Program-made: the position numbers and the translations under genes | Assembly (NCBI RefSeq): GCF_002278075.1 | Contig: NZ_CP022990.1 | Span: 1,860,001 to 1,924,000, forward strand | DNA length: 64,000 bases | Source of the DNA: Paraburkholderia aromaticivorans | Lineage (GTDB): Bacteria; Pseudomonadota; Gammaproteobacteria; Burkholderiales; Burkholderiaceae | Reading direction: 5' to 3' | Notes under the pieces: model-generated | The model's input: only the letters and a program-made list of their open reading frames with translations | Databases searched by the model: none | What the model was told of the DNA's origin: nothing | Shown: one piece after another, positions 1-64,000 of the stretch | How positions within the stretch are numbered: position 1 is the first letter of the stretch | How the letters are laid out: each line of letters opens with the position of its first letter

Positions 1-1212
1 ATCACCTCAGCCGCCTTCTGCACCGCCGACGGCACTTGCAGCCCACCCCAATACTCGATCGAACCGTCCTTCCTCGCCCACGCAGTCACGTTAATCGGCT
101 CGAGCGGACACTGCGCCTTATAAGGCATCGAATAGGCCGCCTCGATCACCCGCGCCCCGTGCGGAAACGCAGTCTTCACATCCCCACTCTGAATAGTCGA
201 CACCACCCGCGTCGCGGGATCATCGAGCCACGCCGCCTGACGCGCAGCAAGCGTGCTGCTGTCGAAAGTTTCAAGCGGACTGTCGTCCCATTGCACACGC
301 AATGCCGCCTGCCCCTTATGCGCGGACCAATAATCATCGGCCAGCACAGCAACGCCCGCCTGATTGCCGCCGAGAATGTCGGGCCGCCCTGGAATCTGCA
401 ACACCTGTCGCACGCCCGGCACGGCCAACGCGGCTTTGGCATCCACGCTGCGCACGCGTGCATCGATCACCGGCGCACGCGTGCCGACCGCGACCAGCAT
501 GCCCGGCAACGACACGTCGATGCCGTACGGAAACGCGCCCCTCGCCTTCTCCGCGGCGCCGCGTTTCTTCAGCAATTTGCCGATGTATTTGAACTGCGAC
601 GGATCTCTCAACATGACGTCTTTCGCCGCAGGCATTTGCGCGGCGACCTGCGCAAGCGACCATAGTTCGCGCGCTTGCCGTTGGCCTCATTGACCACGAA
701 GCCGTTCTCGGTCGCACACGTCGACGGCGCCACCTTCCATAGCTTTGCCGCAGCGGCAATCAACATGGCGCGCGCCGTCGCACCCGCACGCCGCAAGCGC
801 TCGTATTCCAACGAGACACTCGTACTCCCGCCCGTCGAATAGACTTTCCACAACGGATGAAGGTAGTCGCCGTAAAACGGATTCTCCGGTGTGATCACAT
901 CGACGCGAAACGGATCGACATCCAACTCTTCCGCGACCAGCGCAGCGAGCGCGGTACGCGTCCCCGTTCCGGAGTCGTGTTTATGGACGACGAGCTTGAT
1001 CGTATCGTCGGGTAGCACGCGCACCCACGCATTCGGTTCGAATTCACCGGCCTCGGTTTGGGGTCGCCGCTTGGGTTATCAGCGTTGGCGAGCGCTTCAG
1101 GCAACTGGAAGCCGATCGCGAGCCCCGAAGCCAACAGCGCCGAACTCTGTTTGATGAAGCGACGGCGCGCGGCGCCGCGAGCGCTGGTCAGCGCTTCTTT
1201 GTCGTGGCGCAT
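1..1212 (-). pseudogene. Aldehyde/xanthine dehydrogenase-type molybdopterin-binding subunit, frameshifted, cut by window edge
   Basis: Remnant of a periplasmic molybdenum hydroxylase large subunit of the isoquinoline 1-oxidoreductase beta (IorB) type. It starts with a Tat-like leader (RRRFIKQSSALLASG near residues 17-31). Recognisable stretches follow: HKHDSGTGTRTALAALVAEE, then NPFYGDYLHPLWKV, then a third stretch (KDVMLRDPSQFKYIGKLL and RAPVIDARVRSVDAKAAL) running to base 1. These three stretches lie in three different frames: one shift falls near 1040-1060 and another near 655-665. The start ATG directly follows the stop of the upstream [2Fe-2S] gene, with GGAGG as ribosome site, so the two were once translationally coupled. 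Two indels argue for a dead gene, although two assembly errors cannot be excluded. The C-terminal half lies outside the window. Confidence 0.8.
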
Positions 1213-1575
1213 TCAAGCCTCCTCGTTCGTAGCGAGAAACGAGCAGGCGGCCGCGCAAGCAGGCGTCTCCACAGCCGCCAACGCCCCATCACCCGACGCC
1301 GCCCGCTTGATCGCCTTGCGAATTCGCGAGTACGTGCCGCATCGACAGATGTTGCCCGACATCGCGGCCGTGATGGTTTCATCGTTGACGGTCGGCTTGT
1401 CCTTGAGAAACGAGGCCGCCTGCATCAACTGACCGGACTGGCAGTAGCCGCATTGCGGCACATCCTCGGCGACCCACGCGAGTTGCAACAGATGCCGCCC
1501 GTCCTTCGACAATCCCTCGATCGTCGTGATGCGTTTGCCGGCCACCGCGGCAATCGGCAGCAAACAGGAGCGCAC
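1213..1575 (-). pseudogene. [2Fe-2S] subunit of molybdenum hydroxylase, N-terminus lost
   Basis: C-terminal part of the small iron-sulfur subunit (IorA/CoxS type) that passes electrons from the molybdopterin subunit encoded just downstream. The second cluster motif is intact (CGYCQSGQ and GNICRCGTY), as is RSCLLPIAAVAGKRITTIEG. The plant-ferredoxin-like N-terminal domain with C-x4-C-x2-C, about 50 residues in this family, is absent. Upstream the frame runs into sequence unlike the family and then into the LysR remnant that ends at 1638. The only starts are internal GTG codons. Without the first cluster the product should not work in electron transfer, so I call it a truncated relic that decays together with its partner subunit. 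Confidence 0.7.
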
Positions 1576-1637
1576 CGCCTCGCCTTCCCGTTGATCGACG
1601 TGATCCGCGGACTGGTCGCACGAACTGACAGCGCGCG

Positions 1638-1840
1638 TTAGTCCGTACTGGCCGCCACTTCCCGCACAGTATCGAGAAAGAGCGACAGCACCGGCGAAGG
1701 CGCCTCCGCACTATAGCGCGCGTGCAGCGACACCTCGGGACAAGGCGCCGCCACCGGCACGACCGCGACACCGCCCGTCGACAATTGCCGCGCAGAAGAA
1801 GGCAGCAACGCCACGCCCAGCGCGTGATCGACGCGCGGTC
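1638..1840 (-). pseudogene. LysR-type regulator, C-terminal remnant
   Basis: About 65 residues matching the end of a LysR effector-binding domain: LGVALLPSSARQLSTGG, then VSLHARYSAEAPSPVLSLFL and DTVREVAA before a stop at 1638-1640. The N-terminal helix-turn-helix and most of the effector domain are missing. Just upstream the sequence switches to a racemase remnant on the opposite strand. This looks like the edge of a deletion that removed the rest of the regulator. It probably once controlled the adjacent hydroxylase genes, which is inference from position. Confidence 0.6.
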
Positions 1841-1866
1841 CTGCGTCATCTATCTGGGCTGGGTGA

Positions 1867-2300
1867 ATACCCACCACCGAAGCGACCGGCATTCCCGCAA
1901 CGACCTCGGCGCTGGCGCTCAACGAGATCTTCGGAAAGACCGAAGTAAAACGCTTCGGCCTGGTATCACCTTATACCGACGATGTTCAAGAGCGGATCAT
2001 GCGCAACTACGCGAAGCTCGATATTGAATGCGTGGCGGAACGGCATTTGAGCCTGCAGGATAATTTCAGCTTTGCTGAAATGCCCGACACCCAGCTCGCG
2101 ATCATGATGCGCGAGACCGGCGCGGTGACGCCTTCTGTACGAATCTGCATGCGGCGCATCTGGTGCGCGCGTTTGAGATGGCGACGGATATTCCTGCGTA
2201 TGACACGGTGGCGACGGTGGTGTGGAAGGCGCTGAGATTGCTGGACGCGGATATGAAGCCGTTGATGAACTGGGGGCGCTTGTTTGGGGAATTGCGCTAG
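1867..2300 (+). pseudogene. Asp/Glu racemase or maleate isomerase-like gene, truncated and frameshifted
   Basis: C-terminal half of an Asp/Glu/hydantoin racemase superfamily protein. Frame one reads TGIPATTSALALNEIFGK, KRFGLVSPYTDDVQERIM and ECVAERHLSLQDNFSFAE. Near 2120-2137 the frame changes and continues as CTNLHAAHLVRAFEMATD through MNWGRLFGELR to the stop TAG at 2298-2300. The conserved cysteine of the second half (CTNL) lies in the second frame. The N-terminal half, with the first catalytic cysteine, is gone: an in-frame stop at 1864-1866 and the LysR remnant lie directly upstream. Not expected to give a functional enzyme. Confidence 0.7.
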
Positions 2301-2348
2301 TTTCCGCCTTCGAGCCAGAGTGCCGCGTCGCCTTGCGCGAGAGTGACG

Positions 2349-2382
2349 GGCTGAAGGGCGCAGTCCGATGCGCCCTTCAGCC
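2349..2382 (-). terminator. Hairpin after the ThrRS-like gene
   Basis: Perfect 14-bp stem GGCTGAAGGGCGCA / TGCGCCCTTCAGCC with a 6-nt loop, 9 bases past the stop of the ThrRS-like gene and 48 bases past the racemase remnant. There is no clear U-run on either side, so it may be a weak or bidirectional terminator or a 3'-end stabiliser. Confidence 0.6.
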
Positions 2383-2391
2383 ACCGCCGGG

Positions 2392-3606
2392 TCAAAGCAT
2401 CGAAGCCACCGCGGGCGGCCGCGCGGCGAGCCTCAAATGCTCGACACCGTCGGCGAATGAAAACGTGGGCTGACGCCCATCGCGCATGCGAATGCTGATC
2501 GTCCGATCCCGCTCGTCACGCGAGCCCACCACGACCAGAATCGGCACCTGCTTTTCCCGCGCGTCGACGATCTTCTTCTCCAGCCGCTCTGGCCGGCTGT
2601 CCAGCACTGCCCTGACACCGGCAGCGTCGAGCGCCCGCATGACCTCCTGCGCATAAGACAGATTCGCATCGCTAATCGTCGCCACCGCGACCTGCTCCGG
2701 AGCCAGCCATACCGGCAACCGTCCCTCGTGATGTTCGAGCAGCATCGCGATGAATCGCTCCATGCTGCCAAGCACCGCGTGATGGATCATCACCGGCCGC
2801 TCGCGCTCGTTACGCTCGTTGACGAACTCAGCGTCGAGCCGCTCGGGCAGCACGAAGTCGAGCTGAATCGTGCCGCATTGCCAGCTGCGCGCGCGGGTGT
2901 CTATCAAATGGAACTCGAGTTTCGGCCCGTAAAAAGCACCCTCGCCTTCGACCACATCGAACTCCAATCCGGCCGCGCGCGCAGCGTTCGCCAATGCGTC
3001 CTCCGCGCGATCCCACGTTTCGTCGCTGCCTGCGCGCATCGCCGGGCGCGTCGCGAGCGCGACCTTGAACTCGGGAAAACCGAGGTCCGCGTAGACCGCA
3101 CGCAATAGCGTGCAGAACCGGCCCACTTCCGATTGGATATGCGTTGGCATGCAGAACACGTGCGCATCGTCCTGCACGAAAGCGCGCGTGCGCTTGAGTC
3201 CTTCGAGCGAGCCCGAAGGTTCATCGCGATGACAGGCGCCGAACTCGCTATAACGCACCGGCAACTCGCGATAAGAGCGCACGCGCTGATTGAAAACCTG
3301 CACATGACAGGGGCAGCTCATCGGTTTAAGGCAGAGCGCGCGGCCTTCTTCCGCGTCGGCCAGCGAATACATCGCCGCGCCGAACTTCTCCCAATGCCCG
3401 CTCTTTTCCCATAACGATCGCGCCAGCAATTGCGGCGTGCGAATCTCGCGAAAGCCCGCGCGACGCATGCGGGCACGCACATAATCTTCGAGCACGCGAT
3501 ACAGCTCCCAGCCGCGCGGGTGCCAGAAGACCATGCCGGCGCCTTCTTCCTGCTGATGGAAGAGGTCGAGTTTATTGCCTAATACACGATGGTCGATGTC
3601 GTTCAC
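2392..3606 (-). CDS. Threonyl-tRNA synthetase-like protein lacking TGS and editing domains
   Basis: 404-residue class II aminoacyl-tRNA synthetase, against about 640 for standard ThrRS. It contains only the catalytic core (about 1-300) and anticodon-binding domain (about 305-395). The N-terminal TGS and Ser-editing domains are missing by design, since the ORF starts cleanly. Motif 2 region ACHRDEPSGSLEGL and motif 3 region HHAVLGSMERF are present. All three zinc ligands of ThrRS appear kept: Cys98 in MSCPCH, His149 in QDDAHVF and a His in PVMIHH. I chose GTG at 3606, preceded by GGAG. A Thr-rich leader peptide and a hairpin lie 60-205 bases upstream, so expression is probably attenuated by charged tRNA-Thr. 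Without editing it may mischarge Ser unless corrected in trans. It may be a spare synthetase for threonine starvation or for tolerance to ThrRS inhibitors; this is inference. Confidence 0.85.
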   Translation of the reverse strand: MNDIDHRVLGNKLDLFHQQEEGAGMVFWHPRGWELYRVLEDYVRARMRRAGFREIRTPQLLARSLWEKSGHWEKFGAAMYSLADAEEGRALCLKPMSCPCHVQVFNQRVRSYRELPVRYSEFGACHRDEPSGSLEGLKRTRAFVQDDAHVFCMPTHIQSEVGRFCTLLRAVYADLGFPEFKVALATRPAMRAGSDETWDRAEDALANAARAAGLEFDVVEGEGAFYGPKLEFHLIDTRARSWQCGTIQLDFVLPERLDAEFVNERNERERPVMIHHAVLGSMERFIAMLLEHHEGRLPVWLAPEQVAVATISDANLSYAQEVMRALDAAGVRAVLDSRPERLEKKIVDAREKQVPILVVVGSRDERDRTISIRMRDGRQPTFSFADGVEHLRLAARPPAVASML

Positions 3607-3665
3607 GACTTGCTCCGTTTGATCGGTTAGCACTGGTGGATGCCGCAAACGGAGGACCAGAAACG

Positions 3666-3700
3666 CCAAAGGCCCCGTCCGTTTCCGGCGGGGCCTTTGG
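3666..3700 (-). terminator. Attenuator hairpin between Thr leader peptide and ThrRS-like gene
   Basis: Perfect 12-bp stem CCAAAGGCCCCG / CGGGGCCTTTGG on the minus strand, followed by CGTTTCTGG. It sits 24 bases after the stop of the Thr leader peptide and about 60 bases before the ThrRS-like start, the position expected for a transcription attenuator. The U-run is short, which weakens it as a pure intrinsic terminator. A competing pairing is possible: GGCGGG in the leader (3754-3749), just after the Thr codons, with CCCGCC (3692-3687) in the 5' arm. Confidence 0.7.
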
Positions 3701-3724
3701 TGGGTTTGCCACTGCTTCTTGCTG

Positions 3725-3811
3725 CTAGCGCGTGCAACCTCCAGACGACCCGCCTGCGAAGGTGGTCGTCGTGGTGGTGACGGCAGCGAAGGGAATCGAG
3801 TGGAAGTCCAT
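3725..3811 (-). CDS. Threonine-rich leader peptide (attenuator)
   Basis: 28-codon ORF reading MDFHSIPFAAV, then six consecutive Thr codons (ACC ACC ACG ACG ACC ACC, residues 12-17), then FAGGSSGGCTR and TAG. A seventh Thr is residue 27. An in-frame TAA lies four codons before the ATG, so this ATG is the only sensible start. The design matches amino-acid-operon leaders such as E. coli thrL: ribosomes short of charged tRNA-Thr would stall on the Thr run and change folding of the downstream RNA, which contains a strong hairpin and then the ThrRS-like gene. No good Shine-Dalgarno is visible. The likely promoter would start RNA within a couple of bases of the ATG, so translation may be leaderless. 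Confidence 0.75.
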   Translation of the reverse strand: MDFHSIPFAAVTTTTTTFAGGSSGGCTR

Positions 3812-3819
3812 GGATCCAC

Positions 3820-3847
3820 ATTAAACGATCTGGCGAGGATGCGTCAA
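3820..3847 (-). promoter_or_regulatory. Probable sigma-70 promoter of the Thr leader / ThrRS-like unit
   Basis: On the minus strand TTGACG (3847-3842), a 16-base gap and TTTAAT (3825-3820) make a reasonable sigma-70 promoter. Transcription would start near 3813, immediately before the leader-peptide ATG at 3811. Confidence 0.45.
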
Positions 3848-3874
3848 TCGCATTCTCGACATGCTCCGGGCCGA

Positions 3875-3924
3875 ACAGCACGATAAGCACGTTGAGCACG
3901 TTGTGCACGAACAGCACGTTAAGC
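3875..3924. repeat. Cluster of short AGCACGTT-type direct repeats
   Basis: Five copies or near copies of A-GCACG-(T/A)T lie in 50 bases, including ACAGCACGATAAGC and ACAGCACGTTAAGC spaced 36 bases apart. The cluster is in the divergent gap between the Thr leader and the GNAT gene, upstream of the proposed -35 box. It could be an operator or a slippage-born repeat; nothing identifies a binding protein. Confidence 0.5.
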
Positions 3925-4008
3925 GATACGATGCATGTCTGATCCGAAGCCGCCGCGCCTTCGCGACACTCGGGTCTGCAACTCAACCGATCAATCGAGC
4001 TTCTAACC

Positions 4009-4494
4009 TTGACTATCCATATCCGTCCCGCACACGCAACCGACGCCGCGTTGATTCTCCGCTTCATCACCGAACTCGCGGTGTACGAAAAGGCGGAGCA
4101 TGAAGTCGTCGCAACCGTCAACGACATCGAAGCGAGCCTGTTCTCCGCCGGCGCGAGCGCGAAGGCGCTGATCTGCGAAATGAACGGCGAGCCCATTGGC
4201 TTTTGTGTCTACTTTTTTTCCTATTCGACCTGGCTCGGCAAACAAGGGCTTTATCTGGAAGACCTGTATGTGTCGCCAGCATCGCGCGGCAGCGGCGCGG
4301 GCAAACAGATGCTGCGCCACCTCGCGCGCATTGCCCGCGACGCCGGTTGCGGCCGCTTCGAGTGGAGCGTGCTCGACTGGAACGAACCGGCAATCGGCTT
4401 CTATGAGTCGATCGGCGCGAGCGCGCAAAGCGAATGGGTGCGCTATCGGTTGGCGGGAAATGCGCTGAAGATGTTTGCAGCGGGCGACGCGTAA
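4009..4494 (+). CDS. GNAT family N-acetyltransferase
   Basis: 161-residue single-domain GNAT. The acetyl-CoA binding loop is seen in YLEDLYVSPASRGSGAG (RGSGAG at 93-98), followed by the helix that carries the pantetheine-binding N-terminus and by DWNEPAIGFYESIGA near 122-137, typical of diamine N-acetyltransferase-like members. The start is a TTG at 4009 with a poor ribosome site; no better in-frame start fits the family. It points away from the Thr leader with a shared 200-base gap. The substrate is unknown: polyamines or amino acids are usual for this subgroup. Confidence 0.8.
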   Translation: MTIHIRPAHATDAALILRFITELAVYEKAEHEVVATVNDIEASLFSAGASAKALICEMNGEPIGFCVYFFSYSTWLGKQGLYLEDLYVSPASRGSGAGKQMLRHLARIARDAGCGRFEWSVLDWNEPAIGFYESIGASAQSEWVRYRLAGNALKMFAAGDA

Positions 4495-4614
4495 GCGACG
4501 GTACGCGAATACGCACGCCCGACGGCTACGCTTTCATGCGTCCTGAGCTCGTCGCGCTACTGGAACTGAAGGTGGGCAAGTTCCTTCGCAGCCAGTAGTG
4601 GCGCGCGCCAGGCC

Positions 4615-5202
4615 TCACTCGTTCGCCGCGCCATTCGCCACGGCGTCCACCTCGAATGCGTCGCCCGTGGCAAAGAAAGTCCCGCCGGCCACGTAGTGAC
4701 AGGTGCGCAAATCCGGATCGTCGCCAAAGTGCCAGCGGTTGTTCGAGTACACGCGGCTGTCCGCATAAGCCGCAACAACTTCGCCGATAATCAGATCGTG
4801 GCGCTGACTATCGTCCGGAATCACCTTGCACTCCATCCACGTGATGCAACCCGCGAGCATGGGCACGTCGATGTGTTGCGCGGGGAACGTCTCCAGCTCG
4901 AAGGCGGAGAACTTGTCGAGTTCGGTACCTGCGTTCGTGCCCACCGCCAGCGTTTGTGCAGCGAAGCCACGGCTCGGCAGTTGCAGACCGAACACCCCGC
5001 TTGCGTCGATCAGTTGCCGCGTGAGCGTGCGGCTATCCACCACCACGACCACTTTCGGCGGGTTGAAGTCGAGCGGCATTGCCCAGGAGGCCGCCATCAC
5101 GTTCGAGCGGCCGCCGTGCGCGCTGGTGATGATCGTGACCGGTCCATGATTGAGTAACTGCGTGGCCCGCGGCAAAGCCACGGGTTCTCGGATGACTGTC
5201 AT
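4615..5202 (-). CDS. Flavin reductase family protein (FMN-binding split barrel)
   Basis: 195-residue protein of the flavin reductase-like family, which binds FMN and uses NAD(P)H to reduce flavin or acts as a related oxidoreductase. Family features seen are GPVTIITSAHGGRSNVMAASW near 20-40, the following FNPPKVVVVVDSRT strand, FGLQLPSRGFAAQT, and the late acidic strand LIIGEVVAAYAD. Length is normal. It stands alone; its neighbours face other ways. No partner monooxygenase is adjacent, so its physiological partner is unknown. Confidence 0.8.
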   Translation of the reverse strand: MTVIREPVALPRATQLLNHGPVTIITSAHGGRSNVMAASWAMPLDFNPPKVVVVVDSRTLTRQLIDASGVFGLQLPSRGFAAQTLAVGTNAGTELDKFSAFELETFPAQHIDVPMLAGCITWMECKVIPDDSQRHDLIIGEVVAAYADSRVYSNNRWHFGDDPDLRTCHYVAGGTFFATGDAFEVDAVANGAANE

Positions 5203-5324
5203 ACCTGAATTCCGCGTCGAATGAATGAGGGCGATTGTAGCGTCGCCGCTCGATGTGCGCTGCGCGTGCCGTGCCCCGTCTATCCAGGCGAGAATGAAAC
5301 ACTATCGAACTTGTTGGAGAGACC

Positions 5325-5408
5325 GTGCGCGCCGTCCGCCCGAATACCGCTGACAACGGCATCGCCGTCTTCGACGAAGCAATTCGCGCCGCCGCGCTCG
5401 CGAGGTGA
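5325..5408 (+). CDS. Short leader-like ORF before the APH gene
   Basis: 27-codon ORF (VRAVRPNTADNG, then IAVFDEAIRAAALAR) starting at GTG 5325 behind GGAGAG and ending in AGGTGA, which is also the Shine-Dalgarno for the kinase gene at 5415. The overlap would couple the two translation events. It is too short for the usual gene callers and resembles no family I know. It could be a leader peptide, a relic of a longer gene or chance. Confidence 0.35.
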   Translation: MRAVRPNTADNGIAVFDEAIRAAALAR

Positions 5409-5414
5409 CGCCAG

Positions 5415-6221
5415 ATGTTTACCGAGTACATCGTCAAGTGGGATCTGCGGCAGGACGGCGAACCGATTCGCACGCACAGCAGCCGGCTACTGCCCGTGCG
5501 CCACCACGGCGCGCCGGCGATGCTTAAAGTCGCACTGGAACCGGAAGAGAAATTCGGTGCGCGGTTGATGGTGTGGTGGGAGGGCGAAGGCGCGGCCCGC
5601 GTACTCGCACACGATGCAGACGCAATCCTGCTCGAGCGCGCGCAAAGCAGCCATGCGCTGGCGGACATGGCTCGCACCGGCAACAGCGATGCCGACAACC
5701 GCGCGATCGACGTTCTCTGCGCCACCGCCGCGCGGCTCCACGCGCCGCGAAGCAAACCGCTGCCGGAACTGATCGGCTTGCCGCGCTGGTTCGCGAGCCT
5801 GTGGCCTGCTGCGCAGAACCACGGCGGTTGGTTGCAGGACAGCGCGGCCGTCGCCCGAGCCCTCCTTGCCGCGCCACAGGACCCCGTGGTGTTGCACGGC
5901 GACATCCATCACGGCAACGTACTCGATTTCGGCCCACGCGGCTGGCTGGCCATCGACCCCAAAGGTCTCTACGGCGAGCGCGGATTCGACTACGCGAACA
6001 TTTTCTGCAATCCGGACGACGCGTCGGCGTCGAGAGCGGGATGGTTCGAGCGTCGCGTCGAACGGGTTGCGCGAATGGCCGGGCTCGACCGGCGCCGTTT
6101 GCTGCAATGGATCCTGGCGTGGTCCGGATTGTCCGCAGCGTGGATTCTCGAAACGGGCGAATTGCCCGGCATCGATAGGGAAATCGGCAGATTGGCTGCC
6201 GAGGCGCTCGGACGCGCCTAA
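5415..6221 (+). CDS. Aminoglycoside/hydroxyurea phosphotransferase-like kinase, APH(6) family
   Basis: 268 residues, like streptomycin 6-phosphotransferase StrB/APH(6). The catalytic loop is HGDIHHGNVL (161-170) and the metal-binding Asp is in IDPKG (180-184). The N-terminus has HSSRLLPVRHHGAPAMLKV with the ATP lysine. A perfect AGGTGA ribosome site lies 7 bases before the ATG. Chromosomal homologues in soil proteobacteria are often cryptic, so a resistance phenotype is not implied. It could equally phosphorylate an endogenous small molecule. Confidence 0.8.
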   Translation: MFTEYIVKWDLRQDGEPIRTHSSRLLPVRHHGAPAMLKVALEPEEKFGARLMVWWEGEGAARVLAHDADAILLERAQSSHALADMARTGNSDADNRAIDVLCATAARLHAPRSKPLPELIGLPRWFASLWPAAQNHGGWLQDSAAVARALLAAPQDPVVLHGDIHHGNVLDFGPRGWLAIDPKGLYGERGFDYANIFCNPDDASASRAGWFERRVERVARMAGLDRRRLLQWILAWSGLSAAWILETGELPGIDREIGRLAAEALGRA

Positions 6222-6267
6222 GGCAGATCAGGGCGGCAACTCACGAGCCGCCGCCCGGGGACGTCCA

Positions 6268-6600
6268 TCAGTGGGGCGCTTTGCCGTTGGGCACGGCGTC
6301 CAGTGGTTTGTGCTGTTCTTCGCCGAGTCCAGGGAAGAACGCGTTCCATGCGGCGCGCACGCCTTGGGCGGCGGTGGCCTCGGCGCCGATCGACTCGGCC
6401 TCGCCATCGGCGGCTTTCGATGGATCGGCGGACAAGCCGCGCCAGTGTGTAAACACCAGCAGCGGTTTCTCGGTCCATATGCCGTCGCCGAACTTCGCAA
6501 AAGCCGTGTCCCCGCTCGTCAATTGCACCTCGTACCAGCCTTCACGGACGGGCGTGTGGGCCGCAAGCTCAAACCACGCGGTCGGTTCGATTTCCTTCAT
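6268..6600 (-). CDS. Hypothetical protein
   Basis: 110 residues; ATG at 6600 follows GGAG by five bases. The first part (MKEIEPTAWFELAAHTPVR then EGWYEVQL and GDTAFAKF) looks like a small beta-rich domain. The middle LLVFTHWRGLSAD and the Trp/Phe-rich AAWNAFFPGL suggest a folded globular protein with no signal peptide or membrane segment. I recognise no family. It is convergent with the APH gene and followed by no clear operon partner. Confidence 0.6.
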   Translation of the reverse strand: MKEIEPTAWFELAAHTPVREGWYEVQLTSGDTAFAKFGDGIWTEKPLLVFTHWRGLSADPSKAADGEAESIGAEATAAQGVRAAWNAFFPGLGEEQHKPLDAVPNGKAPH

Positions 6601-6845
6601 GTCGTCTCCATTCGGATAAATCGTCATAAATAACCACAACAAAGGCATTCTTCATGCCCGGGCCAGCAGCGGCCCGGCCAGCGCACGCCCTGCAAAAGCC
6701 CTCGCAGGCAGTACGTTCGGGCCATGTTGCAGTGCGGCGCGTGCGGCATGATTTGCGTGCGATCCGACGAATTCATCCACGCCGAAATCGCCTCGCATAA
6801 GCAACACGATAGCGCGACATGGGCCACGCGGACAAACGCAAAAAG

Positions 6846-8369
6846 CTACGCGCGAAGCGTCGCGGCCGAGGCCATGGTGGACCGGCGCTTCGACTTGCCG
6901 TCCAGCTCGGCCGCGAGCCCGGCCAGCACGCGGATAGCGGGCGCCAGTTGCTCCGCGGGCGTGCTGCCGTACCCGATCACCAGCCCGTTCGTCTCCGCGC
7001 GCGGCTGCAACGCGAAGCCCGACAGCGCGCGCGGATTGAGTCCTTTGGCAAGCGCGCGCTCAGCGAGCGCTCGATCGTCGATGGGCGCCGGCAAGCGCAG
7101 CGTCAAATGCATGCCGCAATTGCCGCCGAGGATTTGCAACGGCGCGAAATGCACGGTGAGCGCGTCGCGCAACGCCTGCTGGCGCTCACGATACAGGCGC
7201 CGCATGCGCCCCAGATGCCGCCCGAACTCCCCGCTCTCGATGAAATGCGCAAGCGCCAGTTGCTCCAGCCGGTGCCCGCCGCGCAACATTTCCTGCAAAG
7301 CGACAGCGGTATGCGCGGCGATCGGGCGCGGCAACACCACGAAGCCGATGCGCAGCGCGGGAAACATCGTCTTGCTGAACGAGCCGACGTATAAAACCGG
7401 CGCATCCTCGAGCAGCCCCTGCATGCTGGCGATCGGCTCGCCGGTGTGACGGAATTCGCCGTCGTAGTCGTCCTCGATCAGCCACGCGCCGCTCTGCCGC
7501 GCCTGCGCAATCAGTTCCAGACGGCGCGCCACCGAGAGCACCGAACCTGTCGGATACTGGTGCGCGGGCGACGTGTAGATCAGCTTGGGCGGCCGCGTGC
7601 GCCACGCGTCGACCGGCACCGCCATCCCTTCGGAGTCGACGGGCATCGGCACCGTGCTCAGGTCGCCCTGGTTGAAGGCGGCCTTCGCGCCGCGATAACC
7701 GGGATCTTCGACCCACGCGAGGTCGCCCGGATTGGTGAAGAGTCGCACGCACAGGTTCAGCGCCTCCTGCGCGCCCTCGGTAATCACCACCTGCGAGCCA
7801 TCGCAGCGCACCCCGCGCGCCATGCGCAAATGCGTGGCGATTGCGTCGCGCAACGCCGGCTCGCCCGCCGGCGTACCGTAGCCGAGCGCGAGGGGCAACG
7901 CGCGCTCCATCGAGCGTTCGAGCGCGCGCCGCCACGCGGTCACCGGAAAGCGGTCCAGCGCGGGCGTGCCGGGGGTCAGCGGCAAGGTGTTGTCCGCATG
8001 GGTTAGCGTGGCCGCGAATTGCCCGACGCGCGTCGCATAGGTCACATCCGGCGCGGCCGGGTTTGCGCGCGGCGCGCCCCTCGCAGACGAGCTGGAGAGC
8101 GGGCTCACCCGGGTGCCTTTCTTGTCGGCGACCACATAGCCGACCGCGGCCAGATGCTCGTAAGCGATCACCACCGTGTTGCGCGACACACCCATTTCCG
8201 CCGCGAGCAGGCGCGACGACGGCAGCAGCGATCCCGCCGGCAAGCGCCCCGCGAGAATCGCCTGCTGCAGGCGCTCGATCAATTGTTTTTGCAGCGGCTG
8301 CGGCTTCGGAACGCCGCCGGCAATGGCCGATGCAAGCGGGCTGGCGAGCGGGCCAATGATCTCGATCAT
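6846..8369 (-). CDS. MocR-family (GntR-HTH / PLP aminotransferase) transcriptional regulator
   Basis: 507-residue fusion of an N-terminal GntR winged helix (about 15-85: LQQAILAGRLPAGSLLPSSR, then GVSRNTVVIAYEHL) and a fold-type I aminotransferase-like domain (about 110-490). PLP-site features are IEDDYDGEFRH and the lysine in SFSKTMFPALRIG. This is the MocR/PdxR group, whose members sense PLP or amino compounds and commonly regulate a divergent gene. Here the divergent gene is a GNAT at 8478. I prefer ATG 8369 over upstream starts to 8444 because it leaves about 108 bases for two promoters. Confidence 0.9.
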   Translation of the reverse strand: MIEIIGPLASPLASAIAGGVPKPQPLQKQLIERLQQAILAGRLPAGSLLPSSRLLAAEMGVSRNTVVIAYEHLAAVGYVVADKKGTRVSPLSSSSARGAPRANPAAPDVTYATRVGQFAATLTHADNTLPLTPGTPALDRFPVTAWRRALERSMERALPLALGYGTPAGEPALRDAIATHLRMARGVRCDGSQVVITEGAQEALNLCVRLFTNPGDLAWVEDPGYRGAKAAFNQGDLSTVPMPVDSEGMAVPVDAWRTRPPKLIYTSPAHQYPTGSVLSVARRLELIAQARQSGAWLIEDDYDGEFRHTGEPIASMQGLLEDAPVLYVGSFSKTMFPALRIGFVVLPRPIAAHTAVALQEMLRGGHRLEQLALAHFIESGEFGRHLGRMRRLYRERQQALRDALTVHFAPLQILGGNCGMHLTLRLPAPIDDRALAERALAKGLNPRALSGFALQPRAETNGLVIGYGSTPAEQLAPAIRVLAGLAAELDGKSKRRSTMASAATLRA

Positions 8370-8477
8370 TGCGGCTGGACCTATCAAATGAGTTTGCGAT
8401 GGATCTTTTGAACATACCACGTTTGCCGTATCGTTCTCCATCAACGACGATCATTCGTAACCGACAGGAGAAGAGCC
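8370..8477. promoter_or_regulatory. Divergent MocR/GNAT control region
   Basis: 108-base gap between divergent genes, with TTTTGAACATACC near 8405-8417 and the more AT-rich run CCGTATCGTTCTCCATC. MocR regulators usually bind such gaps. I see no clean long palindrome. The GNAT ribosome site GGAGAAG is at 8467-8473. Confidence 0.45.
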
Positions 8478-9218
8478 ATGGAACCCAGACGCAACGCGTT
8501 CGAGCAGCCGATCGGCGCCCCCGTGCCGGGCTGGAACGGCGCTCAGGCGCCAGGCCGCGAGCCGCTGGTAGGCCACTATTGCCGGATCGAGCCGGTGGAC
8601 GTGGAGCGTCACGCCGAGGACTTGTACGAGGCGTACCGCTCGGCCACCGACGGCCGCGACTGGACCTATCTGACCGTGGGCCCGTTCGAGAGTCTTGCGG
8701 CCTATCGCGAGCATCTGACGCGCGCCGCCGCGTCCGCCGATCCGCTGCACTACACGGTCATCGATCTCGCGACCGGCAAGGCGGTCGGCACGCTGGCGCT
8801 GATGCGCATCGACCGCGCCAACGGCGTGATCGAAGTGGGCCACGTCACGTATTCCCCGCGGCTAAAGCGCACGCGCATCGCCACCGAGGCAATGTTCCTG
8901 CTGATGACGCAGGTGTTCGACAAATTGGGTTATCGGCGCTTCGAATGGAAGTGCGATTCACTGAACGGCCCGTCGCGCGCGGCGGCGCTGCGCTATGGTT
9001 TCACGTTCGAGGGGATCTTCCGTCAGGCGATCGTGTATCGCGAACGCAATCGGGACACCGCGTGGTTTTCGGTCATCGACAGCGAATGGCCGGTGCTGCG
9101 GCCCAGCTATGTGCGTTGGCTCGATGCCGGCAACTTCGATGCGCAAGGCGGGCAGGTCGAACGGCTGGCGGATCTGATCGCGCAGCAGCGGGCGACAGCG
9201 GGCAACGACGCGCAATGA
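8478..9218 (+). CDS. GNAT acetyltransferase, RimJ/RimL type
   Basis: 246 residues. It has the RimJ/RimL pattern: DWTYLTVGPFESLAAYREHL in the first third, a central strand pair VGTLALMRIDRANGVIEVGH, YSPRLKRTRIATEAM in place of the P-loop, and the late FEWKCDSLNGPSRAAALRYGF and FEGIFRQAIVYRERNRDT stretches. These proteins acetylate small amines, amino acids or protein N-termini. It is divergent from the MocR regulator, so its expression may answer to that protein. Confidence 0.85.
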   Translation: MEPRRNAFEQPIGAPVPGWNGAQAPGREPLVGHYCRIEPVDVERHAEDLYEAYRSATDGRDWTYLTVGPFESLAAYREHLTRAAASADPLHYTVIDLATGKAVGTLALMRIDRANGVIEVGHVTYSPRLKRTRIATEAMFLLMTQVFDKLGYRRFEWKCDSLNGPSRAAALRYGFTFEGIFRQAIVYRERNRDTAWFSVIDSEWPVLRPSYVRWLDAGNFDAQGGQVERLADLIAQQRATAGNDAQ

Positions 9219-9288
9219 AACGCGTGTCGAGCCGGCCGCCGCGCGGCTGGCCCGGCGCAACCGGCGGCGGCGCCCGCCGCGCGCCGGC

Positions 9289-9825
9289 TCAGACCCCGTG
9301 TGCCGAGCGGCGCAGCACGATGGTCGGCTTGCCTTTGTAAGTGGTGCGAAGTCGCTCGCGATAACCGCATTTGTCGGCAACGCGCAGCGACGGCAGATTT
9401 TCCGGCGCGACGATGCAGGCCGTTTCGCCGCCCGGCCACTGCCGGTCGGCCCATTCCAGGGCTGCACGCACGGCTTCGGTTGCGTAGCCCCGGCCATGCA
9501 CGGCGGGGTCCAATGCCCAGCCGACTTCAGGCGTGCCGATCAACGACGGCTCGATCTCGCGATGGTAGTCGGCAAAGCCGACCTCACCGAGAAACCGGCC
9601 GCTCTGCTTGTCCCGTACGACCCAATAGCCATAGCCGAGCATCGCCCAGTGTCCGGCGTAGCGCAGCAGCCGCGCCCATACTTCTTCGCGCGTGAAGGGT
9701 TTGCCGCCGATGTAGCGGATCACTTCGGGATCGGACCACATCGCATAGCTATCGAGGAAGTCGTCACGCGTGTGCGGACGCAGTGAGAGGCGCGGGGTGG
9801 TGAGGAGCGTGGGACGGGTGGACAT
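9289..9825 (-). CDS. GNAT acetyltransferase, RimJ/RimL type
   Basis: 178 residues from ATG 9825 (MSTRPTLLTTPRLSLRPH). Motifs are TPRLSLRPHTRDD at the N-terminus, VGWALDPAVHGRGYATEA as acetyl-CoA loop and IVAPENLPSLRVADKCGY near the C-terminus, a typical RimJ/RimL-like acetyltransferase. It converges with the GNAT at 8478 and the 70 bases between them are very GC-rich with partial inverted repeats. The substrate is unknown. Confidence 0.85.
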   Translation of the reverse strand: MSTRPTLLTTPRLSLRPHTRDDFLDSYAMWSDPEVIRYIGGKPFTREEVWARLLRYAGHWAMLGYGYWVVRDKQSGRFLGEVGFADYHREIEPSLIGTPEVGWALDPAVHGRGYATEAVRAALEWADRQWPGGETACIVAPENLPSLRVADKCGYRERLRTTYKGKPTIVLRRSAHGV

Positions 9826-10065
9826 TGCGTAAGAGCGGATCGTGGTTGGAGTGGCTCGGCAAGCAGTGCGCTCGATGATCGCAGATTTTTTCTGCGCCAG
9901 GGGCCCGGTCAAATTCCTGAGCGCGCGCGCCGCAAGCTATGGCAGGCGACACGACTTCGCCCTACACTCCCCGATACCTCCGCGCAACCGGGTCGGCGCG
10001 ACAGGCGCGTCGTTGCCAGCTCGCGCCGTTCGCACTGCAATGCCACGCTCACCACCGCTCTGTCG

Positions 10066-10734
10066 ATGAAACTTCGCCTGCGCTATCTCACCGCGCTGAT
10101 CGTGAACGTCGCCTTGCCCTGGCTCGTCTACCGGCTCGCCTTCCCGCACTGGGGCCACCTCGGCGCGCAGGCTGTCTCGGCGCTGCCGCTGCTCGCGTGG
10201 ATGAGCCTCGACCTGCTGCGCTATCGCCATTTCGACGCGCTCAGCGCGCTCGTGCTGGTCGGTATCGTGCTCTCCATACTGGCCACGGGCGCCGGCCTCG
10301 CCAGCAACACACGGCTGCGCGCAGTCGAAGAGCCCATGGTGTCCGGCATGATCGGCGTGGCGTTCCTGCTATCGCTCGCGCTGCCGCGGCCGTTGGTGTT
10401 TTATCTCGCCCGCTCGACCATGTCGCGCGAGGATCCTCGCAGCGTCGAGAGCTTTGAGCGCCATTGGCGCGAACGCCCCACGCTCGTCGCCTATATCCGC
10501 CTGATGACGCTCGTGTGGGGCATCGGCATGACGGGCGAGAATGTTCTGCGCAGTCTCGTCGTCTGGCAATGGGCAGACGACCCGCGCTCCGCCATCGCCT
10601 CCAACGTGCTGAGGTACGGCGTCTATGCCGGCCTGACGGCCTGGACTTTCTGGTGCCGCCGGCTCATCAAACAGGATGCGCTGCGCTATCCGGACGATAG
10701 CGTGAACGAGGCGCCGCCCCTCGCCACTCGATAA
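10066..10734 (+). CDS. VC0807-like multi-pass membrane protein
   Basis: 222 residues with about five or six hydrophobic segments: LTALIVNVALPWLVYRLAF, VSALPLLAWMSLDLL, ALSALVLVGIVLSILATGA, SGMIGVAFLLSLALPRPLVFYL and a C-terminal pair. The layout matches the small VC0807 family of inner-membrane proteins of unknown role. The middle loop ESFERHWRERPTLVAYIRLM is typical. It converges with the LysR at 10744 with only 9 bases between stops. No function can be given. Confidence 0.65.
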   Translation: MKLRLRYLTALIVNVALPWLVYRLAFPHWGHLGAQAVSALPLLAWMSLDLLRYRHFDALSALVLVGIVLSILATGAGLASNTRLRAVEEPMVSGMIGVAFLLSLALPRPLVFYLARSTMSREDPRSVESFERHWRERPTLVAYIRLMTLVWGIGMTGENVLRSLVVWQWADDPRSAIASNVLRYGVYAGLTAWTFWCRRLIKQDALRYPDDSVNEAPPLATR

Positions 10735-10743
10735 GCGCAACCC

Positions 10744-11610
10744 TCACGTCAGTTCGAGAAAGCGCGCCAGACACGGATTGCGATTCGCCGGCGACCACGC
10801 CAACACCTGCTCGATCAGCGGCGCATCGACCAGCGGCCGGAACACCACGCCCGCGAGTTGCGCCTTGCGCATCGACGCCGGCACCAGCGCGACGCCCACG
10901 CCTTCGTCGACGAGACTCAGCACCGTTTGCTGCAACTGCACTTCGAAGCGGATGTCGGGTTCGAAGCCTCCCGTGCGGCAATGCTCGACAATCGTCGCGC
11001 GCAGAGTGGGGGCCACCTCCTCGGACGCGAGCACGAACGGCTCGCCCGCCAGTTGCGCGATCTTCAGGCGCCGCGCGCGGGCGCGCGGATGGCTGCGCGA
11101 CAGCGCGACGCACAAAGGCTCACTGAGAATCGTACGCGTGGCGAGCCCCTTGTCCGGCACGTTCGGGAACATGATGGCCGCGTCGATCTGGCCGGTGAGC
11201 ACCTGCTCGGCGAGATCGTTCGAGACGACTTCACGCAGGTTCAGCGCGACCTCGGGAAACGCGGCACCGAATGCCCGCGCGTAGCCAGGCACGACGTTAT
11301 ACGCCGCGCACATCGTGAAGCCGATGGCGAGCTTGCCCGCGTCGCCATGCGCGGCAGCGTGCGCGTTGCTGACCGCCTGCTCCACGGCGGCGAGAATCGC
11401 CTTCGCGTCGGCATAAAAGCGCTCACCCGCGGCGGTCAAGCTGACGCTGCGCGGACTGCGCTCCACCAGCGTCACGCCGATGCTCGCCTCCAGCGCCGCC
11501 AGTTGCCGGCTCAGCGGCGGCTGCGACAGGTTCAGACGCGCCGCGGCCCGGCCGAAATGGCGCGTCTCGGCAAGCGTCACGAAGTAGCGCAGCGGCTTGA
11601 TATCGATCAC
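10744..11610 (-). CDS. LysR-type transcriptional regulator
   Basis: 288 residues from GTG 11610. The winged HTH at 1-60 reads LRYFVTLAETRHFGRAAARL and LSQPPLSRQLAALE. The effector domain covers about 90-285 (GKLAIGFTMCAAYNVVP, VLTGQIDAAIMFP, LVDEGVGVALVPAS). It is divergent from an AEC transporter, and a T-N11-A palindrome lies between them, so it most likely controls that transporter in response to an organic or amino acid. A longer reading upstream adds a residue run unlike the family. Confidence 0.9.
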   Translation of the reverse strand: MIDIKPLRYFVTLAETRHFGRAAARLNLSQPPLSRQLAALEASIGVTLVERSPRSVSLTAAGERFYADAKAILAAVEQAVSNAHAAAHGDAGKLAIGFTMCAAYNVVPGYARAFGAAFPEVALNLREVVSNDLAEQVLTGQIDAAIMFPNVPDKGLATRTILSEPLCVALSRSHPRARARRLKIAQLAGEPFVLASEEVAPTLRATIVEHCRTGGFEPDIRFEVQLQQTVLSLVDEGVGVALVPASMRKAQLAGVVFRPLVDAPLIEQVLAWSPANRNPCLARFLELT

Positions 11611-11646
11611 GATGCACTCGCGCGAAATGACAATGCAAAAAAGGTA

Positions 11647-11659
11647 TTGTCGGGCACAA
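11647..11659. promoter_or_regulatory. LysR-type box between LysR and AEC genes
   Basis: TTGTCGGGCACAA is an inverted repeat TTGT-N5-ACAA that contains the T-N11-A core of LysR sites. It lies 37 bases upstream of the LysR start and 76 bases before the AEC start, flanked by two GGTATTG direct repeats (from 11643 and 11665). Confidence 0.5.
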
Positions 11660-11734
11660 CAAACGGTATTGGATTGTATCAACGGCAGCCACTACGCTGG
11701 CGGATCGCCATTCTTTCCCGAAGTCTTCGCGCCG

Positions 11735-12679
11735 ATGTTAGCTACCCTCGAAATCCTGCTTCCCGTCTTCGGCCTGATTTTCGCGGGTTTCGCCTGCCGC
11801 CGGCGCAATGTGCTCGGACCGAACTCGGCGTCGGAACTGAACCGCTTCGTGGTCTGGCTGGCGCTGCCGGCGTTGCTGTTCGACATCATGGCGCACGCCA
11901 CCTGGCAGCAGCTCTATCAACCGGCTTTCGTCGCGACATTTTCGCTTGCTTGCGTCAGCGTGTTCGTGCTGATTCTCGCGATGCGCTTGCTGAGCGGCCG
12001 GCATCTCGCCGATGCGAGCGTCGACGCCATCGCGGCCTCGTATCCGAACACCGGCTATATCGGCTTCCCCCTGGGCGTGATCGCCTTCGGCCCGGCCAGC
12101 CTGACGCCGACCACCATCGCCACGATCCTCGTCGCGTGCGTGCTGTTCGCGTTCGCGATCGTGCTGATCGAGGTGGGACTGCAGAGCGAGCGCACGCCGC
12201 ATAAGCTCGCGTTGAAAGTGCTGGGCTCGCTGGCGCGCAATCCGCTGATCGTGTCGCCGATCGTGGGCGTGCTGTTTGCCAGCTTCCATGTGGCATTGCC
12301 GGCAAGCGTCGAGACTTTCCTGAAGCTGCTGGGCGGCGCGGCGAGCCCGTGCGCGCTGGTGAGCCTCGCCCTGTTCCTCGCGGAGAAACGCCCGGCTACG
12401 GCCGGCACACGTGGCATTGCCTGGTTGCTGACCGGCGTCAAGCTGCTAGTGCAGCCGGCGCTGACGTGGTGGTTCGCGGCGCGCGTGTTCGGCCTCTCGC
12501 CCACGCTGGTCGAAATGGCGGTCGTCCTGGCCGCGCTGCCCACCGGCACCGGCCCGTTCATGCTCGCCGAGTTCTACGAACGTGAGGCGCACATCACCTC
12601 GCGGACCATCCTGCTCTCGACCGTGGGCTCGATCGCGACCCTGTCGTTGCTGTTGATGTTGATGGGCCATCGGAGCTGA
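11735..12679 (+). CDS. AEC family transporter
   Basis: 314 residues, about ten hydrophobic segments in the auxin efflux carrier/malonate transporter (MdcF-like) fold. It starts MLATLEILLPVFGLIFAG, a classic AEC beginning. Mid-protein ASYPNTGYIGFPLGVIAF carries the conserved N-T-G-Y-I-G-x-P motif of the first broken helix, and ALPTGTGPFMLAEFYE resembles the second. It exports or imports an organic anion. The adjacent divergent LysR gene probably controls it. Confidence 0.9.
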   Translation: MLATLEILLPVFGLIFAGFACRRRNVLGPNSASELNRFVVWLALPALLFDIMAHATWQQLYQPAFVATFSLACVSVFVLILAMRLLSGRHLADASVDAIAASYPNTGYIGFPLGVIAFGPASLTPTTIATILVACVLFAFAIVLIEVGLQSERTPHKLALKVLGSLARNPLIVSPIVGVLFASFHVALPASVETFLKLLGGAASPCALVSLALFLAEKRPATAGTRGIAWLLTGVKLLVQPALTWWFAARVFGLSPTLVEMAVVLAALPTGTGPFMLAEFYEREAHITSRTILLSTVGSIATLSLLLMLMGHRS

Positions 12680-12734
12680 GCGTATCTGATCGCGCCGGCG
12701 GCGCGCGAGTATCCGACGGCCCACGCCTCGCGTT

Positions 12735-13628
12735 ATGCTTCGAACACGGACCGACACGGTCCGCGATCTTCTTGCGCGAAGCCCGAACCGACCCGCCGTG
12801 CCCAAAGCCCGCCCACCCGAACTTCACGACGACGCCGATGCCCGCTCGCTCGCGCGGCGCTATCCGCGCGGCTTGCGCATCGACCCGCACTCGCATACCT
12901 GGGCGCAGGTGCTGTATGCGGTATCGGGCGTGATGTGGGTGGAAGTCGGCCGCGAAGCGCTGGTCGTGCCGCCGCAACGGGCGGTCTGGTTGCCGGCCGG
13001 CACGCTGCACTCCATCCACATGATGAGCGAGGTGGAGATGCGCAATCTGTACCTTCACGAGCGCAACGTTGGTCACCTGAGCCGGCGCAGCGATGTGTTC
13101 GAGGTGAACGGCCTGTTGCGCGAATTGATCACCTCGATCGCGGAATACGAGGGCACTGGCACGCGCGATCAAACCTATCTCGACGCCGCGTACCGTCTCG
13201 CCATGCTCGAACTCGGACACGCGCCGCGCTCGTCGCTGCGCATCGCGCTGCCCGATGCTTCGGACCGGCGGCTCGAGGCGCTGTGCCGCGCGGTGATCGA
13301 CAACCCGTCGATCGCCATCAGTTTCGAGCAGCATGCGGCTTCGGTTGGAGCAAGCGTGCGGACGCTCGCGCGACTCTTCACGCGGGAACTGGGCGTCGGC
13401 TTTGCCGAATGGCGCCGCCAGGTGCAACTGGCGGTCGCCGTCTCCTGGCTCGCCGAAGGGCGGCCGGTGAGCAGCATCGCGCGGGCGCTCGGCTTCCAGC
13501 CGAGCAGCTTCAGCGACATGTTCCGCCGCGAGCTGGGCGCGCGCCCAACCGGCTTCGACCCGAGCGGCACGTTGAGCGAAGCGGCTGGCGCCGACCCGCC
13601 TGAACCCGCGACAAGCGGCCCGGGCTGA
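12735..13628 (+). CDS. AraC family regulator with cupin sensor domain
   Basis: 297 residues. An N-terminal cupin (about 35-130: DPHSHTWAQVLYAVSGVMWV and VVPPQRAVWLPAGTLHSI) is followed by the C-terminal double HTH (about 185-280: FEQHAASVGASVRTLARLF, then LAEGRPVSSIARALGFQPSS and FRRELGARPTGF). It resembles regulators of efflux or detoxification genes such as NimR/YdeO-like proteins. It sits 55 bases after the AEC gene and 206 bases before the oxidoreductase; either could be its target. Confidence 0.9.
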   Translation: MLRTRTDTVRDLLARSPNRPAVPKARPPELHDDADARSLARRYPRGLRIDPHSHTWAQVLYAVSGVMWVEVGREALVVPPQRAVWLPAGTLHSIHMMSEVEMRNLYLHERNVGHLSRRSDVFEVNGLLRELITSIAEYEGTGTRDQTYLDAAYRLAMLELGHAPRSSLRIALPDASDRRLEALCRAVIDNPSIAISFEQHAASVGASVRTLARLFTRELGVGFAEWRRQVQLAVAVSWLAEGRPVSSIARALGFQPSSFSDMFRRELGARPTGFDPSGTLSEAAGADPPEPATSGPG

Positions 13629-13834
13629 TCACTCAGTCCGTGAGCAGACCGCCAGTGCGCCTTGTCCGAAATTCGAAAGTCTTTGTCTTAACGCCTTCTC
13701 GCCGGTCATCTAGACTACGCTCCATCCGCTGCGCGAAGCAGCCCGGAATCTAACCGCAAACCAACTGGCGCAAGGCAAGGGAAGGCGCTGAAGCGCCCAC
13801 TCTGGCCGACCGCTGGCACTGGGAGAGACATACG

Positions 13835-14800
13835 ATGAAAGCCATCCAGTTCAAATCTTTCGGCAGCCCCGAGGTGCTCGAAGTCGTCGATCTGCCAACG
13901 CCGCAAGCGGACGCGGATAACGTCGTGGTGCAAGTCAAGGCGGCCTCGGTGAACCCGAGCGACGTCAAGAACGTCTCCGGACATTTCGGCCACACGGTCT
14001 TGCCCCGAACGCCGGGGCGCGACTTCAGCGGCGTGGTGGTGGACGGCCCGCCAACCTGGCTCGGCGCGGAAGTGTGGGGCACCGGCGGCGACATCGGCTT
14101 CACGCGCGACGGCACGCATGCCGAGTTCATCAAGGTGCCGCTCGCGGCACTGTCGCGCAAGCCCAAAACGCTGAGCCACGCCCAAGCCTCCGCAATCGGG
14201 GTGAACTTCGTGGTGGCCTGGCTCGGCACCGTCGAGTACGCGCATCTGGAAGCGGGCGAAACCATCGCGGTGATCGGCGCGGGCGGCGGCGTGGGCGGCG
14301 CGGTGGTCCAGATCGCGAAGGCGCGCGGCGCGCGCGTGATCGCCGTGGACCGTCATCCGCTCGACGCGGATACACCTGCGGGCCGACTGATCGACGACTA
14401 CGTGCCATTCGACGAAAACGTCACCGATCGCTTGAGAACGCTGACCGGCGGCGCGGGCGCGGACGTGGTGTACGACACGGTCGGCGGCGTGGCGTTCGAA
14501 ACCGCGTTGAGCCTCGTCAAGCGACGCGGCCGCGTGCTGGAAATCAGCGCGACCGGCAAGCGCCGCGTGGAGTTCGATCTGATCGACTTCTATCACAACG
14601 AGACGCGATTGCTCGGTGTGGATAGCGCGAAGCTCGGCGTCGCCGACTCGGCGCCCTTGATGACGGCGCTGGTCGAGGGCTTCGAAACCGGCAAGCTGAG
14701 CGGGCCGGTCATCGCCCAGGCCTTCCCGCTCGAACGCGCTCGCGAAGCGTACGAAGCCGTCGCCGCCGGCACACGCGGCCGCGTCGTCATCACGATGTAA
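13835..14800 (+). CDS. Zinc-type alcohol dehydrogenase-like quinone oxidoreductase
   Basis: 321 residues of the medium-chain dehydrogenase/reductase superfamily, quinone oxidoreductase branch. The N-terminal GroES-like part (MKAIQFKSFGSPEVLEVVD, VKAASVNPSDVKN, PGRDFSGVVVD) lacks the zinc cysteines. The Rossmann motif is GAGGGVGGAVVQIAKARGA near 150-168. It reduces quinones or enones with NADPH. A GGGAGAG ribosome site precedes the ATG. The 200-base upstream gap could hold a promoter for the AraC protein to act on. Confidence 0.85.
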   Translation: MKAIQFKSFGSPEVLEVVDLPTPQADADNVVVQVKAASVNPSDVKNVSGHFGHTVLPRTPGRDFSGVVVDGPPTWLGAEVWGTGGDIGFTRDGTHAEFIKVPLAALSRKPKTLSHAQASAIGVNFVVAWLGTVEYAHLEAGETIAVIGAGGGVGGAVVQIAKARGARVIAVDRHPLDADTPAGRLIDDYVPFDENVTDRLRTLTGGAGADVVYDTVGGVAFETALSLVKRRGRVLEISATGKRRVEFDLIDFYHNETRLLGVDSAKLGVADSAPLMTALVEGFETGKLSGPVIAQAFPLERAREAYEAVAAGTRGRVVITM

Positions 14801-14878
14801 TTGCCGTCGGGACTAGCGGCGCGGCTGCGCGCGGTTCAGCCCGCTTCTCACGTTCCTTTTCACCTCGGTACAACAGTC

Positions 14879-15055
14879 ATGAAAGCGTATCTGATGTCGC
14901 TGGCCGTCGGTGTGGCGGTCGGCCTTCTCTACAACGTGCTGCAAGTGAAATCACCCGCGCCGCCGACCGTCGCGCTAGTTGGTCTGCTCGGCATGCTGGG
15001 CGGCGAGCATGTGATTCCATGGATCCGCACATGGCTCGCGCCGGGCCTTCATTGA
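14879..15055 (+). CDS. XapX domain protein
   Basis: 58-residue two-helix membrane protein: MKAYLMSLAVGVAVGLLYNVLQ, a Pro-rich turn VKSPAPPTVALVGLLGMLGG, then EHVIPWIRTWL. This is the XapX family of tiny membrane proteins of unknown role. It was missed at a 60-residue cutoff from its own ATG. It follows the oxidoreductase by 79 bases and may be cotranscribed. Confidence 0.75.
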   Translation: MKAYLMSLAVGVAVGLLYNVLQVKSPAPPTVALVGLLGMLGGEHVIPWIRTWLAPGLH

Positions 15056-15247
15056 CCCGCTTCATGCCGCCGCGCGCCGCTGGCGCCGAGTTCAGCGCGT
15101 CGATCAAAAATAGCCGGCGCGCACGCGTCGCTTTTCTCTCCAGGCCGTCGCCTTTTCCCTCACCCGGCATCGCGCGCTAAGATTGAGGCCCGACGGGTCC
15201 GCGCGCCGCCCGGAAATGACAAGAAAAGTTTCGCCTCGGAGAATCAG

Positions 15248-15826
15248 ATGCCTGAAGAATACGAAGTACATGGTCCGCACGACCATGCCGTGGAACACGC
15301 CGGCCATCACGACGCCGACCCGTTCGCGAGCCGCATGGCCGTGATGACGGCGATCCTCGCGACGATCGGCGCGCTGTGCGCCTATCAGAGCGGCAACAGC
15401 GAAAATCTCGCGCTGTACTACAAGAACGAAGCCGCCATCAAAAAGACCGAAGCGTCGAACCAGTGGAACTATTACCAGGCGAAGGGCGAGAAGCAGAACC
15501 TCGCCGAGCTCGGCGCGGCGCTGTCCGCCGGCAACACTGACGCGCACGCGAAATTCCTCGCCGACGTCGACAAATACAAGCAGCAGAAAGAGCCGATCCG
15601 CGCGAAAGCCGAAGCGATCGAAAAGGAAGTCGTGGATAACGACGCCAGGAGTGAAACGCTCCTGCACGGCCATCATCGCTGGGCCCAAGCGACCACGTTG
15701 ATCCAGGTGGCGATCGCCCTGTGCGCGATCACGTTGCTGACCCGCAAGAAATGGCTGCGCAATCTTTCGTTCGTGGTGGCGGGAGCGGGCGTCATCACCG
15801 GCGCGCTGGCATTATTTTCGGCTTGA
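15248..15826 (+). CDS. DUF4337 membrane protein
   Basis: 192 residues. A short His-rich start (HGPHDHAVEHAGHH) is followed by one membrane helix (MAVMTAILATIGALCAY), a long charged helical middle (ALYYKNEAAIKKTEASNQWN, YQAKGEKQNLAEL) and two C-terminal hydrophobic helices (TLIQVAIALCAITLLT, FVVAGAGVITGALALFS). This is the DUF4337 pattern, function unknown. The ribosome site GGAGAATCAG precedes the ATG. Confidence 0.8.
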   Translation: MPEEYEVHGPHDHAVEHAGHHDADPFASRMAVMTAILATIGALCAYQSGNSENLALYYKNEAAIKKTEASNQWNYYQAKGEKQNLAELGAALSAGNTDAHAKFLADVDKYKQQKEPIRAKAEAIEKEVVDNDARSETLLHGHHRWAQATTLIQVAIALCAITLLTRKKWLRNLSFVVAGAGVITGALALFSA

Positions 15827-15836
15827 TGGATGACAA

Positions 15837-15867
15837 GCCGCGCGGCCCCGATTGCCGGCCGCGCGGC
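15837..15867. terminator. Intergenic GC-rich hairpin
   Basis: 11-bp stem GCCGCGCGGCC / GGCCGCGCGGC with a 9-base loop, 10 bases after the DUF4337 stop. No U-run follows, so termination is uncertain; it may separate this gene from the LysE gene. Confidence 0.45.
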
Positions 15868-15887
15868 GCCAATGAAGGGAGTGAAGC

Positions 15888-16505
15888 GTGATCGATGGGT
15901 CCGCCGTTCTAGGCGTTTTCTCTGTCTATGTGGCCGGCGTGGTGATCCCCGGTCCGAACTTCGTCGCGGTCGCGCACAAGGCCGCCTCCGCGACGCGAGT
16001 CGAAGCGCTCGCGATGGTCGGCGGCATCGTACTGGTCAACCTGTTCTGGGCCAGCTGCGCGATTCTCGGCGTCGGCATCGTGTTCGCGGCTTTTCCATGG
16101 CTCGCGCTGGCGGTGAAGGTGGCCGGCGCCGGCTACCTGATCTGGTTCGGCGCACGTCTGATCGCCAACGCATCGGCCGGTAAGCCGACTGCCAGCGTGA
16201 AGGCCGCGGCGGGCGGATTTCGCCAGGCGTTCGCGCAAGGCTTCGCCACCAACATCGCAAATCCAAAGTCGGTGGCGTTCTTCGCCGCGGTGTTCTCCTC
16301 CGCTGCGCCGGCGCACGTCGGCGTGGGCACGTTTGCCGCGATGCTCGGCATGGTGGGCGTGGTTGCGAGCAGCTGGTACGGATTCGTTGCGCTCACCTTG
16401 TCGCATGCGCGCATTGCAATCACCTATCGCCGCCGCAAGGCATGGATCGACCGCGTATGCGGCGGGCTGATCGTCGCGCTGGGTGTGCGTCAGTTGATAC
16501 GGTAG
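15888..16505 (+). CDS. LysE family amino-acid exporter
   Basis: 205 residues, about six membrane segments. The N-terminal VFSVYVAGVVIPGPNFVAV carries the family PGPN motif, followed by GGIVLVNLFWASCAILGVG. The middle TNIANPKSVAFFAAVFSS is the LysE/RhtB N-P-K signature. It exports amino acids or homoserine lactones. The start is GTG 15888, close to a GGGAGTG ribosome site. Confidence 0.9.
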   Translation: MIDGSAVLGVFSVYVAGVVIPGPNFVAVAHKAASATRVEALAMVGGIVLVNLFWASCAILGVGIVFAAFPWLALAVKVAGAGYLIWFGARLIANASAGKPTASVKAAAGGFRQAFAQGFATNIANPKSVAFFAAVFSSAAPAHVGVGTFAAMLGMVGVVASSWYGFVALTLSHARIAITYRRRKAWIDRVCGGLIVALGVRQLIR

Positions 16506-16689
16506 CTTCGGCGGTCCCTCAACGCGAGACGCGTGTTAATACTGTTTTGCACGCCGTCTCGCCGCGATTGACGGGCATTAAAGAGATAAGCGCCGCGCCC
16601 CTTCATGACATAAATTAAGGATGCCGTATTAGTGTCCCGCTTCTTCGGCGGGCACCGCATCCGGCACGATCTGTCATGGAGGAATCGCT

Positions 16690-17382
16690 GTGAGAGAAAC
16701 TATTGATCCGTCAGGCGAGGTGACGACCGCCGCCCTCGAAGAAAGCATTCTCCTTCCCCAACTCGGCTGCCCTGCGGGCAAGATCGGCATAGCCGTCGGC
16801 GAGATGCTGGAGCAATCGAATCGCGCGGCCATCATAACGTCGTTCGATCTGCTCGATCTGCACGCAAACGAGCGCGTTCTCGAAGTCGGCCTCGGCAACG
16901 GCGGCCATATTGCCTACGTGCTCGATCAGGCCGCGCGGTTGCGTTTCACCGGCATCGATCTGTCGCCCACCATGATCGCCGTCGCCCGTTGCCGCAACGC
17001 GGCTTTTGTGCGCGACGGCCAGGCGAGGCTCGAAATCGCCGACGTCACCGCCATGTCGTTCGCCGAGGCTTCGTTCGACAAAGCCATCACGATCAACAGC
17101 ACGTATTTCTGGCCCGACCTGAAGGCCGGTCTGACAGAGATTCGCCGCGTGCTGCGTGAGGACGGCACGCTGGTGATCGCGGCCATCACGCCCGACGCCG
17201 CCATCGACATGCCTTTCGCCGAGTACGGCTTCACCGTGCACGACGCCACGGCATTGGAGGCCGCCTGCGTGGCCGCGGGATTCGACCGGATCGGCATTAC
17301 CCGCTTCGTCGAACCGCTCAGCGACCCGCCGCAAGCATATGGCCCGCGTGAGTTTTATCTGCTGCGGGCGTGCGCCGTCTGA
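16690..17382 (+). CDS. Class I SAM-dependent methyltransferase
   Basis: 230 residues from GTG 16690 with GGAGGAATC upstream. SAM motif I is VLEVGLGNGGHIAYVL near 60-75, motif II FTGIDLSPTMIAVAR near 86-100, and motif III EIRRVLREDGTLVIAA. The N-terminal AAIITSFDLLDLHANERV segment suits small-molecule methyltransferases of the ubiE/arsenite type, but no arsenic genes are nearby. The substrate is unknown. Confidence 0.85.
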   Translation: MRETIDPSGEVTTAALEESILLPQLGCPAGKIGIAVGEMLEQSNRAAIITSFDLLDLHANERVLEVGLGNGGHIAYVLDQAARLRFTGIDLSPTMIAVARCRNAAFVRDGQARLEIADVTAMSFAEASFDKAITINSTYFWPDLKAGLTEIRRVLREDGTLVIAAITPDAAIDMPFAEYGFTVHDATALEAACVAAGFDRIGITRFVEPLSDPPQAYGPREFYLLRACAV

Positions 17383-17418
17383 CACGGCGTGGAGCGCAAG
17401 CGCCATACGCGGCGAGCT

Positions 17419-18693
17419 TCAATGCGTCATGCCGCGCGCACGCTCGAGCAACAACTCGCGCTCACGCGCATTGCGCGTCATCGCGGCAGCGCGTTCGAAT
17501 TCGGCACGCGCTTCGTCCACGCGGCCGAGCTTCGCCAGCAGATCGCCGCGCACGCTCGGCAACCAGTGGTAATTCGCGAGAGCGGCGTCGGCTGCCAGCG
17601 CGTCGACAATCTCCAGTCCGGCAGCCGGGCCGAACGCCATGCCGACCGCCACCGCGCGATTGAGCTCGACCACCGGCGACGGCGCGACCTGTGAAAGCGC
17701 GTCATAGAGCGCGACGATCTGCGCCCAGTCGGTATCCTCCGCGCGGCGCGCCTGGGCATGACAGGCGGCGAGCGCCGCCTGCAGCGCGTATGGACCGCTC
17801 GCGCCGCCCAACGCATGCGCGCTGTTGAGCGCGGCGAGTCCGCGACGGATCAGGAGCGGATCCCAGCGGCTGCGATCCTGATCGGGCAGCAACACGGGGC
17901 GACCCTGCGCGTCCGTGCGTGCATGCGTGCGCGAGGCCTGAATCTCCATCAGCGCGACGAGGCCATGCACTTCGCTTTCGCCGGGCACGAGACCGCTCAG
18001 CACGCGGCCCAGTCGCAGCGCTTCCTCGCATAGCGCCGGACGCATCCAGTCGTCGCCCGCAGTGGCGGAATAGCCTTCGTTGAAAATCAGATAGATGACC
18101 TGCAGCACCGATGCGAGCCGCGGCGCGCGCGCCTCCGCCTGAGGTACTTCGAACGGCACCTTGGCCGCCGAGAGCGTGCGCTTGGCCCGCACGATTCGCT
18201 GCGCGATGGTCGGCTCCGGCACGAGAAACGCGCGCGCGATTTCGTCCGTGGTGAGGCCGCCGAGCAGACGCAAGGTGAGCGCGACGCGCGCGTCGGTGGA
18301 CAGCACCGGGTGGCACGCGGTGAACACCAGCCGTAGCAGGTCGTCGCCGATATCGTCGGCGCGGGCGGCGTCGAGCGCATCGACGAAATCGGGCACGAGA
18401 TGCGCCTCCAGCGCGTCGAGATCGTGCCCCAGCTCCTGATGCTTGCGGGCATGCAGCGCTTCCTGCCGCAAGCGGTCGAGGGCGCGGTTCTTTGCGGTCG
18501 CCATCAGCCATGCTCCAGGATTGTCGGGCACGCCCGCGTCGGGCCAATGTTCGAGCGCGGCCACCAAGGCGTCTTGCGCCAGCTCTTCGGCGAGCCCCAC
18601 GTCGCGCACCATCCGCGCGACGTGAGCGATGACCTTGGCGGATTCGATCCGCCAGACTGCCTCGATGGCACGGTGGGTGGCGGCCGTCGTCAC
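17419..18693 (-). CDS. ECF42-type RNA polymerase sigma factor with large C-terminal extension
   Basis: 424 residues. Sigma region 2 is near 15-80 (LAEELAQDALVAALEHW, GAWLMATAKNRALDRLR) and region 4 near 125-175 (LLGGLTTDEIARAFLVPE). A C-terminal half of about 240 residues (QVIYLIFNEGYSATAGDDW then TPR-like helices with ELNRAVAVGMAFGPAAGLE) defines ECF42. This group has no anti-sigma factor; the extension is needed for activity in the studied case, and partner genes encode DGPF (YCII) proteins. Here two YCII genes and a VOC gene lie upstream on the same strand. Its stop and start leave 3 bases to the VOC gene, so the genes form an operon. Confidence 0.9.
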   Translation of the reverse strand: MTTAATHRAIEAVWRIESAKVIAHVARMVRDVGLAEELAQDALVAALEHWPDAGVPDNPGAWLMATAKNRALDRLRQEALHARKHQELGHDLDALEAHLVPDFVDALDAARADDIGDDLLRLVFTACHPVLSTDARVALTLRLLGGLTTDEIARAFLVPEPTIAQRIVRAKRTLSAAKVPFEVPQAEARAPRLASVLQVIYLIFNEGYSATAGDDWMRPALCEEALRLGRVLSGLVPGESEVHGLVALMEIQASRTHARTDAQGRPVLLPDQDRSRWDPLLIRRGLAALNSAHALGGASGPYALQAALAACHAQARRAEDTDWAQIVALYDALSQVAPSPVVELNRAVAVGMAFGPAAGLEIVDALAADAALANYHWLPSVRGDLLAKLGRVDEARAEFERAAAMTRNARERELLLERARGMTH

Positions 18694-18696
18694 GCC

Positions 18697-19104
18697 TCAG
18701 CCCGCCGCGTTGGCGTTCGGGTCCATGTAGATGAGCTCCCAGATGTGGCCGTCGATATCCTCGAAGCCGTGTCCGTACATGAAACCATAATCCTGCGGCG
18801 CGCGCGGTACCGTGCCGCCCGCGGCGAGTGCCTTCGCGACCAGCGCATCCACTGCCTCCCGGCTTTCGCACGACAGGCCCACCAGCGCCTCGGTGCTCTC
18901 GTTCGGATCGCACAGCGACTTGCGTGTGAACGACTTGAACAGGTCCTTGACCAGCAGCATGGCGTAGATGTTCTCGCCGAGGATCAGACAGGCCGCCTGC
19001 CCGTTCGTGAATTGCGGCTCGAAGTTCAAGCCGATCGCGCTGAAAAAGGCCTTCGACCGTTCGAGGTTGTCCACCGCGAGATTGACGTAGATCTGCTTAT
19101 GCAT
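18697..19104 (-). CDS. VOC (glyoxalase/bleomycin resistance) family protein
   Basis: 135 residues, two beta-alpha-beta-beta-beta halves. It begins MHKQIYVNLAVDNLERSKAFF and ends FEDIDGHIWELIYMDP, the C-terminal metal/substrate strand of PhnB-like VOC proteins. Only some metal ligands are visible (Glu in WELIYM). It lies in the ECF42 operon, where VOC genes are common partners, so it is probably under the same sigma factor. Its substrate is unknown. Confidence 0.85.
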   Translation of the reverse strand: MHKQIYVNLAVDNLERSKAFFSAIGLNFEPQFTNGQAACLILGENIYAMLLVKDLFKSFTRKSLCDPNESTEALVGLSCESREAVDALVAKALAAGGTVPRAPQDYGFMYGHGFEDIDGHIWELIYMDPNANAAG

Positions 19105-19225
19105 GATGGTGTCCGTTGATGAGTTCTTGGCCGGACGGCTTCAGCGCACCTCCGCCGGTGCGTACGGTGCCCGCTTTGCCGCTTTGCCGCCGTGCGCCGC
19201 GTTCAGCGGGGCTGCCGTTCCCGCC

Positions 19226-19639
19226 TCAGCGCTTGCCCGCTTCCAGCTCGCGGAACCGGTCCAATTCGGGACTCGGTTCGAAGTCGTCGAGTTCGTATAA
19301 CTGACGCACTTCAATTTCGCCGTCGACTTGCTCGCCAAAGGGCGCCGGAAAGCGTCGCGCCCATTCCATGGCTTCTTCACGCGAGCGCACCTGGATCAGC
19401 GTATAGCCGGCAAGCAGTTCCTTGGTTTCCGCAAACGGGCCGTCGATCACCGAGCGCTTGGCGCCGCTGTAGCGAATGCGCCAGCCTTTCGAACTCGGTT
19501 GCAGGCCGGTGGCGTCGAGCAGCACGCCGGCTTTGGTCAGCTCTTCGTGGTACGCACCCATTGCGGCCATGAGGGACGCTTCCGGCATCTCGCCGGCTTC
19601 GCTCGCGGCCGTCGCCTTTACGAGGATCATGAATCGCAT
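19226..19639 (-). CDS. YCII/DGPF domain protein, ECF42 partner
   Basis: 137 residues. It begins MRFMILVKATAASEAGEMP and holds the DGPF motif in VIDGPFAETKELLAGY, then SREEAMEWARRFP. A C-terminal tail carries VRQLYELDDFEPSPELDRF, the long DGPF form. These small proteins resemble YciI, a possible hydrolase, but their role with ECF42 is unresolved. A TGTCGA-N17-CGTC element lies 65 to 91 bases upstream of the start. Confidence 0.9.
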   Translation of the reverse strand: MRFMILVKATAASEAGEMPEASLMAAMGAYHEELTKAGVLLDATGLQPSSKGWRIRYSGAKRSVIDGPFAETKELLAGYTLIQVRSREEAMEWARRFPAPFGEQVDGEIEVRQLYELDDFEPSPELDRFRELEAGKR

Positions 19640-19703
19640 CGCCGTGACTCCGTTTCGTTGTGAGAGCGAAAGCCGCGCACCGTGCCAGCCTTCTTACTCA
19701 CAC

Positions 19704-19730
19704 GACGAGCAACGCGCGGCCGGATCGACA
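19704..19730 (-). promoter_or_regulatory. Candidate ECF42 promoter
   Basis: On the minus strand TGTCGA (19730-19725), 17 bases and CGTC (19707-19704). This matches the target motif I recall for ECF42 in Streptomyces venezuelae (TGTCGA at -35, CGA/TC at -10). It sits 65 bases before the YCII start at 19639, suggesting autoregulation of the YCII-VOC-sigma unit. Confidence 0.6.
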
Positions 19731-19786
19731 TGGCCGCCGATCCACCAGGGAAAACCCCAAGACCATGCCGTCGATGCGCGAATCGT

Positions 19787-20140
19787 CTAAGCGAAACAAG
19801 GCCCGAGCTTGCGGACTTCGACCGTGCACCACGTGGCCGCGGGGCAGGCTTGCGCGATGGCCACGGCTTCTTCGCGCGTATCGCAATTGAGGAGGAAGAA
19901 CCCGCCGATCATTTCCTTGGCTTCGGCGAACGGACCGTCGAGCAGTTTTGGCTGGCCGTCGCGGACCTGCACGCGCACGGCGTCACTCGAGGAAGTGAGC
20001 GACTCGACCGCGACCAGTTTGCCGCGCTCTTTCAGATCGGCGGCGAAACGGACCATCTGGTCATAGACTTCGCGGCCCGCGGCTTCACCGCGTTCAATGC
20101 GTTGACTCGGGGGTTCGACGATGAGCAGCATATAAGACAT
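19787..20140 (-). CDS. YCII/DGPF domain protein
   Basis: 117 residues of the short DGPF form: MSYMLLIVEPPSQRIERGE at the start, LLDGPFAEAKEMIGGFFLL with the motif, then REEAVAIAQACPAATWCTVEVR. It is the most upstream gene of the ECF42 cassette, 147 bases before the second YCII gene. The ECF42-type promoter lies between the two YCII genes, so this one may have its own start. I saw no TGTCGA upstream of it. Confidence 0.9.
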   Translation of the reverse strand: MSYMLLIVEPPSQRIERGEAAGREVYDQMVRFAADLKERGKLVAVESLTSSSDAVRVQVRDGQPKLLDGPFAEAKEMIGGFFLLNCDTREEAVAIAQACPAATWCTVEVRKLGPCFA

Positions 20141-20333
20141 GGCGTCTCCGATTGATCGCGCCGCAGACGTGAACGCCCCGGAAGCTTAAGAGGCAAAAAT
20201 CGCGCTCGCGGTGGGTTGGCGAAAGGCAGTCTAACAAGCATGAAAGACTCCGGCAAACCCGCTCCGGGTTCGGGGTGACGGGCAATCGGGCGTCTTACGG
20301 AGACTCGTAATTTGCGCACGTCAAGCGCGCCTG

Positions 20334-20360
20334 AAAAAAACGCCCCATGTGGGGCGTTTC
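20334..20360 (-). terminator. Intrinsic terminator of the gene at 20394
   Basis: Stem AAACGCCCC / GGGGCGTTT with a tight loop, ending in a seven-base U-run on the minus strand, 34 bases past the stop at 20394. It separates this gene from the ECF42 cassette downstream. Confidence 0.85.
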
Positions 20361-20393
20361 ATTCTTGCGTACGGACGCAGAAAACCGTACGAA

Positions 20394-20867
20394 TCAGACC
20401 GTGGCTTCCGCAATGGCCTGCACCTGCGCGGACCTCATCAATCCTTCGATCATTCTCGCTTCCGCGCTCGCAATCTCGCTCAACGATGCCGCGGACAGTT
20501 GCCCGTCGAGAATCGCCAGCGCCGTGCACAAGCGGGCGTATTCGCTGTCTTCCAGGGTCCACGCACCTTCGTCGCGTTCACGCGCGTCGAGCCGAACCAT
20601 CGCGGCGTGCGCGCTTTCGATGTCCGCAAGCAGGTCCTCGCCGAGGCCCAGCCGCGCAAGCTCCTGCGACACTAGCAAATGCCGGCTCAAGGTCATGTGC
20701 AGATCCCGCGAGCCGTGGCCATGCCGGAATGCATCGAGGGCGGTGTAGCCCTGCAGAAGCATCGCCGCGGTGACGGGCTCATGAGCTGTGCGGCTGTAGG
20801 TCAGCGCACGCAACAGCGGGGACATGGCCGACTGATTGTGCTTGCGGACTCGCGATTTACTGGACAT
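20394..20867 (-). CDS. Hypothetical protein
   Basis: 157 residues, predicted soluble and helical. AAGGAGG ten bases before the ATG is the strongest ribosome site of this region. The N-terminus is basic (MSSKSRVRKHNQ) and the rest acidic to neutral (YTALDAFRHGHGSRDLHMTL, LHRHL-like helices, LDARERDEGAWTLEDSEYA). It has its own promoter-like sequence and a clean terminator, so it is a monocistronic gene. I recognise no domain; similar proteins are sometimes labelled regulators without support. Confidence 0.75.
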   Translation of the reverse strand: MSSKSRVRKHNQSAMSPLLRALTYSRTAHEPVTAAMLLQGYTALDAFRHGHGSRDLHMTLSRHLLVSQELARLGLGEDLLADIESAHAAMVRLDARERDEGAWTLEDSEYARLCTALAILDGQLSAASLSEIASAEARMIEGLMRSAQVQAIAEATV

Positions 20868-21000
20868 ATCGGTTCAACCTCCTTCTCTAACTCTCGGCTT
20901 CGTCACCGGATTTCTTGCGCTCCGCGGTGGCAAACACCGCCGATACGCCGGCGGCTCGACAGGCCCGAATGCGAGTCTGTGCAGCCATCATGGCAAGCAA

Positions 21001-21028
21001 CTATTAAGACAGACTTAAACTACCTCAA
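21001..21028 (-). promoter_or_regulatory. Probable sigma-70 promoter of the gene at 20394
   Basis: Minus-strand TTGAGG (21028-21023), 16 bases and TAATAG (21006-21001), in a locally AT-rich stretch, 134 bases before the start at 20867. Confidence 0.45.
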
Positions 21029-21147
21029 GTCCGATTTATATGCAGCACAGCGAGCAGCCGGCCGTTCGATCCCATCCGCAAACGCTGTTCAACGCCCGCA
21101 TATCGGCCCGAACCCGCCAATTGCAAGTCATGCTGCGCGAGCAGACG

Positions 21148-21180
21148 AAAAAAAACCCTGTTCCCGCAAGGGAACAGGGT
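21148..21180 (-). terminator. Strong intrinsic terminator of the candidate small RNA
   Basis: Perfect 10-bp stem CCCTGTTCCC / GGGAACAGGG with a four-base loop, followed on the minus strand by eight U. No protein gene ends just upstream on that strand within 500 bases, which is why it points to a non-coding transcript. Confidence 0.85.
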
Positions 21181-21250
21181 CGGACAGGATGGAACAGTCG
21201 TACTCGCGCGTGGATGCTTGTCGACCTTTACCCACCACAAACTAACAGAG

Positions 21251-21418
21251 TTGCTACTTGAACTACACCTGCTAAAGCCGTCGTTACTCGAACTACCACT
21301 GCATTACAGCCGGGCCCTTTGCCTTCAACTTCACCTGGCTGCAACCCCCAGCTGAATCGCGCGCAAATTGCATGGAGCGCGCGCGCCTACATTGCTTCTA
21401 CTACCTACTGCTTTACTG
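21251..21418. repeat. Three imperfect ~27-base repeats
   Basis: Plus-strand units TTGCTACTTGAACTAC (21251), TCGTTACTCGAACTACC (21281) and TTGCTTCTACTACCTACTG (21392), each continuing into CTGC and an A/T-rich end. The spacing is 30 and about 110 bases. They differ at several positions but share a common frame. Confidence 0.5.
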
Positions 21419-21430
21419 CCCTGCCGCGTT

Positions 21431-21740
21431 CGACAACCGCGGCAAACTGCCATCAACGGTACGGTTCAAAACAACGCGGGGGGAAGACCGCGTCGATGGG
21501 CTCGGTGATTTGTCGCGCCATGGAAAACAGTGTATGCCCGCACTCGCGAATGCAATTGCGCGAAACGAGGGGAATTGGCAGGCCAGTTTGGCGAATCGGC
21601 GTAACGGGCCTATGCAGGCCGTTTTCCTCAGACATGAGCGACGGCGTGTTCGCTGTCGCTCATCGGATTTTCGAAGAAAGTGAAGTTGCACGGCACGACA
21701 TCGCGCGAGCGGAACGCGCGATGCCGGTCGAGCCTGGTCA
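21431..21740. other. Gap without recognised gene
   Basis: Between the candidate small RNA and the DUF1488 stop. Open frames on both strands are short, lack family patterns and have composition of frame shadows. It may hold the small-RNA promoter. Confidence 0.4.
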
Positions 21741-22013
21741 TCAACCGCGGGCGGCGAAATCGCTGATCGTGAGCAGCACTTTTTCGCCTGGACGCGCCAG
21801 CATTTTTCTTTCCGCCACGGCGGTAATACGTTTGCGCCCGTCCGCGAACGTCTTCAATACGCGTTCCTCGCCGGCGTCGCGTTGCAACCAGAAATGCTGT
21901 TCCAGGGCCTCACGCGTGACGGCGCACTCGAGGTCCCGTCCTCGCGTCGAAAGCTGGAAAATCACCGCGCGCCCGTCTGCCGAGACGCTTGGTTCAAGCT
22001 CGATAATCTCCAT
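21741..22013 (-). CDS. DUF1488 family protein
   Basis: 90 residues from ATG 22013 with GAGG seven bases upstream. It reads MEIIELEPSVSADGRAVIF, then RGRDLECAVTREALEQHFWL and a basic C-terminal half ADGRKRITAVAERKMLAR. This matches DUF1488 in length and layout: an N-terminal strand pair, a conserved V-T-x-E-A-L helix, and a C-terminal helix. The family is common in Burkholderia and its function is unknown. The next upstream gene on this strand, at 22127, may be cotranscribed. Confidence 0.75.
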   Translation of the reverse strand: MEIIELEPSVSADGRAVIFQLSTRGRDLECAVTREALEQHFWLQRDAGEERVLKTFADGRKRITAVAERKMLARPGEKVLLTISDFAARG

Positions 22014-22126
22014 AGCCCACCTCGCAAAGTCGTTAAGCCGCTCGCCGTGTTGAACGAACGACACCAGAAGAAACTGAATTCGTACTCGCAGCCACGCGTC
22101 GCGCCTTCTCGACTGATCAATGCACG

Positions 22127-22483
22127 CTAGCGCGCCACGGCCGCGCTCGGCGTGAGTTGAACCATTGTCGCGTGAGCCGGCGCATGCGTCGATAGCGTCG
22201 CGGGCGCACGCGTCGATAGAAGCGCAGGACCGCTCAACCAGCGCGGACGTCTCGCGCAGAAATCGTGCAGCAGTGCATTCAACCCTTCCGTCATCGCATG
22301 TGTGCCGCGGCGCACGCCTCGCGATGCGGACGCAATCGCGAACCAGGAATGCGGCGGCCGAAGCTCGTGGCAAATGCCGCGCATATCGACAAAGCGCAGA
22401 CAGCCGGTGTCGGGATAAAAGACGAGCGTCATCGCGTCGCCATCGACCCCGTGCGTGACAATGTGTGGTTTCGTATTCAGCAT
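22127..22483 (-). CDS. Hypothetical protein
   Basis: 118 residues starting ATG 22483. The first 60 residues look like a folded domain: HIVTHGVDGDAMTLVFYP, DTGCLRFVDMRGICHELRP, PHSWFAIASASRG. The last 40 are low-complexity (THAPAHATMVQL), possibly a degraded end. I know no family. The ribosome site is weak. The alternative frames on both strands read as shadows. Confidence 0.5.
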   Translation of the reverse strand: MLNTKPHIVTHGVDGDAMTLVFYPDTGCLRFVDMRGICHELRPPHSWFAIASASRGVRRGTHAMTEGLNALLHDFCARRPRWLSGPALLSTRAPATLSTHAPAHATMVQLTPSAAVAR

Positions 22484-22857
22484 TTTTCGTTGTTATGCCA
22501 GATTGGCGTTGCCTGGCGGTTCGGCTTCGACCACGCCTGCGCCAGCAATTCGCGAATGAGGCAAAAGCAAAGCGCATGCCAAAGGCCACGCAGCGCGTCG
22601 GATGAAGCGCGACGAATGCCATGCAAACAGCCGACGCCATGCCTCCGGCGAGCCGCAAACGCCGATCACGCCTGAAGCGGAGCACGCGGTAACACGCGAA
22701 TCCGCAGCGGCGCGGACCGTCCACCGCCGGCACCGGCCCGACCTGTGCACGGCTAGGTCGGGAGTCACACACATGTCCGCGTGGTAAAAAAGCGCTGCCG
22801 GCGCGACAATTCACGACCATTCTTACTAGCCGGCGGTACGCCGGCAACGCGACCAAC
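22484..22857. other. Divergent gap without recognised gene
   Basis: 374 bases between divergent starts at 22483 and 22858. Several open frames of 60-130 codons exist but all are Arg/Cys/Ala-rich shadows without motifs or ribosome sites. It should contain promoters for both neighbours; I see no clear box. Confidence 0.4.
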
Positions 22858-23331
22858 ATGCCCGTTCAAGAACCTGCCTTCACCCTGCGTCCGGCATTGG
22901 AGACGGACGTGACCTTCCTGTTCGAGCTGCGCAAGGCGACCATGACAGAACACCTGGCGCGCGTCGGCGAACCAGCGGACGACACCGAGCATCGCGCGCG
23001 TCTGCTGCATCGATATGACACGGCGCGCGTGATTTGCATCGACGGCGAGCCGGCCGGCCTGCTCAAGGCGCATCGCAGCGACGCCGAATGGGTGGTCGTG
23101 CAATTGCAGATCACGCCGGCGCTTCAAGGGCGCGGCATCGGCGAACGCGCGCTGCAGTGCGTGTTGCGCGCCGCGCAGACCGACGCCTTGCCGGTCGCCC
23201 TCAAGGTGCTCAAAGGCAATCCCGCGAAGCGCCTGTACGAACGGCTCGGCTTCGAGACCGTCGGCGAAGATGAGAGACAGTTTTACATGAGGCGCGCGCC
23301 GCGCGCGTCGGCGGAAATTGAAGCAGAATGA
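22858..23331 (+). CDS. GNAT family N-acetyltransferase
   Basis: 157 residues. The early part FTLRPALETDVTFLFELR is the usual GNAT beginning. VVVQLQITPALQGRGIGERAL holds the acetyl-CoA loop (QGRGIG) and KGNPAKRLYERLGFETVGE is the C-terminal N-P-A-x-x-L-Y-x-R-x-G-F motif. Its substrate is unknown. It lies 35 bases upstream of the DOPA dioxygenase-like gene on the same strand. Confidence 0.85.
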   Translation: MPVQEPAFTLRPALETDVTFLFELRKATMTEHLARVGEPADDTEHRARLLHRYDTARVICIDGEPAGLLKAHRSDAEWVVVQLQITPALQGRGIGERALQCVLRAAQTDALPVALKVLKGNPAKRLYERLGFETVGEDERQFYMRRAPRASAEIEAE

Positions 23332-23366
23332 ATGTCGGATAAAGACTGATACATAATGGATCTGCC

Positions 23367-23717
23367 ATGACCTTTCGCGAGACCTCCGCCATTTCAAGCT
23401 GGCATGCCCACGTATATTTCGATGCGAGCAGCCGCGACGCCGCGTGGACGTTCCGCGAGCAGATCGAAGCGCGCTGGAGCGGCGCATTGCAACTGGGCCG
23501 CTTTCACGAGCGCCCGGTCGGACCGCATCCCATGTGGTCGTATCAGCTTGCGTTTGCGCAAGAACAGTTCGCCGATCTGGTCGGCTGGCTCACGCTGAAT
23601 CACGGCTCACTGGATATCTTCGTGCACCCGAATACCGGCGACGCGCTGCGCGATCACCGCGACGCGGCCGTGTGGATCGGCCGTTCGCACGAACTGGTGC
23701 TGAGCGCGCTGAATTGA
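23367..23717 (+). CDS. DOPA 4,5-dioxygenase family protein
   Basis: 116 residues. Family signatures are SSWHAHVYFDASSRDAAW at 10-27 and FHERPVGPHPMWSYQLAF at 45-63, then LVGWLTLNHGSLDIFVHPN with DALRDHRDAAVWIG. The conserved His residues (HAHVYF, H-PHP, NHG, VHPNTG, DHRD) fit a metal-dependent extradiol-like enzyme. Bacterial members cleave catechol rings or have unknown substrates. It follows a GNAT gene closely. Confidence 0.85.
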   Translation: MTFRETSAISSWHAHVYFDASSRDAAWTFREQIEARWSGALQLGRFHERPVGPHPMWSYQLAFAQEQFADLVGWLTLNHGSLDIFVHPNTGDALRDHRDAAVWIGRSHELVLSALN

Positions 23718-23768
23718 CCGCCTGCAACGCGGCGCGTAGGGCATCGACGACGCGCCGCCTCTCGCGGT

Positions 23769-24080
23769 TCACATAGTCGAATACGAACTGCACCAGCCGC
23801 GCGCGGCGACCTGCTTGTCGCCGAATAGGGTGCAGCCGCCGTAGGTGTCGGTGGCTTTACCCTGGAACAACGAGCAGTTGCCGCAGGTTTGTCCGGCGGC
23901 GTAATCGGGGAATTTTGCTTTGTCGACCCTGGAAGCGTCCTCCTTATAGCCGACCGCTTGCGCTTTAGGATCGGTTTCGCTGAGCAGGTTCGTGGAGTCG
24001 GCGAACGCGGCACGGGAGAGTGCGAGCGCCGAGCCCGCGCTCACGCCCAGCAGCAGAAAATGTCGGCGCGATGTTTTCAT
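23769..24080 (-). CDS. High-potential iron-sulfur protein (HiPIP)
   Basis: 103 residues. A Tat-type leader (SRRHFLLLGVSAGSALALS, cleavage near AFA) is followed by a mature part with four cluster cysteines in CGNCSLFQG, GGCTLFG and GWCSSY. HiPIPs are periplasmic single-electron carriers with one [4Fe-4S] cluster. It stands 59 bases from the nitroreductase stop on the same strand, so they may be cotranscribed. The partner oxidase is not in view. Confidence 0.95.
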   Translation of the reverse strand: MKTSRRHFLLLGVSAGSALALSRAAFADSTNLLSETDPKAQAVGYKEDASRVDKAKFPDYAAGQTCGNCSLFQGKATDTYGGCTLFGDKQVAARGWCSSYSTM

Positions 24081-24139
24081 ATGGGTCCGATGGAAAGTGG
24101 GGGCTGGCCTCGACCGCGATCAATCTTGATCGATCGCCG

Positions 24140-24829
24140 TCAATCGAGAAATCGTGTGAAACGCTCAACCGGCTCGCGCTCGGTGCGCAACGCGTTGACT
24201 GGCGCGTGCTCGTCGGCGAAACCGAGCGACATGCCGCACACCAGTTGTTCTTCGGGCGGCAAGCCGAGCTGCGCCGCAATCACCCGATGAAACGGCGTAA
24301 ACGCAGCCTGCGGACAGGTGTCGAGACCACGGCCGCGCGCGGCTGTCATGACCGCCTGCAGGAACATGCCGTAGTCGAGCCAGCTGCCGCGCTCCATGAC
24401 GCGGTCGATGGTGAAGAACAAGCCCACCGGTGCGCCGAAGAAACGGTAGTTCTGCGCGTGCTGCTGATGCATGCGCGCCTTGTCGCCTTTCCCGATGCCG
24501 AGCAGGCCATACAGATCCCAGCCGATTTTGCGGCGCCGGTCGATGTACGGTGAAACCCATTGATGCGGATAGTACGGATATTCTTCCTGGTACAGCGCGT
24601 CGCGCTGCGGGTCGTCGTGGGCGGCAAGCAGGGCCCGCGAAAGGCGTGCGAGCGACTCGCCCGTCACCACGTAGACTTTCCACGGTTGCGTGTTGGTGCC
24701 CGACGGCGCGCGGCTGGCGGCTTCGAGAATGGCTTCGATATCGGCGCGCGGCACCGGAGTGGGCAGAAAGGCGCGAATCGACCGCCGCGTGATGAGCGCG
24801 GCGTCGACGGGGTTGGCGGGTGTGGTCAT
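24140..24829 (-). CDS. Nitroreductase family protein
   Basis: 229 residues from ATG 24829. The FMN-binding N-terminus is ITRRSIRAFLPTPVPRADI, with APSGTNTQPWKVYVV as the central motif, then YDPH-like EEYPYYPHQWVSPY and a C-terminal GMSLGFADEHAPVNALR. These proteins reduce nitroaromatics or quinones with NAD(P)H, or act on unsaturated metabolites. It is followed by the HiPIP gene on the same strand. Confidence 0.9.
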   Translation of the reverse strand: MTTPANPVDAALITRRSIRAFLPTPVPRADIEAILEAASRAPSGTNTQPWKVYVVTGESLARLSRALLAAHDDPQRDALYQEEYPYYPHQWVSPYIDRRRKIGWDLYGLLGIGKGDKARMHQQHAQNYRFFGAPVGLFFTIDRVMERGSWLDYGMFLQAVMTAARGRGLDTCPQAAFTPFHRVIAAQLGLPPEEQLVCGMSLGFADEHAPVNALRTEREPVERFTRFLD

Positions 24830-25020
24830 CGGCGAATTCCGGCAGAGCCAACGGCGTTGGCGGTCTGCGGGAATTCTAGCGCGAGCGCGCATATCCCCGC
24901 TGACAGGGCGGCAAGTGCCGGCCTGCCTTAGCTGGCTTAGGGAAGCGGGCCCGGCGTAGCGGATTCAGCGCGGCGGGTGCGGCGCAGCGGAGTCAGCTCA
25001 GCAAACTCAGTGCAGCCCAC

Positions 25021-28000
25021 TCACCTCATCGGCGTTTTCAGCGCATCGGTCAGATCGAGCAGATCGTACGGCTTGCGCAGCGAGATCGCGTGCGGCAAAA
25101 CCTTGCGCTGCTCCGGCGTCAGCACGAGGTCGTAGCCGGTCAGAAAGATCACGCGCAGATCGGGCCGCTCGGCACACACCTCGAGCGCCAGATCGATCCC
25201 CGACTTGCCCGCCAGTCCCACGTCGGTCAGCATCACGCCGATCGCATGCTCATTGAGAATCTGCCTGGCGTCGTGCTCGCCTTCGGCCTCCAGAACGTCG
25301 AAGTCGAACGTGCGCAACAATTCGGCGGTGCCCATGCGAATCAGCTCGTCGTCCTCCACCAGCAGAATCCGCAGCCGCGTCTGAGCGGCGAAACTGTCGA
25401 CGCCATCCGGCAGGGCCGGTGGCGCGACCTCGAGAAGAGCCTGCTCCGCCTCGCCGATGCCGGCCGCCTGCGGATTCTGCGTTTGCAGCACGTAGCGGAC
25501 TTTGCGTGCCAACGCTTCATGCGTGTAGGGCTTGCTGAGCAATTCGATGCCTTCGTCGAGCCGCCCGGCATGCACGATCGCGTTATCCGTATAGCCCGAC
25601 GTGAACAGCACCGCGATCGCCGGCAGCCGTTCACGCGCCTTGCGGGCGAGTTCGGTGCTGCGCAGCGGCCCCGGCATCACCACATCGGTAAACAGCAGGT
25701 CGATCGGCACACCGCTTTCGACGATGGCAAGCGCGCTTTGCGCGTCTTTCGCTTTCAGCACGCGATAGCCGAGATCGGACAGCATTTCTACCACCGTCGT
25801 GCGCACTTCCTCGTCGTCCTCGACCACCAGAACCGTTTCCGTGCCGCCCTTGGCGGGACCGGCGTCGATATTGGTTTCGAGGTCTTCCTGCTGGCGCACC
25901 CGCGGCAGATAAATGCGAATCGTCGTGCCGTGCCCCTCTTCGCTGTAGATCTTCACATGGCCGCCGGACTGCTTGACGAAGCCATACACCATGCTCAGGC
26001 CGAGGCCCGTGCCCTGGCCCTCGGCCTTGGTGGTGAAAAACGGCTCGAACACGCGCTCGCGCACTTCCGGCGACATCCCGGCGCCCGTGTCGGTGACCGC
26101 CAGCATCACGTACTGGCCGGGCGTGACCTCCAGGTTGCGCTTCGCATACGCGTCGTCGAGCGCGGCATTGCCGGCTTCGATCGTGAGCTTGCCGTGGCCG
26201 TTCATGGCGTCACGCGCGTTGATCGCCAGATTCAGCAGCGCGTTCTCGACCTGGAACGGATCGACCAGCGTATTCCACAAGCCACCCGACACGATCGTTT
26301 CGATTTCGACGCCGTCACCCAGCGCGCGCCTCAGCATATCGTCGAGCCCTCGCACGAAGCGGCCGAGATTGACGACTTTCGGCGCCAGCGGCTGACGCCG
26401 CCCGAACGCCAGCAGTTGCGAGGCGAGGTTCGCGCCGCGGGCCACGCCGGCCAGCGCATTGCGCACACGCTGCTCGGGCTTATCGGAACCGGCGACGTCT
26501 TTCGCCAGCAGTTGCAGATTGCCGCCTATCACTTGCAGCAGATTGTTGAAGTCGTGTGCGACGCCGCCCGTGAGCTTGCCGATCGCTTCCATCTTCTGCG
26601 CCATGCGCAACGCTTCTTCGGCTTGGCGCAGCGCCTCGGTAGTTTCCTTGTCGGCGGTGACGTCGCGGCCCACGCCGTGAATCCGCGCCGTGTCGGGATC
26701 GAGCGCAAGCGTCCACGCGACCCAGCGCCACGTACCGTCGATCCGCTTGAAGCGGTTTTCATAACGCACCGGCGCGCCTGTGCGGCGCAGCTCGGCGAGA
26801 TGCGTGCGGACAACCTCCACATCATCCGGGTGAACCAGGTCGACATAGGAACGCGCCATCAGCCAATTCGTGTTATGACCGAGCGCGTTGCTCCATGACG
26901 GGCTCACGCGCTGCAAGCGGCCGTCGATATCGGCCACCACCAGCAGATCCTCGCTCAACTCCCACAGACGGTCGCGATCCGCGACCGTCTCGATCACGCG
27001 GCGCTCCAGCGTTTCGTTCAGATCGCGCAGCGCGCTTTGCGCTTTGGTGCGCTCGGCGATTTCGGTTTGCGCCGCCTGGTACAGACGCGCGTTGTCGATG
27101 GCAATCGCCGCCTGCGCGGCGATGCCGGCCACGATCCGCGCAGCGCGTTCGGTGAACACGCCGGGCTCCGGATGGCCGAAGAACAGGCCGCCGACCACTT
27201 CGCCGCTGCGCGACCGCACCGGCGCGGCCAGGTAGCTGCGTACCTTCAGATGGCCTTCCGGCATGCCGCGATAGGGCGCATTGTGGCCGTAGCGCGGATC
27301 CTGGGTGATGTCGTCGGCCCGAACGATGCCTTCGCCCATGAACGTAGATGCGAAGACCGCCGTGTTGCGCGGCATCGGAAACTGCTCGAACGCTTCCTTC
27401 GATACGCCGGACAGCGTGTACAGCATGTAGCTGCCGCCTTTTCCGTCGAGCACGTTGTAGAAGAACGAACCGAACGCCGCGCCGGTCAGTTCGGTGGCCG
27501 CGTCCGTCACGATCTGCACCGCGCGGTTCAAATCGAGTTCGGCTGCCACCGTCGAGCCGACGCGATTGAGAATCTCCAGCGTGCGCGATTCTTCGCGCAA
27601 CTTCATCTCGGTCTCGCGGCGCAAGCGCGCGAGTTGCAGATTGCCCGCCACACGGGCCAGCAGTTCGCGCGCTGAGAAGGGCTTGGTCAGATAGTCGTCG
27701 GCGCCGTGCTCGATGCCGTCCATGCGCGCCTCCTCGCCCGCGCGGGCGGACAGCATCAGCACCGGCATGTCGTGCAGATCCGGATCGGCGCGCAGCGCGC
27801 GCAGCAAGCCGAAGCCGTCGAGGCGCGGCATCATCACGTCGGAGAGCACCAGATCCGGGCGCTCCTGCCGCGCGGCTTCGAGCGCGGCCTGGCCGTCCGT
27901 GGCGACACGCACCTCGTGTCCCGCCGCGCGCAGGATGCGGCTCATGTACTCACGCAAATCCGCATTGTCGTCGACGACCAGCAGCCGCGCGGCTGCGCCC

Positions 28001-29940
28001 GGCGCCGCGTCGGCGGGCACCTCGACGGCCGACGTCGCTTCGACCGCTGCATCGGCGAGGATTTCGTTTTCCGGACTCCAGCGCAACGCGGCATCGACAT
28101 AGGTGCGCGCGTTCTTGCTCATGGCGGCATGCACGGCCGGGTCTTCGGACAGGGAAGGCACAACGCCGCGCGGCAGCAAGACGGTGAAGCACGCGCCCTG
28201 GCCCAACACACTGTCGACCCGCACCGTCCCGCCGTGCAGCTTCACGAGCTCCTGAACCATCGCGAGCCCGATCCCGCTGCCTTCGACCGAGCGCCCCGGC
28301 GCGCCCGCCACACGATGAAAGCGCTCGAAGAGGCGCGGCACTTCTTCTTCCGCAATACCGATACCGCTATCGGTCACGCTGACCTCGACGCCTTTGCCGG
28401 CAACCACGCGAACCGCGACGCGAATCGCGCCGAAGAACGTGAACTTGTATGCGTTCGACAGCAGGTTCATCACGACCTTTTCCCACATCTCGCGGTCGAG
28501 TTGCACGACCACGGGCGTGGCCGGAACCTCGACTTCGAGACGCAGGCCGGCCGCCTCCATCGCGGACTGGAACAGCGACGCGAGTTCGGCGGTGAAGCTC
28601 GCGATGTCGGTAGGTTGCATGTGACTCTGCATGCGTCCCGCCTCGATGCGCGAAAAATCCAGCAGCGCGTTGACGAGCTTGAGCAGACGCAAGCCGTTGC
28701 GATGCGTGATCTCGATCAGCGCGCGGTCCTCGATATCGCTGCCCACTCGCGCGTTGTCGCCGCTCGCGGCAAGTTGCGGCTTGGCGAGCAGTTCCTCCAG
28801 TGGACCGAGCATCAGCGTCAACGGCGTACGGAATTCGTGGCTGATATTGGAGAAGAACGTGGTCTTGGCGCGGTCGATTTCGGCGAGCGCTTCCGCGCGC
28901 CGCCGCTCTTCCTCATAAGCCCGCGCGTAACCGATCGCCGCGCCGATCTGGCCGGCACCCAGGTTCAGGAAGCTGCGATAGGCGTCGTCGAAAAGGCGGC
29001 AAGGATTCAGGCCGGCGATCAGCACCACCGCTTGCGTCGTCTCGCTGCCGGGTGACACCGGCAGGATGACCGCCTGTTCCGGCGCGAGATGCCACGGACC
29101 GCTCGGCAACGCGGCGCCGAACCGCTGCGTCAAGTCACGCACCATGCGCGGCGCCTGGGTGTCGAGCACGTCGCCGAGCGGCCAGGGCGAATTGCCGCCG
29201 AGGTTCAGCGACTGCGGCGCCGCTGGATGACCCGGCTCGATGCCGCTCGCGCCGACCAGCGTGGCCGTGTCGCTGCCGGGTTCGGCTGCGTACAGCAACG
29301 CGAACGGAAGGTCTTGCGGATTGGACTGCAAGGCACGCGCGCTGAGTTTGCACGCCTCGCGCCAGTCGCGGCCGTCCGGGCTGACTGCCGCCAGCTCCTT
29401 CAGCAGCGCCAGTTGCCGTTCGCCGACCACCTGCGCAGTGCCGTCGCTGTTCGCGCAGATGATGCCGCCGGGTTCGCCGTCCTCGCCAGGAATGGGGCTG
29501 TACGAGAAGGTGTAATACGTCTCCTCGGGAAAGCCGTTGCGCTCCATGATGAGCAGCTTCTGTTCGACGAAGATGCCTTCGGCGCCCGCCAGCGCGGTAT
29601 TCAGAAGCGGCTCGATATCGGTCCAGATTTCGCGCCAGACGACTTTGGTCGGTTGGCCGAGCGCGACCGGATGCTTGCCGCCGATGATCGATTTGTACGG
29701 GTCGTTGTAAAAATAGATCAGCTCGTCGCCCCAACCAATCCAGATCGGCTGACGCGACGTGAGCATGATGCGCATCGCGATCTTCAACCCTTGCGGCCAG
29801 GTGTCGGGCGCGCCAAGCGCCGTGCGCGTCCAGTCGTAGTTGCGGATGAGCGCGCCCAGCTCGCCGCCGCCGGCGAGAAAGGACGGCGCGGCAAGGCCGG
29901 GGGATGATGCAGCGGATAAGAGGCGGTCCGGCTCGTTCAA
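25021..29940 (-). CDS. Giant hybrid histidine kinase with two kinase cores and three receivers
   Basis: 1639 residues. Order: PAS-like sensor (about 35-180), GAF-like (about 190-345), HisKA with FFSNISHEFRTPLTL near 365, HATPase (about 475-590), receiver 1 (about 655-775: VVDDNADLREY, LVLSDVMMPRLDG), GAF (about 800-960), PAS (about 1010-1130), second HisKA with GGVAHDFNNLLQV near 1160, HATPase (about 1270-1380), receiver 2 (VLVVEDDEEVRT, TDVVMPG), and receiver 3 (ILLVEDDELIRMG, TDVGLAGKSG) at the end. No membrane helix is obvious, so it is probably cytosolic. Both kinase cores keep the phospho-His and each receiver keeps its Asp. No response regulator gene is adjacent. The two halves look like a fusion of two separate hybrid kinases. 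Confidence 0.9.
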   Translation of the reverse strand: MNEPDRLLSAASSPGLAAPSFLAGGGELGALIRNYDWTRTALGAPDTWPQGLKIAMRIMLTSRQPIWIGWGDELIYFYNDPYKSIIGGKHPVALGQPTKVVWREIWTDIEPLLNTALAGAEGIFVEQKLLIMERNGFPEETYYTFSYSPIPGEDGEPGGIICANSDGTAQVVGERQLALLKELAAVSPDGRDWREACKLSARALQSNPQDLPFALLYAAEPGSDTATLVGASGIEPGHPAAPQSLNLGGNSPWPLGDVLDTQAPRMVRDLTQRFGAALPSGPWHLAPEQAVILPVSPGSETTQAVVLIAGLNPCRLFDDAYRSFLNLGAGQIGAAIGYARAYEEERRRAEALAEIDRAKTTFFSNISHEFRTPLTLMLGPLEELLAKPQLAASGDNARVGSDIEDRALIEITHRNGLRLLKLVNALLDFSRIEAGRMQSHMQPTDIASFTAELASLFQSAMEAAGLRLEVEVPATPVVVQLDREMWEKVVMNLLSNAYKFTFFGAIRVAVRVVAGKGVEVSVTDSGIGIAEEEVPRLFERFHRVAGAPGRSVEGSGIGLAMVQELVKLHGGTVRVDSVLGQGACFTVLLPRGVVPSLSEDPAVHAAMSKNARTYVDAALRWSPENEILADAAVEATSAVEVPADAAPGAAARLLVVDDNADLREYMSRILRAAGHEVRVATDGQAALEAARQERPDLVLSDVMMPRLDGFGLLRALRADPDLHDMPVLMLSARAGEEARMDGIEHGADDYLTKPFSARELLARVAGNLQLARLRRETEMKLREESRTLEILNRVGSTVAAELDLNRAVQIVTDAATELTGAAFGSFFYNVLDGKGGSYMLYTLSGVSKEAFEQFPMPRNTAVFASTFMGEGIVRADDITQDPRYGHNAPYRGMPEGHLKVRSYLAAPVRSRSGEVVGGLFFGHPEPGVFTERAARIVAGIAAQAAIAIDNARLYQAAQTEIAERTKAQSALRDLNETLERRVIETVADRDRLWELSEDLLVVADIDGRLQRVSPSWSNALGHNTNWLMARSYVDLVHPDDVEVVRTHLAELRRTGAPVRYENRFKRIDGTWRWVAWTLALDPDTARIHGVGRDVTADKETTEALRQAEEALRMAQKMEAIGKLTGGVAHDFNNLLQVIGGNLQLLAKDVAGSDKPEQRVRNALAGVARGANLASQLLAFGRRQPLAPKVVNLGRFVRGLDDMLRRALGDGVEIETIVSGGLWNTLVDPFQVENALLNLAINARDAMNGHGKLTIEAGNAALDDAYAKRNLEVTPGQYVMLAVTDTGAGMSPEVRERVFEPFFTTKAEGQGTGLGLSMVYGFVKQSGGHVKIYSEEGHGTTIRIYLPRVRQQEDLETNIDAGPAKGGTETVLVVEDDEEVRTTVVEMLSDLGYRVLKAKDAQSALAIVESGVPIDLLFTDVVMPGPLRSTELARKARERLPAIAVLFTSGYTDNAIVHAGRLDEGIELLSKPYTHEALARKVRYVLQTQNPQAAGIGEAEQALLEVAPPALPDGVDSFAAQTRLRILLVEDDELIRMGTAELLRTFDFDVLEAEGEHDARQILNEHAIGVMLTDVGLAGKSGIDLALEVCAERPDLRVIFLTGYDLVLTPEQRKVLPHAISLRKPYDLLDLTDALKTPMR

Positions 29941-30296
29941 CGCGATCTCCTCGACGCGGCGGGGTCATATTCGTGCGGACCGCAGTTGCAAAAGCGGTGC
30001 CTGATCCGACGGATGGCCAACGATTACTCGCAACTGGTGTAGCGCGATTCTCGCACGTAGACGGATGCGGGAGGAAGGCGAGAGGACGCGCCGGGACCCG
30101 AACGAGTGGGCCTTTCGCCGTGCCGGAATGAACGTGCCGCGGGCGATGCCGGCGGCGCGAACCGGATGACGCAAAACGAGCTTGAAATAACGGTAAAACG
30201 TACCTCGATGCAACGCGCGGGCAAGGCGATCTTCCCGATCACAAGGCGACCCGCGCCGCGGATTGCCCGGCGATCACGCCCTGCCCGCGGCGGCTT
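29941..30296. other. Gap without recognised gene
   Basis: 356 bases between the giant kinase start and the PepSY-type gene stop. Open frames here are short and unlike known families. It must contain the kinase promoter; no clear sigma-70 boxes or hairpin terminator stand out. Confidence 0.4.
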
Positions 30297-31019
30297 TTAC
30301 AGCAATCCTGCGCACACCGCGGCGACGATCGATCCCAGTACCAACACCGCGCCGACTGTCTTGCGTTTGTTCAACTCCGTCCAGAGCAGCACGCCGGTAA
30401 GCGACAGCAAGATGATGCTGCCGGCCAGCGTGTCGATCAGCAGCACCCAGCCGACGCTCAGGCCCACGCCCTTGTGCAGATTCGTCAGCATCGCGAGAAA
30501 GGTGTTCTCGCTGCGCTTGACCGTCACGTAGCCGTTGCCGACCCAGTATTCGGCGGATGTGTTCTCGCGGGGCGACGCGAAGTTCATTTGCCAGTGCTCC
30601 GGCTGGACGATGCTGCGCTCGCCCCACGCGACCGGATGCGCCGGTTCTTTCTGAACGCGCCCCGGCGTGCCCGCCAGCTTCAGTTCGTGCTTGAGCCATT
30701 TGCCCAGGTCGCGTGGCGTCTGCGGCGCCGGTTGCGGCAACGGCACCTGCAACAGCGCGACTTGCGGCTCGCCGGTCGATACCCGCAGCGGGCCGCCGCG
30801 ATGATTCAGCAGAAACCCCGTGGTGCCGAACAGCAAACCCAGCGCCGCGCCCCATAAGCCGATCCAGCCATGCACCTTGCGCAACCATTTGACGAAGGTG
30901 GCGCGGCGCGAGCGCTGGTGGCGCGCTTTTAACTCGCCGCCGCCAAGGCGCCGCGGTTCGCGCCCCGCGTGGTCGATGCCCGCGGGCGCTTGAATGTCGA
31001 TTGCCTCGGGTGCGCTCAC
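30297..31019 (-). CDS. PepSY-associated membrane protein
   Basis: 240 residues. An Arg-rich N-terminal cytosolic stretch is followed by helix [21 protein letters not shown] (about 48-66), a long periplasmic loop with [20 protein letters not shown], and two C-terminal helices ([39 protein letters not shown]). This is the PepSY_TM-like pattern, often linked with siderophore iron reduction. It overlaps the upstream PKHD gene by 4 bases (GTGA), so it belongs to the iron operon. Confidence 0.75.
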
Positions 31020-31699
31020 GGTTCACTCCAGCTACGCAACAGGTTGTGATAGATGCCGACGAGGCTGCGGCGCGCGGCGTCGTCGGCGTGGGTGGCATTC
31101 AGCCGTTGAATGGCGGTGTCCATGTCGAACAGCATGGCGCGCTGTGTATCGCTGCGGATGAGGCTCTGCACCCAGAAGAAGCTCGCGACGCGCACGCCGC
31201 GCGTGACCGGCGTGACCTGATGCAAACTGGTCGCCGGATAGACGATCATGTCGCCGGCCGGCAGCTTGACCTGCTGCACGCCGTATGTGTCTTCGATCAC
31301 GAGTTCGCCGCCGTCGTAGTCGGCCGGGTCGGAAATGAACAGCGTCACCGAGACATCGGTGCGCAGCTTCACGCCGTTGGGCAGCACCCGCACCGCGCCG
31401 TCGACGTGACTGCCGAACTGCATGCCGCCTTCGTAGCGATTGAAGAGCGGCGGGTAGACCTGGTTCGGCAGCACCGAACTGATAAACAGCGGATTGCGTT
31501 CGATCGACGCGAGAATCACGTCGCCCAATTCGCGCGCAACCGGCGTGTGCTCGGCGATCTGCTGGTTGCGCTTGACCGGCGCGCCCTGATAGCCGGCGGT
31601 CGCGCGGCCGTCGACCCAGGCGTCGCCGGCCGTGTCGAGCCGCTCGCGCACGAGGCGCAACTGCTCGGCGTCCAGTACCTTCGGGATGTGCAGCAACAT
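31016..31699 (-). CDS. Fe(II)/2-oxoglutarate PKHD-type hydroxylase (PiuC/YbiX family)
   Basis: 227 residues. The iron triad is H-x-D ([11 protein letters not shown]) with a distal His ([11 protein letters not shown]) and 2-oxoglutarate Arg ([10 protein letters not shown]). The beginning [19 protein letters not shown] and [11 protein letters not shown] are family landmarks. AAGGAAACATC gives the ribosome site. In E. coli ybiX and P. aeruginosa piuC sit beside iron-regulated TonB receptors; the same order is seen here. The substrate is unknown, perhaps the imported siderophore. Confidence 0.95.
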
Positions 31700-31767
31700 G
31701 ATGTTTCCTTTTGCGTGGGCTTGCCGTCTTCGACAACGGCAAGCCTAACGCACCCGTTCAGCGGGTA

Positions 31768-33963
31768 TCAAAAGCGGTAGTCGAACGTCGCCAGCAACGT
31801 GCGTCCGATACCCGGCACGGAGCGGCCGCCGTCCGACGGAATCAGCGCGTCGTAGTACGTCTTGTTGGTCAGGTTCAGCAGGTTCAGGCGAACGTCGTAT
31901 TTCTTCGCGTGATACGCCGCGGTTGCATCCCAACGCGTGTAGCCCGGCACCTGCACGTAGTTCGTGTTCGATGCATAACGCGGCGACATATAGGTCGGAC
32001 CGCCGCCGATTTCCCAGTGCGGCGTGAACGCGTAGGTGGTCCAGAACGTCAGCGTATTGCGCGGCGTATTGGCCGGCACGTGACCTTGCGTGCCGTCGCG
32101 CGCCTTCAGGATGATGGCGTCCATGTAGGTGTAGCCGCCGAACACTTGCCACTTGTCGGTGATGTGGCCCGTCACGCCGGCCTGAAAACCGTCGACGCGC
32201 ACGTCGCCGTCGAGCTCGTATTCGGTCGGCGACACCTGGGTTCGCGCATTGCTCTTTTCTTCGCGGAAGAATGACGAGGTCACCGAGAGATTGCCGCCGA
32301 GCAGGTCCCATTTCGCGCCGACTTCGTACGATTTGGTCGACTCGGGGGCAAGGTTCTGCGTGAGGTTGGTCACCGTCAGCGCTTCCAGCGACGGATTGAA
32401 CGACGTGCCGTACGACACGTAGTACGACTGCCAGTCGGTCGGCTGATAGATCACGCCGGCGCGCACGCTGGTGAAGAAATTGGTTTGCGTCGCGTAGCCC
32501 GGCAGGCTGATCGTGTTGTGGATCTGCGCCTGGAAGCGATCCCAACGCAAGCCGCCTATCACTTTCCAATGCTGGCCGATCGACACGGTGTCGTTCAGGT
32601 AGGCGCCGATTTCGTTCGAACCGGAATCCGCGTAGTTGCCCACTGTTGTCGTCACGCCCGCGGGCGACGACAGATACGCGGGATTCACCATCGAAACGAC
32701 CGGCAGGTTGTTACGCGTGTATGCCTGGTTCGAATAGCTGTCATGCCCAAGGCTGACACCCGCGATCAGGTCGTGCTTGATCGGGCCGGTGTCGAACTTG
32801 TATTGGAGCATCGTGTCGTTGTACAACGCGTGGTTCTCGATCACACGGTCGTGGCTTTGCAACTTGATGAACAGTTGCGACGGCGACAACGTCGTGTAAT
32901 TGCCGTTGCTCAAAGCGGGACTGGTGGCGAGCGGTCCCGTCAACACCGCTTGCGGCGCGGTTTCACGCGCGTCGGTCCGCGAGTGCGAGAACTGCGTCTG
33001 ATTGGTCAGGATCAGGTTGTCCGAGAACTTGTGCTTGAGCGCGGCCGTGACCGTCTGCACATCCTGAATGGTGCGGTCGGTGGTCAAGCCGTAAAACGTG
33101 TTCTTCGGCACCGGCGACGGGTGGCCGTTCAGCGCCTGCACGCCGTAGTCAGGCATGTCGTAGTTGTGCTGGATCAGCGCGGAGATCGTGACTTCCGTCG
33201 GTGTGCCGATCCCGAAGCGCACTTCCGGCGCAATGCCGTAGTCCTTGTTCTTCATCTCATCGCGCGTCGAACCGAGGCTTTGGCCGAATGCATTGAGGCG
33301 AATCGCCGACGTATCCGTCAGCTTGTGGTTTACATCGACCGTGCTGCGATATTTGGCGTCCGTGCCGATCATGCCCGTGACTTCCGCCGAGTCCTTCAGG
33401 TTCGCTTTCTTGCTGACCTGGTTGATCACGCCACCGGTCGAACCCCGCCCGAACAGCATCGACGACGGACCGTAAAGAACTTCGAGCTCTTCGAGGTCGA
33501 ACGTGTCGCGATAGTACTGGTTACGGTCGCGGAACCCGTCCAGGTAGATGTCGTTCTGTGCGGTGAAGCCGCGCAGGTTGATGTTGTTGCCGATCTGGCC
33601 GCCTTCGGCCGCGCCGATCGTCACGCCCGGCGCGTTGCGCAGCGCGTCCTGGAACGAGGTCGCGCCTTGCGATTGCAGCACGGCCTTGTTGATGACGGTG
33701 ACCGTCTGCGGAATATCGCGCAGCGCCGTGGGCGTCTTGGCGCCGACCGTCGAACGCTCAGCCTGGAAGTCCTGTTGTTGTTCCGCCTGCGCCGTGACGC
33801 CGATAGTCGGCAGAGTACCGCTGTCGGCGACGGTCGCCTCTGTTGAGCCTGCATTCGCGGTTGGCGAGGCGGTTTGCGGAGCAGTCTGCGCGACCGCCGG
33901 GGTCGCAAAGGGAACGGCAAAAGCTAGCGCTAACGCAGTCGCGAGCGGCGTGTGGTTGAACAT
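31768..33963 (-). CDS. TonB-dependent siderophore receptor (Fiu/PiuA-like)
   Basis: 731 residues. Signal peptide 1-25 (ALALAFAVPFATPAVA) is followed by a plug domain (about 65-180: TPTALRDIPQTVTVINKAVL, SFQDALRNAPGVTIGAAEG, INLRGFTAQNDIYLDGFRDR) and a 22-strand barrel ending in F (RTLLATFDYRF). It takes up ferric siderophores, probably catecholates, at the outer membrane. The downstream PKHD hydroxylase and PepSY-type gene share the unit. Upstream lies a clear Fur box, so iron limitation should induce it. A possible TonB box precedes the plug (TLPTIGVTA). Confidence 0.95.
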   Translation of the reverse strand: MFNHTPLATALALAFAVPFATPAVAQTAPQTASPTANAGSTEATVADSGTLPTIGVTAQAEQQQDFQAERSTVGAKTPTALRDIPQTVTVINKAVLQSQGATSFQDALRNAPGVTIGAAEGGQIGNNINLRGFTAQNDIYLDGFRDRNQYYRDTFDLEELEVLYGPSSMLFGRGSTGGVINQVSKKANLKDSAEVTGMIGTDAKYRSTVDVNHKLTDTSAIRLNAFGQSLGSTRDEMKNKDYGIAPEVRFGIGTPTEVTISALIQHNYDMPDYGVQALNGHPSPVPKNTFYGLTTDRTIQDVQTVTAALKHKFSDNLILTNQTQFSHSRTDARETAPQAVLTGPLATSPALSNGNYTTLSPSQLFIKLQSHDRVIENHALYNDTMLQYKFDTGPIKHDLIAGVSLGHDSYSNQAYTRNNLPVVSMVNPAYLSSPAGVTTTVGNYADSGSNEIGAYLNDTVSIGQHWKVIGGLRWDRFQAQIHNTISLPGYATQTNFFTSVRAGVIYQPTDWQSYYVSYGTSFNPSLEALTVTNLTQNLAPESTKSYEVGAKWDLLGGNLSVTSSFFREEKSNARTQVSPTEYELDGDVRVDGFQAGVTGHITDKWQVFGGYTYMDAIILKARDGTQGHVPANTPRNTLTFWTTYAFTPHWEIGGGPTYMSPRYASNTNYVQVPGYTRWDATAAYHAKKYDVRLNLLNLTNKTYYDALIPSDGGRSVPGIGRTLLATFDYRF

Positions 33964-34417
33964 GGGAAATCCCGTCAGAGATGCGCTTGCCCGATTCGCA
34001 TACCTGCGATGGAATCAATGACAAGTTGGCAATTGGCTGGCTGCCGGTCTCGTGTGCACGGCACCGATGACGGGATGGCTGGCTGAAGTTAAATGAGAAT
34101 CGCTATCATTCCACACGCATAAAATCGCATCAATCGCGGGATTGCTTACCCCTGGTAACAGAAGTGTTTCTATATTTTACGGTTGTATGGAATATGTAAT
34201 GTTAGCCGCCCGGGCGACGCGCGATTTTTACCTGTCTGCAATATTTAATACATTGAAATAAAAGGAAATTTTTGTTGAAGGCAGAAAACAAGCGCCGCCA
34301 GACCTTTCAGATTAATAACCGATTACAGCCGCCACGGCCGGCACCAAGTTCCGAGACCGTTTATCCTTTTTGCAACACCGCCTATCCAACTGTTCCGTTC
34401 ATCCCCGGAGTTGACCC
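33964..34417. other. Divergent regulatory gap between TonB receptor and aldo/keto reductase
   Basis: 454 bases holding the Fur box and an unusually AT-rich stretch near 34165-34290 (for example TTCTATATTTTACGG and TATTTAATACATTG). No gene is recognised. The reductase ribosome site CCGGAGTTG lies at 34405-34413. Confidence 0.6.
34091..34110. promoter_or_regulatory. Fur box of the TonB receptor operon
   Basis: AAATGAGAATCGCTATCATT closely fits the Fur consensus (AATGATAAT-type hexamer arrays). On the minus strand a TTGATG (34131-34126)-18-ATGATA (34107-34102) promoter would overlap it, so Fur with iron would block transcription of the receptor 128 bases downstream. Confidence 0.8.
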
Positions 34418-35413
34418 ATGCAATACCGCAAATTCGGCCGCACCGGCCTAACCGTTTCGCGCCTGTGTCTCGGCACGATGACCTTCGGCCTGCAGACCGG
34501 AGAAGAAGACTCGCACCGCATTCTCGACACGGCGGCGGATGCCGGCGTGAACTTCATCGACACCGCCAATGTGTATCCGCTTGGCGGCGGCGAGAATATT
34601 GCCGGCCGCACGGAGGAGATCGTCGGGCGCTGGCTGAAGGGCAAACGCGAGCGCTTCATTCTCGCGACGAAGGCGGTGGGCAAGATGGGACCGTCGGCGT
34701 GGGATCAGGGCGGGTCGCGCAAACATCTGCTGGATGCCATCGACGCCTCGTTGCAGCGCCTCGGCACGGATTACGTGGACCTCTACCAGCTTCACTCCGA
34801 CGACGCGAACACGCCGCTCGACGAAACGCTGGAAGCGCTGGACGTGATCGTGCGATCAGGCAAGGCGCGCTATATCGGCGTATCGAACTTTCTTGCCTAT
34901 CGGCTCGCGCGCGCGTTGGGCCGCGCCGATGTCCTGCGCGTGGCGCGTTTCGTCTCCGTACAGCCTCGTTATAACCTGCTGTTCCGCCAGATCGAGCGGG
35001 AACTGCTGCCTCTCGCGGACGAAGAGCAATTGGCCGTGATGCCGTACAACCCGCTCGCGGGCGGCCTGCTCACGGGCAAACATCAACTGGATGCAACACC
35101 GGCGTCCGGGCGTTTCACCGAAACCGTCGGCAAGGCCGGCGCGATGTATCAGCAGCGGTACTGGCATAAACGCGAGTTCGAAACGATCGAGCAACTGAAA
35201 GCCATCGTGGCGCCGACCGGCGAATCGCTGACGCGGGTTTCGCTTGCCTGGGTGCTGTCGAACCCGCTCGTCACATCGGCGATTATCGGCGCGAGCCGCG
35301 CCGAGCAATTGAGCGATACGCTCGCGGCTTCCGAACTCGTGCTCGATTCTCAGATCAAGACGCAGCTCGATGAAGCGAGCGTGGCATACCGTTGGGGTGA
35401 CGCGGCGCGCTAA
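34418..35413 (+). CDS. Aldo/keto reductase
   Basis: 331 residues of the AKR superfamily. It starts MQYRKFGRTGLTVSRLCLG. Catalytic residues: Asp and Tyr in FIDTANVYPLGG (about 48-59), Lys in LATKAVG, His in YQLHSDD. The NADP-binding end is seen in TSAIIGASRAEQLSDTL. It reduces aldehydes or sugars with NADPH. It is divergent from the iron receptor across a long gap and convergent with the glucokinase-like gene. Confidence 0.9.
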   Translation: MQYRKFGRTGLTVSRLCLGTMTFGLQTGEEDSHRILDTAADAGVNFIDTANVYPLGGGENIAGRTEEIVGRWLKGKRERFILATKAVGKMGPSAWDQGGSRKHLLDAIDASLQRLGTDYVDLYQLHSDDANTPLDETLEALDVIVRSGKARYIGVSNFLAYRLARALGRADVLRVARFVSVQPRYNLLFRQIERELLPLADEEQLAVMPYNPLAGGLLTGKHQLDATPASGRFTETVGKAGAMYQQRYWHKREFETIEQLKAIVAPTGESLTRVSLAWVLSNPLVTSAIIGASRAEQLSDTLAASELVLDSQIKTQLDEASVAYRWGDAAR

Positions 35414-35455
35414 GCGCAAGCGCCTGCCGCGAGGGCGGCAGGCACCGCGTGACAA

Positions 35456-36256
35456 TCACATGAAGCGGCCCGTGCGTTCATTCGGCTCCGGCAATGACCG
35501 CGACTCACGCATGGACTTCGCATGCCAGAGACGCGCGCCGCCTTCGATGCCGGCATCGTTCGAAACGGTCGCCACGTTTGCCGGCAGATCGAACTTGAGT
35601 CGCGCGGCGTTGCCGCCGCCAATCCACAATCTGTCGTAATTCACCAGTGCGTTCAGAATCCCGATCACTTTCTGAACGCGCCGGTTCCAGCGCTTGTTTC
35701 CGACTTTCTCGCGCGCCGCCTCGCCGATGTATTCGTCGTACGCCACGCCCTTCTTGCTGACCGGGTGATGCGCAAGCTCCAGATGGGGCATCAGTTCACC
35801 GTCGCGAAACATCGCCGTTCCCGCGCCCGTGCCCAATGTCAGCACGAATTCGAGCCCCTGGCCTTCGATCGCGGCGAAACCCTGCATCTCCGCGTCGTTG
35901 ATCATGCGAACCGGCAAGCCGCCCAGGCGCTGCGCCAGCGAATCGGCCAGCGGAACATCGTGCCAGCCTTCGACGCCAAAATGCGGCGCGGTCAAAATGC
36001 GGTTGTCGCGCACCACGCCCGGAAAACCGATCGACATGCGCGTAGGCGACTCCTGCTCAACGAGCGGCGCAACCAGCGTCGCCAACGCGTCCACGAGTTC
36101 ATCCGGCGTGCACGGGTGTGGCGTGGCTACCCGCACGCGCTCGGTCTTCATCTTGCCGTCCGCGTCGATGATCGAGGCTTTCAAGCCCGTGCCCCCAACG
36201 TCGATCGCCAGAATTCGCTCGGTGCTGCTTCTCACTTTCGTCTTACGTGTGGCCAC
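35456..36256 (-). CDS. ROK-family polyphosphate-glucokinase-like kinase
   Basis: 266 residues from GTG 36256 behind GGGGGAC. The phosphate loop ILAIDVGGTGLKASIID is near the start. PTRMSIGFPGVVRDN and INDAEMQGFAAIEG follow, with LTLGTGAGTAMFRDGELMP next. ELAHHPVSKKG replaces the usual ROK zinc cysteine cluster, as in polyphosphate glucokinases, and LVNYDRLWIGGGNA closes the site. It would phosphorylate glucose with polyphosphate or ATP. It lies just downstream of zwf on the same strand, so glucose would pass directly to 6-phosphogluconate. A longer reading upstream overlaps the zwf end and is unlikely. Confidence 0.85.
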   Translation of the reverse strand: MATRKTKVRSSTERILAIDVGGTGLKASIIDADGKMKTERVRVATPHPCTPDELVDALATLVAPLVEQESPTRMSIGFPGVVRDNRILTAPHFGVEGWHDVPLADSLAQRLGGLPVRMINDAEMQGFAAIEGQGLEFVLTLGTGAGTAMFRDGELMPHLELAHHPVSKKGVAYDEYIGEAAREKVGNKRWNRRVQKVIGILNALVNYDRLWIGGGNAARLKFDLPANVATVSNDAGIEGGARLWHAKSMRESRSLPEPNERTGRFM

Positions 36257-36291
36257 GGTGTCCCCCGATTGTGTTGGTGCGGCTCGTTGAC

Positions 36292-37899
36292 TTACTTCTT
36301 CTGCACTGCATCCTGTTTCAGCGGCCGCCATGCGTGGCCGCAGCGCGCCAATAGCGCGTCTGCTTGCGCGGGACCTTCGCTGCCGGCCGCATAACCATGC
36401 ACCGGCATAGCGCCGCCGGATTTCGGATGCAGCACATCATCCACAGCGCACCAGCTCGTTTCGATACTGTCGGCACGCTGGAATAGCGTCTCGTCGCCAA
36501 GCATGCAGTCGTAAAGCAAGGTTTCGTAACCCACGTTCGCCTGTTCCGCAAAGAAGTCGCCATAGGCGAATAACGACTGCACCGCACCGATCTGCATGAC
36601 CGGGCCCGGTCTTTTCACGTTGAAGTCGAAGCTCGTCCCGTGCGCGGGATCGATGCGCAAGGTCAGCACGTTCGGCGTGAGGGCGTCGACGGGCGTGTCG
36701 CGAAACAGGCGGAACGGCACCGGTTTCAGTTGCACCGAGATTTCCGTACGACGCGCGGCCAACCGCTTGCCGGTGCGCAGATAGAACGGCACCCCGGCCC
36801 AGCGCCAGTTTTCGACGAACACGCGCGCCGCGGCGTAGGTTTCCGTCGTGCTGTCCGGCGCGACGTCCGGTTCCTCGCGGTAGCCGGCGCCCGCCGGCCC
36901 CTTGTCGTATTGACCGAACACCACGTCCTCCGGCGTCAGCGGCTGGATCGCGTCGAAGATTTCAGCCTTCCTGTCGCGCACGGCTTCCGCGTCGAACGAA
37001 TTGGGTGGCTCCATGGCGACCATGCCGAGCAACTGGAACAGATGGTTCGGCACCATGTCGCGGAATGCGCCGGTTTGTTCGTAGAACTTGCCGCGCCCTT
37101 CCACGCCGATCGTTTCCGAAGCGGTGATCTGCACGCTGTCGATATACTCGCGCCGCCATATCGGTTCGAACAGCGCATTGGCGAAACGCACCGCGAGAAT
37201 GCTCTGCACGGTGTCCTTGCCGAGAAAGTGATCGATGCGGTACACCTGCGTTTCTTTCGCGTACGACAGGATATGCGCATTCAGATCGCGTGCCGAAGCG
37301 AGATCGGTGCCGAACGGTTTCTCGATCACGAGCCGGCGGAAGCCGCCGCCTTCGCCCTCCTTCAACAAACCCGCTTTGCCGAGACGCTCGACGATCGGTT
37401 CGAAAAAACGCGAGCTGACCGCGAGATAGAAGATCACGTTACCGCCCGGCGTTTGCTCGAGCTTCTGCTTGAGCTTCGCGAAGGTATCGTCGGTTTCGAA
37501 TTCGCCCGCCATGTATTCGAGCCGCTGCGCGACCCAGTCCCATGCCTGGTCGTCGAGCTTGCCGGCGTGGAAGGTGCTGGCCTTGTCCGCGGCAAACTGT
37601 TCGAGCGACTGATGCAGATCATCGCGCCACGCGCTCGTCTCGCGTTCGCCATGATTCACGCCGATGATTTTCATGCCGCCGTCGAGCAGGCTGTCCACCG
37701 CGAGGTTATAGAGCGCCGGCATGAGGAGCCGTTTGGTGAGATCGCCGCCGGCACCGAAGATCACCAACGTGCACGGCGGCGCAGGCCATTTGCCCGCCGG
37801 CGATGCCGGCGCTTCCTGCGGGCTCGCGCTGACTTTGCAGCTGGCCGACTGATTCGCGGCGGGACGATTGGAGGCTCGGTTATTCGGTGTAGTCGACAT
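36292..37899 (-). CDS. zwf: Glucose-6-phosphate 1-dehydrogenase
   Basis: 535 residues from ATG 37899. NAD(P) loop VIFGAGGDLTKRLLMPAL begins near residue 46, after an unusual Ala/Pro/Ser-rich N-terminal extension of about 40 residues that is absent in E. coli Zwf. The active-site motif is RIDHFLGKDTVQ and the sugar-binding part EKPFGTDLASARDLN. The C-terminal half has the usual FYLRTGKRLAARRTE and DEAWRFVEP-like ending. It oxidises glucose 6-phosphate in the oxidative pentose phosphate / Entner-Doudoroff entry. The polyphosphate-glucokinase-like gene follows on the same strand. Confidence 0.95.
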   Translation of the reverse strand: MSTTPNNRASNRPAANQSASCKVSASPQEAPASPAGKWPAPPCTLVIFGAGGDLTKRLLMPALYNLAVDSLLDGGMKIIGVNHGERETSAWRDDLHQSLEQFAADKASTFHAGKLDDQAWDWVAQRLEYMAGEFETDDTFAKLKQKLEQTPGGNVIFYLAVSSRFFEPIVERLGKAGLLKEGEGGGFRRLVIEKPFGTDLASARDLNAHILSYAKETQVYRIDHFLGKDTVQSILAVRFANALFEPIWRREYIDSVQITASETIGVEGRGKFYEQTGAFRDMVPNHLFQLLGMVAMEPPNSFDAEAVRDRKAEIFDAIQPLTPEDVVFGQYDKGPAGAGYREEPDVAPDSTTETYAAARVFVENWRWAGVPFYLRTGKRLAARRTEISVQLKPVPFRLFRDTPVDALTPNVLTLRIDPAHGTSFDFNVKRPGPVMQIGAVQSLFAYGDFFAEQANVGYETLLYDCMLGDETLFQRADSIETSWCAVDDVLHPKSGGAMPVHGYAAGSEGPAQADALLARCGHAWRPLKQDAVQKK

Positions 37900-38058
37900 G
37901 GGTTTCACTTTTGAAAACCAATGGAACGAACGTGGTGATATAAGAAAGACCACGCTGGAACCCACACAGTTCAAAAACCGCCATGCGACCTGCTCGCCGT
38001 GCGATGTTGTATGGCTTATGTAACCTCGCCAACCTCAGTCAGCTCACCCTCGCCCGCA

Positions 38059-40881
38059 CTATTTGACCGATGCGTGCGCTGGCTCGGGCACGGATGCGGG
38101 CACGGATGCGGGCGCGGACTCGGGCCGGCTTGCCGCCGCGGTGGCTTGCGCCGAAGCTGAAGCCGGCACCGGCGCCCGGTCCGGTTCGCCCGTCAACGGC
38201 ACGTTGCCCGATGCGCCCATTACGCGCGGCTGGAACAGCAAGGCGACCAGCCCGGTCCAGCCGGTTTGATGCGAAGCGCCCACACCGCGCCCGTTATCGC
38301 CATGGAAATACTCATGGAACAGGATCAGATCGCGCGAACGCGGGTCGGTCTGCAACAGGGGATAAGCGCCCATCACCGGACGCTCGCCGTCCTTGTTCTT
38401 AAGAAACAGCGTGGTGCAACGGCGCGCCAGTTCGTCGCCAATTTCGCTTAGCGTGAACGCCTGGCCCGAGCCGGTTGGATACTCCACTTTGAACTCGTCG
38501 CCATAGTAGCGATGAAATTCGTACAGCGACTCGATCAGCAGATAGTTCACCGGCACCCACACCGGACCGCGCCAGTTCGAATTGCCACCGAACACACGCG
38601 TATCGGATTCAGCCGGCAAATACTTCACGGTAAAACTGTCGCCATTGTGATTGAAGACGAACGGCTGATCGCGATGGACGCGCGAAAGTGCCCGCACGCC
38701 ATGATCGGAAAGGAATTCGCTCTCGTCGAGCGCACGGCGCAGCAACGCTTTCATCCGATGCCCGCGCAACAGCGAGAGCAGGAGCGAATTGCCCTTGCCC
38801 GGCTCGTTCCAGCGAGAAACCAGCTTCGCCAGATCCGGGCGATGTTCAAGGAACCAGACAAGCCGCTCACGCAAGCCCGGCAATTCGCCATGCAGACGCT
38901 CCTCCAGCACGTGCACGGCGAACAGTGGAATCAGACCCACGATCGAGCGCAACCGCATCGGAAAGGTGCTGCCGTCCGGCAAACGCAGCTTGTCGTAAAA
39001 GAACTCGTCCTCGCTGTCCCACAGTCCTGTATCGCAGCCGTCGTCGCAACTCACGGCCTGGGCGATATACAGAAAGTGCTCAAAGAACTTCACGCCGATG
39101 TCGACGAAAACATGGTTGGCGTATGCCAGTTCGAGCGCGATACGCATCAGGTCGAGCGCGTACGCGGCCATCCATGCGGTACCGTCGGCCTGGTCGATGT
39201 GGCCGCCGGTCGGCAGCGGCGACGAGCGGTCGAAAATGCCGACGTTGTCCAGCCCGAGAAAGCCGCCCTGAAAAATATTGTGGCCGTCGGCGTCCTTGCG
39301 GTTCACCCACCAGGAGAAATTCAGCAGCAGTTTATGGAAGACGAGTTCGAGAAAATCGCGATCCGCCTTGCCGGTGAGCGCGCGGTCGATTTCATACACG
39401 CGCCACGCCGCCCACGCATGCACCGGCGGATTGGCATCCCCGAACGCCCATTCATAGGCGGGGATCTGACCATTCGGATGCTGATAGCGGTCCTTCACCA
39501 GCAACAGCAATTGCCGTTTCGCGAACGCCGGGTCGATCAGCGCGAACGCGGCGGCATGAAACGCCAGATCCCACGACGCGTACCACGGGTATTCCCACTT
39601 GTCGGGCATCGACACGATGTCCGCGTTGCACAGGTGCCGCCAGTCCATATTGCGGCCGCGTTTGCGGCTTGCAGGCGGCGCCGGCTGAAGCGGGTCGCCC
39701 TCGAGCCAGCGCTGCACGTCGTACTGGTAGTACTGCTTCGACCACAACATGCCGGCGAGCGCCTGACGCTGCACGAGGCGCGCGTCGGGGTCGGTCAGGT
39801 CGTGTTGCAGCGCGCCATAGAATTCGTCGGCCTCGGCGATGCGGTGCGCGAATATCGCGTCGGCATCGAACTGCGAGTCAGCGGGACTCGACAGCGGGCG
39901 CCAGCGCATGTACACCACGGCACGTCCGTGAGGCCCTAGTTCGATCGACGCATGCGCGCCGGCCTTGGTGCCCGCGTTGCGGCGAATCGCGTCTTCATCG
40001 CCGTGCACGAGATAGTCGTTGAAGCCGTCTTTGAAAGGACCCACGCCGTCCATGTTGAAGAGGCGCTTCACATTGGTGTCGTTCTCGCAGAAGAGCCACG
40101 TCACCGGCGCGTCTTTCGACCAGGCTGTGACGACGATCGGTTCCTGGCCATGCTGGTGCCCGACCACGTGCGCCTCGCCGTCGTGGTCCGCGCCGGCGAC
40201 GAGCGAAGGCTTGTCCTTGTTCCCCTTCCACGACCACGAATTGCGCGCCCAGATCTGCGGCAGTACATCCAGTGAGGCCGGTTGATCCGCCCGATTCTCG
40301 ATGGTCACGCGCATGAAGATGTCATCCGGCGCGTGTTTTGCGTATTCCACCTGCACGTCGAAGTAGCGCAAATCGTCGAATACGCCCGTGTCGAGAATTT
40401 CGTACTCCGGCATGTCGCCGCCGCGGCGCGCATTTTCCTGAATGAGGTCCTCGTAAGGATAGGCGGCGTGCGGGTACTTGTAGAGCATGCGCATGTACGA
40501 ATGCGTGGGCGTGCCGTCGATGTAAAAGTACAGCTCTTTCACATCTTCGCCGTGGTTGCCCTGGGCATTCGTGAGACCGAACAGGCGCTCCTTCAGGATC
40601 GCGTCCTTGCGATTCCATAGCGCGAGCGAAACGCACCAGCTCAGCTTGTCGTCGCCGAAACCGGCGATGCCGTCTTCGCCCCAGCGGTACGCGCGGCTGC
40701 GCGCATGGTCGTGCGGAAACGAGTCCCAGGCGGTGCCGTCCGCGCTGTAATCCTCGCGCACGGTGCCCCATTGACGCTCGCTGAGATACGGTCCCCAGCG
40801 CTGCCAATGCGCACAGTCGGCGGAATGGAGCCGTGAGCCCTCAATGGTGGCGAGCAGATTGGCAGCGCGCAGCGGTGGCAT
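38059..40881 (-). CDS. MGH1/GH63-like glucosidase
   Basis: 940 residues from ATG 40881. The N-terminal part reads RWGPYLSERQWGTVREDYSA and YRWGEDGIAGFGDDKLSWC; the (alpha/alpha)6 barrel follows: YPWYASWDLAFHAAAFALI, HPNGQIPAYEWAFGDANPP, DNVGIFDRSSPLP and TAWMAAYALDLMRIA. This is the large bacterial MGH1-type family related to GH63 mannosyl-oligosaccharide glucosidase. The likely catalytic Asp/Glu fall in DLAFH and the late C-terminal part. It probably cleaves glucosyl or glucosylglycerate-type substrates. The last 45 residues are a low-complexity Ala/Pro/Ser tail. The next gene, 52 bases upstream, is a debranching enzyme, so the two form an operon. Confidence 0.8.
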   Translation of the reverse strand: MPPLRAANLLATIEGSRLHSADCAHWQRWGPYLSERQWGTVREDYSADGTAWDSFPHDHARSRAYRWGEDGIAGFGDDKLSWCVSLALWNRKDAILKERLFGLTNAQGNHGEDVKELYFYIDGTPTHSYMRMLYKYPHAAYPYEDLIQENARRGGDMPEYEILDTGVFDDLRYFDVQVEYAKHAPDDIFMRVTIENRADQPASLDVLPQIWARNSWSWKGNKDKPSLVAGADHDGEAHVVGHQHGQEPIVVTAWSKDAPVTWLFCENDTNVKRLFNMDGVGPFKDGFNDYLVHGDEDAIRRNAGTKAGAHASIELGPHGRAVVYMRWRPLSSPADSQFDADAIFAHRIAEADEFYGALQHDLTDPDARLVQRQALAGMLWSKQYYQYDVQRWLEGDPLQPAPPASRKRGRNMDWRHLCNADIVSMPDKWEYPWYASWDLAFHAAAFALIDPAFAKRQLLLLVKDRYQHPNGQIPAYEWAFGDANPPVHAWAAWRVYEIDRALTGKADRDFLELVFHKLLLNFSWWVNRKDADGHNIFQGGFLGLDNVGIFDRSSPLPTGGHIDQADGTAWMAAYALDLMRIALELAYANHVFVDIGVKFFEHFLYIAQAVSCDDGCDTGLWDSEDEFFYDKLRLPDGSTFPMRLRSIVGLIPLFAVHVLEERLHGELPGLRERLVWFLEHRPDLAKLVSRWNEPGKGNSLLLSLLRGHRMKALLRRALDESEFLSDHGVRALSRVHRDQPFVFNHNGDSFTVKYLPAESDTRVFGGNSNWRGPVWVPVNYLLIESLYEFHRYYGDEFKVEYPTGSGQAFTLSEIGDELARRCTTLFLKNKDGERPVMGAYPLLQTDPRSRDLILFHEYFHGDNGRGVGASHQTGWTGLVALLFQPRVMGASGNVPLTGEPDRAPVPASASAQATAAASRPESAPASVPASVPEPAHASVK

Positions 40882-40932
40882 GACTACGTCCTTGCATCGG
40901 GCTTGGCGGTGGGACACACATCGTAGCGCGGT

Positions 40933-42915
40933 TTAGGCGCCGGTGGTCGGCAACCGGGCAAGCAGCGTTTCCATGCGCCGCAGCTCCCCGAGCGACCAGG
41001 CCTGAAAGGGCGTGCCGGCCGGCGCGTGCGGCGCGTCGCCATCGGCGATTTCAGAGAGGTGGTCGAGACCGGCATGATCGAGATGCGCGTAGAGCGGGTC
41101 GAGAAAGCGCGCTTTCGCCTGCATGCGTGCATCCGCCGCGCCGCCGTGCACTCGCAGCCACGCTTCGACAAACGGTCCGAGCAGCCACGGCCACGAGGTT
41201 CCTTGATGATAGGCGCCATCGCGCTCCAGTGGCGACCCGCCGTAGTGTCCGCGATAGGCCGGGTCGGACGGTGCGAGCGTCCTCAGTCCCAGCGGCGTGA
41301 GCAACTGCGCTTCGACCTGGCCGAGCACCGCGCGCGCCGCCGCGCCGTCGAGCAGCGGAAACGGCAGGCCGCCGATGGCGAAGATCTGGTTGGGGCGAAC
41401 CGAGCGGTCTATCGCGCCCTTCACGTGATCGACATCCACGTTGTCGAAGAGCGCTTGCGTGGCCGGATCGATGAAGCGTTCATGAAACGCTTGCAACGCC
41501 CGCTCCGCGGCCGGTTGCCAGCGCGGATTCCACGTTGCTGCAATGCGCAATGCGTTGATCCAGAGAGCCTGCACTTCAACCGGCTTGCCGATGCGGGGCG
41601 TCACCACCCAGTCGCCGACTTTCGCATCCATCCACGTGAGTTGCACGCCGGGCACGCCGGCGCTGAGCAGGCCGTCGTCGGGGGATGCCTGGATGTTGAA
41701 GCGCGTGCCTTTCGTGTAGCCCGTGAGAATGGCTTCGCTCGCCTCTTGCAGGCGCTGCCGCGTCGCGTCGCTCGCATGATGCGTCGCCAGATAGTCGTGC
41801 ACGGCGACGATAAACCACAACGAGGCATCGACGGAGTTGTACTCCGGCGTGTCGCCGTAGTCGGGGAAGCGATTGGGCAGCATGCCTTCGGATAGCGTGC
41901 CCGACCATTCGAGCAGAATCGCTTCAGCGTCGTCGAGGCGGCCCGAGGCGATCAGCAAACCGCGCATCGCGATGAAGGTGTCGCGTCCCCAGTCGGTGAA
42001 CCACGGAAAACCCGCGAGGATCGTGCGGCCTTCATTGCGTTCGACCACGTAGGCGTCGGCCGAACGTTGCAGGCGCGAGCCGAGCGCGTCGCGGCGCTGT
42101 TGTTCGACACGCGCGAGTTCTGTCGCGTGCGCGGCTGCCGCTTGCGCATTGGCCGATGGCGTTACGCTCGTGGCGCCAGAGGCGCTGAGAATCATGACCG
42201 CTTCGCCGTCGGCGAGATTGAAGCCGAATACGCCGGGCGTCGCGAGGTCTTCACTGAAATCGAGACCACGTTCCTGCTCGCGAACGTAGCAGAAGTGGCG
42301 ATACCAGTCCGGCGCGTGCATGTAGGCGCCATTCGTCGCGCAATGGATCACCGGTAGATCGCCGTAGGGTTGCCAGTTCACGCAGGCCCCGTCGTCGCTC
42401 GCCTCAGCGTTGAAGTTGAACGCGGCGTTTTCATGATGCAGTGCGTGGTAGTCGCGACCCGATAGCAGCGGCCTGACTTTCAATGTGAAAAGACCCGTTT
42501 CAGCCGTGTTCGCCGCACTTTCCAGACGCCAGCGCAACACAGTCTCGCGGCTTGCCTTGCTGACAAACACCTCGGCGGTCAATACGAGTTTCGCATCGAT
42601 CTGCACACGCCACGTCGGCCACGGGGCGGTGTCGAACGCCACCAGGCTCGCCGTCAGGTCTGGATAGATCACGTCCGGCACGTATCGCTGCATGCTCAGC
42701 GGATAACGCTGGCCATTCGCTTCGAGCCACGCCTCCACGCCGTTGACAAGCACCACACGCCCGCCGGGCGCGCGCGTCGCGGCGAGCAGCAAGGCGTGGT
42801 AACGGCGTGTGCGTAGCGTGCCGACAGTGCCCGACGCGAACCCGCCGAAGCCGTCCGCTTCCAGCCATTCGTCTTCGAGACGCGTGATGTCGAAAGGTCG
42901 TTCGCTGTGTGTCAT
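40933..42915 (-). CDS. Glycogen debranching enzyme / amylo-alpha-1,6-glucosidase-like (GH133-type)
   Basis: 660 residues. An N-terminal beta-rich domain (about 15-280: ADGFGGFASGTVGTLRTRRY, HALLLAATRAPGG) is followed by an (alpha/alpha)6 glucosidase domain (FPWFTDWGRDTFIAMRGLL near 300, YNSVDASLWFIVAVHDYL near 355, and the late YHQGTSWPWLLGPFVEAW). This is the archaeal/bacterial GDE_C-type family that removes alpha-1,6 branches. Position next to the MGH1-like gene and near zwf and a glucokinase suggests glucan or trehalose/glycogen turnover. Confidence 0.85.
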   Translation of the reverse strand: MTHSERPFDITRLEDEWLEADGFGGFASGTVGTLRTRRYHALLLAATRAPGGRVVLVNGVEAWLEANGQRYPLSMQRYVPDVIYPDLTASLVAFDTAPWPTWRVQIDAKLVLTAEVFVSKASRETVLRWRLESAANTAETGLFTLKVRPLLSGRDYHALHHENAAFNFNAEASDDGACVNWQPYGDLPVIHCATNGAYMHAPDWYRHFCYVREQERGLDFSEDLATPGVFGFNLADGEAVMILSASGATSVTPSANAQAAAAHATELARVEQQRRDALGSRLQRSADAYVVERNEGRTILAGFPWFTDWGRDTFIAMRGLLIASGRLDDAEAILLEWSGTLSEGMLPNRFPDYGDTPEYNSVDASLWFIVAVHDYLATHHASDATRQRLQEASEAILTGYTKGTRFNIQASPDDGLLSAGVPGVQLTWMDAKVGDWVVTPRIGKPVEVQALWINALRIAATWNPRWQPAAERALQAFHERFIDPATQALFDNVDVDHVKGAIDRSVRPNQIFAIGGLPFPLLDGAAARAVLGQVEAQLLTPLGLRTLAPSDPAYRGHYGGSPLERDGAYHQGTSWPWLLGPFVEAWLRVHGGAADARMQAKARFLDPLYAHLDHAGLDHLSEIADGDAPHAPAGTPFQAWSLGELRRMETLLARLPTTGA

Positions 42916-43125
42916 GAACTTACCGGTTGAGCAGAGCCGTCAATCTTTCGGTGTGCCTGGACTTCAGGCCTATGGCGATACGGTGACCATTCTCCTACTT
43001 ATCACTTTCCGTTTCCTTTCGTTAAACCGACTCGCAGACGCAAGTTTTACCACTCGCAAACGTTTCACAATTATTTCTTGAAAGGGTTGGAGACTGCACC
43101 CGCCATCACGAAACCGGATGCAGAC

Positions 43126-43440
43126 ATGAGAAGAGACACACCCCTCGCGAGTGCCGCGTTGGTTGCGCTTGCAACTTTAGCGTTGAGCGGTTGCGGTGCA
43201 GACGATTCCGCACCATCGGCGGCCTCTTCATCGCCGGCCGTTGCCAACAACGATGCCGCGCCGGCTGCGGCGACATCGCCCGCTGCGCCGATCCTCAACG
43301 CATCCTCAACGCTCGCGGCGAACCCGGCGGCGGCGTCCGATCCGATCACGCAGGACATGCAAGCCAGTCTCGCCGCGGACAACCAGCAAGTCGCACCCGT
43401 CATGCATTACGCACCCGGCGACAGCGCCAGCAGCAACTGA
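43126..43440 (+). CDS. Small Ala/Pro-rich lipoprotein
   Basis: 104 residues from ATG 43126. The signal TPLASAALVALATLALSGC gives a lipobox LSGC; the mature part is Ala/Ser/Pro-rich and low in structure (AAPAAATSPAAPILNASS). The last part PITQDMQASLAADNQQVAP may be the only folded piece. It ends 59 bases before the phospholipase gene on the same strand, so the two are probably cotranscribed. Its role is unknown; it may act in export or attachment. Confidence 0.75.
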   Translation: MRRDTPLASAALVALATLALSGCGADDSAPSAASSSPAVANNDAAPAAATSPAAPILNASSTLAANPAAASDPITQDMQASLAADNQQVAPVMHYAPGDSASSN

Positions 43441-43499
43441 CCCGATTCCACCGGCGCGCCACGCGCGCTATTCTTTTCCCTCGCAGAAGGTGATATTCG

Positions 43500-45653
43500 A
43501 TGACATCAACTAGCCGTCGCCGTTTCCTGCAGACCGTGGCTTCATCCGCGGGCGCTGCTGCCGCACTGACCGCGCTGCCCGAGTCGATTCGCAATGCGCT
43601 TGCCGTGCCCGCTTTTTCACGCACCGGCACGATTCGCGATGTCGAGCACATCGTCGTGTTCATGCAAGAGAACCGCTCGTTCGACCACTACTTCGGCCAC
43701 ATGCGCGGCGTGCGTGGCTACAACGACCGTTTCCCGATTCCGCTGCCCAACGGCAAGCCGGTGTGGTATCAACCGTCGAAGGAAGATCCGACCAAGCCGG
43801 TCCTGCCGTTCCATCTGAACACGGCGACCACCAGCGCGCAATGCGTCGGCGACCTGGATCACTCCTGGTACAAGACCCATGCCGCGATCGACGGCGGCCG
43901 CTACGACCAGTGGCCGGCCAACAAGACCGACATGACGATGGGCTATCACCTGCGCAGCGACATTCCGTTCCATTACGCGCTGGCCGATGCATTCACCATC
44001 TGCGACGCCTACTTCTGCTCGCTGCCGGGACCCACGCACCCGAACCGCGCGTATCTGATGTCCGGCATGGTCGATCCGACCGGCACGCTGGGCGGTCCGC
44101 TGCTCGACAACAACGATTTCGTCGACGGCGACGGTCCGCCGAATTACCAGTTGCTTTCGTGGACCACGTATCCGGAGCGTCTGCAAGCCGCGGGGATTTC
44201 GTGGCAGGTGTACCAGCAAGGCCTGACCGGCGCCGATCCGCTGAACGGCAACTACGGCACCAACATCCTGCAGAACTTCACGAACTTCATCAACGCGCAA
44301 CCGGGTTCGCCGTTGTATGAGCGCGCGCAAACCGTGCGCACCATCGACGACCTGAAGGCCGACGTGCTGGCCAACAAGCTGCCGCAAGTGTCGTGGTTGT
44401 GCCCGCCGGCCGCGTACTCGGAGCACCCGAGCTACACGCCCGCATATGGCGCGGAATACACGTCGCAGATTCTGGACGCGCTGACGTCGAATCCCGAGGT
44501 CTGGAGCAAGACCGTGCTGTTCATCATGTACGACGAGAACGACGGCTTCTTCGATCACCTCGTGCCGCCGCAGCCGGCCACGACCGGCGCGCAGGGCAAG
44601 TCGACGGTCAGCACCGAAGGCGAAATTCACAACGTGGTGAATCCCCAGCGCGGCGGCAGCTACACCGCCGACGGCCTGCCTTACGGCCTCGGCCCGCGCG
44701 TGCCGATGACGATCGTGTCGCCGTGGAGCAAGGGCGGCTTTGTATGCTCGCAGGTGTTCGACCACACGTCGGTGATTCGCTTCATCGAAGCGCGTTTTGG
44801 CGCCTATGAGCCGAACATCACGGCATGGCGCCGCGCGGTATGCGGCGACCTGACCACGGCGTTCGACTTCCGCACGCCGGATTCGAAAGTGCCGCCGCTG
44901 CCGGATACGAGCAATTACAAGAGCATCGCCGACAACCAGTGCGCCACACAGCCGAAGCCGACCGTCCCCGCGACGCCGGGCGCGATCGATCCGCAGGAAA
45001 GCGGCATTCGTTTTGCGCGCGCACTGCCGTATGAGTTGCATGTGAACGGACACGCGGACGCGAAGAAGAACACGTTCGAAATCTCGATCGGCAACACCGG
45101 CGATCAGGGCGCGCACTTCTATCTGTACTCGACCAATCGCACGGACGGTCCGTGGCGCTACACCGTCGAAGCGGGCAAATCGCTCAACGAGACGTTCGAT
45201 CTGACGATGACCAACGGCGTGTACACGTTCGAAGTGTTCGGGCCGAATGGTTTCGTGCGCAAGTTCGCGGGCAACACGCAGCAGGCGACGGCGCGGAACG
45301 CGCAATTCGCCGGCGGCCACGGCAATAACAAACCGGCGCAACCGGAAGTGAAGGTGCAATACGACGTCGCGAACGGCAACGTGTTCCTCAAGTTCAGCAA
45401 CAAGGGCAGCGGCCTTGCGCGCTTGACGGTGACGGACAACGCGTACGGTGCGCGCCCTCGCCCGGTGCTGGTGCCGGCAGGCGCGCATATCGAGGAAGCA
45501 TGGGTGCTGGCGTCGAGCCATCACTGGTACGACTTGACGGTGACGAGCAACGACGACGCCAGCTTCTCGCGCCGTCTCGCGGGTCACGTCGAGAATGGGC
45601 GGCCGAGCATTAGCGATCCGGCGGCGGTCGCGCCGGTGTTGGTGGTGAGCTAA
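43500..45653 (+). CDS. Phosphocholine-specific phospholipase C, Tat-exported
   Basis: 717 residues. Tat signal SRRRFLQTVASSAGAAAALTA is at the start. The AcpA/PLC active site is EHIVVFMQENRSFDHYFGHM near 49-68 with GMVDPTGTLGG, DENDGFFDHLVPP and GPRVPMTIVSPWSKGG. Two C-terminal beta modules (about 500-600, 610-700) match the repeated domain of unknown function in these enzymes. It cleaves phosphatidylcholine and sphingomyelin outside the cell. Chromosomal homologues are usual in Burkholderia. Confidence 0.95.
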   Translation: MTSTSRRRFLQTVASSAGAAAALTALPESIRNALAVPAFSRTGTIRDVEHIVVFMQENRSFDHYFGHMRGVRGYNDRFPIPLPNGKPVWYQPSKEDPTKPVLPFHLNTATTSAQCVGDLDHSWYKTHAAIDGGRYDQWPANKTDMTMGYHLRSDIPFHYALADAFTICDAYFCSLPGPTHPNRAYLMSGMVDPTGTLGGPLLDNNDFVDGDGPPNYQLLSWTTYPERLQAAGISWQVYQQGLTGADPLNGNYGTNILQNFTNFINAQPGSPLYERAQTVRTIDDLKADVLANKLPQVSWLCPPAAYSEHPSYTPAYGAEYTSQILDALTSNPEVWSKTVLFIMYDENDGFFDHLVPPQPATTGAQGKSTVSTEGEIHNVVNPQRGGSYTADGLPYGLGPRVPMTIVSPWSKGGFVCSQVFDHTSVIRFIEARFGAYEPNITAWRRAVCGDLTTAFDFRTPDSKVPPLPDTSNYKSIADNQCATQPKPTVPATPGAIDPQESGIRFARALPYELHVNGHADAKKNTFEISIGNTGDQGAHFYLYSTNRTDGPWRYTVEAGKSLNETFDLTMTNGVYTFEVFGPNGFVRKFAGNTQQATARNAQFAGGHGNNKPAQPEVKVQYDVANGNVFLKFSNKGSGLARLTVTDNAYGARPRPVLVPAGAHIEEAWVLASSHHWYDLTVTSNDDASFSRRLAGHVENGRPSISDPAAVAPVLVVS

Positions 45654-45799
45654 GAGCGGGTCACGCGCGCTGGGCTTCGATCGAGTGGGCGCCTGGTTTG
45701 CGCAGGCATGATCGAAGCCCGGTTGCGCGAGTGTGCTCTGCAGAAAGTCGCGCGCGGCGTTAAAGTGAAGCTCCCCTATCGCTTGCCGAGGCACCCGCC

Positions 45800-46081
45800 A
45801 TGGACCGTAATGCATTCACCGAAAGCCTGACGAAAGAAGGCTTCCCCGACGCCGTGGTTGTCACGCGCGAAGCGAACGTCGAGATGGAAGTTCACGAGCA
45901 TCCTTTCGAAGCCAAGGCGCTGATCCTCGAAGGCGACATGAACATACGCGTGGGCGACGAGGAGCGCGCTTATCGCGTCGGCGACGTGTTCCATGTGCCG
46001 GCGAACAAACCGCATTCGGAGCGCTATGGCCCGAACGGTGTGACCTATCTGGTAGGAAGGAAGCAGTCAGGCGCGGCCTGA
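45800..46081 (+). CDS. Cupin domain protein
   Basis: 93 residues. One cupin barrel: metal-binding motif EVHEHPFEAKALILEG (His, His, Glu) near 30-46 and DVFHVPANKPHSERYG for the second motif. These proteins bind or convert small molecules, often as dioxygenases or isomerases. It faces the M14 gene across 30 bases. Its substrate is unknown. Confidence 0.85.
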   Translation: MDRNAFTESLTKEGFPDAVVVTREANVEMEVHEHPFEAKALILEGDMNIRVGDEERAYRVGDVFHVPANKPHSERYGPNGVTYLVGRKQSGAA

Positions 46082-46112
46082 CAGACAGCACGCGCCTATC
46101 GAAAGCAGACCG

Positions 46113-47228
46113 TCAGGCGCCCAGCAAAACCCCAGTCCTGATGGGCCGCGTGCCCGTGACACGCCCGAGCGGCGCGCCGGCCGTCACGAAGCGAATCGCG
46201 CGCCGCATATAAAACACACCTTCCGTATTGCTGACGATCGTCGTGGTCTCATCCGTCAACGGATCGACGATATCGAACAGCGCTTGCCCGACGCGAATCG
46301 TATCGCCGATCTTCGCGCGATGAATGAGGATGCCGCTCACAGGCGCATAGAACTGCTCGCTGCCGGCGAGCGGCGTGGCGGGCGTCAGCAACGCCGGCAA
46401 GGGCTTGGCATCGCGCTGGATCGCCTTGCGCCACACGAAATAATCGACCAGCGCGTCGGCATCCTCCTGAGCGAGCTCATAGGAAACGTCACGTTGTCCG
46501 CGGCACTCCACGGTCACCGCGATCGCACCGTTGGGCACCGGCTTGTCGGCCGGCAAAGCCTGCTGCAACTGCCACCACAACAGACTATGCGTTTCGTCGA
46601 ACGCCTCGCCGCCCGAGTTGGTGGCGAGCAACGACGCCTGCGCCCCGAGATAGCGCGACAACGGCTCGAACTCCGGCCACGCGGCCTCGCTGGTATAGAG
46701 ATGCATCGCCGCTTCGAGCGAACAATGCAAGTCGATGATCACATCCGCATCGAACGAGAGCTTCAGCATCGCCAGTTGCAGCGATTCGAATTCCGTCAAC
46801 GGTCTCTGGTTCGCCAGTTCCTCGGCAATCAACTTGCGAACAATCCGCACATTCTCGGCCGCATTGGAACCCAACGCCTCTTTTGCTCGCGCGATCAATT
46901 TCGGAAACTGCAAGAAGTGGCGATTGAAGTTCTTCCCGCTGCCCAGATCGAAGCGGCCAAGAAATTGGCCGAGCACGTATTGTCCGAGCCCGACCGGATT
47001 CGCCACCGGCACGAGCACGATCTCCGCATTCAGCGCGCCCTGCCGTTCCAGTTCGAGCAAACGACGTTTGAGCAATACCGTCGTCAGCATCGCGGGCGTT
47101 TCATCGGCATGCAGCGACGACTGGATATAAATCTTCTGACCGCTATTCGCCGGGCCGAAGTGAAACGACACCAGTTCGCGGTGCGTGCCGATAGCCGGCG
47201 AGAGAAGCGGAATCGATTGCCTGTTCAT
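46113..47228 (-). CDS. Succinylglutamate desuccinylase/aspartoacylase family amidohydrolase
   Basis: 371 residues. Zinc carboxypeptidase-like fold: first zinc site in SLHADETPAML (His, Glu), second in ADVIIDLHCSLEAAMHLY (His). The glutamate base appears in VTVECRGQRDVSYE. The C-terminal half (about 275-360: GSEQFYAPVSGILIHRAKIG, RVGQALFDIVDPL) looks like a biotinyl/lipoyl-like barrel found in this subgroup. It removes an acyl group from an N-acyl amino acid. The adjacent solute-binding gene on the same strand may deliver that compound. Confidence 0.85.
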   Translation of the reverse strand: MNRQSIPLLSPAIGTHRELVSFHFGPANSGQKIYIQSSLHADETPAMLTTVLLKRRLLELERQGALNAEIVLVPVANPVGLGQYVLGQFLGRFDLGSGKNFNRHFLQFPKLIARAKEALGSNAAENVRIVRKLIAEELANQRPLTEFESLQLAMLKLSFDADVIIDLHCSLEAAMHLYTSEAAWPEFEPLSRYLGAQASLLATNSGGEAFDETHSLLWWQLQQALPADKPVPNGAIAVTVECRGQRDVSYELAQEDADALVDYFVWRKAIQRDAKPLPALLTPATPLAGSEQFYAPVSGILIHRAKIGDTIRVGQALFDIVDPLTDETTTIVSNTEGVFYMRRAIRFVTAGAPLGRVTGTRPIRTGVLLGA

Positions 47229-47266
47229 GAGCGTGAGTCTTTGGAAGAAAGTCGGAAGTCGGAGAA

Positions 47267-48034
47267 TCAGTTTCCGTACGGATCGAAGTCGAAGTACTTC
47301 TTCGCGATCTGCGCGTACGTGCCGTCCTTACGCATCGACGCGATCGCCTCGTTAATGGAGGCCTGCACCGCGGTCTCGTCCTTACGCAAGCCGATGCCTA
47401 CCCCGCGATCGCCCATGGAGAGCGGTTCGCCCACGAACGCAAAGCCCTTGGCCGCCGGTGTGCGCAAAAATCCGTAGTCCGCCTCCACCGACCCGAGCAA
47501 CGCGCCGTCGAGACGCCCGTTCTCCAGGTCGGCGAAGACTTCTTCCTGACTCTTGTACGCCACCACGTGCACGCCGAGCGGCGCCCAGTTCTTCAGCGCA
47601 TACCCTTCGAACTGGGTGCCCGACTGCACGCCGATTGCCTTGCCGGCCAGCGCGTTCAAGCCGCCCGCGAGCGCGGATCCCTGGCGCGCGATCAGCCGCG
47701 ATTTGAACTGGAACAGTTTCGACGAAAACAGAATCTGTTGTTCTCGCTTTTCCGTGATCGCCATCGACGATAGAATCGCGTCGATCTTGCGCGCCTGCAG
47801 CGCCGGGATCATCCCCGAGAATTCGAGCTCCACCCACTGGCAGCGCGCGTGAATGCGCTGGCAGATTTCGTTGCCAAGATCGACGTCGAAGCCCCTGAAG
47901 CCGCCATCGGGCGCTTTGGAGTCCATCGGCGGGTAGGTCGGATCGATGCCGAGACGCAGCGTGGTCGAATCAGCGGCAAACGCGCCGCCGCTGAAAGCCA
48001 GCGCGGCGCTCAAGATCATCAGCGAAATTTTCAT
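47267..48034 (-). CDS. ABC-type amino-acid-binding periplasmic protein (orphan)
   Basis: 255 residues. Signal peptide (MILSAALAFSGGAFAA) then type II binding protein: LRLGIDPTYPPMDSKAPDGG and GFDVDLGNEICQRI, ending ASMRKDGTYAQIAKKYF. It resembles ArgT/HisJ-type proteins for basic or polar amino acids. No permease or ATPase gene is adjacent, so it depends on a remote transporter or acts as a sensor. It is divergent from a LysR gene and upstream of the amidohydrolase. Confidence 0.9.
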   Translation of the reverse strand: MKISLMILSAALAFSGGAFAADSTTLRLGIDPTYPPMDSKAPDGGFRGFDVDLGNEICQRIHARCQWVELEFSGMIPALQARKIDAILSSMAITEKREQQILFSSKLFQFKSRLIARQGSALAGGLNALAGKAIGVQSGTQFEGYALKNWAPLGVHVVAYKSQEEVFADLENGRLDGALLGSVEADYGFLRTPAAKGFAFVGEPLSMGDRGVGIGLRKDETAVQASINEAIASMRKDGTYAQIAKKYFDFDPYGN

Positions 48035-48156
48035 GGGAGCACGGAGTGTGGGGTGGGCGGATGACTACCGCGCCATCCTATGCCGCGTCCGCGCCTCAAA
48101 GAAGTCCCGTTCGGACTATCATGATCACTTTTACCGATCACCGGACGGCAGCCTTC

Positions 48157-49077
48157 ATGGCATTGACGATCTCCCAGCTCCGCGCATTCACCGCCGTGGC
48201 CGAGCACGGCAGCATCCGCGCGGCCTCGCGGGCGCTCGGCATTGCGCAGAGCGGCATCACGCAGCAGTTGCAGAACCTCGAATCGATGCTCGGCGCGACG
48301 CTGTTCACCCGCACGAATCGAGGCATTGCGTTGACCGCGCTCGGCCAGCGGCTGTTGCAGCGAGCCGGCACGATCATCGGCGAATGCGAACGCGCAGAGC
48401 AGGAAGTGCGGCAACTGCGCGGCGACTATGTCGGCGAGGTCACGTTCGGCATGACGACCGAACCGCTCGTCGACGCGTTCGCGCCGGTGCTGATGGAATT
48501 TCGCACGCGCTTCGAGCGGGTCGCGGTGCATTTGCGCACCGGCACCTCGCGCATGATGATTTCCTGGATTCGCGAAGGCACGCTGGATTTCGCGGTTGCC
48601 CTCGTGTCGAAGCACACGGATACCGCCGATCTCTCGGTCATGCCGCTCTATCCATCCGATCCGGTGATCGTCTGCCGCCAGGGGCATCCGAAGGCCGGCG
48701 CGACCTCGCTGGCCGAACTGGTCGATTGCACGTGGGTCGCCACGCGCTCGCCGAATCTCACGGCCGATCCGCGTATCAACCGCTTAAGCCATCTGTTCGA
48801 AAGCCACGGCTTGCCGCCACCGAAAATCGTCGCGACGGTGGAAGGCTTGTACGAGACACTGCATCTGGTGAGCGAAACGGATTGCCTGTCGCTGGAGTCG
48901 TCGATCGTGGTGAAGCGCGGGCCGTTTGCGAATACGCTTGCCTCGGTTCCCGTGCGCGAGCGCTCGGTCGAGCAGAACGTCTGCCTGCTACAACGCGCAG
49001 CCATTCCGCTCACACCGGCCGCGCAGGAACTTGCGACCATGCTCGCCTCGTACACCCGCACGGTGCGGGCGCGTTGA
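48157..49077 (+). CDS. LysR-type transcriptional regulator
   Basis: 306 residues from ATG 48157. HTH at 1-60: ISQLRAFTAVAEHGSIRAAS and IAQSGITQQLQNLESML. The effector domain ends TPAAQELATMLASYTRT. It is divergent from the solute-binding/amidohydrolase pair, 122 bases away, so it most likely regulates N-acyl amino acid uptake and hydrolysis. It converges with lysA across 13 bases. Confidence 0.9.
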   Translation: MALTISQLRAFTAVAEHGSIRAASRALGIAQSGITQQLQNLESMLGATLFTRTNRGIALTALGQRLLQRAGTIIGECERAEQEVRQLRGDYVGEVTFGMTTEPLVDAFAPVLMEFRTRFERVAVHLRTGTSRMMISWIREGTLDFAVALVSKHTDTADLSVMPLYPSDPVIVCRQGHPKAGATSLAELVDCTWVATRSPNLTADPRINRLSHLFESHGLPPPKIVATVEGLYETLHLVSETDCLSLESSIVVKRGPFANTLASVPVRERSVEQNVCLLQRAAIPLTPAAQELATMLASYTRTVRAR

Positions 49078-49090
49078 AGCGGCAGCGAAA

Positions 49091-50332
49091 TTACACCGGC
49101 ATGTCGAGCGCGATCAACTCATCGATAGTCTGCCGACGGCGAATCAGCCGCGGCTTGCCTTGCTCCAACAGCACCTCGGGCGCAAGCGGCCGGCTGTTGT
49201 AGTTCGAAGACATCGACGCGCCGTAGGCACCCGCGTCGTGAAATACGATGAAGTCACCCACTTCGGGCGTGGGTAGGGAGCGCTGCGTGATGGCACCGCC
49301 CGCGGCTTGTGTGAATACGTCGCCGGCTTCGCATAGCGGCCCGGCCACCGCGAACGAATCAACCGGCGCGTCGCTCGGCGAACCATCGCGTTTCAGCACC
49401 GTCATCTCATGATGACTGCCGTAAAACGACGGCCGCACGAGATCGTTGAATCCTGCGTCGACCAGAACGAACTGCTGCGCGGGGCGGCGGTTCAATGCGT
49501 GCACTTCGGCAACGAGCACGCCCGCCTGCGCCACCAGAAAGCGCCCCGGTTCGATCTCCAGCCTCACGCGATGCCCCACGTGCGCTTCGATCCGCCGCCG
49601 CGCCACGTCCCAGAGCCGGAAGTAATGCGCGGCGTCGATCGCGGGCTCGCCTTCGCGATACGGCACCGACAAGCCACCGCCCGCGGAAATTGCTTCGATA
49701 TCGTGGCCCAGGCCCTTTACGGCGTCGACCATCGCATCGCAGACGCGCGACAGATGGCCATAGTCGACGCCCGAGCCGATATGCATGTGCAACCCAACCA
49801 GCTTCAGGCGATAACGCCGGACCAGCGCCACGGCGCGCGGCACGTCGTCGAGCCAGATGCCATGCTTGCTATGCTCGCCGCCCGTGTTGGTCTTGTTGCT
49901 GTGCCCGTGGCCAAAACCCGGATTGATCCTCAGCCACACGCAATGGCCTTCGGGCGCATGACGTCCTATCCGTTCGAGCATATCGAGCGAGCCCGCGTTG
50001 ACCGTGATGCGATGCTCGACCACGGTGGCAAGCGTCGCGTGATCGATCAGATCCGCTGTGAACACGACACCTTCGGGGTCGCCCTCAGGCGTAAAGCCTG
50101 CCGCGAGACTGCGCCTGATTTCGCCCAACGATACCGCGTCGACCGTGGCGCCTTCGTCGCGCATCAGTTTGAGGATATGCAGGTTCGAACCCGCCTTCTG
50201 TGCGTAACGGATCACATCGAAGCCGCGCAGTTCGGCGAGGTTTCCACGGATTACGTCCGCGTCGTAGACCCAAAGCGGCGTGCCGTGCTCGTGGGCAAGC
50301 GCGGCGAGTTGTTGCGGATTGAATGGCGTCAC
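49091..50332 (-). CDS. lysA: Diaminopimelate decarboxylase
   Basis: 413 residues from GTG 50332 (MTPFNPQQLAALAHEHG), which suits the family better than the upstream ATG at 50392. PLP-lysine in FDVIRYAQKAGSNLHILKL near 40-58, the glycine loop ISAGGGLSVPYREGE, the EPGRFLVAQAGVLV stretch, and the late CEAGDVF cysteine/Glu motif are all seen. It makes L-lysine from meso-diaminopimelate. The divergent LysR gene at 50444 is the expected activator, as in E. coli lysR-lysA. Confidence 0.9.
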   Translation of the reverse strand: MTPFNPQQLAALAHEHGTPLWVYDADVIRGNLAELRGFDVIRYAQKAGSNLHILKLMRDEGATVDAVSLGEIRRSLAAGFTPEGDPEGVVFTADLIDHATLATVVEHRITVNAGSLDMLERIGRHAPEGHCVWLRINPGFGHGHSNKTNTGGEHSKHGIWLDDVPRAVALVRRYRLKLVGLHMHIGSGVDYGHLSRVCDAMVDAVKGLGHDIEAISAGGGLSVPYREGEPAIDAAHYFRLWDVARRRIEAHVGHRVRLEIEPGRFLVAQAGVLVAEVHALNRRPAQQFVLVDAGFNDLVRPSFYGSHHEMTVLKRDGSPSDAPVDSFAVAGPLCEAGDVFTQAAGGAITQRSLPTPEVGDFIVFHDAGAYGASMSSNYNSRPLAPEVLLEQGKPRLIRRRQTIDELIALDMPV

Positions 50333-50400
50333 GGTTCCCGTCTCTCGATTTCGAAGTGTTGGCGTGACGACATGATGCTGAAAGCCGATCATTCAGTAAA

Positions 50401-50442
50401 ATACCCATTTTTGCCAACCCCATTCACTTCTGATATACCCAT
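50401..50442. promoter_or_regulatory. Candidate LysR operator in the lysA-lysR gap
   Basis: Two ATACCCAT direct repeats (50401-50408 and 50435-50442) 34 bases apart, about three helical turns, with a partial third CCCAT between them. They lie in the 111-base divergent gap. Confidence 0.4.
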
Positions 50443-50443
50443 C

Positions 50444-51373
50444 ATGGCGCTCACGCATCGGCATATCGAAGTCTTCCGCGCGCTGATGACGGCGGGCAGC
50501 GTCACCAAAGCCGCGGAAATGCTTTTCACCTCGCAGCCCACCGTGAGCCGCGAACTCGCGCGCATGGAACAGAGCATCGGCTTTGCCTTGTTCGAACGCA
50601 CCACCGGGCGGCTGCGTCCCACCCAGTCGGCGCTCATGTTGTTCGACGAGATCAAGCGCGCGTATGTCGGGCTCGAACGTGTGGCGTCCACCGCCGCCAG
50701 TCTGCGCGAATTCCAGGGTGGCCAGCTCTGCGTGATCGCTTTGCCCGCGTTTTCGCATTCGATCTTGCCGGGCGCGGCGAAGCGCTTTCATGACACCCAG
50801 CCCGGCGCCAGTGTGTCGATCGCAACGCAGGAATCGCCGTTTCTCGAGGAATGGCTGACCGCCCAGCGCTACGACCTCGGCTTGACCGAGCACGGCGCGC
50901 CGCCAGCAGGCACGCGTCTGACACCGTTGCTCGAAGTGGACGAAGTGTGCGTGCTGCCCGACGGGCATCCGTTGCTCGGCAAGCGCGTGATCGCGTTGAA
51001 GGATTTCGCCAATCAGCCTTTCATCAGCCTGTCGTCGAACGATCCGTACCGGATTCAGATCGACGCGGCCTTTGCCCAAGCACATATCGCGCGCCGCCAG
51101 ATCGTCGAGACGCCCACGGCGGTCTCCGTGTGCAGCTTCGTGCGGCAAGGTCTTGGCGTGGCGATCGTCAATCCGTTGACGGCCCTCGATTTCGCGGGCC
51201 GCAATCTGCATATCCGGCCGCTTGCCGTGTCGTTGCCGTTTCGCGTGAGCGTGATTCATCCGGAACATCGTCCGGCACATCCGCTCGCCGGCGCGTTCGT
51301 TCAAGCGCTGCAAAGCGAAGCCGCCGCGCTGCGGCTACAATTGAAAATCCACACCGGACGTAAGCAGCAATAA
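50444..51373 (+). CDS. LysR-type activator, probable LysR of lysA
   Basis: 309 residues from ATG 50444. HTH reads THRHIEVFRALMTAGSVTKA and FTSQPTVSRELARMEQSIGF, with an effector domain PLLEVDEVCVLPDGHPLLG and SVCSFVRQGLGVAIVNPLTA. Divergent placement with lysA matches the classical lysR-lysA pair, where LysR activates lysA when lysine is low. A reading frame that continues far upstream, antisense to lysA, is not part of it. Confidence 0.85.
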   Translation: MALTHRHIEVFRALMTAGSVTKAAEMLFTSQPTVSRELARMEQSIGFALFERTTGRLRPTQSALMLFDEIKRAYVGLERVASTAASLREFQGGQLCVIALPAFSHSILPGAAKRFHDTQPGASVSIATQESPFLEEWLTAQRYDLGLTEHGAPPAGTRLTPLLEVDEVCVLPDGHPLLGKRVIALKDFANQPFISLSSNDPYRIQIDAAFAQAHIARRQIVETPTAVSVCSFVRQGLGVAIVNPLTALDFAGRNLHIRPLAVSLPFRVSVIHPEHRPAHPLAGAFVQALQSEAAALRLQLKIHTGRKQQ

Positions 51374-51547
51374 CGGCGTCGTTCGAGCATCCACGCGCGC
51401 AACGGCCGCCGGCACCCACCGATAAAAAGTCCGGGCACGCTTCAAGCTAAGCACAGTAGCAAACCAATTGCGAACGCGAACGGCGCACGGCGCTTTCGCG
51501 CCGCATGGCGTCTTTTATGTCGTAGACCATCAACAGGAGTTTCCCAA

Positions 51548-52402
51548 ATGATGAATCGAGACAATCCCGTCTGGCTGATCACAGGATGTTCCACCGGCTT
51601 CGGCCGCGAGTTGGCGAAGCTGGTGCTGGAGCGCGGCTGGCGCGCGGTGGTCACCGCGCGCGACCCGTCGAAAGTGAAAGATATCGTCGAAGGCCACGGC
51701 GATCGCGCACTGGTTCTGCCGCTCGACGTGACGAATTCCAAGCAGATCGAAGACGTGGTCGCGCAGACGAAGCAGCGCTTCGGCCGCGTCGATGCACTCG
51801 TCAACAATGCGGGCTATGGTTATCTGGCCGCGATCGAGGAAGGTGAAGACGACGAAGTGCGCGCCATGTTCGAAACGAACGTGTTTGGCCTCGTCGACAT
51901 GACGAAAGCGGTCCTGCCGATCATGCGCGAGCAGCATAGCGGCTTGATCGTCAATGTGTCGTCCATCGGCGGTATCACGAGCTTCGCGGCAACCGGCTAT
52001 TACCACGCCACCAAATACGCGGTGGAGGGTCTGTCCGAATCGCTGGCAACGGAAGTGAAGCCGCTCGGCATCGACGTGCTGATCGTCGAGCCCGGACCGT
52101 TCCGCACGAACTGGGCGGGTCCGTCGATCAAACAGTCCGCCACGGTGATCGAGGACTACGCGGCCACGGCCGGCGAACGCCGCAAGCAGACCGAGGCGCG
52201 CAGCGGCAAGCAGGCCGGCGACCCGGTGCGCGCAGCGCAGGCGATCATCGACGCCGCCCTTTCGGACACACCGCCGCTGCGTTTGCTGCTCGGCAAGGCC
52301 GCACTCGAATTGGCGCGCAAGAAGCTGGACTTCATGCGCGGCGATTTCGATAAATGGGAAGCCACGACAGTGGGCGCGGATTTTCCGGAAGGGGCGGGTT
52401 AA
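51548..52402 (+). CDS. Short-chain dehydrogenase/reductase
   Basis: 284 residues. NAD(P) loop WLITGCSTGFGRELAKLV near 9-26, DALVNNAGYGYLAAIEEG, and the catalytic Y-x3-K in GYYHATKYAVEGLSESL with upstream Ser in NVSSIGG. The specificity end PGPFRTNWAGPS and the long C-terminal part match SDR family members acting on lipids or small carbonyls. Its substrate is unknown. Confidence 0.9.
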   Translation: MMNRDNPVWLITGCSTGFGRELAKLVLERGWRAVVTARDPSKVKDIVEGHGDRALVLPLDVTNSKQIEDVVAQTKQRFGRVDALVNNAGYGYLAAIEEGEDDEVRAMFETNVFGLVDMTKAVLPIMREQHSGLIVNVSSIGGITSFAATGYYHATKYAVEGLSESLATEVKPLGIDVLIVEPGPFRTNWAGPSIKQSATVIEDYAATAGERRKQTEARSGKQAGDPVRAAQAIIDAALSDTPPLRLLLGKAALELARKKLDFMRGDFDKWEATTVGADFPEGAG

Positions 52403-52431
52403 TCAGCCGCGCGAGGTGCCCGTTGGCCGGG

Positions 52432-52848
52432 TCAAAACTCGACCAACGCGAAATCTTCCTTGCCCACGTCGCAAAGCGGGCAGCGCCAGTCGGCCGGGAC
52501 ATCCGCCCAGCGCGTGCCCGGCGCGATGCCTTCCTCGGGCAAACCCGCCGCTTCGTCGTAGACCCAACCGCAGATCACGCAGACCCACTGCTTGAGATCG
52601 TCCGCCGAGGCGGCACCATCGGCGCACGCATGCGGCGCATCGGCCGCCTGCGAGGCCGGCGTGTCATCCAGGCTGACCACCAACGGCGCGGCGGTGCCCA
52701 CGCCGGTTTCCGCGAGACGCGCCTGCAGGCTTTCCAACAGCCGCTGCGCTTCGGCCTGCGTCAGATCGATCCAGTACGGATCGCCGGCGCCGTCGTTGAG
52801 CCGCTCGGGGGAAAACTGGATCTCTACCGCTACGCCCTTCTTGTACAT
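52432..52848 (-). CDS. Rubredoxin with N-terminal extension
   Basis: 138 residues from ATG 52848. The last 52 residues are a complete rubredoxin: WVCVICGWVYDEAAGLPEEG, then WADVPADWRCPLCDVGKEDF with both C-x2-C pairs. The first 85 residues (AVEIQFSPERLNDGAGDPYW, LTQAEAQRLLESLQARLAE) are an extra domain with no known family, much longer than usual rubredoxins (about 55). It carries one-electron transfer to alkane or other oxygenases. A Rieske oxygenase gene lies on the same strand nearby. Confidence 0.9.
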   Translation of the reverse strand: MYKKGVAVEIQFSPERLNDGAGDPYWIDLTQAEAQRLLESLQARLAETGVGTAAPLVVSLDDTPASQAADAPHACADGAASADDLKQWVCVICGWVYDEAAGLPEEGIAPGTRWADVPADWRCPLCDVGKEDFALVEF

Positions 52849-52951
52849 GGCAGATCGGAATATCGATGAGGCCGGCAACGCGCCCCGAAAGAAACGCCTT
52901 CGGAACGTGCCGGCATGGTCGGAAGCGTTGCGCGGAAGCTTCGCGCGCGGA

Positions 52952-53068
52952 TTAGACGAACTGGTTCAACACGATGGCGGCGATCAGGCCGGCCGCGCCG
53001 ATGAGGCCCAGCAATTGCAGCAGAGTGAGGGATTTACGGGTTGCGGTAGGGATCTGTTGCGTAGTCAC
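52952..53068 (-). CDS. Small single-helix membrane protein
   Basis: 38-codon ORF from GTG 53068: VTTQQIPTATRKSLTLLQ followed by a helix (LLGLIGAAGLIAAIVLNQFV). It has the look of a small inner-membrane peptide and good codon use, but the ribosome site is weak. It lies between the Rieske and rubredoxin genes, same strand. Confidence 0.5.
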   Translation of the reverse strand: MTTQQIPTATRKSLTLLQLLGLIGAAGLIAAIVLNQFV

Positions 53069-53300
53069 GGGCTAGTCTTGAAGAGCGGAAAAAGCGAAAT
53101 GGTACACGGGTCCGCGGCCGGCGCATGTCGATTAGCGCAAACCGCCGTGCATTCACCGCCATTATCGCCGCTCGATCGCCGTGGATTCCCTACCGTCTGG
53201 AGATGGATTAATTCCCCGAAGAGGGGGAAAGTTTTCTTACCGATTCGCCCGTCGCGATCGTGACAGGCGCCACGCGCCTCCCGTCGAAGAGACCCGGCGA

Positions 53301-54512
53301 TCAGCTCTTCGCCAGCGGACTGCCGTGACGCGAATCCCAGAAGCGAACCACCGACGTGTCGCCCGTGCCGGCGCCCACCACCTGATCCGGCGCACCGCTC
53401 TCGCGCAGCAACGCACGCAGTTCGTTGATGACCGGAAACACCTCGTGATTCCAGTCCGCGCCTTGCGAATCGTGAGCGCGCTGTTCGGCTTCGACGATCT
53501 CGCGGTCTTCCTTGAAAATGCGTTCGGTGAACCACACCAGCAGCGGCCAGGCTAGATTCAACACGCCGGGAATGCCTGGTTTGCGAATCGACAGCAGCCC
53601 GAATGTGCGGTTGGTGCGCTGCTCGCGATCGAGCGGCACGTAGACGATCCACAGATTCATCACCAGCGTCTGCTCGGACGTGCGGATCTGCAGCGTCTGA
53701 TACGGATACTCGGTGCGGATCGTCATCACGTCCTTGTCGTTGTCGCCGCCGGTTTTGCGGCTCTGGCCGAACACGATCGCTTCGCCGATGGGTTGCTGGC
53801 CGGCCATGCGCGCAAAGGTGTAATCGACTTCGACCCAGCCCTCGCCGCGCCGGCGGCCGAGCGAGCGAGCGCGCATCTGCCCCATCTGCTTGCGATGCAG
53901 GAACTGATGGTTCATGTCCATCAGGTTCTCGTGCATGAACGAGTAGTGGCAGTTCACCGGACGGCCGAAGCGGCGCGTCTTGTACTTCTGGTCCGAGACC
54001 GAGCCGAGATCCGGCATGGGCCGTTGCTCGGCCAGAGCGGCATCGCCGGGGAAAACGAAAATCAACCCTTCCACTTCGCGGCATGGATAAGAGCGCACCC
54101 CGTTCGGCAGACGGTCGCGGCCCAGATACGGCACGTCGATGCACTTGCCCGAGCAGTCGTAAGTCCAGCCGTGGTAGCCGCAGCGAATCGATTCGCCGTC
54201 CACCACGCCTTGATGCAACGGCACCTGACGATGCGCGCAGCGATCCTCCAGCGCGAACACCTTGCCCGTTTCCGTGCGCGCCAGCACGATCGGGTCGCCC
54301 GCGAACGTCACACCATGCGTCTTGCCTCGCTTCACCTCATGCGACCACGCAAGCGGATACCAGTAGTCAGGGTGGATGCCGACACGGCGCAGATCGCGCA
54401 CCGGCGCGTCGTTGGCGGCCTGGCCGGGCGCATGAGCGGCTTGTTGTTGCGATGCTGTTTGGGCGGACGGCACCTCGACGGTGTCTTGTTCTAGAGGGGG
54501 AACAGCATGCAT
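53301..54512 (-). CDS. Rieske-type aromatic ring-hydroxylating oxygenase alpha subunit (VanA-like)
   Basis: 403 residues from ATG 54512. Rieske motif C92-x-H94 (RCAHRQVPLH) and C111-x2-H114 (CGYHGW), after a 38-residue flexible N-terminus. Mononuclear iron site in HENLMDMNHQFLHRKQM with two His and later Asp. It resembles VanA-type demethylases and phenoxyacid or carboxylate oxygenases. The matching reductase gene is absent nearby, so electrons must come from elsewhere; the rubredoxin on the same strand is one candidate. Its substrate is unknown. Confidence 0.9.
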   Translation of the reverse strand: MHAVPPLEQDTVEVPSAQTASQQQAAHAPGQAANDAPVRDLRRVGIHPDYWYPLAWSHEVKRGKTHGVTFAGDPIVLARTETGKVFALEDRCAHRQVPLHQGVVDGESIRCGYHGWTYDCSGKCIDVPYLGRDRLPNGVRSYPCREVEGLIFVFPGDAALAEQRPMPDLGSVSDQKYKTRRFGRPVNCHYSFMHENLMDMNHQFLHRKQMGQMRARSLGRRRGEGWVEVDYTFARMAGQQPIGEAIVFGQSRKTGGDNDKDVMTIRTEYPYQTLQIRTSEQTLVMNLWIVYVPLDREQRTNRTFGLLSIRKPGIPGVLNLAWPLLVWFTERIFKEDREIVEAEQRAHDSQGADWNHEVFPVINELRALLRESGAPDQVVGAGTGDTSVVRFWDSRHGSPLAKS

Positions 54513-54704
54513 AGGGGGGTCTCCGTGCACGGGCGGACAGAAGGTTGCCGCCCTGCAGGTTGCGGGCGGCGTCGTCGCCAGTCTACTAGAACCCGACACC
54601 GTATGGGTTCGGTGTCCGCGCACCCACCCTCGGCAGCGCCTGCCTCCGCAAGCGCACCGCCGCGCTATCCTGAACAGTTTGATGACGCGGGAGGCCGCGC
54701 CGCG

Positions 54705-56156
54705 TCAGCCTTCGTCGTGCGCTACGAGCCCGGAGCGGCGCTGCACGCCCCACGACCGTCCACCGCGCAGGAAGTGCAGCCAGCCGAGCGTGGCGCCCAC
54801 GTGCCGCACCAGCTGAAACGTGAACGGTTCGGCGATCGCCGCGAACACCGCCATCCACAAACTGGAGCCGGTCCGCTCGCCGGTCCAGCGCCGATACAGA
54901 TGAATGCTCCACAAATAGAACGCGAGATCGATCGCCGTCTTGAGCCCGATCACACTGAAGATCGACACGACGATCGCGCCATGTCCGCCGAACAGGAATG
55001 CGAGCAGCAACGCAAACGCGGTCAGGCCGTAGATCGGCTGCATGGTGTCGATCGCCTTGACCGGCAGCATCAGCATACCGAGCGCGCCGTAGCGCGGATT
55101 GCCGGTCATGTCGCGGTTCCAGTACTGCGTCTGCAGAAAGCCCGCGAACCAGCGGCGGCGTTGCCGCAGAAAACTGGCGAGATTGTCCGGCGCGTCGGTG
55201 CGGGCATGCGCGTCGCCGACCACGCGCACGTCCCAGCCAAGGCCATGGTCGACCGAATAGCGGCGCAGCCGGTGAATCAGCTCGTAGTCTTCGACCAGGC
55301 ACTGCGGATCGAAACCGCCCACGTCGATGAGCGCATCGCGCTTGAACGACGCGAAGGCGCCTGAAATGAGCAGCAGACTGTCGGCGCGCATCCACGCAAA
55401 ACGGGCGATGAAGTTGCGCATGTACTCGTAGGTCTGGAACCACTCGAACACGCGCCCCGAGACCGACTTGCCGCACACCGGCACCAGAATGCCGGCCGCT
55501 GCGACCAGCTTCGGTTCGCTCGCGAAAGCGGCGCGCATGGCGTAGGTGGCGTCGTCATCGAGCAGGGTGTCGGCGTCGACCGTCATGACGGTTTCCGTGG
55601 TCGTCACGGTGATCGCGGCATTCAGCGCGCGAGCCTTGCCGCCGTGCGGCACGCGCAGCCAGAACAGGTTCGGATACAACGCGCTCGGTGCGCTCAGCAC
55701 GCCGTCGGCGGCCGCGGTGAGTCCGAAGCGCCCGGTGAGCAGCTCGCGGGTCGAATCGGTGGAGCCGTCGTCGGCAATCACGATTTGCGCCGGTCCATGC
55801 GTTTGCCGCAGCAGCGCGGCGAGCGTTACGGGCAGCACGGCCGCTTCGTTATGCGACGCCACGATCACGCCCATGGCCGGCAGGCTGCGCCGCTCGAACT
55901 CCGGCTCGAGCGGCGGTGTACGCCGCATCAGCGGCAGCGTTTTCCACGTGACGAACGCCAGCAGCAGCGTGTCGTACACCACGTAGGCAATGCCCGTCGA
56001 CCACGCCAGCGCACCCTGCAGAAAGAAGGCGCGCGTGAACAGCAGCAGCCACAACACGACCACGCTCAGATGAATCATCGTACTCAACGCAGTCGTGCGA
56101 CGCGGCACAATGCGCGGCGACGCGAGCGCGAGAGCCTGTTCAAGAGTTTTCTTCAA
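54705..56156 (-). CDS. Membrane glycosyltransferase family 2
   Basis: 483 residues. N-terminal helices (STMIHLSVVVLWLLLFTRAF and a second) are followed by a GT2 domain (about 90-330: MGVIVASHNEAAVLPVTLAA, QIVIADDGSTDSTRELL, VMTVDADTLLDDDATYAM, LVEDYELIHRL) with the final QRRRWFAGFL processivity motif, then three C-terminal helices. Layout fits processive or lipid-linked GT2 enzymes such as those making poly-beta-1,6-glucosamine, though no export genes are adjacent. Its product is unknown. Confidence 0.85.
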   Translation of the reverse strand: MKKTLEQALALASPRIVPRRTTALSTMIHLSVVVLWLLLFTRAFFLQGALAWSTGIAYVVYDTLLLAFVTWKTLPLMRRTPPLEPEFERRSLPAMGVIVASHNEAAVLPVTLAALLRQTHGPAQIVIADDGSTDSTRELLTGRFGLTAAADGVLSAPSALYPNLFWLRVPHGGKARALNAAITVTTTETVMTVDADTLLDDDATYAMRAAFASEPKLVAAAGILVPVCGKSVSGRVFEWFQTYEYMRNFIARFAWMRADSLLLISGAFASFKRDALIDVGGFDPQCLVEDYELIHRLRRYSVDHGLGWDVRVVGDAHARTDAPDNLASFLRQRRRWFAGFLQTQYWNRDMTGNPRYGALGMLMLPVKAIDTMQPIYGLTAFALLLAFLFGGHGAIVVSIFSVIGLKTAIDLAFYLWSIHLYRRWTGERTGSSLWMAVFAAIAEPFTFQLVRHVGATLGWLHFLRGGRSWGVQRRSGLVAHDEG

Positions 56157-56211
56157 AATGACTGCCGGATAGTCGGTGTTGGGATTGGGGTGGTTAAGGG
56201 GACAGCCGCGC

Positions 56212-56811
56212 TTACGGCACCATGCGCTTCAGAACCGACTTGCGATCGATCCACTGATGCTTCAACGCGCCGCCGATATGCATCGCCAGCAGCGCATAGA
56301 GCGCGTAGCCGAGCCAGGTATGCAACGCGCCGAAGCGATCGTGCAAGGTCTCCTTGAGCGCCGGATCGAGGGTCATCACATAGCCGATGCGCGGCCAGGG
56401 AAACAGGTTGAACAGCCTCATGGGGTGCGTCGCCGCGTCTTTCCATGCGGAATCGTGCAGCCAGCCGGACAGCGGCAGCGCAATCATCAGCAGATACAGC
56501 AGAAAATGCGCAACGTGCGCGGCGATCTTTTCCCACGACGGAAATTCGCGCGGCAATGGCGGCGGCTTGTGCGACCCACGCCACAAGATGCGCATGAGCG
56601 CGAGACCGAGCACCGTGATCCCGATCGACTTGTGGGTATCGACCACCGGACGCACCCAGTCGTCCGGCAGCGATTCCGCGCTCAGGCCGAGCACCACGTT
56701 GCCGATCATCAGCAGCGCGATCAGCCAGTGCAGCACCATGGCCGTGCGGGTATAACGGGACGGCACCGGCGTGCCGCTCGAATCGGTTAAAGAGTCGGCG
56801 TGCGTATTCAT
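56212..56811 (-). CDS. Cytochrome b561
   Basis: 199 residues from ATG 56811. Four membrane helices with heme His: MVLHWLIALLMIGNVVLGL, VDTHKSIGITVLGLALMRIL, EKIAAHVAHFLLYLLMIALP, and GYALYALLAMHIGGALKHQW. This is the CybB-type cytochrome b561 that moves electrons from the quinone pool, sometimes to superoxide. It follows the GT2 gene by 55 bases on the same strand; the link is unclear. Confidence 0.9.
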   Translation of the reverse strand: MNTHADSLTDSSGTPVPSRYTRTAMVLHWLIALLMIGNVVLGLSAESLPDDWVRPVVDTHKSIGITVLGLALMRILWRGSHKPPPLPREFPSWEKIAAHVAHFLLYLLMIALPLSGWLHDSAWKDAATHPMRLFNLFPWPRIGYVMTLDPALKETLHDRFGALHTWLGYALYALLAMHIGGALKHQWIDRKSVLKRMVP

Positions 56812-56998
56812 GGTTGTTCCGTCCGCGGATGCATTGCCGCGAAAGCTGTCTAAAAATCCGGCCATGCCGCGGCAGATTCGGCGACGCAGCACCGCAGCCC
56901 GGTAGGGAAACGCCCTAGTGTGCGGCTTTATTCCGCCAGGCGCTTAACAGTATGTTTCAGATTATTTCGCGCACGCGGCACACAGGGGCGACTGCGTC

Positions 56999-57805
56999 CT
57001 AACTGTGCGCTGTCTCGCGCCGCGCGATCAGCGCGGTCGACTCGATCCGCTCCTCGAGCCAGCCGTTGGTTGCATGCGCATCCAGTAGCTGCCGGATGCG
57101 CGCCTGCAGCTCGTCCAGCCGCGCGCCGAGCCGTTCGCGCGACAGGCTCGACATCGACAAGGGCCGCGCGATCAGCGATTCGACCGGCGTCCGCCGCGTT
57201 TCGACAATCGACACGCGCTCGAGCGACGGAAATGACGACTTCGCGAGCACCGTGTCGTGGCTCTCCCAGTCGTCCGACTTGCGCTGCACGCGCGCCGGGT
57301 CGCTCTGCGCGTACTCTTCGAGCAGCCCTTGGTATGGCGCGAGCCAGGCAATCGGCGCGTCGGTCACGATCGCCGTCGAAAACAGCGCGACCGCGCCTTC
57401 CGGTTCGATCAGCGCATCGAGCCGCGCGAGCGTATCGGGCCGGTCCATCCAGTGAAACGCCCGCCCGATGACAGCCAGCCGGAAGCACCCGAAAGCCGGC
57501 GACAGATCATACGAGCTGCCCTCGCGATATTCGATATTCGGCGCAATCCCGGCGCCCAGGCCTGCCGCGATGCGCAGCATTTCCGGCTCGGGGTCGAGCG
57601 CCAGACCCGAACCGACCCAGGAGGAAAGCGCGAGCGACAGTTGCCCCGGCCCGCAGCCGAGATCGAGCAGCCGGTGCGAGCCGCCGAGCCCGCAGGACTG
57701 CGCGACACGGCGAATCAAGCGCGGTGAATAGGGCGGACGGCCCGCCAGGTAATGCGCGGCGTTGGTTTTGAAACGGTCGGGGACGAACGGAATCGGAGCG
57801 GTCAT
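56999..57805 (-). CDS. Class I SAM-dependent methyltransferase
   Basis: 268 residues from ATG 57805 with AGGAAC upstream. Motif I HRLLDLGCGPGQLSLALSS near 45-63, then the short LDPEPEMLRIA acidic strand. It resembles small-molecule methyltransferases of the UbiE/biotin-synthesis type. The middle FHWMDRPDTLARLDALIEPE is typical of post-motif I. Substrate unknown. It lies between the cytochrome b561 gene and the lipid module. Confidence 0.85.
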   Translation of the reverse strand: MTAPIPFVPDRFKTNAAHYLAGRPPYSPRLIRRVAQSCGLGGSHRLLDLGCGPGQLSLALSSWVGSGLALDPEPEMLRIAAGLGAGIAPNIEYREGSSYDLSPAFGCFRLAVIGRAFHWMDRPDTLARLDALIEPEGAVALFSTAIVTDAPIAWLAPYQGLLEEYAQSDPARVQRKSDDWESHDTVLAKSSFPSLERVSIVETRRTPVESLIARPLSMSSLSRERLGARLDELQARIRQLLDAHATNGWLEERIESTALIARRETAHS

Positions 57806-58105
57806 CGGCAGTTCCTGGCAGGTGGGTGGCGGCAACGGGCAAGCGAACAGAACGCCATTGTCGTGGCTGCGGCGTATTTCCGCCGATGTTGCCATGCAAT
57901 TCGGTCAGGTCGGGTGCCGATACCTGGGGATCGATCCGGGTTGGATACGCCTATCGCCGCGCAGTTTCCGGCAACACGACAAAAACGTCAGCGCGGCTCC
58001 CGCGAGACGGCGTCCAGCACGGGGCCGGGCGCTCGAACACCTTGAGACGCGGCCCGCGCGGCGCAGTCCGCCCGTTCGACGGTTCGGGGACGCGGCCAGC
58101 CGCCG
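57806..58105. other. Gap without recognised gene
   Basis: 300 bases between a methyltransferase start and the CFA-like gene stop. Only short shadows of other frames are present. No strong hairpin terminator was seen for the upstream unit. Confidence 0.35.
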
Positions 58106-59206
58106 TCAACGCTTCACGAACCGATAATGCCCGACGCCCCATTCGTTTCCCTTCGCGTAGCCGAACAGCTCGGCCACGGCCATATAGAACATGCGCCAGC
58201 GTTGCAGCCATACGGCCGCATCGCGCGCGCCGTAGGTGTCCACGAGCATCGGCATCACGCGGTCACGTGCCGCGTCGAGCGCGGCGAGCCAATGATTCGC
58301 CGTGCGCTCGTAATGCGTGCCGCTCACCCACCACTGGCGCTCCATGCGCAGATCGTCCTGGAAATTGAGCAGCAGCGCCTCAGACGGCATCGTGCCGCCG
58401 GTGAAGAAATACTTCGACATCCAGTCGCTGCCGTCCTCCACCTGAAAGTGATACGCCAGCGTGCGATGCACGAAGATATGCACGAACAGCTTCGCGTCAT
58501 CGCGCATCCAGCGCGCGATTTTCGCGAGCAGCAAGCCGTAGTTTTTCATATGCTCGAACATCTCGATCGACACCACGCGATCAAAGCCGCCGCCCAGCTG
58601 CGCGTCGTCGAATTCGAAATCGACGATGTTGCCCGTGACCACCAAGAGGTTGTGCAAGCCCGCCTGCGCCGCACGCGCTTCAATGAACGTGCGCTGCCCA
58701 TGCGAGTTCGATAGCGCGACGATCCGCGAATGCGGATATCGCGCCGCCAGCCATAACGACAGCGAACCCCAGCCGCAGCCGAGATCGAGAATCCGCTGAC
58801 CGTCGGCCAGTTGCGCGCGCTCCGCGTAGCGTTCGAGCATGGCGGCCTCGGCTTGCGCGAGCGTCTCGCTGCCGCTCGGATACAGGCAGCATGAATACTT
58901 CAAATGCGGCCCGAGATGCGCGTGAAAGAACGACGCCGGCACCTCGTAATGCTGCGTGTTGGCGGCTTGTGTTTCGATGGCGATCGGGCTCGCCCGCAGC
59001 TCGTCGAGCAAACGGTTGAGCCGTTGCGCGCGCGCTTCGCCGTGATCGAGCGCTTCGTCGCGCAAGCGCTGACGCATCAACTGCCGCATGCCGAAACGGA
59101 TCACGCCGTCGGGCAGCCAGCCCCGTTCGCAGCTCTGGATGAGCCAGCCATCGCCGGCTTCGGCGGGCGACGGCGGCAAGGTGTGGCCGGTGGTGGAAAG
59201 GCTCAT
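58106..59206 (-). CDS. Cyclopropane-fatty-acyl-phospholipid synthase-like methyltransferase
   Basis: 366 residues of the CFA synthase/Mycolic acid methyltransferase family. SAM site ILDLGCGWGSLSLWLAARY near 145-163 and later motif SIEMFEHMKNYGLLLAKIA; bicarbonate/His site in HYEVPASFFHAHLGPHLKYS near 88-107 and the later EDGSDWMSKYFFTGGTMPS. It adds a methylene or methyl group to unsaturated acyl chains. The next upstream gene encodes a DUF1295 protein and the one before it a lipocalin, all on this strand, as in known fatty-acid-modification clusters. Confidence 0.9.
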   Translation of the reverse strand: MSLSTTGHTLPPSPAEAGDGWLIQSCERGWLPDGVIRFGMRQLMRQRLRDEALDHGEARAQRLNRLLDELRASPIAIETQAANTQHYEVPASFFHAHLGPHLKYSCCLYPSGSETLAQAEAAMLERYAERAQLADGQRILDLGCGWGSLSLWLAARYPHSRIVALSNSHGQRTFIEARAAQAGLHNLLVVTGNIVDFEFDDAQLGGGFDRVVSIEMFEHMKNYGLLLAKIARWMRDDAKLFVHIFVHRTLAYHFQVEDGSDWMSKYFFTGGTMPSEALLLNFQDDLRMERQWWVSGTHYERTANHWLAALDAARDRVMPMLVDTYGARDAAVWLQRWRMFYMAVAELFGYAKGNEWGVGHYRFVKR

Positions 59207-59271
59207 GAGACTGACTCCCTATCGTTTTCTCGCGTGTGCTTTGAAGGCGCGCTTGCGCCCTGCGTGGCTGT

Positions 59272-60048
59272 TCAACGCCGCGGTGGCCACGGAATCAGCG
59301 CACTGGTGGTGCGCATGTAGTCGGCGTAACCAGGGCGTCGACTGGCCATGCTTGCTTCGAGCAGCGGGATGCCGGAGAGCTTCAGCAAAAGAAAAGCCAT
59401 CAGTACGGGTGGCAGCAACGTGAACCAGCCCCACGGCGTGCCGCCCGACAGCGCGATATACGCGAACCAATGCACGCATTCGAAGAAGTAATTCGGATGC
59501 CGCGAGTAACGCCATAAGCCGACGCGGCACACGGTGTCGCGATTGGCCGGATCGGCCTTGAAGTCGCGCAACTGGCGGTCCGCCATGCCTTCGCCGGCCA
59601 CCGAGACGATCCACACCGCCACGGCCAGCACGCTCCATTCGGTGGCCGGCGCGGTGCTGCGATACGAAGGCACCAGAAACGCGATCGACAGCAGCATCGA
59701 AATCACGACTTGCAACTGGAAAAACCAGAACATCTTGCTCGCCGCCTTGTCGCCCCATTCTTCACGGAAGCGGCGATAGCGCGCGTCTTCCGACTTGCCG
59801 GCATTGCGTTTCCACAGATGCGAACCGAGCCGCACGCCCCAGATCAAACCGCCCAGCGCGCTCAGTGCGCGCGAGACCGGGTCGCCGGTGCCGAGCGCGG
59901 CATAGAGCAACGCAACGAGGCCGAGCGAATACGCCCAGATGGGGTCGACCATTCCGGCGTTTTCGGTCTTCAACTGCCACGCCCAGGCCGCGCTGAAAAT
60001 CACGACGAGGCCGATCAGGGCAATCACGGCGGCGGCAAGTGGCGGCAT
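59272..60048 (-). CDS. DUF1295 membrane protein
   Basis: 258 residues from ATG 60048 behind GAGGA. About six hydrophobic segments (LAAAVIALIGLVVIFSAAWA, MFWFFQLQVVISMLLSIAF). The C-terminus GLWRYSRHPNYFFECVHWFAY is the steroid-5-alpha-reductase/isoprenylcysteine-methyltransferase-type motif of DUF1295. It sits 65 bases upstream of the CFA-like gene, same strand. It may reduce or saturate the modified acyl chain; this is inferred from placement. Confidence 0.85.
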   Translation of the reverse strand: MPPLAAAVIALIGLVVIFSAAWAWQLKTENAGMVDPIWAYSLGLVALLYAALGTGDPVSRALSALGGLIWGVRLGSHLWKRNAGKSEDARYRRFREEWGDKAASKMFWFFQLQVVISMLLSIAFLVPSYRSTAPATEWSVLAVAVWIVSVAGEGMADRQLRDFKADPANRDTVCRVGLWRYSRHPNYFFECVHWFAYIALSGGTPWGWFTLLPPVLMAFLLLKLSGIPLLEASMASRRPGYADYMRTTSALIPWPPRR

Positions 60049-60118
60049 GGGGTCCTCGTTCAACGGCTGTGCGGGTTATACGCTTCGAAAGCGGGTTCGG
60101 ATGCGGCGGGCGCACCCG

Positions 60119-60727
60119 CTAGTCTTTGTCGCCCGGCGACGCGAAGCCTGCCTGGCCCAGTTGATCCGGCCGCTGCGGCACGCGCCTGAAGCGCGAGGTG
60201 TCGTAGCCCATCGCGTCGAGCCGAGCCAGCAAGCCCCAATACGTTTCGTCGCTCATGTCCGGTTCGCGCGAAAAAATCCAGCCCAGGTTTTTGCCGGGAT
60301 AACCGAGGATCGTGTAGCGATAGTCTGGATCGACGTAGAGGGTCAACTGCGTTACGTGGATGGGCCAGAACAGTTGCACGCTCCATTCGCCGCCGTTTGT
60401 GCCGGGCACTGGCGTATCGAGAAATTGATAATGCTTTTCCTCGGCGTCGAAACGCTTCTTGCGGCCGTAGTACGAATCCTCGATTTTGCCGTCGGCGCGC
60501 AATTTCCATTCCGCGCGGCTGGCCACCATGTCGCGCTCGGCGAAATACGGAATGTTCGCGATGATGTACCAGCGGCCCATATAGCGCGGCAGGTCGACCG
60601 GCACCGTGGAGAGCGGTTCGCTCGCGCGCGGGTTGGGATTGGGCGGATCGTTGGAGCAACCCGCAAGGGACAACAGCAGAACAGTCGCAACGGCAACGGC
60701 GACGGTGGTACGGACAGCACGGCGCAT
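60119..60727 (-). CDS. Lipocalin lipoprotein (Blc-like)
   Basis: 202 residues from ATG 60727. Lipoprotein signal VATVLLLSLAGCSNDPP, then the lipocalin motif YMGRWYIIANIPYFAERD near 49-66 and SYYGRKKRFDAEEKHYQF, ending with GWIFSREPDMSDETYWGLL. It is like the bacterial lipocalin Blc, an outer-membrane protein binding fatty acids or lysophospholipids. It is the upstream gene of the CFA-like/DUF1295 set on this strand and is divergent from an EamA transporter. Confidence 0.9.
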   Translation of the reverse strand: MRRAVRTTVAVAVATVLLLSLAGCSNDPPNPNPRASEPLSTVPVDLPRYMGRWYIIANIPYFAERDMVASRAEWKLRADGKIEDSYYGRKKRFDAEEKHYQFLDTPVPGTNGGEWSVQLFWPIHVTQLTLYVDPDYRYTILGYPGKNLGWIFSREPDMSDETYWGLLARLDAMGYDTSRFRRVPQRPDQLGQAGFASPGDKD

Positions 60728-61016
60728 GGCGATGGCCTCGAACGTGGCGGCAATAAACGTATTACGTTCGATGGGGCCGGATGGATGCGCACGCCGGCCG
60801 CGAATCCGCGCGGCGACACCGCAAAGCGTGACCACCAAACATTCGGCGCACGTGGGACAGACTCCGGTGCGGTGCCCCCGAGCCGGCGAGTCTCGCCGAA
60901 CTTGCACGCGTTCCGGGATTTTCCGTCCGGACACCTGTTCAGCGAACCGTAATCCGTGGCATCCGGTTAGCATTGTCGTGTCTGCAACGCCAACATCTAC
61001 GCGAATCACCCCGCCC

Positions 61017-62081
61017 ATGCCTTTCCGCTTCAATGCCGCATTCACGGCCTTGCTCGCCGCCGCCCTGTTCGGCGCGACCACCCCGCTCGCCAAAGCGCTG
61101 CTCGGCTCGCTTTCGCCGTTCCTGCTTGCCGGGCTGTTCTATCTCGGCAGCGGCGCCGGCCTTGCCGCCCTGATTCTGGCGCGCCGGCTCAGAGGCAGGC
61201 GCGCCGGGCAACCCGCCGACCACAGCCGCTTCCCAATACGCCAAGTACCCTGGCTGGCCGGCGCGATCGCGGCCGGCGGCATCGCGGGGCCGGCCTTATT
61301 GATGCTGGGTTTGAAGACCACGCCGGCCGCCACCGGTTCGCTGCTGCTCAATCTGGAAGGCGTGTTCACCGCGCTGATCGCCTGGATCGTGTTTCGCGAG
61401 AATGTCGACGTGCAGGTGTTCCTCGGCATGGCCGCGATCGTCGCGGGCGGCGTCGCACTGTCCTGGCAGCCAGCTGCGGCGGGCCTGCCGGCCGGCACGC
61501 TGCTGCTGATCGGCGCGTGCGCGTGCTGGGCCGTCGACAACAACCTCACCCGCAAGGTGTCGGCGCACGACGCCATGTTCATCGCCTGCATAAAAGGGCT
61601 CGTTGCCGGTTCGGTCAACGTGGCGCTCGCGTTGATGCTCGGCGCCGCATGGCCCAAGGTTTGGACCGTCGCGCTTGCCATGCTCACGGGCTTTGCGGGC
61701 TACGGCGTCAGTCTCGTGCTGTTCGTCGTTGCACTGCGCAACCTCGGCACTGCGCGCACGGGCGCGTATTTCTCGGTCGCTCCGCTGTTCGGCGTGACCT
61801 TGTCGTGGCTGCTTTGGCCGAAACTCCCGCCGCCGTTGTTCTGGATCGCCGCCGCGTTGATGACACTGGGCGTATGGCTGCACATTCGCGAACGTCATGA
61901 GCACCCGCATACGCACGATCCGCTCGAGCACACGCACCATCACCGGCACGACGCTCATCATCAGCACGAGCACGATTTCGCGTGGGACGGCGTCGAGCCG
62001 CACACTCATCCACACCGCCACGCACCCATTACGCACGCGCATGCGCATTTCCCGGATATTCACCACCGGCATACACATTGA
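61017..62081 (+). CDS. EamA/DMT transporter with His-rich C-terminal tail
   Basis: 354 residues from ATG 61017. About ten membrane segments in two EamA repeats (FTALLAAALFGATTPLAKAL, VLDNNLTRKVSAHDAMFIA region, PLFGVTLSWLLWPKLPPPLF). The last 66 residues, after VWLHIRER, carry about 25 His (HEHPHTHDPLEHTHHHRHD and PHTHPHRHAPITHAHAH). The tail may bind Zn, Ni or Co, or sense pH, in the cytosol or periplasm. DMT members move amino acids, nucleotide sugars or metabolites, so the substrate is unknown. The tail makes metal homeostasis worth testing. Confidence 0.9.
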   Translation: MPFRFNAAFTALLAAALFGATTPLAKALLGSLSPFLLAGLFYLGSGAGLAALILARRLRGRRAGQPADHSRFPIRQVPWLAGAIAAGGIAGPALLMLGLKTTPAATGSLLLNLEGVFTALIAWIVFRENVDVQVFLGMAAIVAGGVALSWQPAAAGLPAGTLLLIGACACWAVDNNLTRKVSAHDAMFIACIKGLVAGSVNVALALMLGAAWPKVWTVALAMLTGFAGYGVSLVLFVVALRNLGTARTGAYFSVAPLFGVTLSWLLWPKLPPPLFWIAAALMTLGVWLHIRERHEHPHTHDPLEHTHHHRHDAHHQHEHDFAWDGVEPHTHPHRHAPITHAHAHFPDIHHRHTH

Positions 62082-62257
62082 TTTTCCGGACAACCGTGCC
62101 GCACAGACACTTGCCGCATCGCAAGACAAAAATCTCTGTGACTCGAATCATGCGATAGATCGATTCAATTGGCATGGTCGCGCGTCGCATCCTCTAATGG
62201 AACTCCTGCTGTCCGCGCCTTGTCCGTCTAACCCGCCTGGCATACCTGGAGATACGC

Positions 62258-62461
62258 ATGTCACAACCCGAGCCTAACGTAGACGAATTGGTGAAAAGCA
62301 TCGCCGAGGAAACCGACACGCCGACGGAAACGGTCTCGAAGCTGTATGCGGATATTGTGGCCGTCTATCGGCAGGACGCACGTGTGTTCGATTACGTGCC
62401 GCTCTTTGCTGCCAAAAAAGTCCGCGATCAACTGCGCGGTAGTTCGAATCGTCGACACTGA
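62258..62461 (+). CDS. DUF3562 domain protein
   Basis: 67 residues: VDELVKSIAEETDTPTETVS, then YADIVAVYRQDARVFDYVP and LFAAKKVRDQLR. This is the DUF3562 family, small, highly helical, common in Burkholderia with no known function. A ribosome site GGAGATAC precedes its ATG by 5 bases. It lies in its own unit between the EamA gene and the FAD oxidase. Confidence 0.8.
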   Translation: MSQPEPNVDELVKSIAEETDTPTETVSKLYADIVAVYRQDARVFDYVPLFAAKKVRDQLRGSSNRRH

Positions 62462-62600
62462 CACGGCGGCGCGCGCAGACCACTGCCCGCGCGCCAGCGT
62501 TTCGCCTCGATTGACTCGCGCGCGGATGTACACGACGCGCGCCGATTATTTTTCCGACTGCTAGACTCTGACCCAGGACCATCGACTGGGGGGAGTTGGC

Positions 62601-63704
62601 ATGCGGGTAACAATCGTGGGCGCGGGCATTGCCGGCTTGAGCACGGCGTGGTCGCTGTCAAAACAGGGACACGACATCACCTTGATCGAGCAAGGCTCGA
62701 TTCCCAATCCACTCGCCGCGTCAGGCGACCGGCACCGCATGATTCGCCGCGCCTATGGCGCCGCAGACGGGTACGCGCGGACTATCGCCGAGGCGTTCGA
62801 TAGCTGGGACCTGCTATGGAACGATCTCGGCGTATCACACTATGAGAATTGCGGCGTACTCGGCATTTCCCAATTCGCCGGCGACGGCGCCGAACAGTTC
62901 CGCGCCGGACTCGACCGCATGAAATTCGAGTATGAAAAGCTCGAACCACTCGACGCAGCCGCACGCTACCCTTTTCTCGACCCCACGACCTTTCGTTATG
63001 CTTACTTCGATCGCGACGGTGGCGCGCTATTCAGCGAACGCATTGCACGCGACATGAAAGCGTGGCTCAAGATGCGCGGCGCCGACATTCGCATGCACAC
63101 CAAGGTGCAGGCCGTCGATCCGCACAGCGCGTCCGTGCGCCTCGGAGACGACACGATCGTGTCTGCGGACAAGCTTGTGGTTGCAGCGGGCGCATGGACC
63201 TTGCAACTGTTCCCCGCGCTCGCCGAAAACCTGATGACGTATCGCAATACCGTCGCTTATCTGGAGCCGCCCGCGGACCTGGAAGACGCGTGGTCGACAG
63301 CACCCGCGATCGTCGATATCGGCAGCAAGAGTGACGGCTATGTGCTGCCGCCAATCGACGGCGTGGGTTTGAAGTTCGGCGCCGGCGTCAACAAGACGAT
63401 CGAGCCCGACCCCGACGCGAACCGCAATGCGGCGCCCGGCGAAGGCGACCGTTTGCGCCGATTGTTTTCGCCGCCGCTCAGCCGCATCGACGAATATACG
63501 GTATCCGAAGTAAAGACTTTCGCTTACACCTTCACGGCGGACAAACGATTCTTTTCGACGCGAATCGGCAACACGCTCGTGGTGTCGGCTTGCTCGGGGC
63601 ATGGCTATAAATTCGGCGCGGCGGTGGGACGCCGGATCGCGGAGTCGCTGGAAACCGGCGACGACGCCCTGCTCGCACGATGGCTCAAGGCGCAGACGCA
63701 CTGA
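62601..63704 (+). CDS. FAD-dependent oxidoreductase, DAO/sarcosine oxidase-like
   Basis: 367 residues. FAD site VTIVGAGIAGLSTAWSLSKQ near 3-22, then IRRAYGAADGYARTI and CGVLGISQFAG. The dinucleotide-binding end SACSGHGYKFGAAVGRRIAE near 330-349 closes the FAD site. It resembles MSOX/DAO enzymes that oxidise N-methylated amino acids or related amines, giving H2O2. The start follows GGGGGGAG. The next gene begins 124 bases downstream. Confidence 0.9.
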   Translation: MRVTIVGAGIAGLSTAWSLSKQGHDITLIEQGSIPNPLAASGDRHRMIRRAYGAADGYARTIAEAFDSWDLLWNDLGVSHYENCGVLGISQFAGDGAEQFRAGLDRMKFEYEKLEPLDAAARYPFLDPTTFRYAYFDRDGGALFSERIARDMKAWLKMRGADIRMHTKVQAVDPHSASVRLGDDTIVSADKLVVAAGAWTLQLFPALAENLMTYRNTVAYLEPPADLEDAWSTAPAIVDIGSKSDGYVLPPIDGVGLKFGAGVNKTIEPDPDANRNAAPGEGDRLRRLFSPPLSRIDEYTVSEVKTFAYTFTADKRFFSTRIGNTLVVSACSGHGYKFGAAVGRRIAESLETGDDALLARWLKAQTH

Positions 63705-63828
63705 GCCATAGCGGAGCCGGTCACCTGGCGCGTGGCTCCAGGTTCTGGCCACTTTGTGGAGCTAACAATGGTGCGGCAAATTTCTTATGCTGACGGTTTG
63801 AGAGTCTTCACTTCACGAGGAATCAAAC

Positions 63829-64000
63829 ATGTCCGGCTCGATTCAAGTCCGCCCCGTCGCACCCGCCGATTTCGACGCATGGTTGCCGCTATGGGATGCC
63901 TATAACGCGTTCTATGGCCGCTCGGGCGAGACCGCCTTGCCGCGCGAGATCACGAAGACCACGTGGGGGCGTTTCTTCGACGGCTATGAGCCGATGCACG
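63829..64000 (+). CDS. GNAT acetyltransferase, cut by window end
   Basis: First 57 residues only: MSGSIQVRPVAPADFDAWLP, then LWDAYNAFYGRSGETALPRE. This is the usual N-terminus of a GNAT; the acetyl-CoA loop is outside the window. GAGG lies 9 bases before the ATG. Confidence 0.75.
   Translation, partial: MSGSIQVRPVAPADFDAWLPLWDAYNAFYGRSGETALPREITKTTWGRFFDGYEPMH

Follow-up and report, generated by a model that had tools for sequence, protein, structure and literature searches.

Our results indicate that the short threonyl-tRNA synthetase (ThrRS) gene in the window, i.e. the whole 64,000-nucleotide stretch of Paraburkholderia aromaticivorans DNA analysed here, is preceded by a leader-peptide attenuator, which most probably (about 85% by our estimate) senses the charging of tRNA-Thr through the translating ribosome and thereby controls a spare, editing-free ThrRS. 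The 28-codon leader with six consecutive Thr codons and the 12-bp hairpin behind it, as described by the first-pass annotation, are confirmed on the minus strand (Table 1). The arms of the hairpin, CCAAAGGCCCCG and CGGGGCCTTTGG, match perfectly, and leader and hairpin together fold with z = -3.96, none of 200 shuffles being equally good. Region 2 begins 6 nt past the Thr run. The start of the synthetase is placed at the GTG at 3606, the 475-aa ORF from 3819 being an upstream extension.

Table 1. Elements of the leader and the synthetase gene, in positions of the window
Feature	Positions	Strand	Basis
-35-like hexamer TTGACG, presumed leader promoter	3842..3847	-	sequence pattern
-10-like hexamer TAATGT	3818..3823	-	sequence and spacing
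Leader peptide ORF, 28 codons, MDFHSIPFAAVTTTTTTFAGGSSGGCTR	3725..3811 (ATG end 3811)	-	sequence, comparison
Region 1, Thr codons 12-17, ACC ACC ACG ACG ACC ACC	3761..3778	-	sequence
Region 2, antiterminator 5' strand, GGCGGG (3749-3754) and following	3728..3754	-	folds, alignment
12-bp hairpin, terminator-like, 3-U tail	3666..3700	-	region 3 arm 3689-3700, region 4 arm 3666-3677
CCCGCC, antiterminator 3' strand, 5' side of hairpin	3687..3692	-	folds, alignment
Region 5, GGTCCTCCGTTTGCGG, complementary to hairpin loop and 3' arm, via CTCCGTTTG to SD region	3643..3658	-	
Region 6, CAAACGGAG, containing Shine-Dalgarno CGGAG (3613-3617)	3613..3621	-	
Short (editing-free) threonyl-tRNA synthetase, 404 aa, GTG start	2392..3606	-	profile matches, SD, tree

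The consensus scan called no promoter at the leader and likewise did not call the 12-bp hairpin. A TTGAC, which we take to be a -35-like element on the sigma-70 pattern, starts 35-37 nt upstream of the leader ATG in 80 of the 92 short-ThrRS loci, and many relatives have TACTGT as the -10-like hexamer. Since the position of this hexamer sets the presumed transcript start at or adjoining the leader ATG, the leader peptide is probably leaderless. A start at the leader ATG is also described for the trpL attenuator transcript of Sinorhizobium meliloti in an excerpt of PMC7298713, there in front of a Trp biosynthesis operon.

As far as comparison of relatives can tell, the attenuator is a real and conserved feature. 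With the truncated loci L049 and L154 left out, 99 short-ThrRS loci remained, and removal of 7 duplicates (300 nt around the start) gave 92 distinct loci, among which L158 and L182 were kept despite one in-frame stop within the match. A leader ORF with at least 4 Thr per 7 codons is found in 90 of these 92 loci and one with at least 5 in 82, while a counterpart of the 12-bp hairpin is present in all 92, so that no relative was found to lack both. The two exceptions are L173, where the Thr run is present in a frame without its early stop, and L183, where the Thr codons are only scattered. Among full-length thrS controls, at least 4 Thr per 7 codons occur at 5/100 mixed loci and at 17/21 loci of the same genus, and at least 5 at 0/100 and 0/21, respectively; the 17 are explained by a conserved ORF, MTPRTLTETTSERR, upstream of the same-genus genes. 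In fact, since a Thr-containing ORF and a terminator lie between a tRNA gene and the housekeeping thrS, the earlier remark that such control is unusual for ThrRS may not apply to this genus. The short gene is present in 55 of 144 genus genomes, and exactly these 55 reach at least 85 bits with our RNA model R1, which was partly trained on them. Seven viral-contig stretches matched a pattern in the search for phage-borne copies, none encoding a relative, and no publication describing a Thr leader in front of a short ThrRS turned up in a search of the open-access literature.

Folding the leader in its competing states, as the first-pass annotation had proposed, predicted an antiterminator that it had not shown: in every clade, by predicted folds and comparison, a helix between regions 2 and 3 (2:3) competes with the hairpin (3:4), the two being mutually exclusive. 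For the hairpin, 29 cells are changed on both sides versus 11.2 in shuffled data (0/500 shuffles), while co-varying pairs are no more numerous than in shuffles (5 vs 4.4, 253/500). For the 2:3 helix, 94.8% of cells in alignment A2 are paired versus 34-64% when it is slid, and in one locus (L078) it persists as GGUGGG:CCCACC although a hairpin pair is lost thereby. Because the helix hardly varies, it shows only weak covariation (1 cell, 19/500 shuffles), and by clade means the antiterminator folds surpass shuffles by only 0.4-3.6 s.d. The longest T run after the hairpin is 3 in the window's clade, which is no proper U tract; runs of 5-7 follow the hairpin at 18 Burkholderia-like loci, and outside Burkholderiaceae the 12 loci have runs of 3-7, 10 of them reaching at least 4. 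The poor tail makes a plain thrL-like transcription attenuation doubtful in the window's clade.

Moreover, the segment 3' of the hairpin can form base pairs with the loop and 3' arm of the latter (4:5) and in some clades with the Shine-Dalgarno (SD) sequence (5:6); at the window locus a 9-bp helix of CTCCGTTTG and CAAACGGAG, absent from the earlier description, covers the SD. Taken with the poor U tail, this pairing of region 5 makes a translational layer likely. When matched and mismatched partners are compared across 15 clades, p = 0.00005 is obtained for 5:6 and p = 0.006 for 4:5, values that are optimistic because the clades are related; with an extended arm, 4:5 gave 0/20000, region 4 having been extended after inspection of the data. 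The SD is predicted to be more accessible in the ON fold at 73/92 loci and in 14/15 clades. The predicted opening is small in the window's clade (0.18 to 0.23; 0.16 to 0.22 in the window itself), where the first 4:5 test did not beat shuffles (median p 0.19), and 5:6 beats shuffles in only 33/92 loci and in 0/5 Bradyrhizobium-like ones. At one locus (L026) the position of the hairpin was set by pattern.

We infer the stalling and the direction of the switch, as well as the physiological role weighed below. With ample Thr-tRNA, the ribosome would pass through the leader and 3:4 would form, so that transcription halts or leaks, and in the leaked transcripts 5:6 would conceal the SD. Under a shortage of Thr-tRNA, the ribosome would stall on the Thr run and 2:3 would form, disrupting 3:4; region 4, once free, may then pair with region 5, and the SD would open. 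In the window's clade with its poor U tail, the translational part seems at least as likely as termination.

Judged by its sequence, the product is a spare, editing-free ThrRS. Pfam finds only tRNA-synt_2b and HGTP_anticodon, i.e. the catalytic and anticodon domains, which bears out the lack of TGS and editing domains noticed earlier; TIGR00418 (thrS) scores 459.5 bits against a cut-off of 383.65, the motifs KPMxC, DDAH and HHA are all present in 89/92 loci, in agreement with the zinc ligands said to be kept, and the short enzymes form a single clade (support 100/100). The ACC share of Thr codons is 64% in the leader runs, 7.7% in the short ThrRS, 36% in flanking ORFs and 26% in full-length thrS, with the window and twenty 20-kb stretches serving as the own-genome codon reference; among the short-ThrRS genes, L078, L184 and L178 do not avoid ACC. 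As the comparison of Thr content with mixed full-length ThrRS is confounded by base composition, it was repeated within the genus, where the core has 2.3% Thr in the short ThrRS versus 3.6% in the full-length ones. With so few Thr codons and almost no ACC, the synthetase gene may remain translatable in the very state that would stall the ACC-rich leader. An excerpt of PMC11252418 gives G463S as a marker of resistance to obafluorin and borrelidin of the ObaO type, and notes that Asn at the Ala316 position occurs in housekeeping ThrRS too. The residue at Ala316 varies among the short ThrRS. G463S is absent from them: with the position set by the FYG motif and not by an E. coli alignment, Gly was found in the 88 of 92 having the motif (in 4 it was not found), and a likeness to the ObaO type in this residue was rejected.

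Leader-peptide control of spare synthetases has precedents already, and by analogy with them the present attenuator is not new in kind. Vecchione and Sello reportedly described in 2010 an auxiliary, indolmycin-resistant TrpRS1 of Streptomyces coelicolor under ribosome-mediated attenuation, which is alike in that a spare synthetase gene is attenuated through a leader peptide for the enzyme's amino acid, and unlike in concerning Trp and Actinobacteria; the window system differs from it in the absent editing domain, the possible SD switch after the hairpin and a related switch on a hydrolase. In E. coli, pheM is a leader peptide before the synthetase genes pheST. The enterobacterial thrL resembles our case by its Thr-codon leader and competing helices, but it controls the thr biosynthesis operon, not a synthetase. 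Its Rfam family, RF00506 (Thr_leader), aligns to 3663-3796 of the window over model positions 1-118 of 118, at 17.9 bits versus a gathering score of 55 (E 0.53), which taken alone is at chance level. The second ThrRS gene of B. subtilis, thrZ, is induced by uncharged tRNA-Thr, as is proposed here, through a T-box, an element without leader peptide to which uncharged tRNA binds directly. A T-box at the window locus was discarded, since no Rfam family reaches its gathering score in the window. T-boxes before thrZ are reported in an excerpt of PMC2494555, and His leaders before the hisS paralogues hisS*/hisZ of bacilli in one of PMC2965389, the latter and pheM being synthetase leaders for other amino acids. 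According to part of PMC4787780, the Anabaena ThrRS T2 is a stress-induced, editing-poor duplicate forming heterodimers with T1, which edits in trans; there the control is by Zur and zinc, and the editing domain is present in an impaired form, whereas here it is absent.

A related Thr leader is found upstream of a cysteine hydrolase gene (PF00857) in 17 of the 144 genus genomes, 0/17 being among the 55 with the short ThrRS (hypergeometric 1.5e-4, phylogeny ignored). On named plasmid records, it is present in 7 of the 8 close relatives retrieved (in Pantoea, Duffyella and B. cenocepacia, not in Aeromonas), and in five of these seven the T run after the hairpin is 1-2. R1 gives 13.5-33.5 bits on the Pantoea and Duffyella leaders, scores that are weak because R1 scores as high as 25.8 bits when the same hairpin is read on the opposite strand; these calls rest on direct reading of ORF and hairpin. 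SD opening is predicted at 6/11 hydrolase loci of the genus and 2/7 of the named records. As the hydrolase CDSs do not avoid ACC (48/128 Thr codons), such avoidance is no general mark of genes under this switch. No match to the leader region of the Pantoea hydrolase was found in E. coli genomes; for the hydrolase, no NCBIfam model scored above its cut-off and the open-access literature search found no name. Altogether the related switch on this gene points to a small group of genes that low charging of Thr-tRNA would induce.

Concerning the mechanism, the simplest alternative is plain transcription attenuation of the thrL/trpL kind, in which only 1:2, 2:3 and 3:4 matter while neither region 5 nor the SD helix plays a part. 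The longer T runs of the Burkholderia-like loci and of those outside Burkholderiaceae, the hairpin covariation, the missing 5:6 in Bradyrhizobium-like loci and the full-length Thr_leader alignment, far under cut-off as it is, would suit it; the covariation of 4:5 and 5:6 across clades and the short T runs of the window's clade and of most named hydrolase leaders speak against it, and we regard it as rather unlikely. A fortuitous Thr run beside a plain intergenic terminator, with a chance ORF, is scarcely credible: the similar arrangement before the housekeeping thrS and antiterminator energies near those of shuffles are outweighed by the co-occurrence with the short gene in 90/92 loci, the competing helices and the recurrence on a second gene family. 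It is also very improbable that the short ThrRS is a zinc-limitation paralogue of the Zur regulon, like Anabaena T2 or the paralogues of Haas et al., for the control element conserved here is a Thr leader, even though such paralogues, described in PMC2770081 and PMC4787780, exist and conserve their zinc ligands.

As to the role, a backup ThrRS for plain threonine starvation, like thrZ and with no tie to antibiotics, is a serious possibility at somewhat under even odds: the sensor is specific for Thr codons, the gene is Thr-poor and mostly avoids ACC, and no ObaO-like G463S is seen, but a second ThrRS would make no extra threonine, the distribution is patchy, and the related sensor guards a hydrolase without evident link to starvation. 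Immunity to natural ThrRS inhibitors, with uncharged tRNA-Thr as the alarm and, depending on the genome, the short ThrRS as bypass enzyme or the hydrolase as destroyer of the inhibitor, is conceivable and put forward tentatively; two unrelated effectors under related sensors, never in the same genus genome, and the reported TrpRS1 precedent favour it, while the absent G463S, the hydrolase without a model over cut-off and a mutual exclusion that may reflect shared ancestry weaken it. Extending the attenuator reading, one may speculate, with considerable doubt, that a portable alarm for tRNA-Thr charging, coupling transcription and translation via 4:5 and placed before two unrelated, mutually exclusive effectors (the nearly ACC-free, editing-free ThrRS and the cysteine hydrolase), forms a hidden regulon by which Alpha-, Beta- and Gammaproteobacteria defend themselves against natural inhibitors of ThrRS, the Pantoea switch acting on translation alone. 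If so, soil and plant bacteria of several classes would sense tRNA-Thr charging and respond with a non-proofreading second synthetase or a hydrolase, and the hydrolase would offer a clue to an unknown compound that targets ThrRS or to an unknown detoxification step. The editing-free enzyme may bring Ser-for-Thr mistranslation under starvation, or be edited in trans by the housekeeping ThrRS, and the split of codons, with ACC used by the sensor and ACG by the enzyme, would allow the theory of selective tRNA charging to be tested on a single pair of genes. In two genomes (G124 and G015), the short gene and the leader are no longer adjacent.

The architecture proposed by the first-pass annotation, in which a perfect 12-bp hairpin stands between a leader with a Thr run and a ThrRS-like gene, is present on the minus strand of the window (see the table). 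None of 200 shuffles of the 212-nt leader folds as well as the leader itself (z -3.96), and the claimed absence of TGS and editing domains was borne out by Pfam, which finds a class II core and an anticodon domain only. This short ThrRS scores above the cut-off of the thrS model (TIGR00418) and matches solved ThrRS chains, including chains of ~400 residues without N-terminal domains; the same genome also encodes a full-length thrS. GNAT and flavin-reductase genes lie between the leader and an APH(6)-like gene.

Features of the window and of related leader loci (positions are those of the window unless marked otherwise)
Feature	Position or loci	Strand	Detail
Leader ORF	3811 to 3725	minus	28 codons, Thr at codons 12-17
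Perfect 12-bp hairpin	3666-3700	minus	3' of leader ORF, before ThrRS gene
Short ThrRS gene	GTG start 3606, end 2392	minus	404 aa
APH(6)-family aminoglycoside phosphotransferase-like gene	5415-6221	plus	upstream of ThrRS leader; Pfam 277 bits, below NCBIfam cut-offs
LysR-like fragment and short ORFs	1638-2300		downstream of ThrRS gene; fragment under Pfam cut-off
ORF before housekeeping thrS	L001 (own genome, C1, ~2.4293-2.4297 Mb), L280-L299; also L112, L119, L121
DUF2917-like leader loci	L311 (own genome, C2:2947798-2947911), L309, L312-L315, L317, L318	minus (L311)
Hydrolase loci on named records	L322, L323, L324, L325		Pantoea sp. SOD02, Duffyella gerundensis, Pantoea sp. At-9b, B. cenocepacia
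Hydrolase loci on named records	L326; L327, L333; L334		Aeromonas caviae; P. agglomerans; Pantoea sp. SS70

Leader and hairpin are conserved with the gene. Among 92 distinct loci (99 short-ThrRS loci with intact start minus 7 duplicates, 2 truncated loci being left out), all 92 carry CCCCGCCGG..ACGGACGGGG or a near variant as hairpin core, and 90 have a leader ORF with at least 4 Thr per 7 codons (82 at least 5), so that none of the 92 lacks both elements; L173 keeps the Thr run with the early stop lost, and L183 has scattered Thr only. For full-length thrS loci, 5/100 reach 4 Thr and 0/100 reach 5. In the same genus 17/21 full-length loci reach 4 Thr and 0/21 reach 5, the former because a conserved Thr-containing ORF precedes housekeeping thrS, and the hairpin core occurs in 0/21. 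Moreover the hairpin co-varies, with 29 alignment cells changed on both sides vs 11.2 in shuffles (0/500 as high), while the number of co-varying pairs (5 vs 4.4) is not above chance level. Behind the hairpin, Burkholderia-like loci have a longest T run of 5-7, and the window's clade one of 3. A TTGAC lies 35-37 nt upstream of the leader ATG in 80/92 loci, and this position together with a TACTGT-like -10 would place the transcript start at the ATG itself; the leader peptide is then probably leaderless, resembling S. meliloti trpL, a leaderless leader peptide according to a passage of PMC7298713.

The antiterminator pairing, in which sequence upstream occupies the hairpin 5' arm, is likewise conserved. 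When the stretch from behind the Thr run up to and including the hairpin 5' arm is folded, 10-14 of the last 15 nt are paired as clade means, and GGCG(GG) or GGUGGG stands against the 5' arm in 20/22 printed folds (1-2 per clade), with a shifted form in L174 and L178. In 52 loci the GGYGG starts 6 nt past the final Thr codon of the run; in another 35 it abuts that codon, most of these having an additional Thr codon there, and 5 loci differ. Across 32 aligned rows 94.8% of the helix cells are paired, vs 34-64% when slid; the folds outdo their shuffles in energy by 0.4 to 3.6 s.d., depending on the clade, and matched exceed mismatched pairs across 15 clades (p = 0.014). The helix is nearly invariant, the only cell changed on both sides (19/500 shuffles as high) being GGUGGG:CCCACC in L078, which costs one hairpin pair.

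A further segment, downstream of the hairpin, shows complementarity to its loop and 3' arm (helix 4:5), and in some clades also to the Shine-Dalgarno (SD) region (helix 5:6). Both pairings co-vary, with matched above mismatched pairs over 15 clades (4:5, p = 0.006; 5:6, p = 0.00005). With the arm extended to the full loop, an extension chosen after viewing the data, 0/20000 permutations reach the 4:5 value, and this extended helix beats its own shuffles at 0.05 in 79/92 loci, while 5:6 does so in only 33/92 and in 0/5 Bradyrhizobium-like loci. When the 5' arm is occupied, predicted SD accessibility goes up in 73/92 loci and 14/15 clades (p = 0.0015), for example from 0.17 to 0.65 in Burkholderia-like, from 0.17 to 0.48 in Caballeronia-like loci, and from 0.18 to 0.23 in the window's clade. 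In the window itself (0.16 to 0.22) the SD is clearly hidden in the model and its opening only weakly predicted, and a translational layer there is presumed. We take this to be a dual switch, in which the balance between transcription and translation would vary by lineage.

A related switch precedes a second gene family. An RNA model built from 32 short-ThrRS leaders and scanned over 144 genus genomes gives, among the matches listed, exactly the 55 short-ThrRS genomes at 85 bits or more and 16 further genomes at 69.7-83.5 bits. In the 11 of these loci that were read, a Thr-run leader (e.g. MNAHILTTTTTTTASGGS) lies upstream of a PF00857 isochorismatase-fold hydrolase (two proteins Pfam-scanned), GGCGGG stands 6 nt past the last Thr codon, 4:5 pairs are matched above mismatched (p = 0.0001), and SD opening is predicted in 6/11. 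The hydrolase is present at E 1e-50 in 17/144 genomes, all 17 with a model match just upstream by coordinates (the 17th, G121, at 49.7 bits) and none with a short ThrRS (hypergeometric 1.5e-4, phylogeny ignored). Eight close relatives (52-63% identity) were examined on named records, and in 7 of them a hairpin and a Thr leader with 5-6 Thr per 7 codons are present; the Aeromonas caviae locus has neither, and the Thr leader is found in 0/5 distant hydrolases (31-39% identity). Translational control would suit L322, L323, L324, L327 and L333, where the hairpin has a T run of just 1-2 behind it and the SD faces a segment of CUCCGUU type; yet only 2/7 named leaders (L322, L334) show SD opening in the computation.

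Codon usage also separates leader from enzyme. ACC makes up 395/621 Thr codons in the leader runs, 73/945 in the 92 short-ThrRS genes and 1197/3349 in flanking ORFs (paired test over 91 loci, themselves related, p = 4e-15), and 135/518 in the full-length thrS genes from 21 genomes of the genus; the avoidance is absent in L078 (9/14), L184 (6/9) and L178 (3/7). In the window gene ACC accounts for 1/11, and 2/262 background ORFs are equally low. Thr content of the ThrRS core in the genus is 2.3% (52 short) vs 3.6% (21 full-length), and tRNA-Thr anticodons GGT, CGT and TGT were found in the own-genome stretches examined. Under the theory of selective tRNA charging, such a split is consistent with a leader that senses the tRNA reading ACC, joined to an enzyme gene translatable while that tRNA is empty.

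As to ancestry, the short enzymes form a single group separate from full-length ThrRS (support 100/100; 33 vs 28 rows), so that by the tree the short ThrRS is an old paralogue rather than a recent truncation. Within the genus 55/144 genomes carry it (query P0001), two of them cut at residue 67 (L049 in G124, L154 in G015); an attenuator match lies ~5 kb from the cut gene on the opposite strand in G124, and on a different contig in G015. The family sample has it in 45/398, genus members counted in; among 369 class genomes the own genome alone passes E 1e-147, a strict limit that distant copies could escape; and 10/398 pass E 1e-146 in the phylum sample, one (G1116) being a full-length enzyme. 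Outside Burkholderiaceae 12 loci were found, including the alphaproteobacterial L063 (Bradyrhizobium) and L078 (Azospirillaceae), and Acidobacteria are also among the protein-level matches. In a plasmid collection, 569 Klebsiella records match ThrRS at <60% identity, several of those listed being annotated thrS, possibly the pLVPK paralogue hinted at in a passage of PMC2770081.

pheM is a leader-peptide attenuator on a synthetase, and Streptomyces TrpRS1 is reportedly a spare synthetase under ribosome-mediated attenuation. Leader-peptide attenuators and their use on spare synthetases are thus a known kind, another case being the His leaders before hisS paralogues in bacilli (PMC2965389); no report of a Thr leader on a short ThrRS was found in the open-access literature searched, and Rfam has no family over cut-off (Thr_leader at 17.9 bits vs 55 required). 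We infer that the ribosome stalls at the Thr run when tRNA-Thr is uncharged, and likewise the direction of the switch. Anabaena T2 is an editing-poor ThrRS, stress-induced according to PMC4787780. Resistance to obafluorin and borrelidin runs via Gly463, as a portion of PMC11252418 has it, and the short enzymes retain Gly at that site wherever the motif was found. Activity and role of the short enzyme are presumed, as is a defence function of the Thr-switch genes.

Besides these, a DUF2917-like gene lies behind a related hairpin and leader architecture in 8 loci read (two proteins match PF11142), whose leader peptides (MLTHLFIANAITHPKRAMSGWPLGVCVR and similar) have no Thr run. The short Thr-containing ORF upstream of housekeeping thrS (MTPRTLTETTSERR or near variants) is conserved in 21/21 genus loci, and may belong to a second Thr attenuator or merely to the terminator of a tRNA gene; in the 8 loci printed the next element is a strong hairpin ending in a long U tract, and a tRNA gene is called upstream in 3/3 loci scanned.
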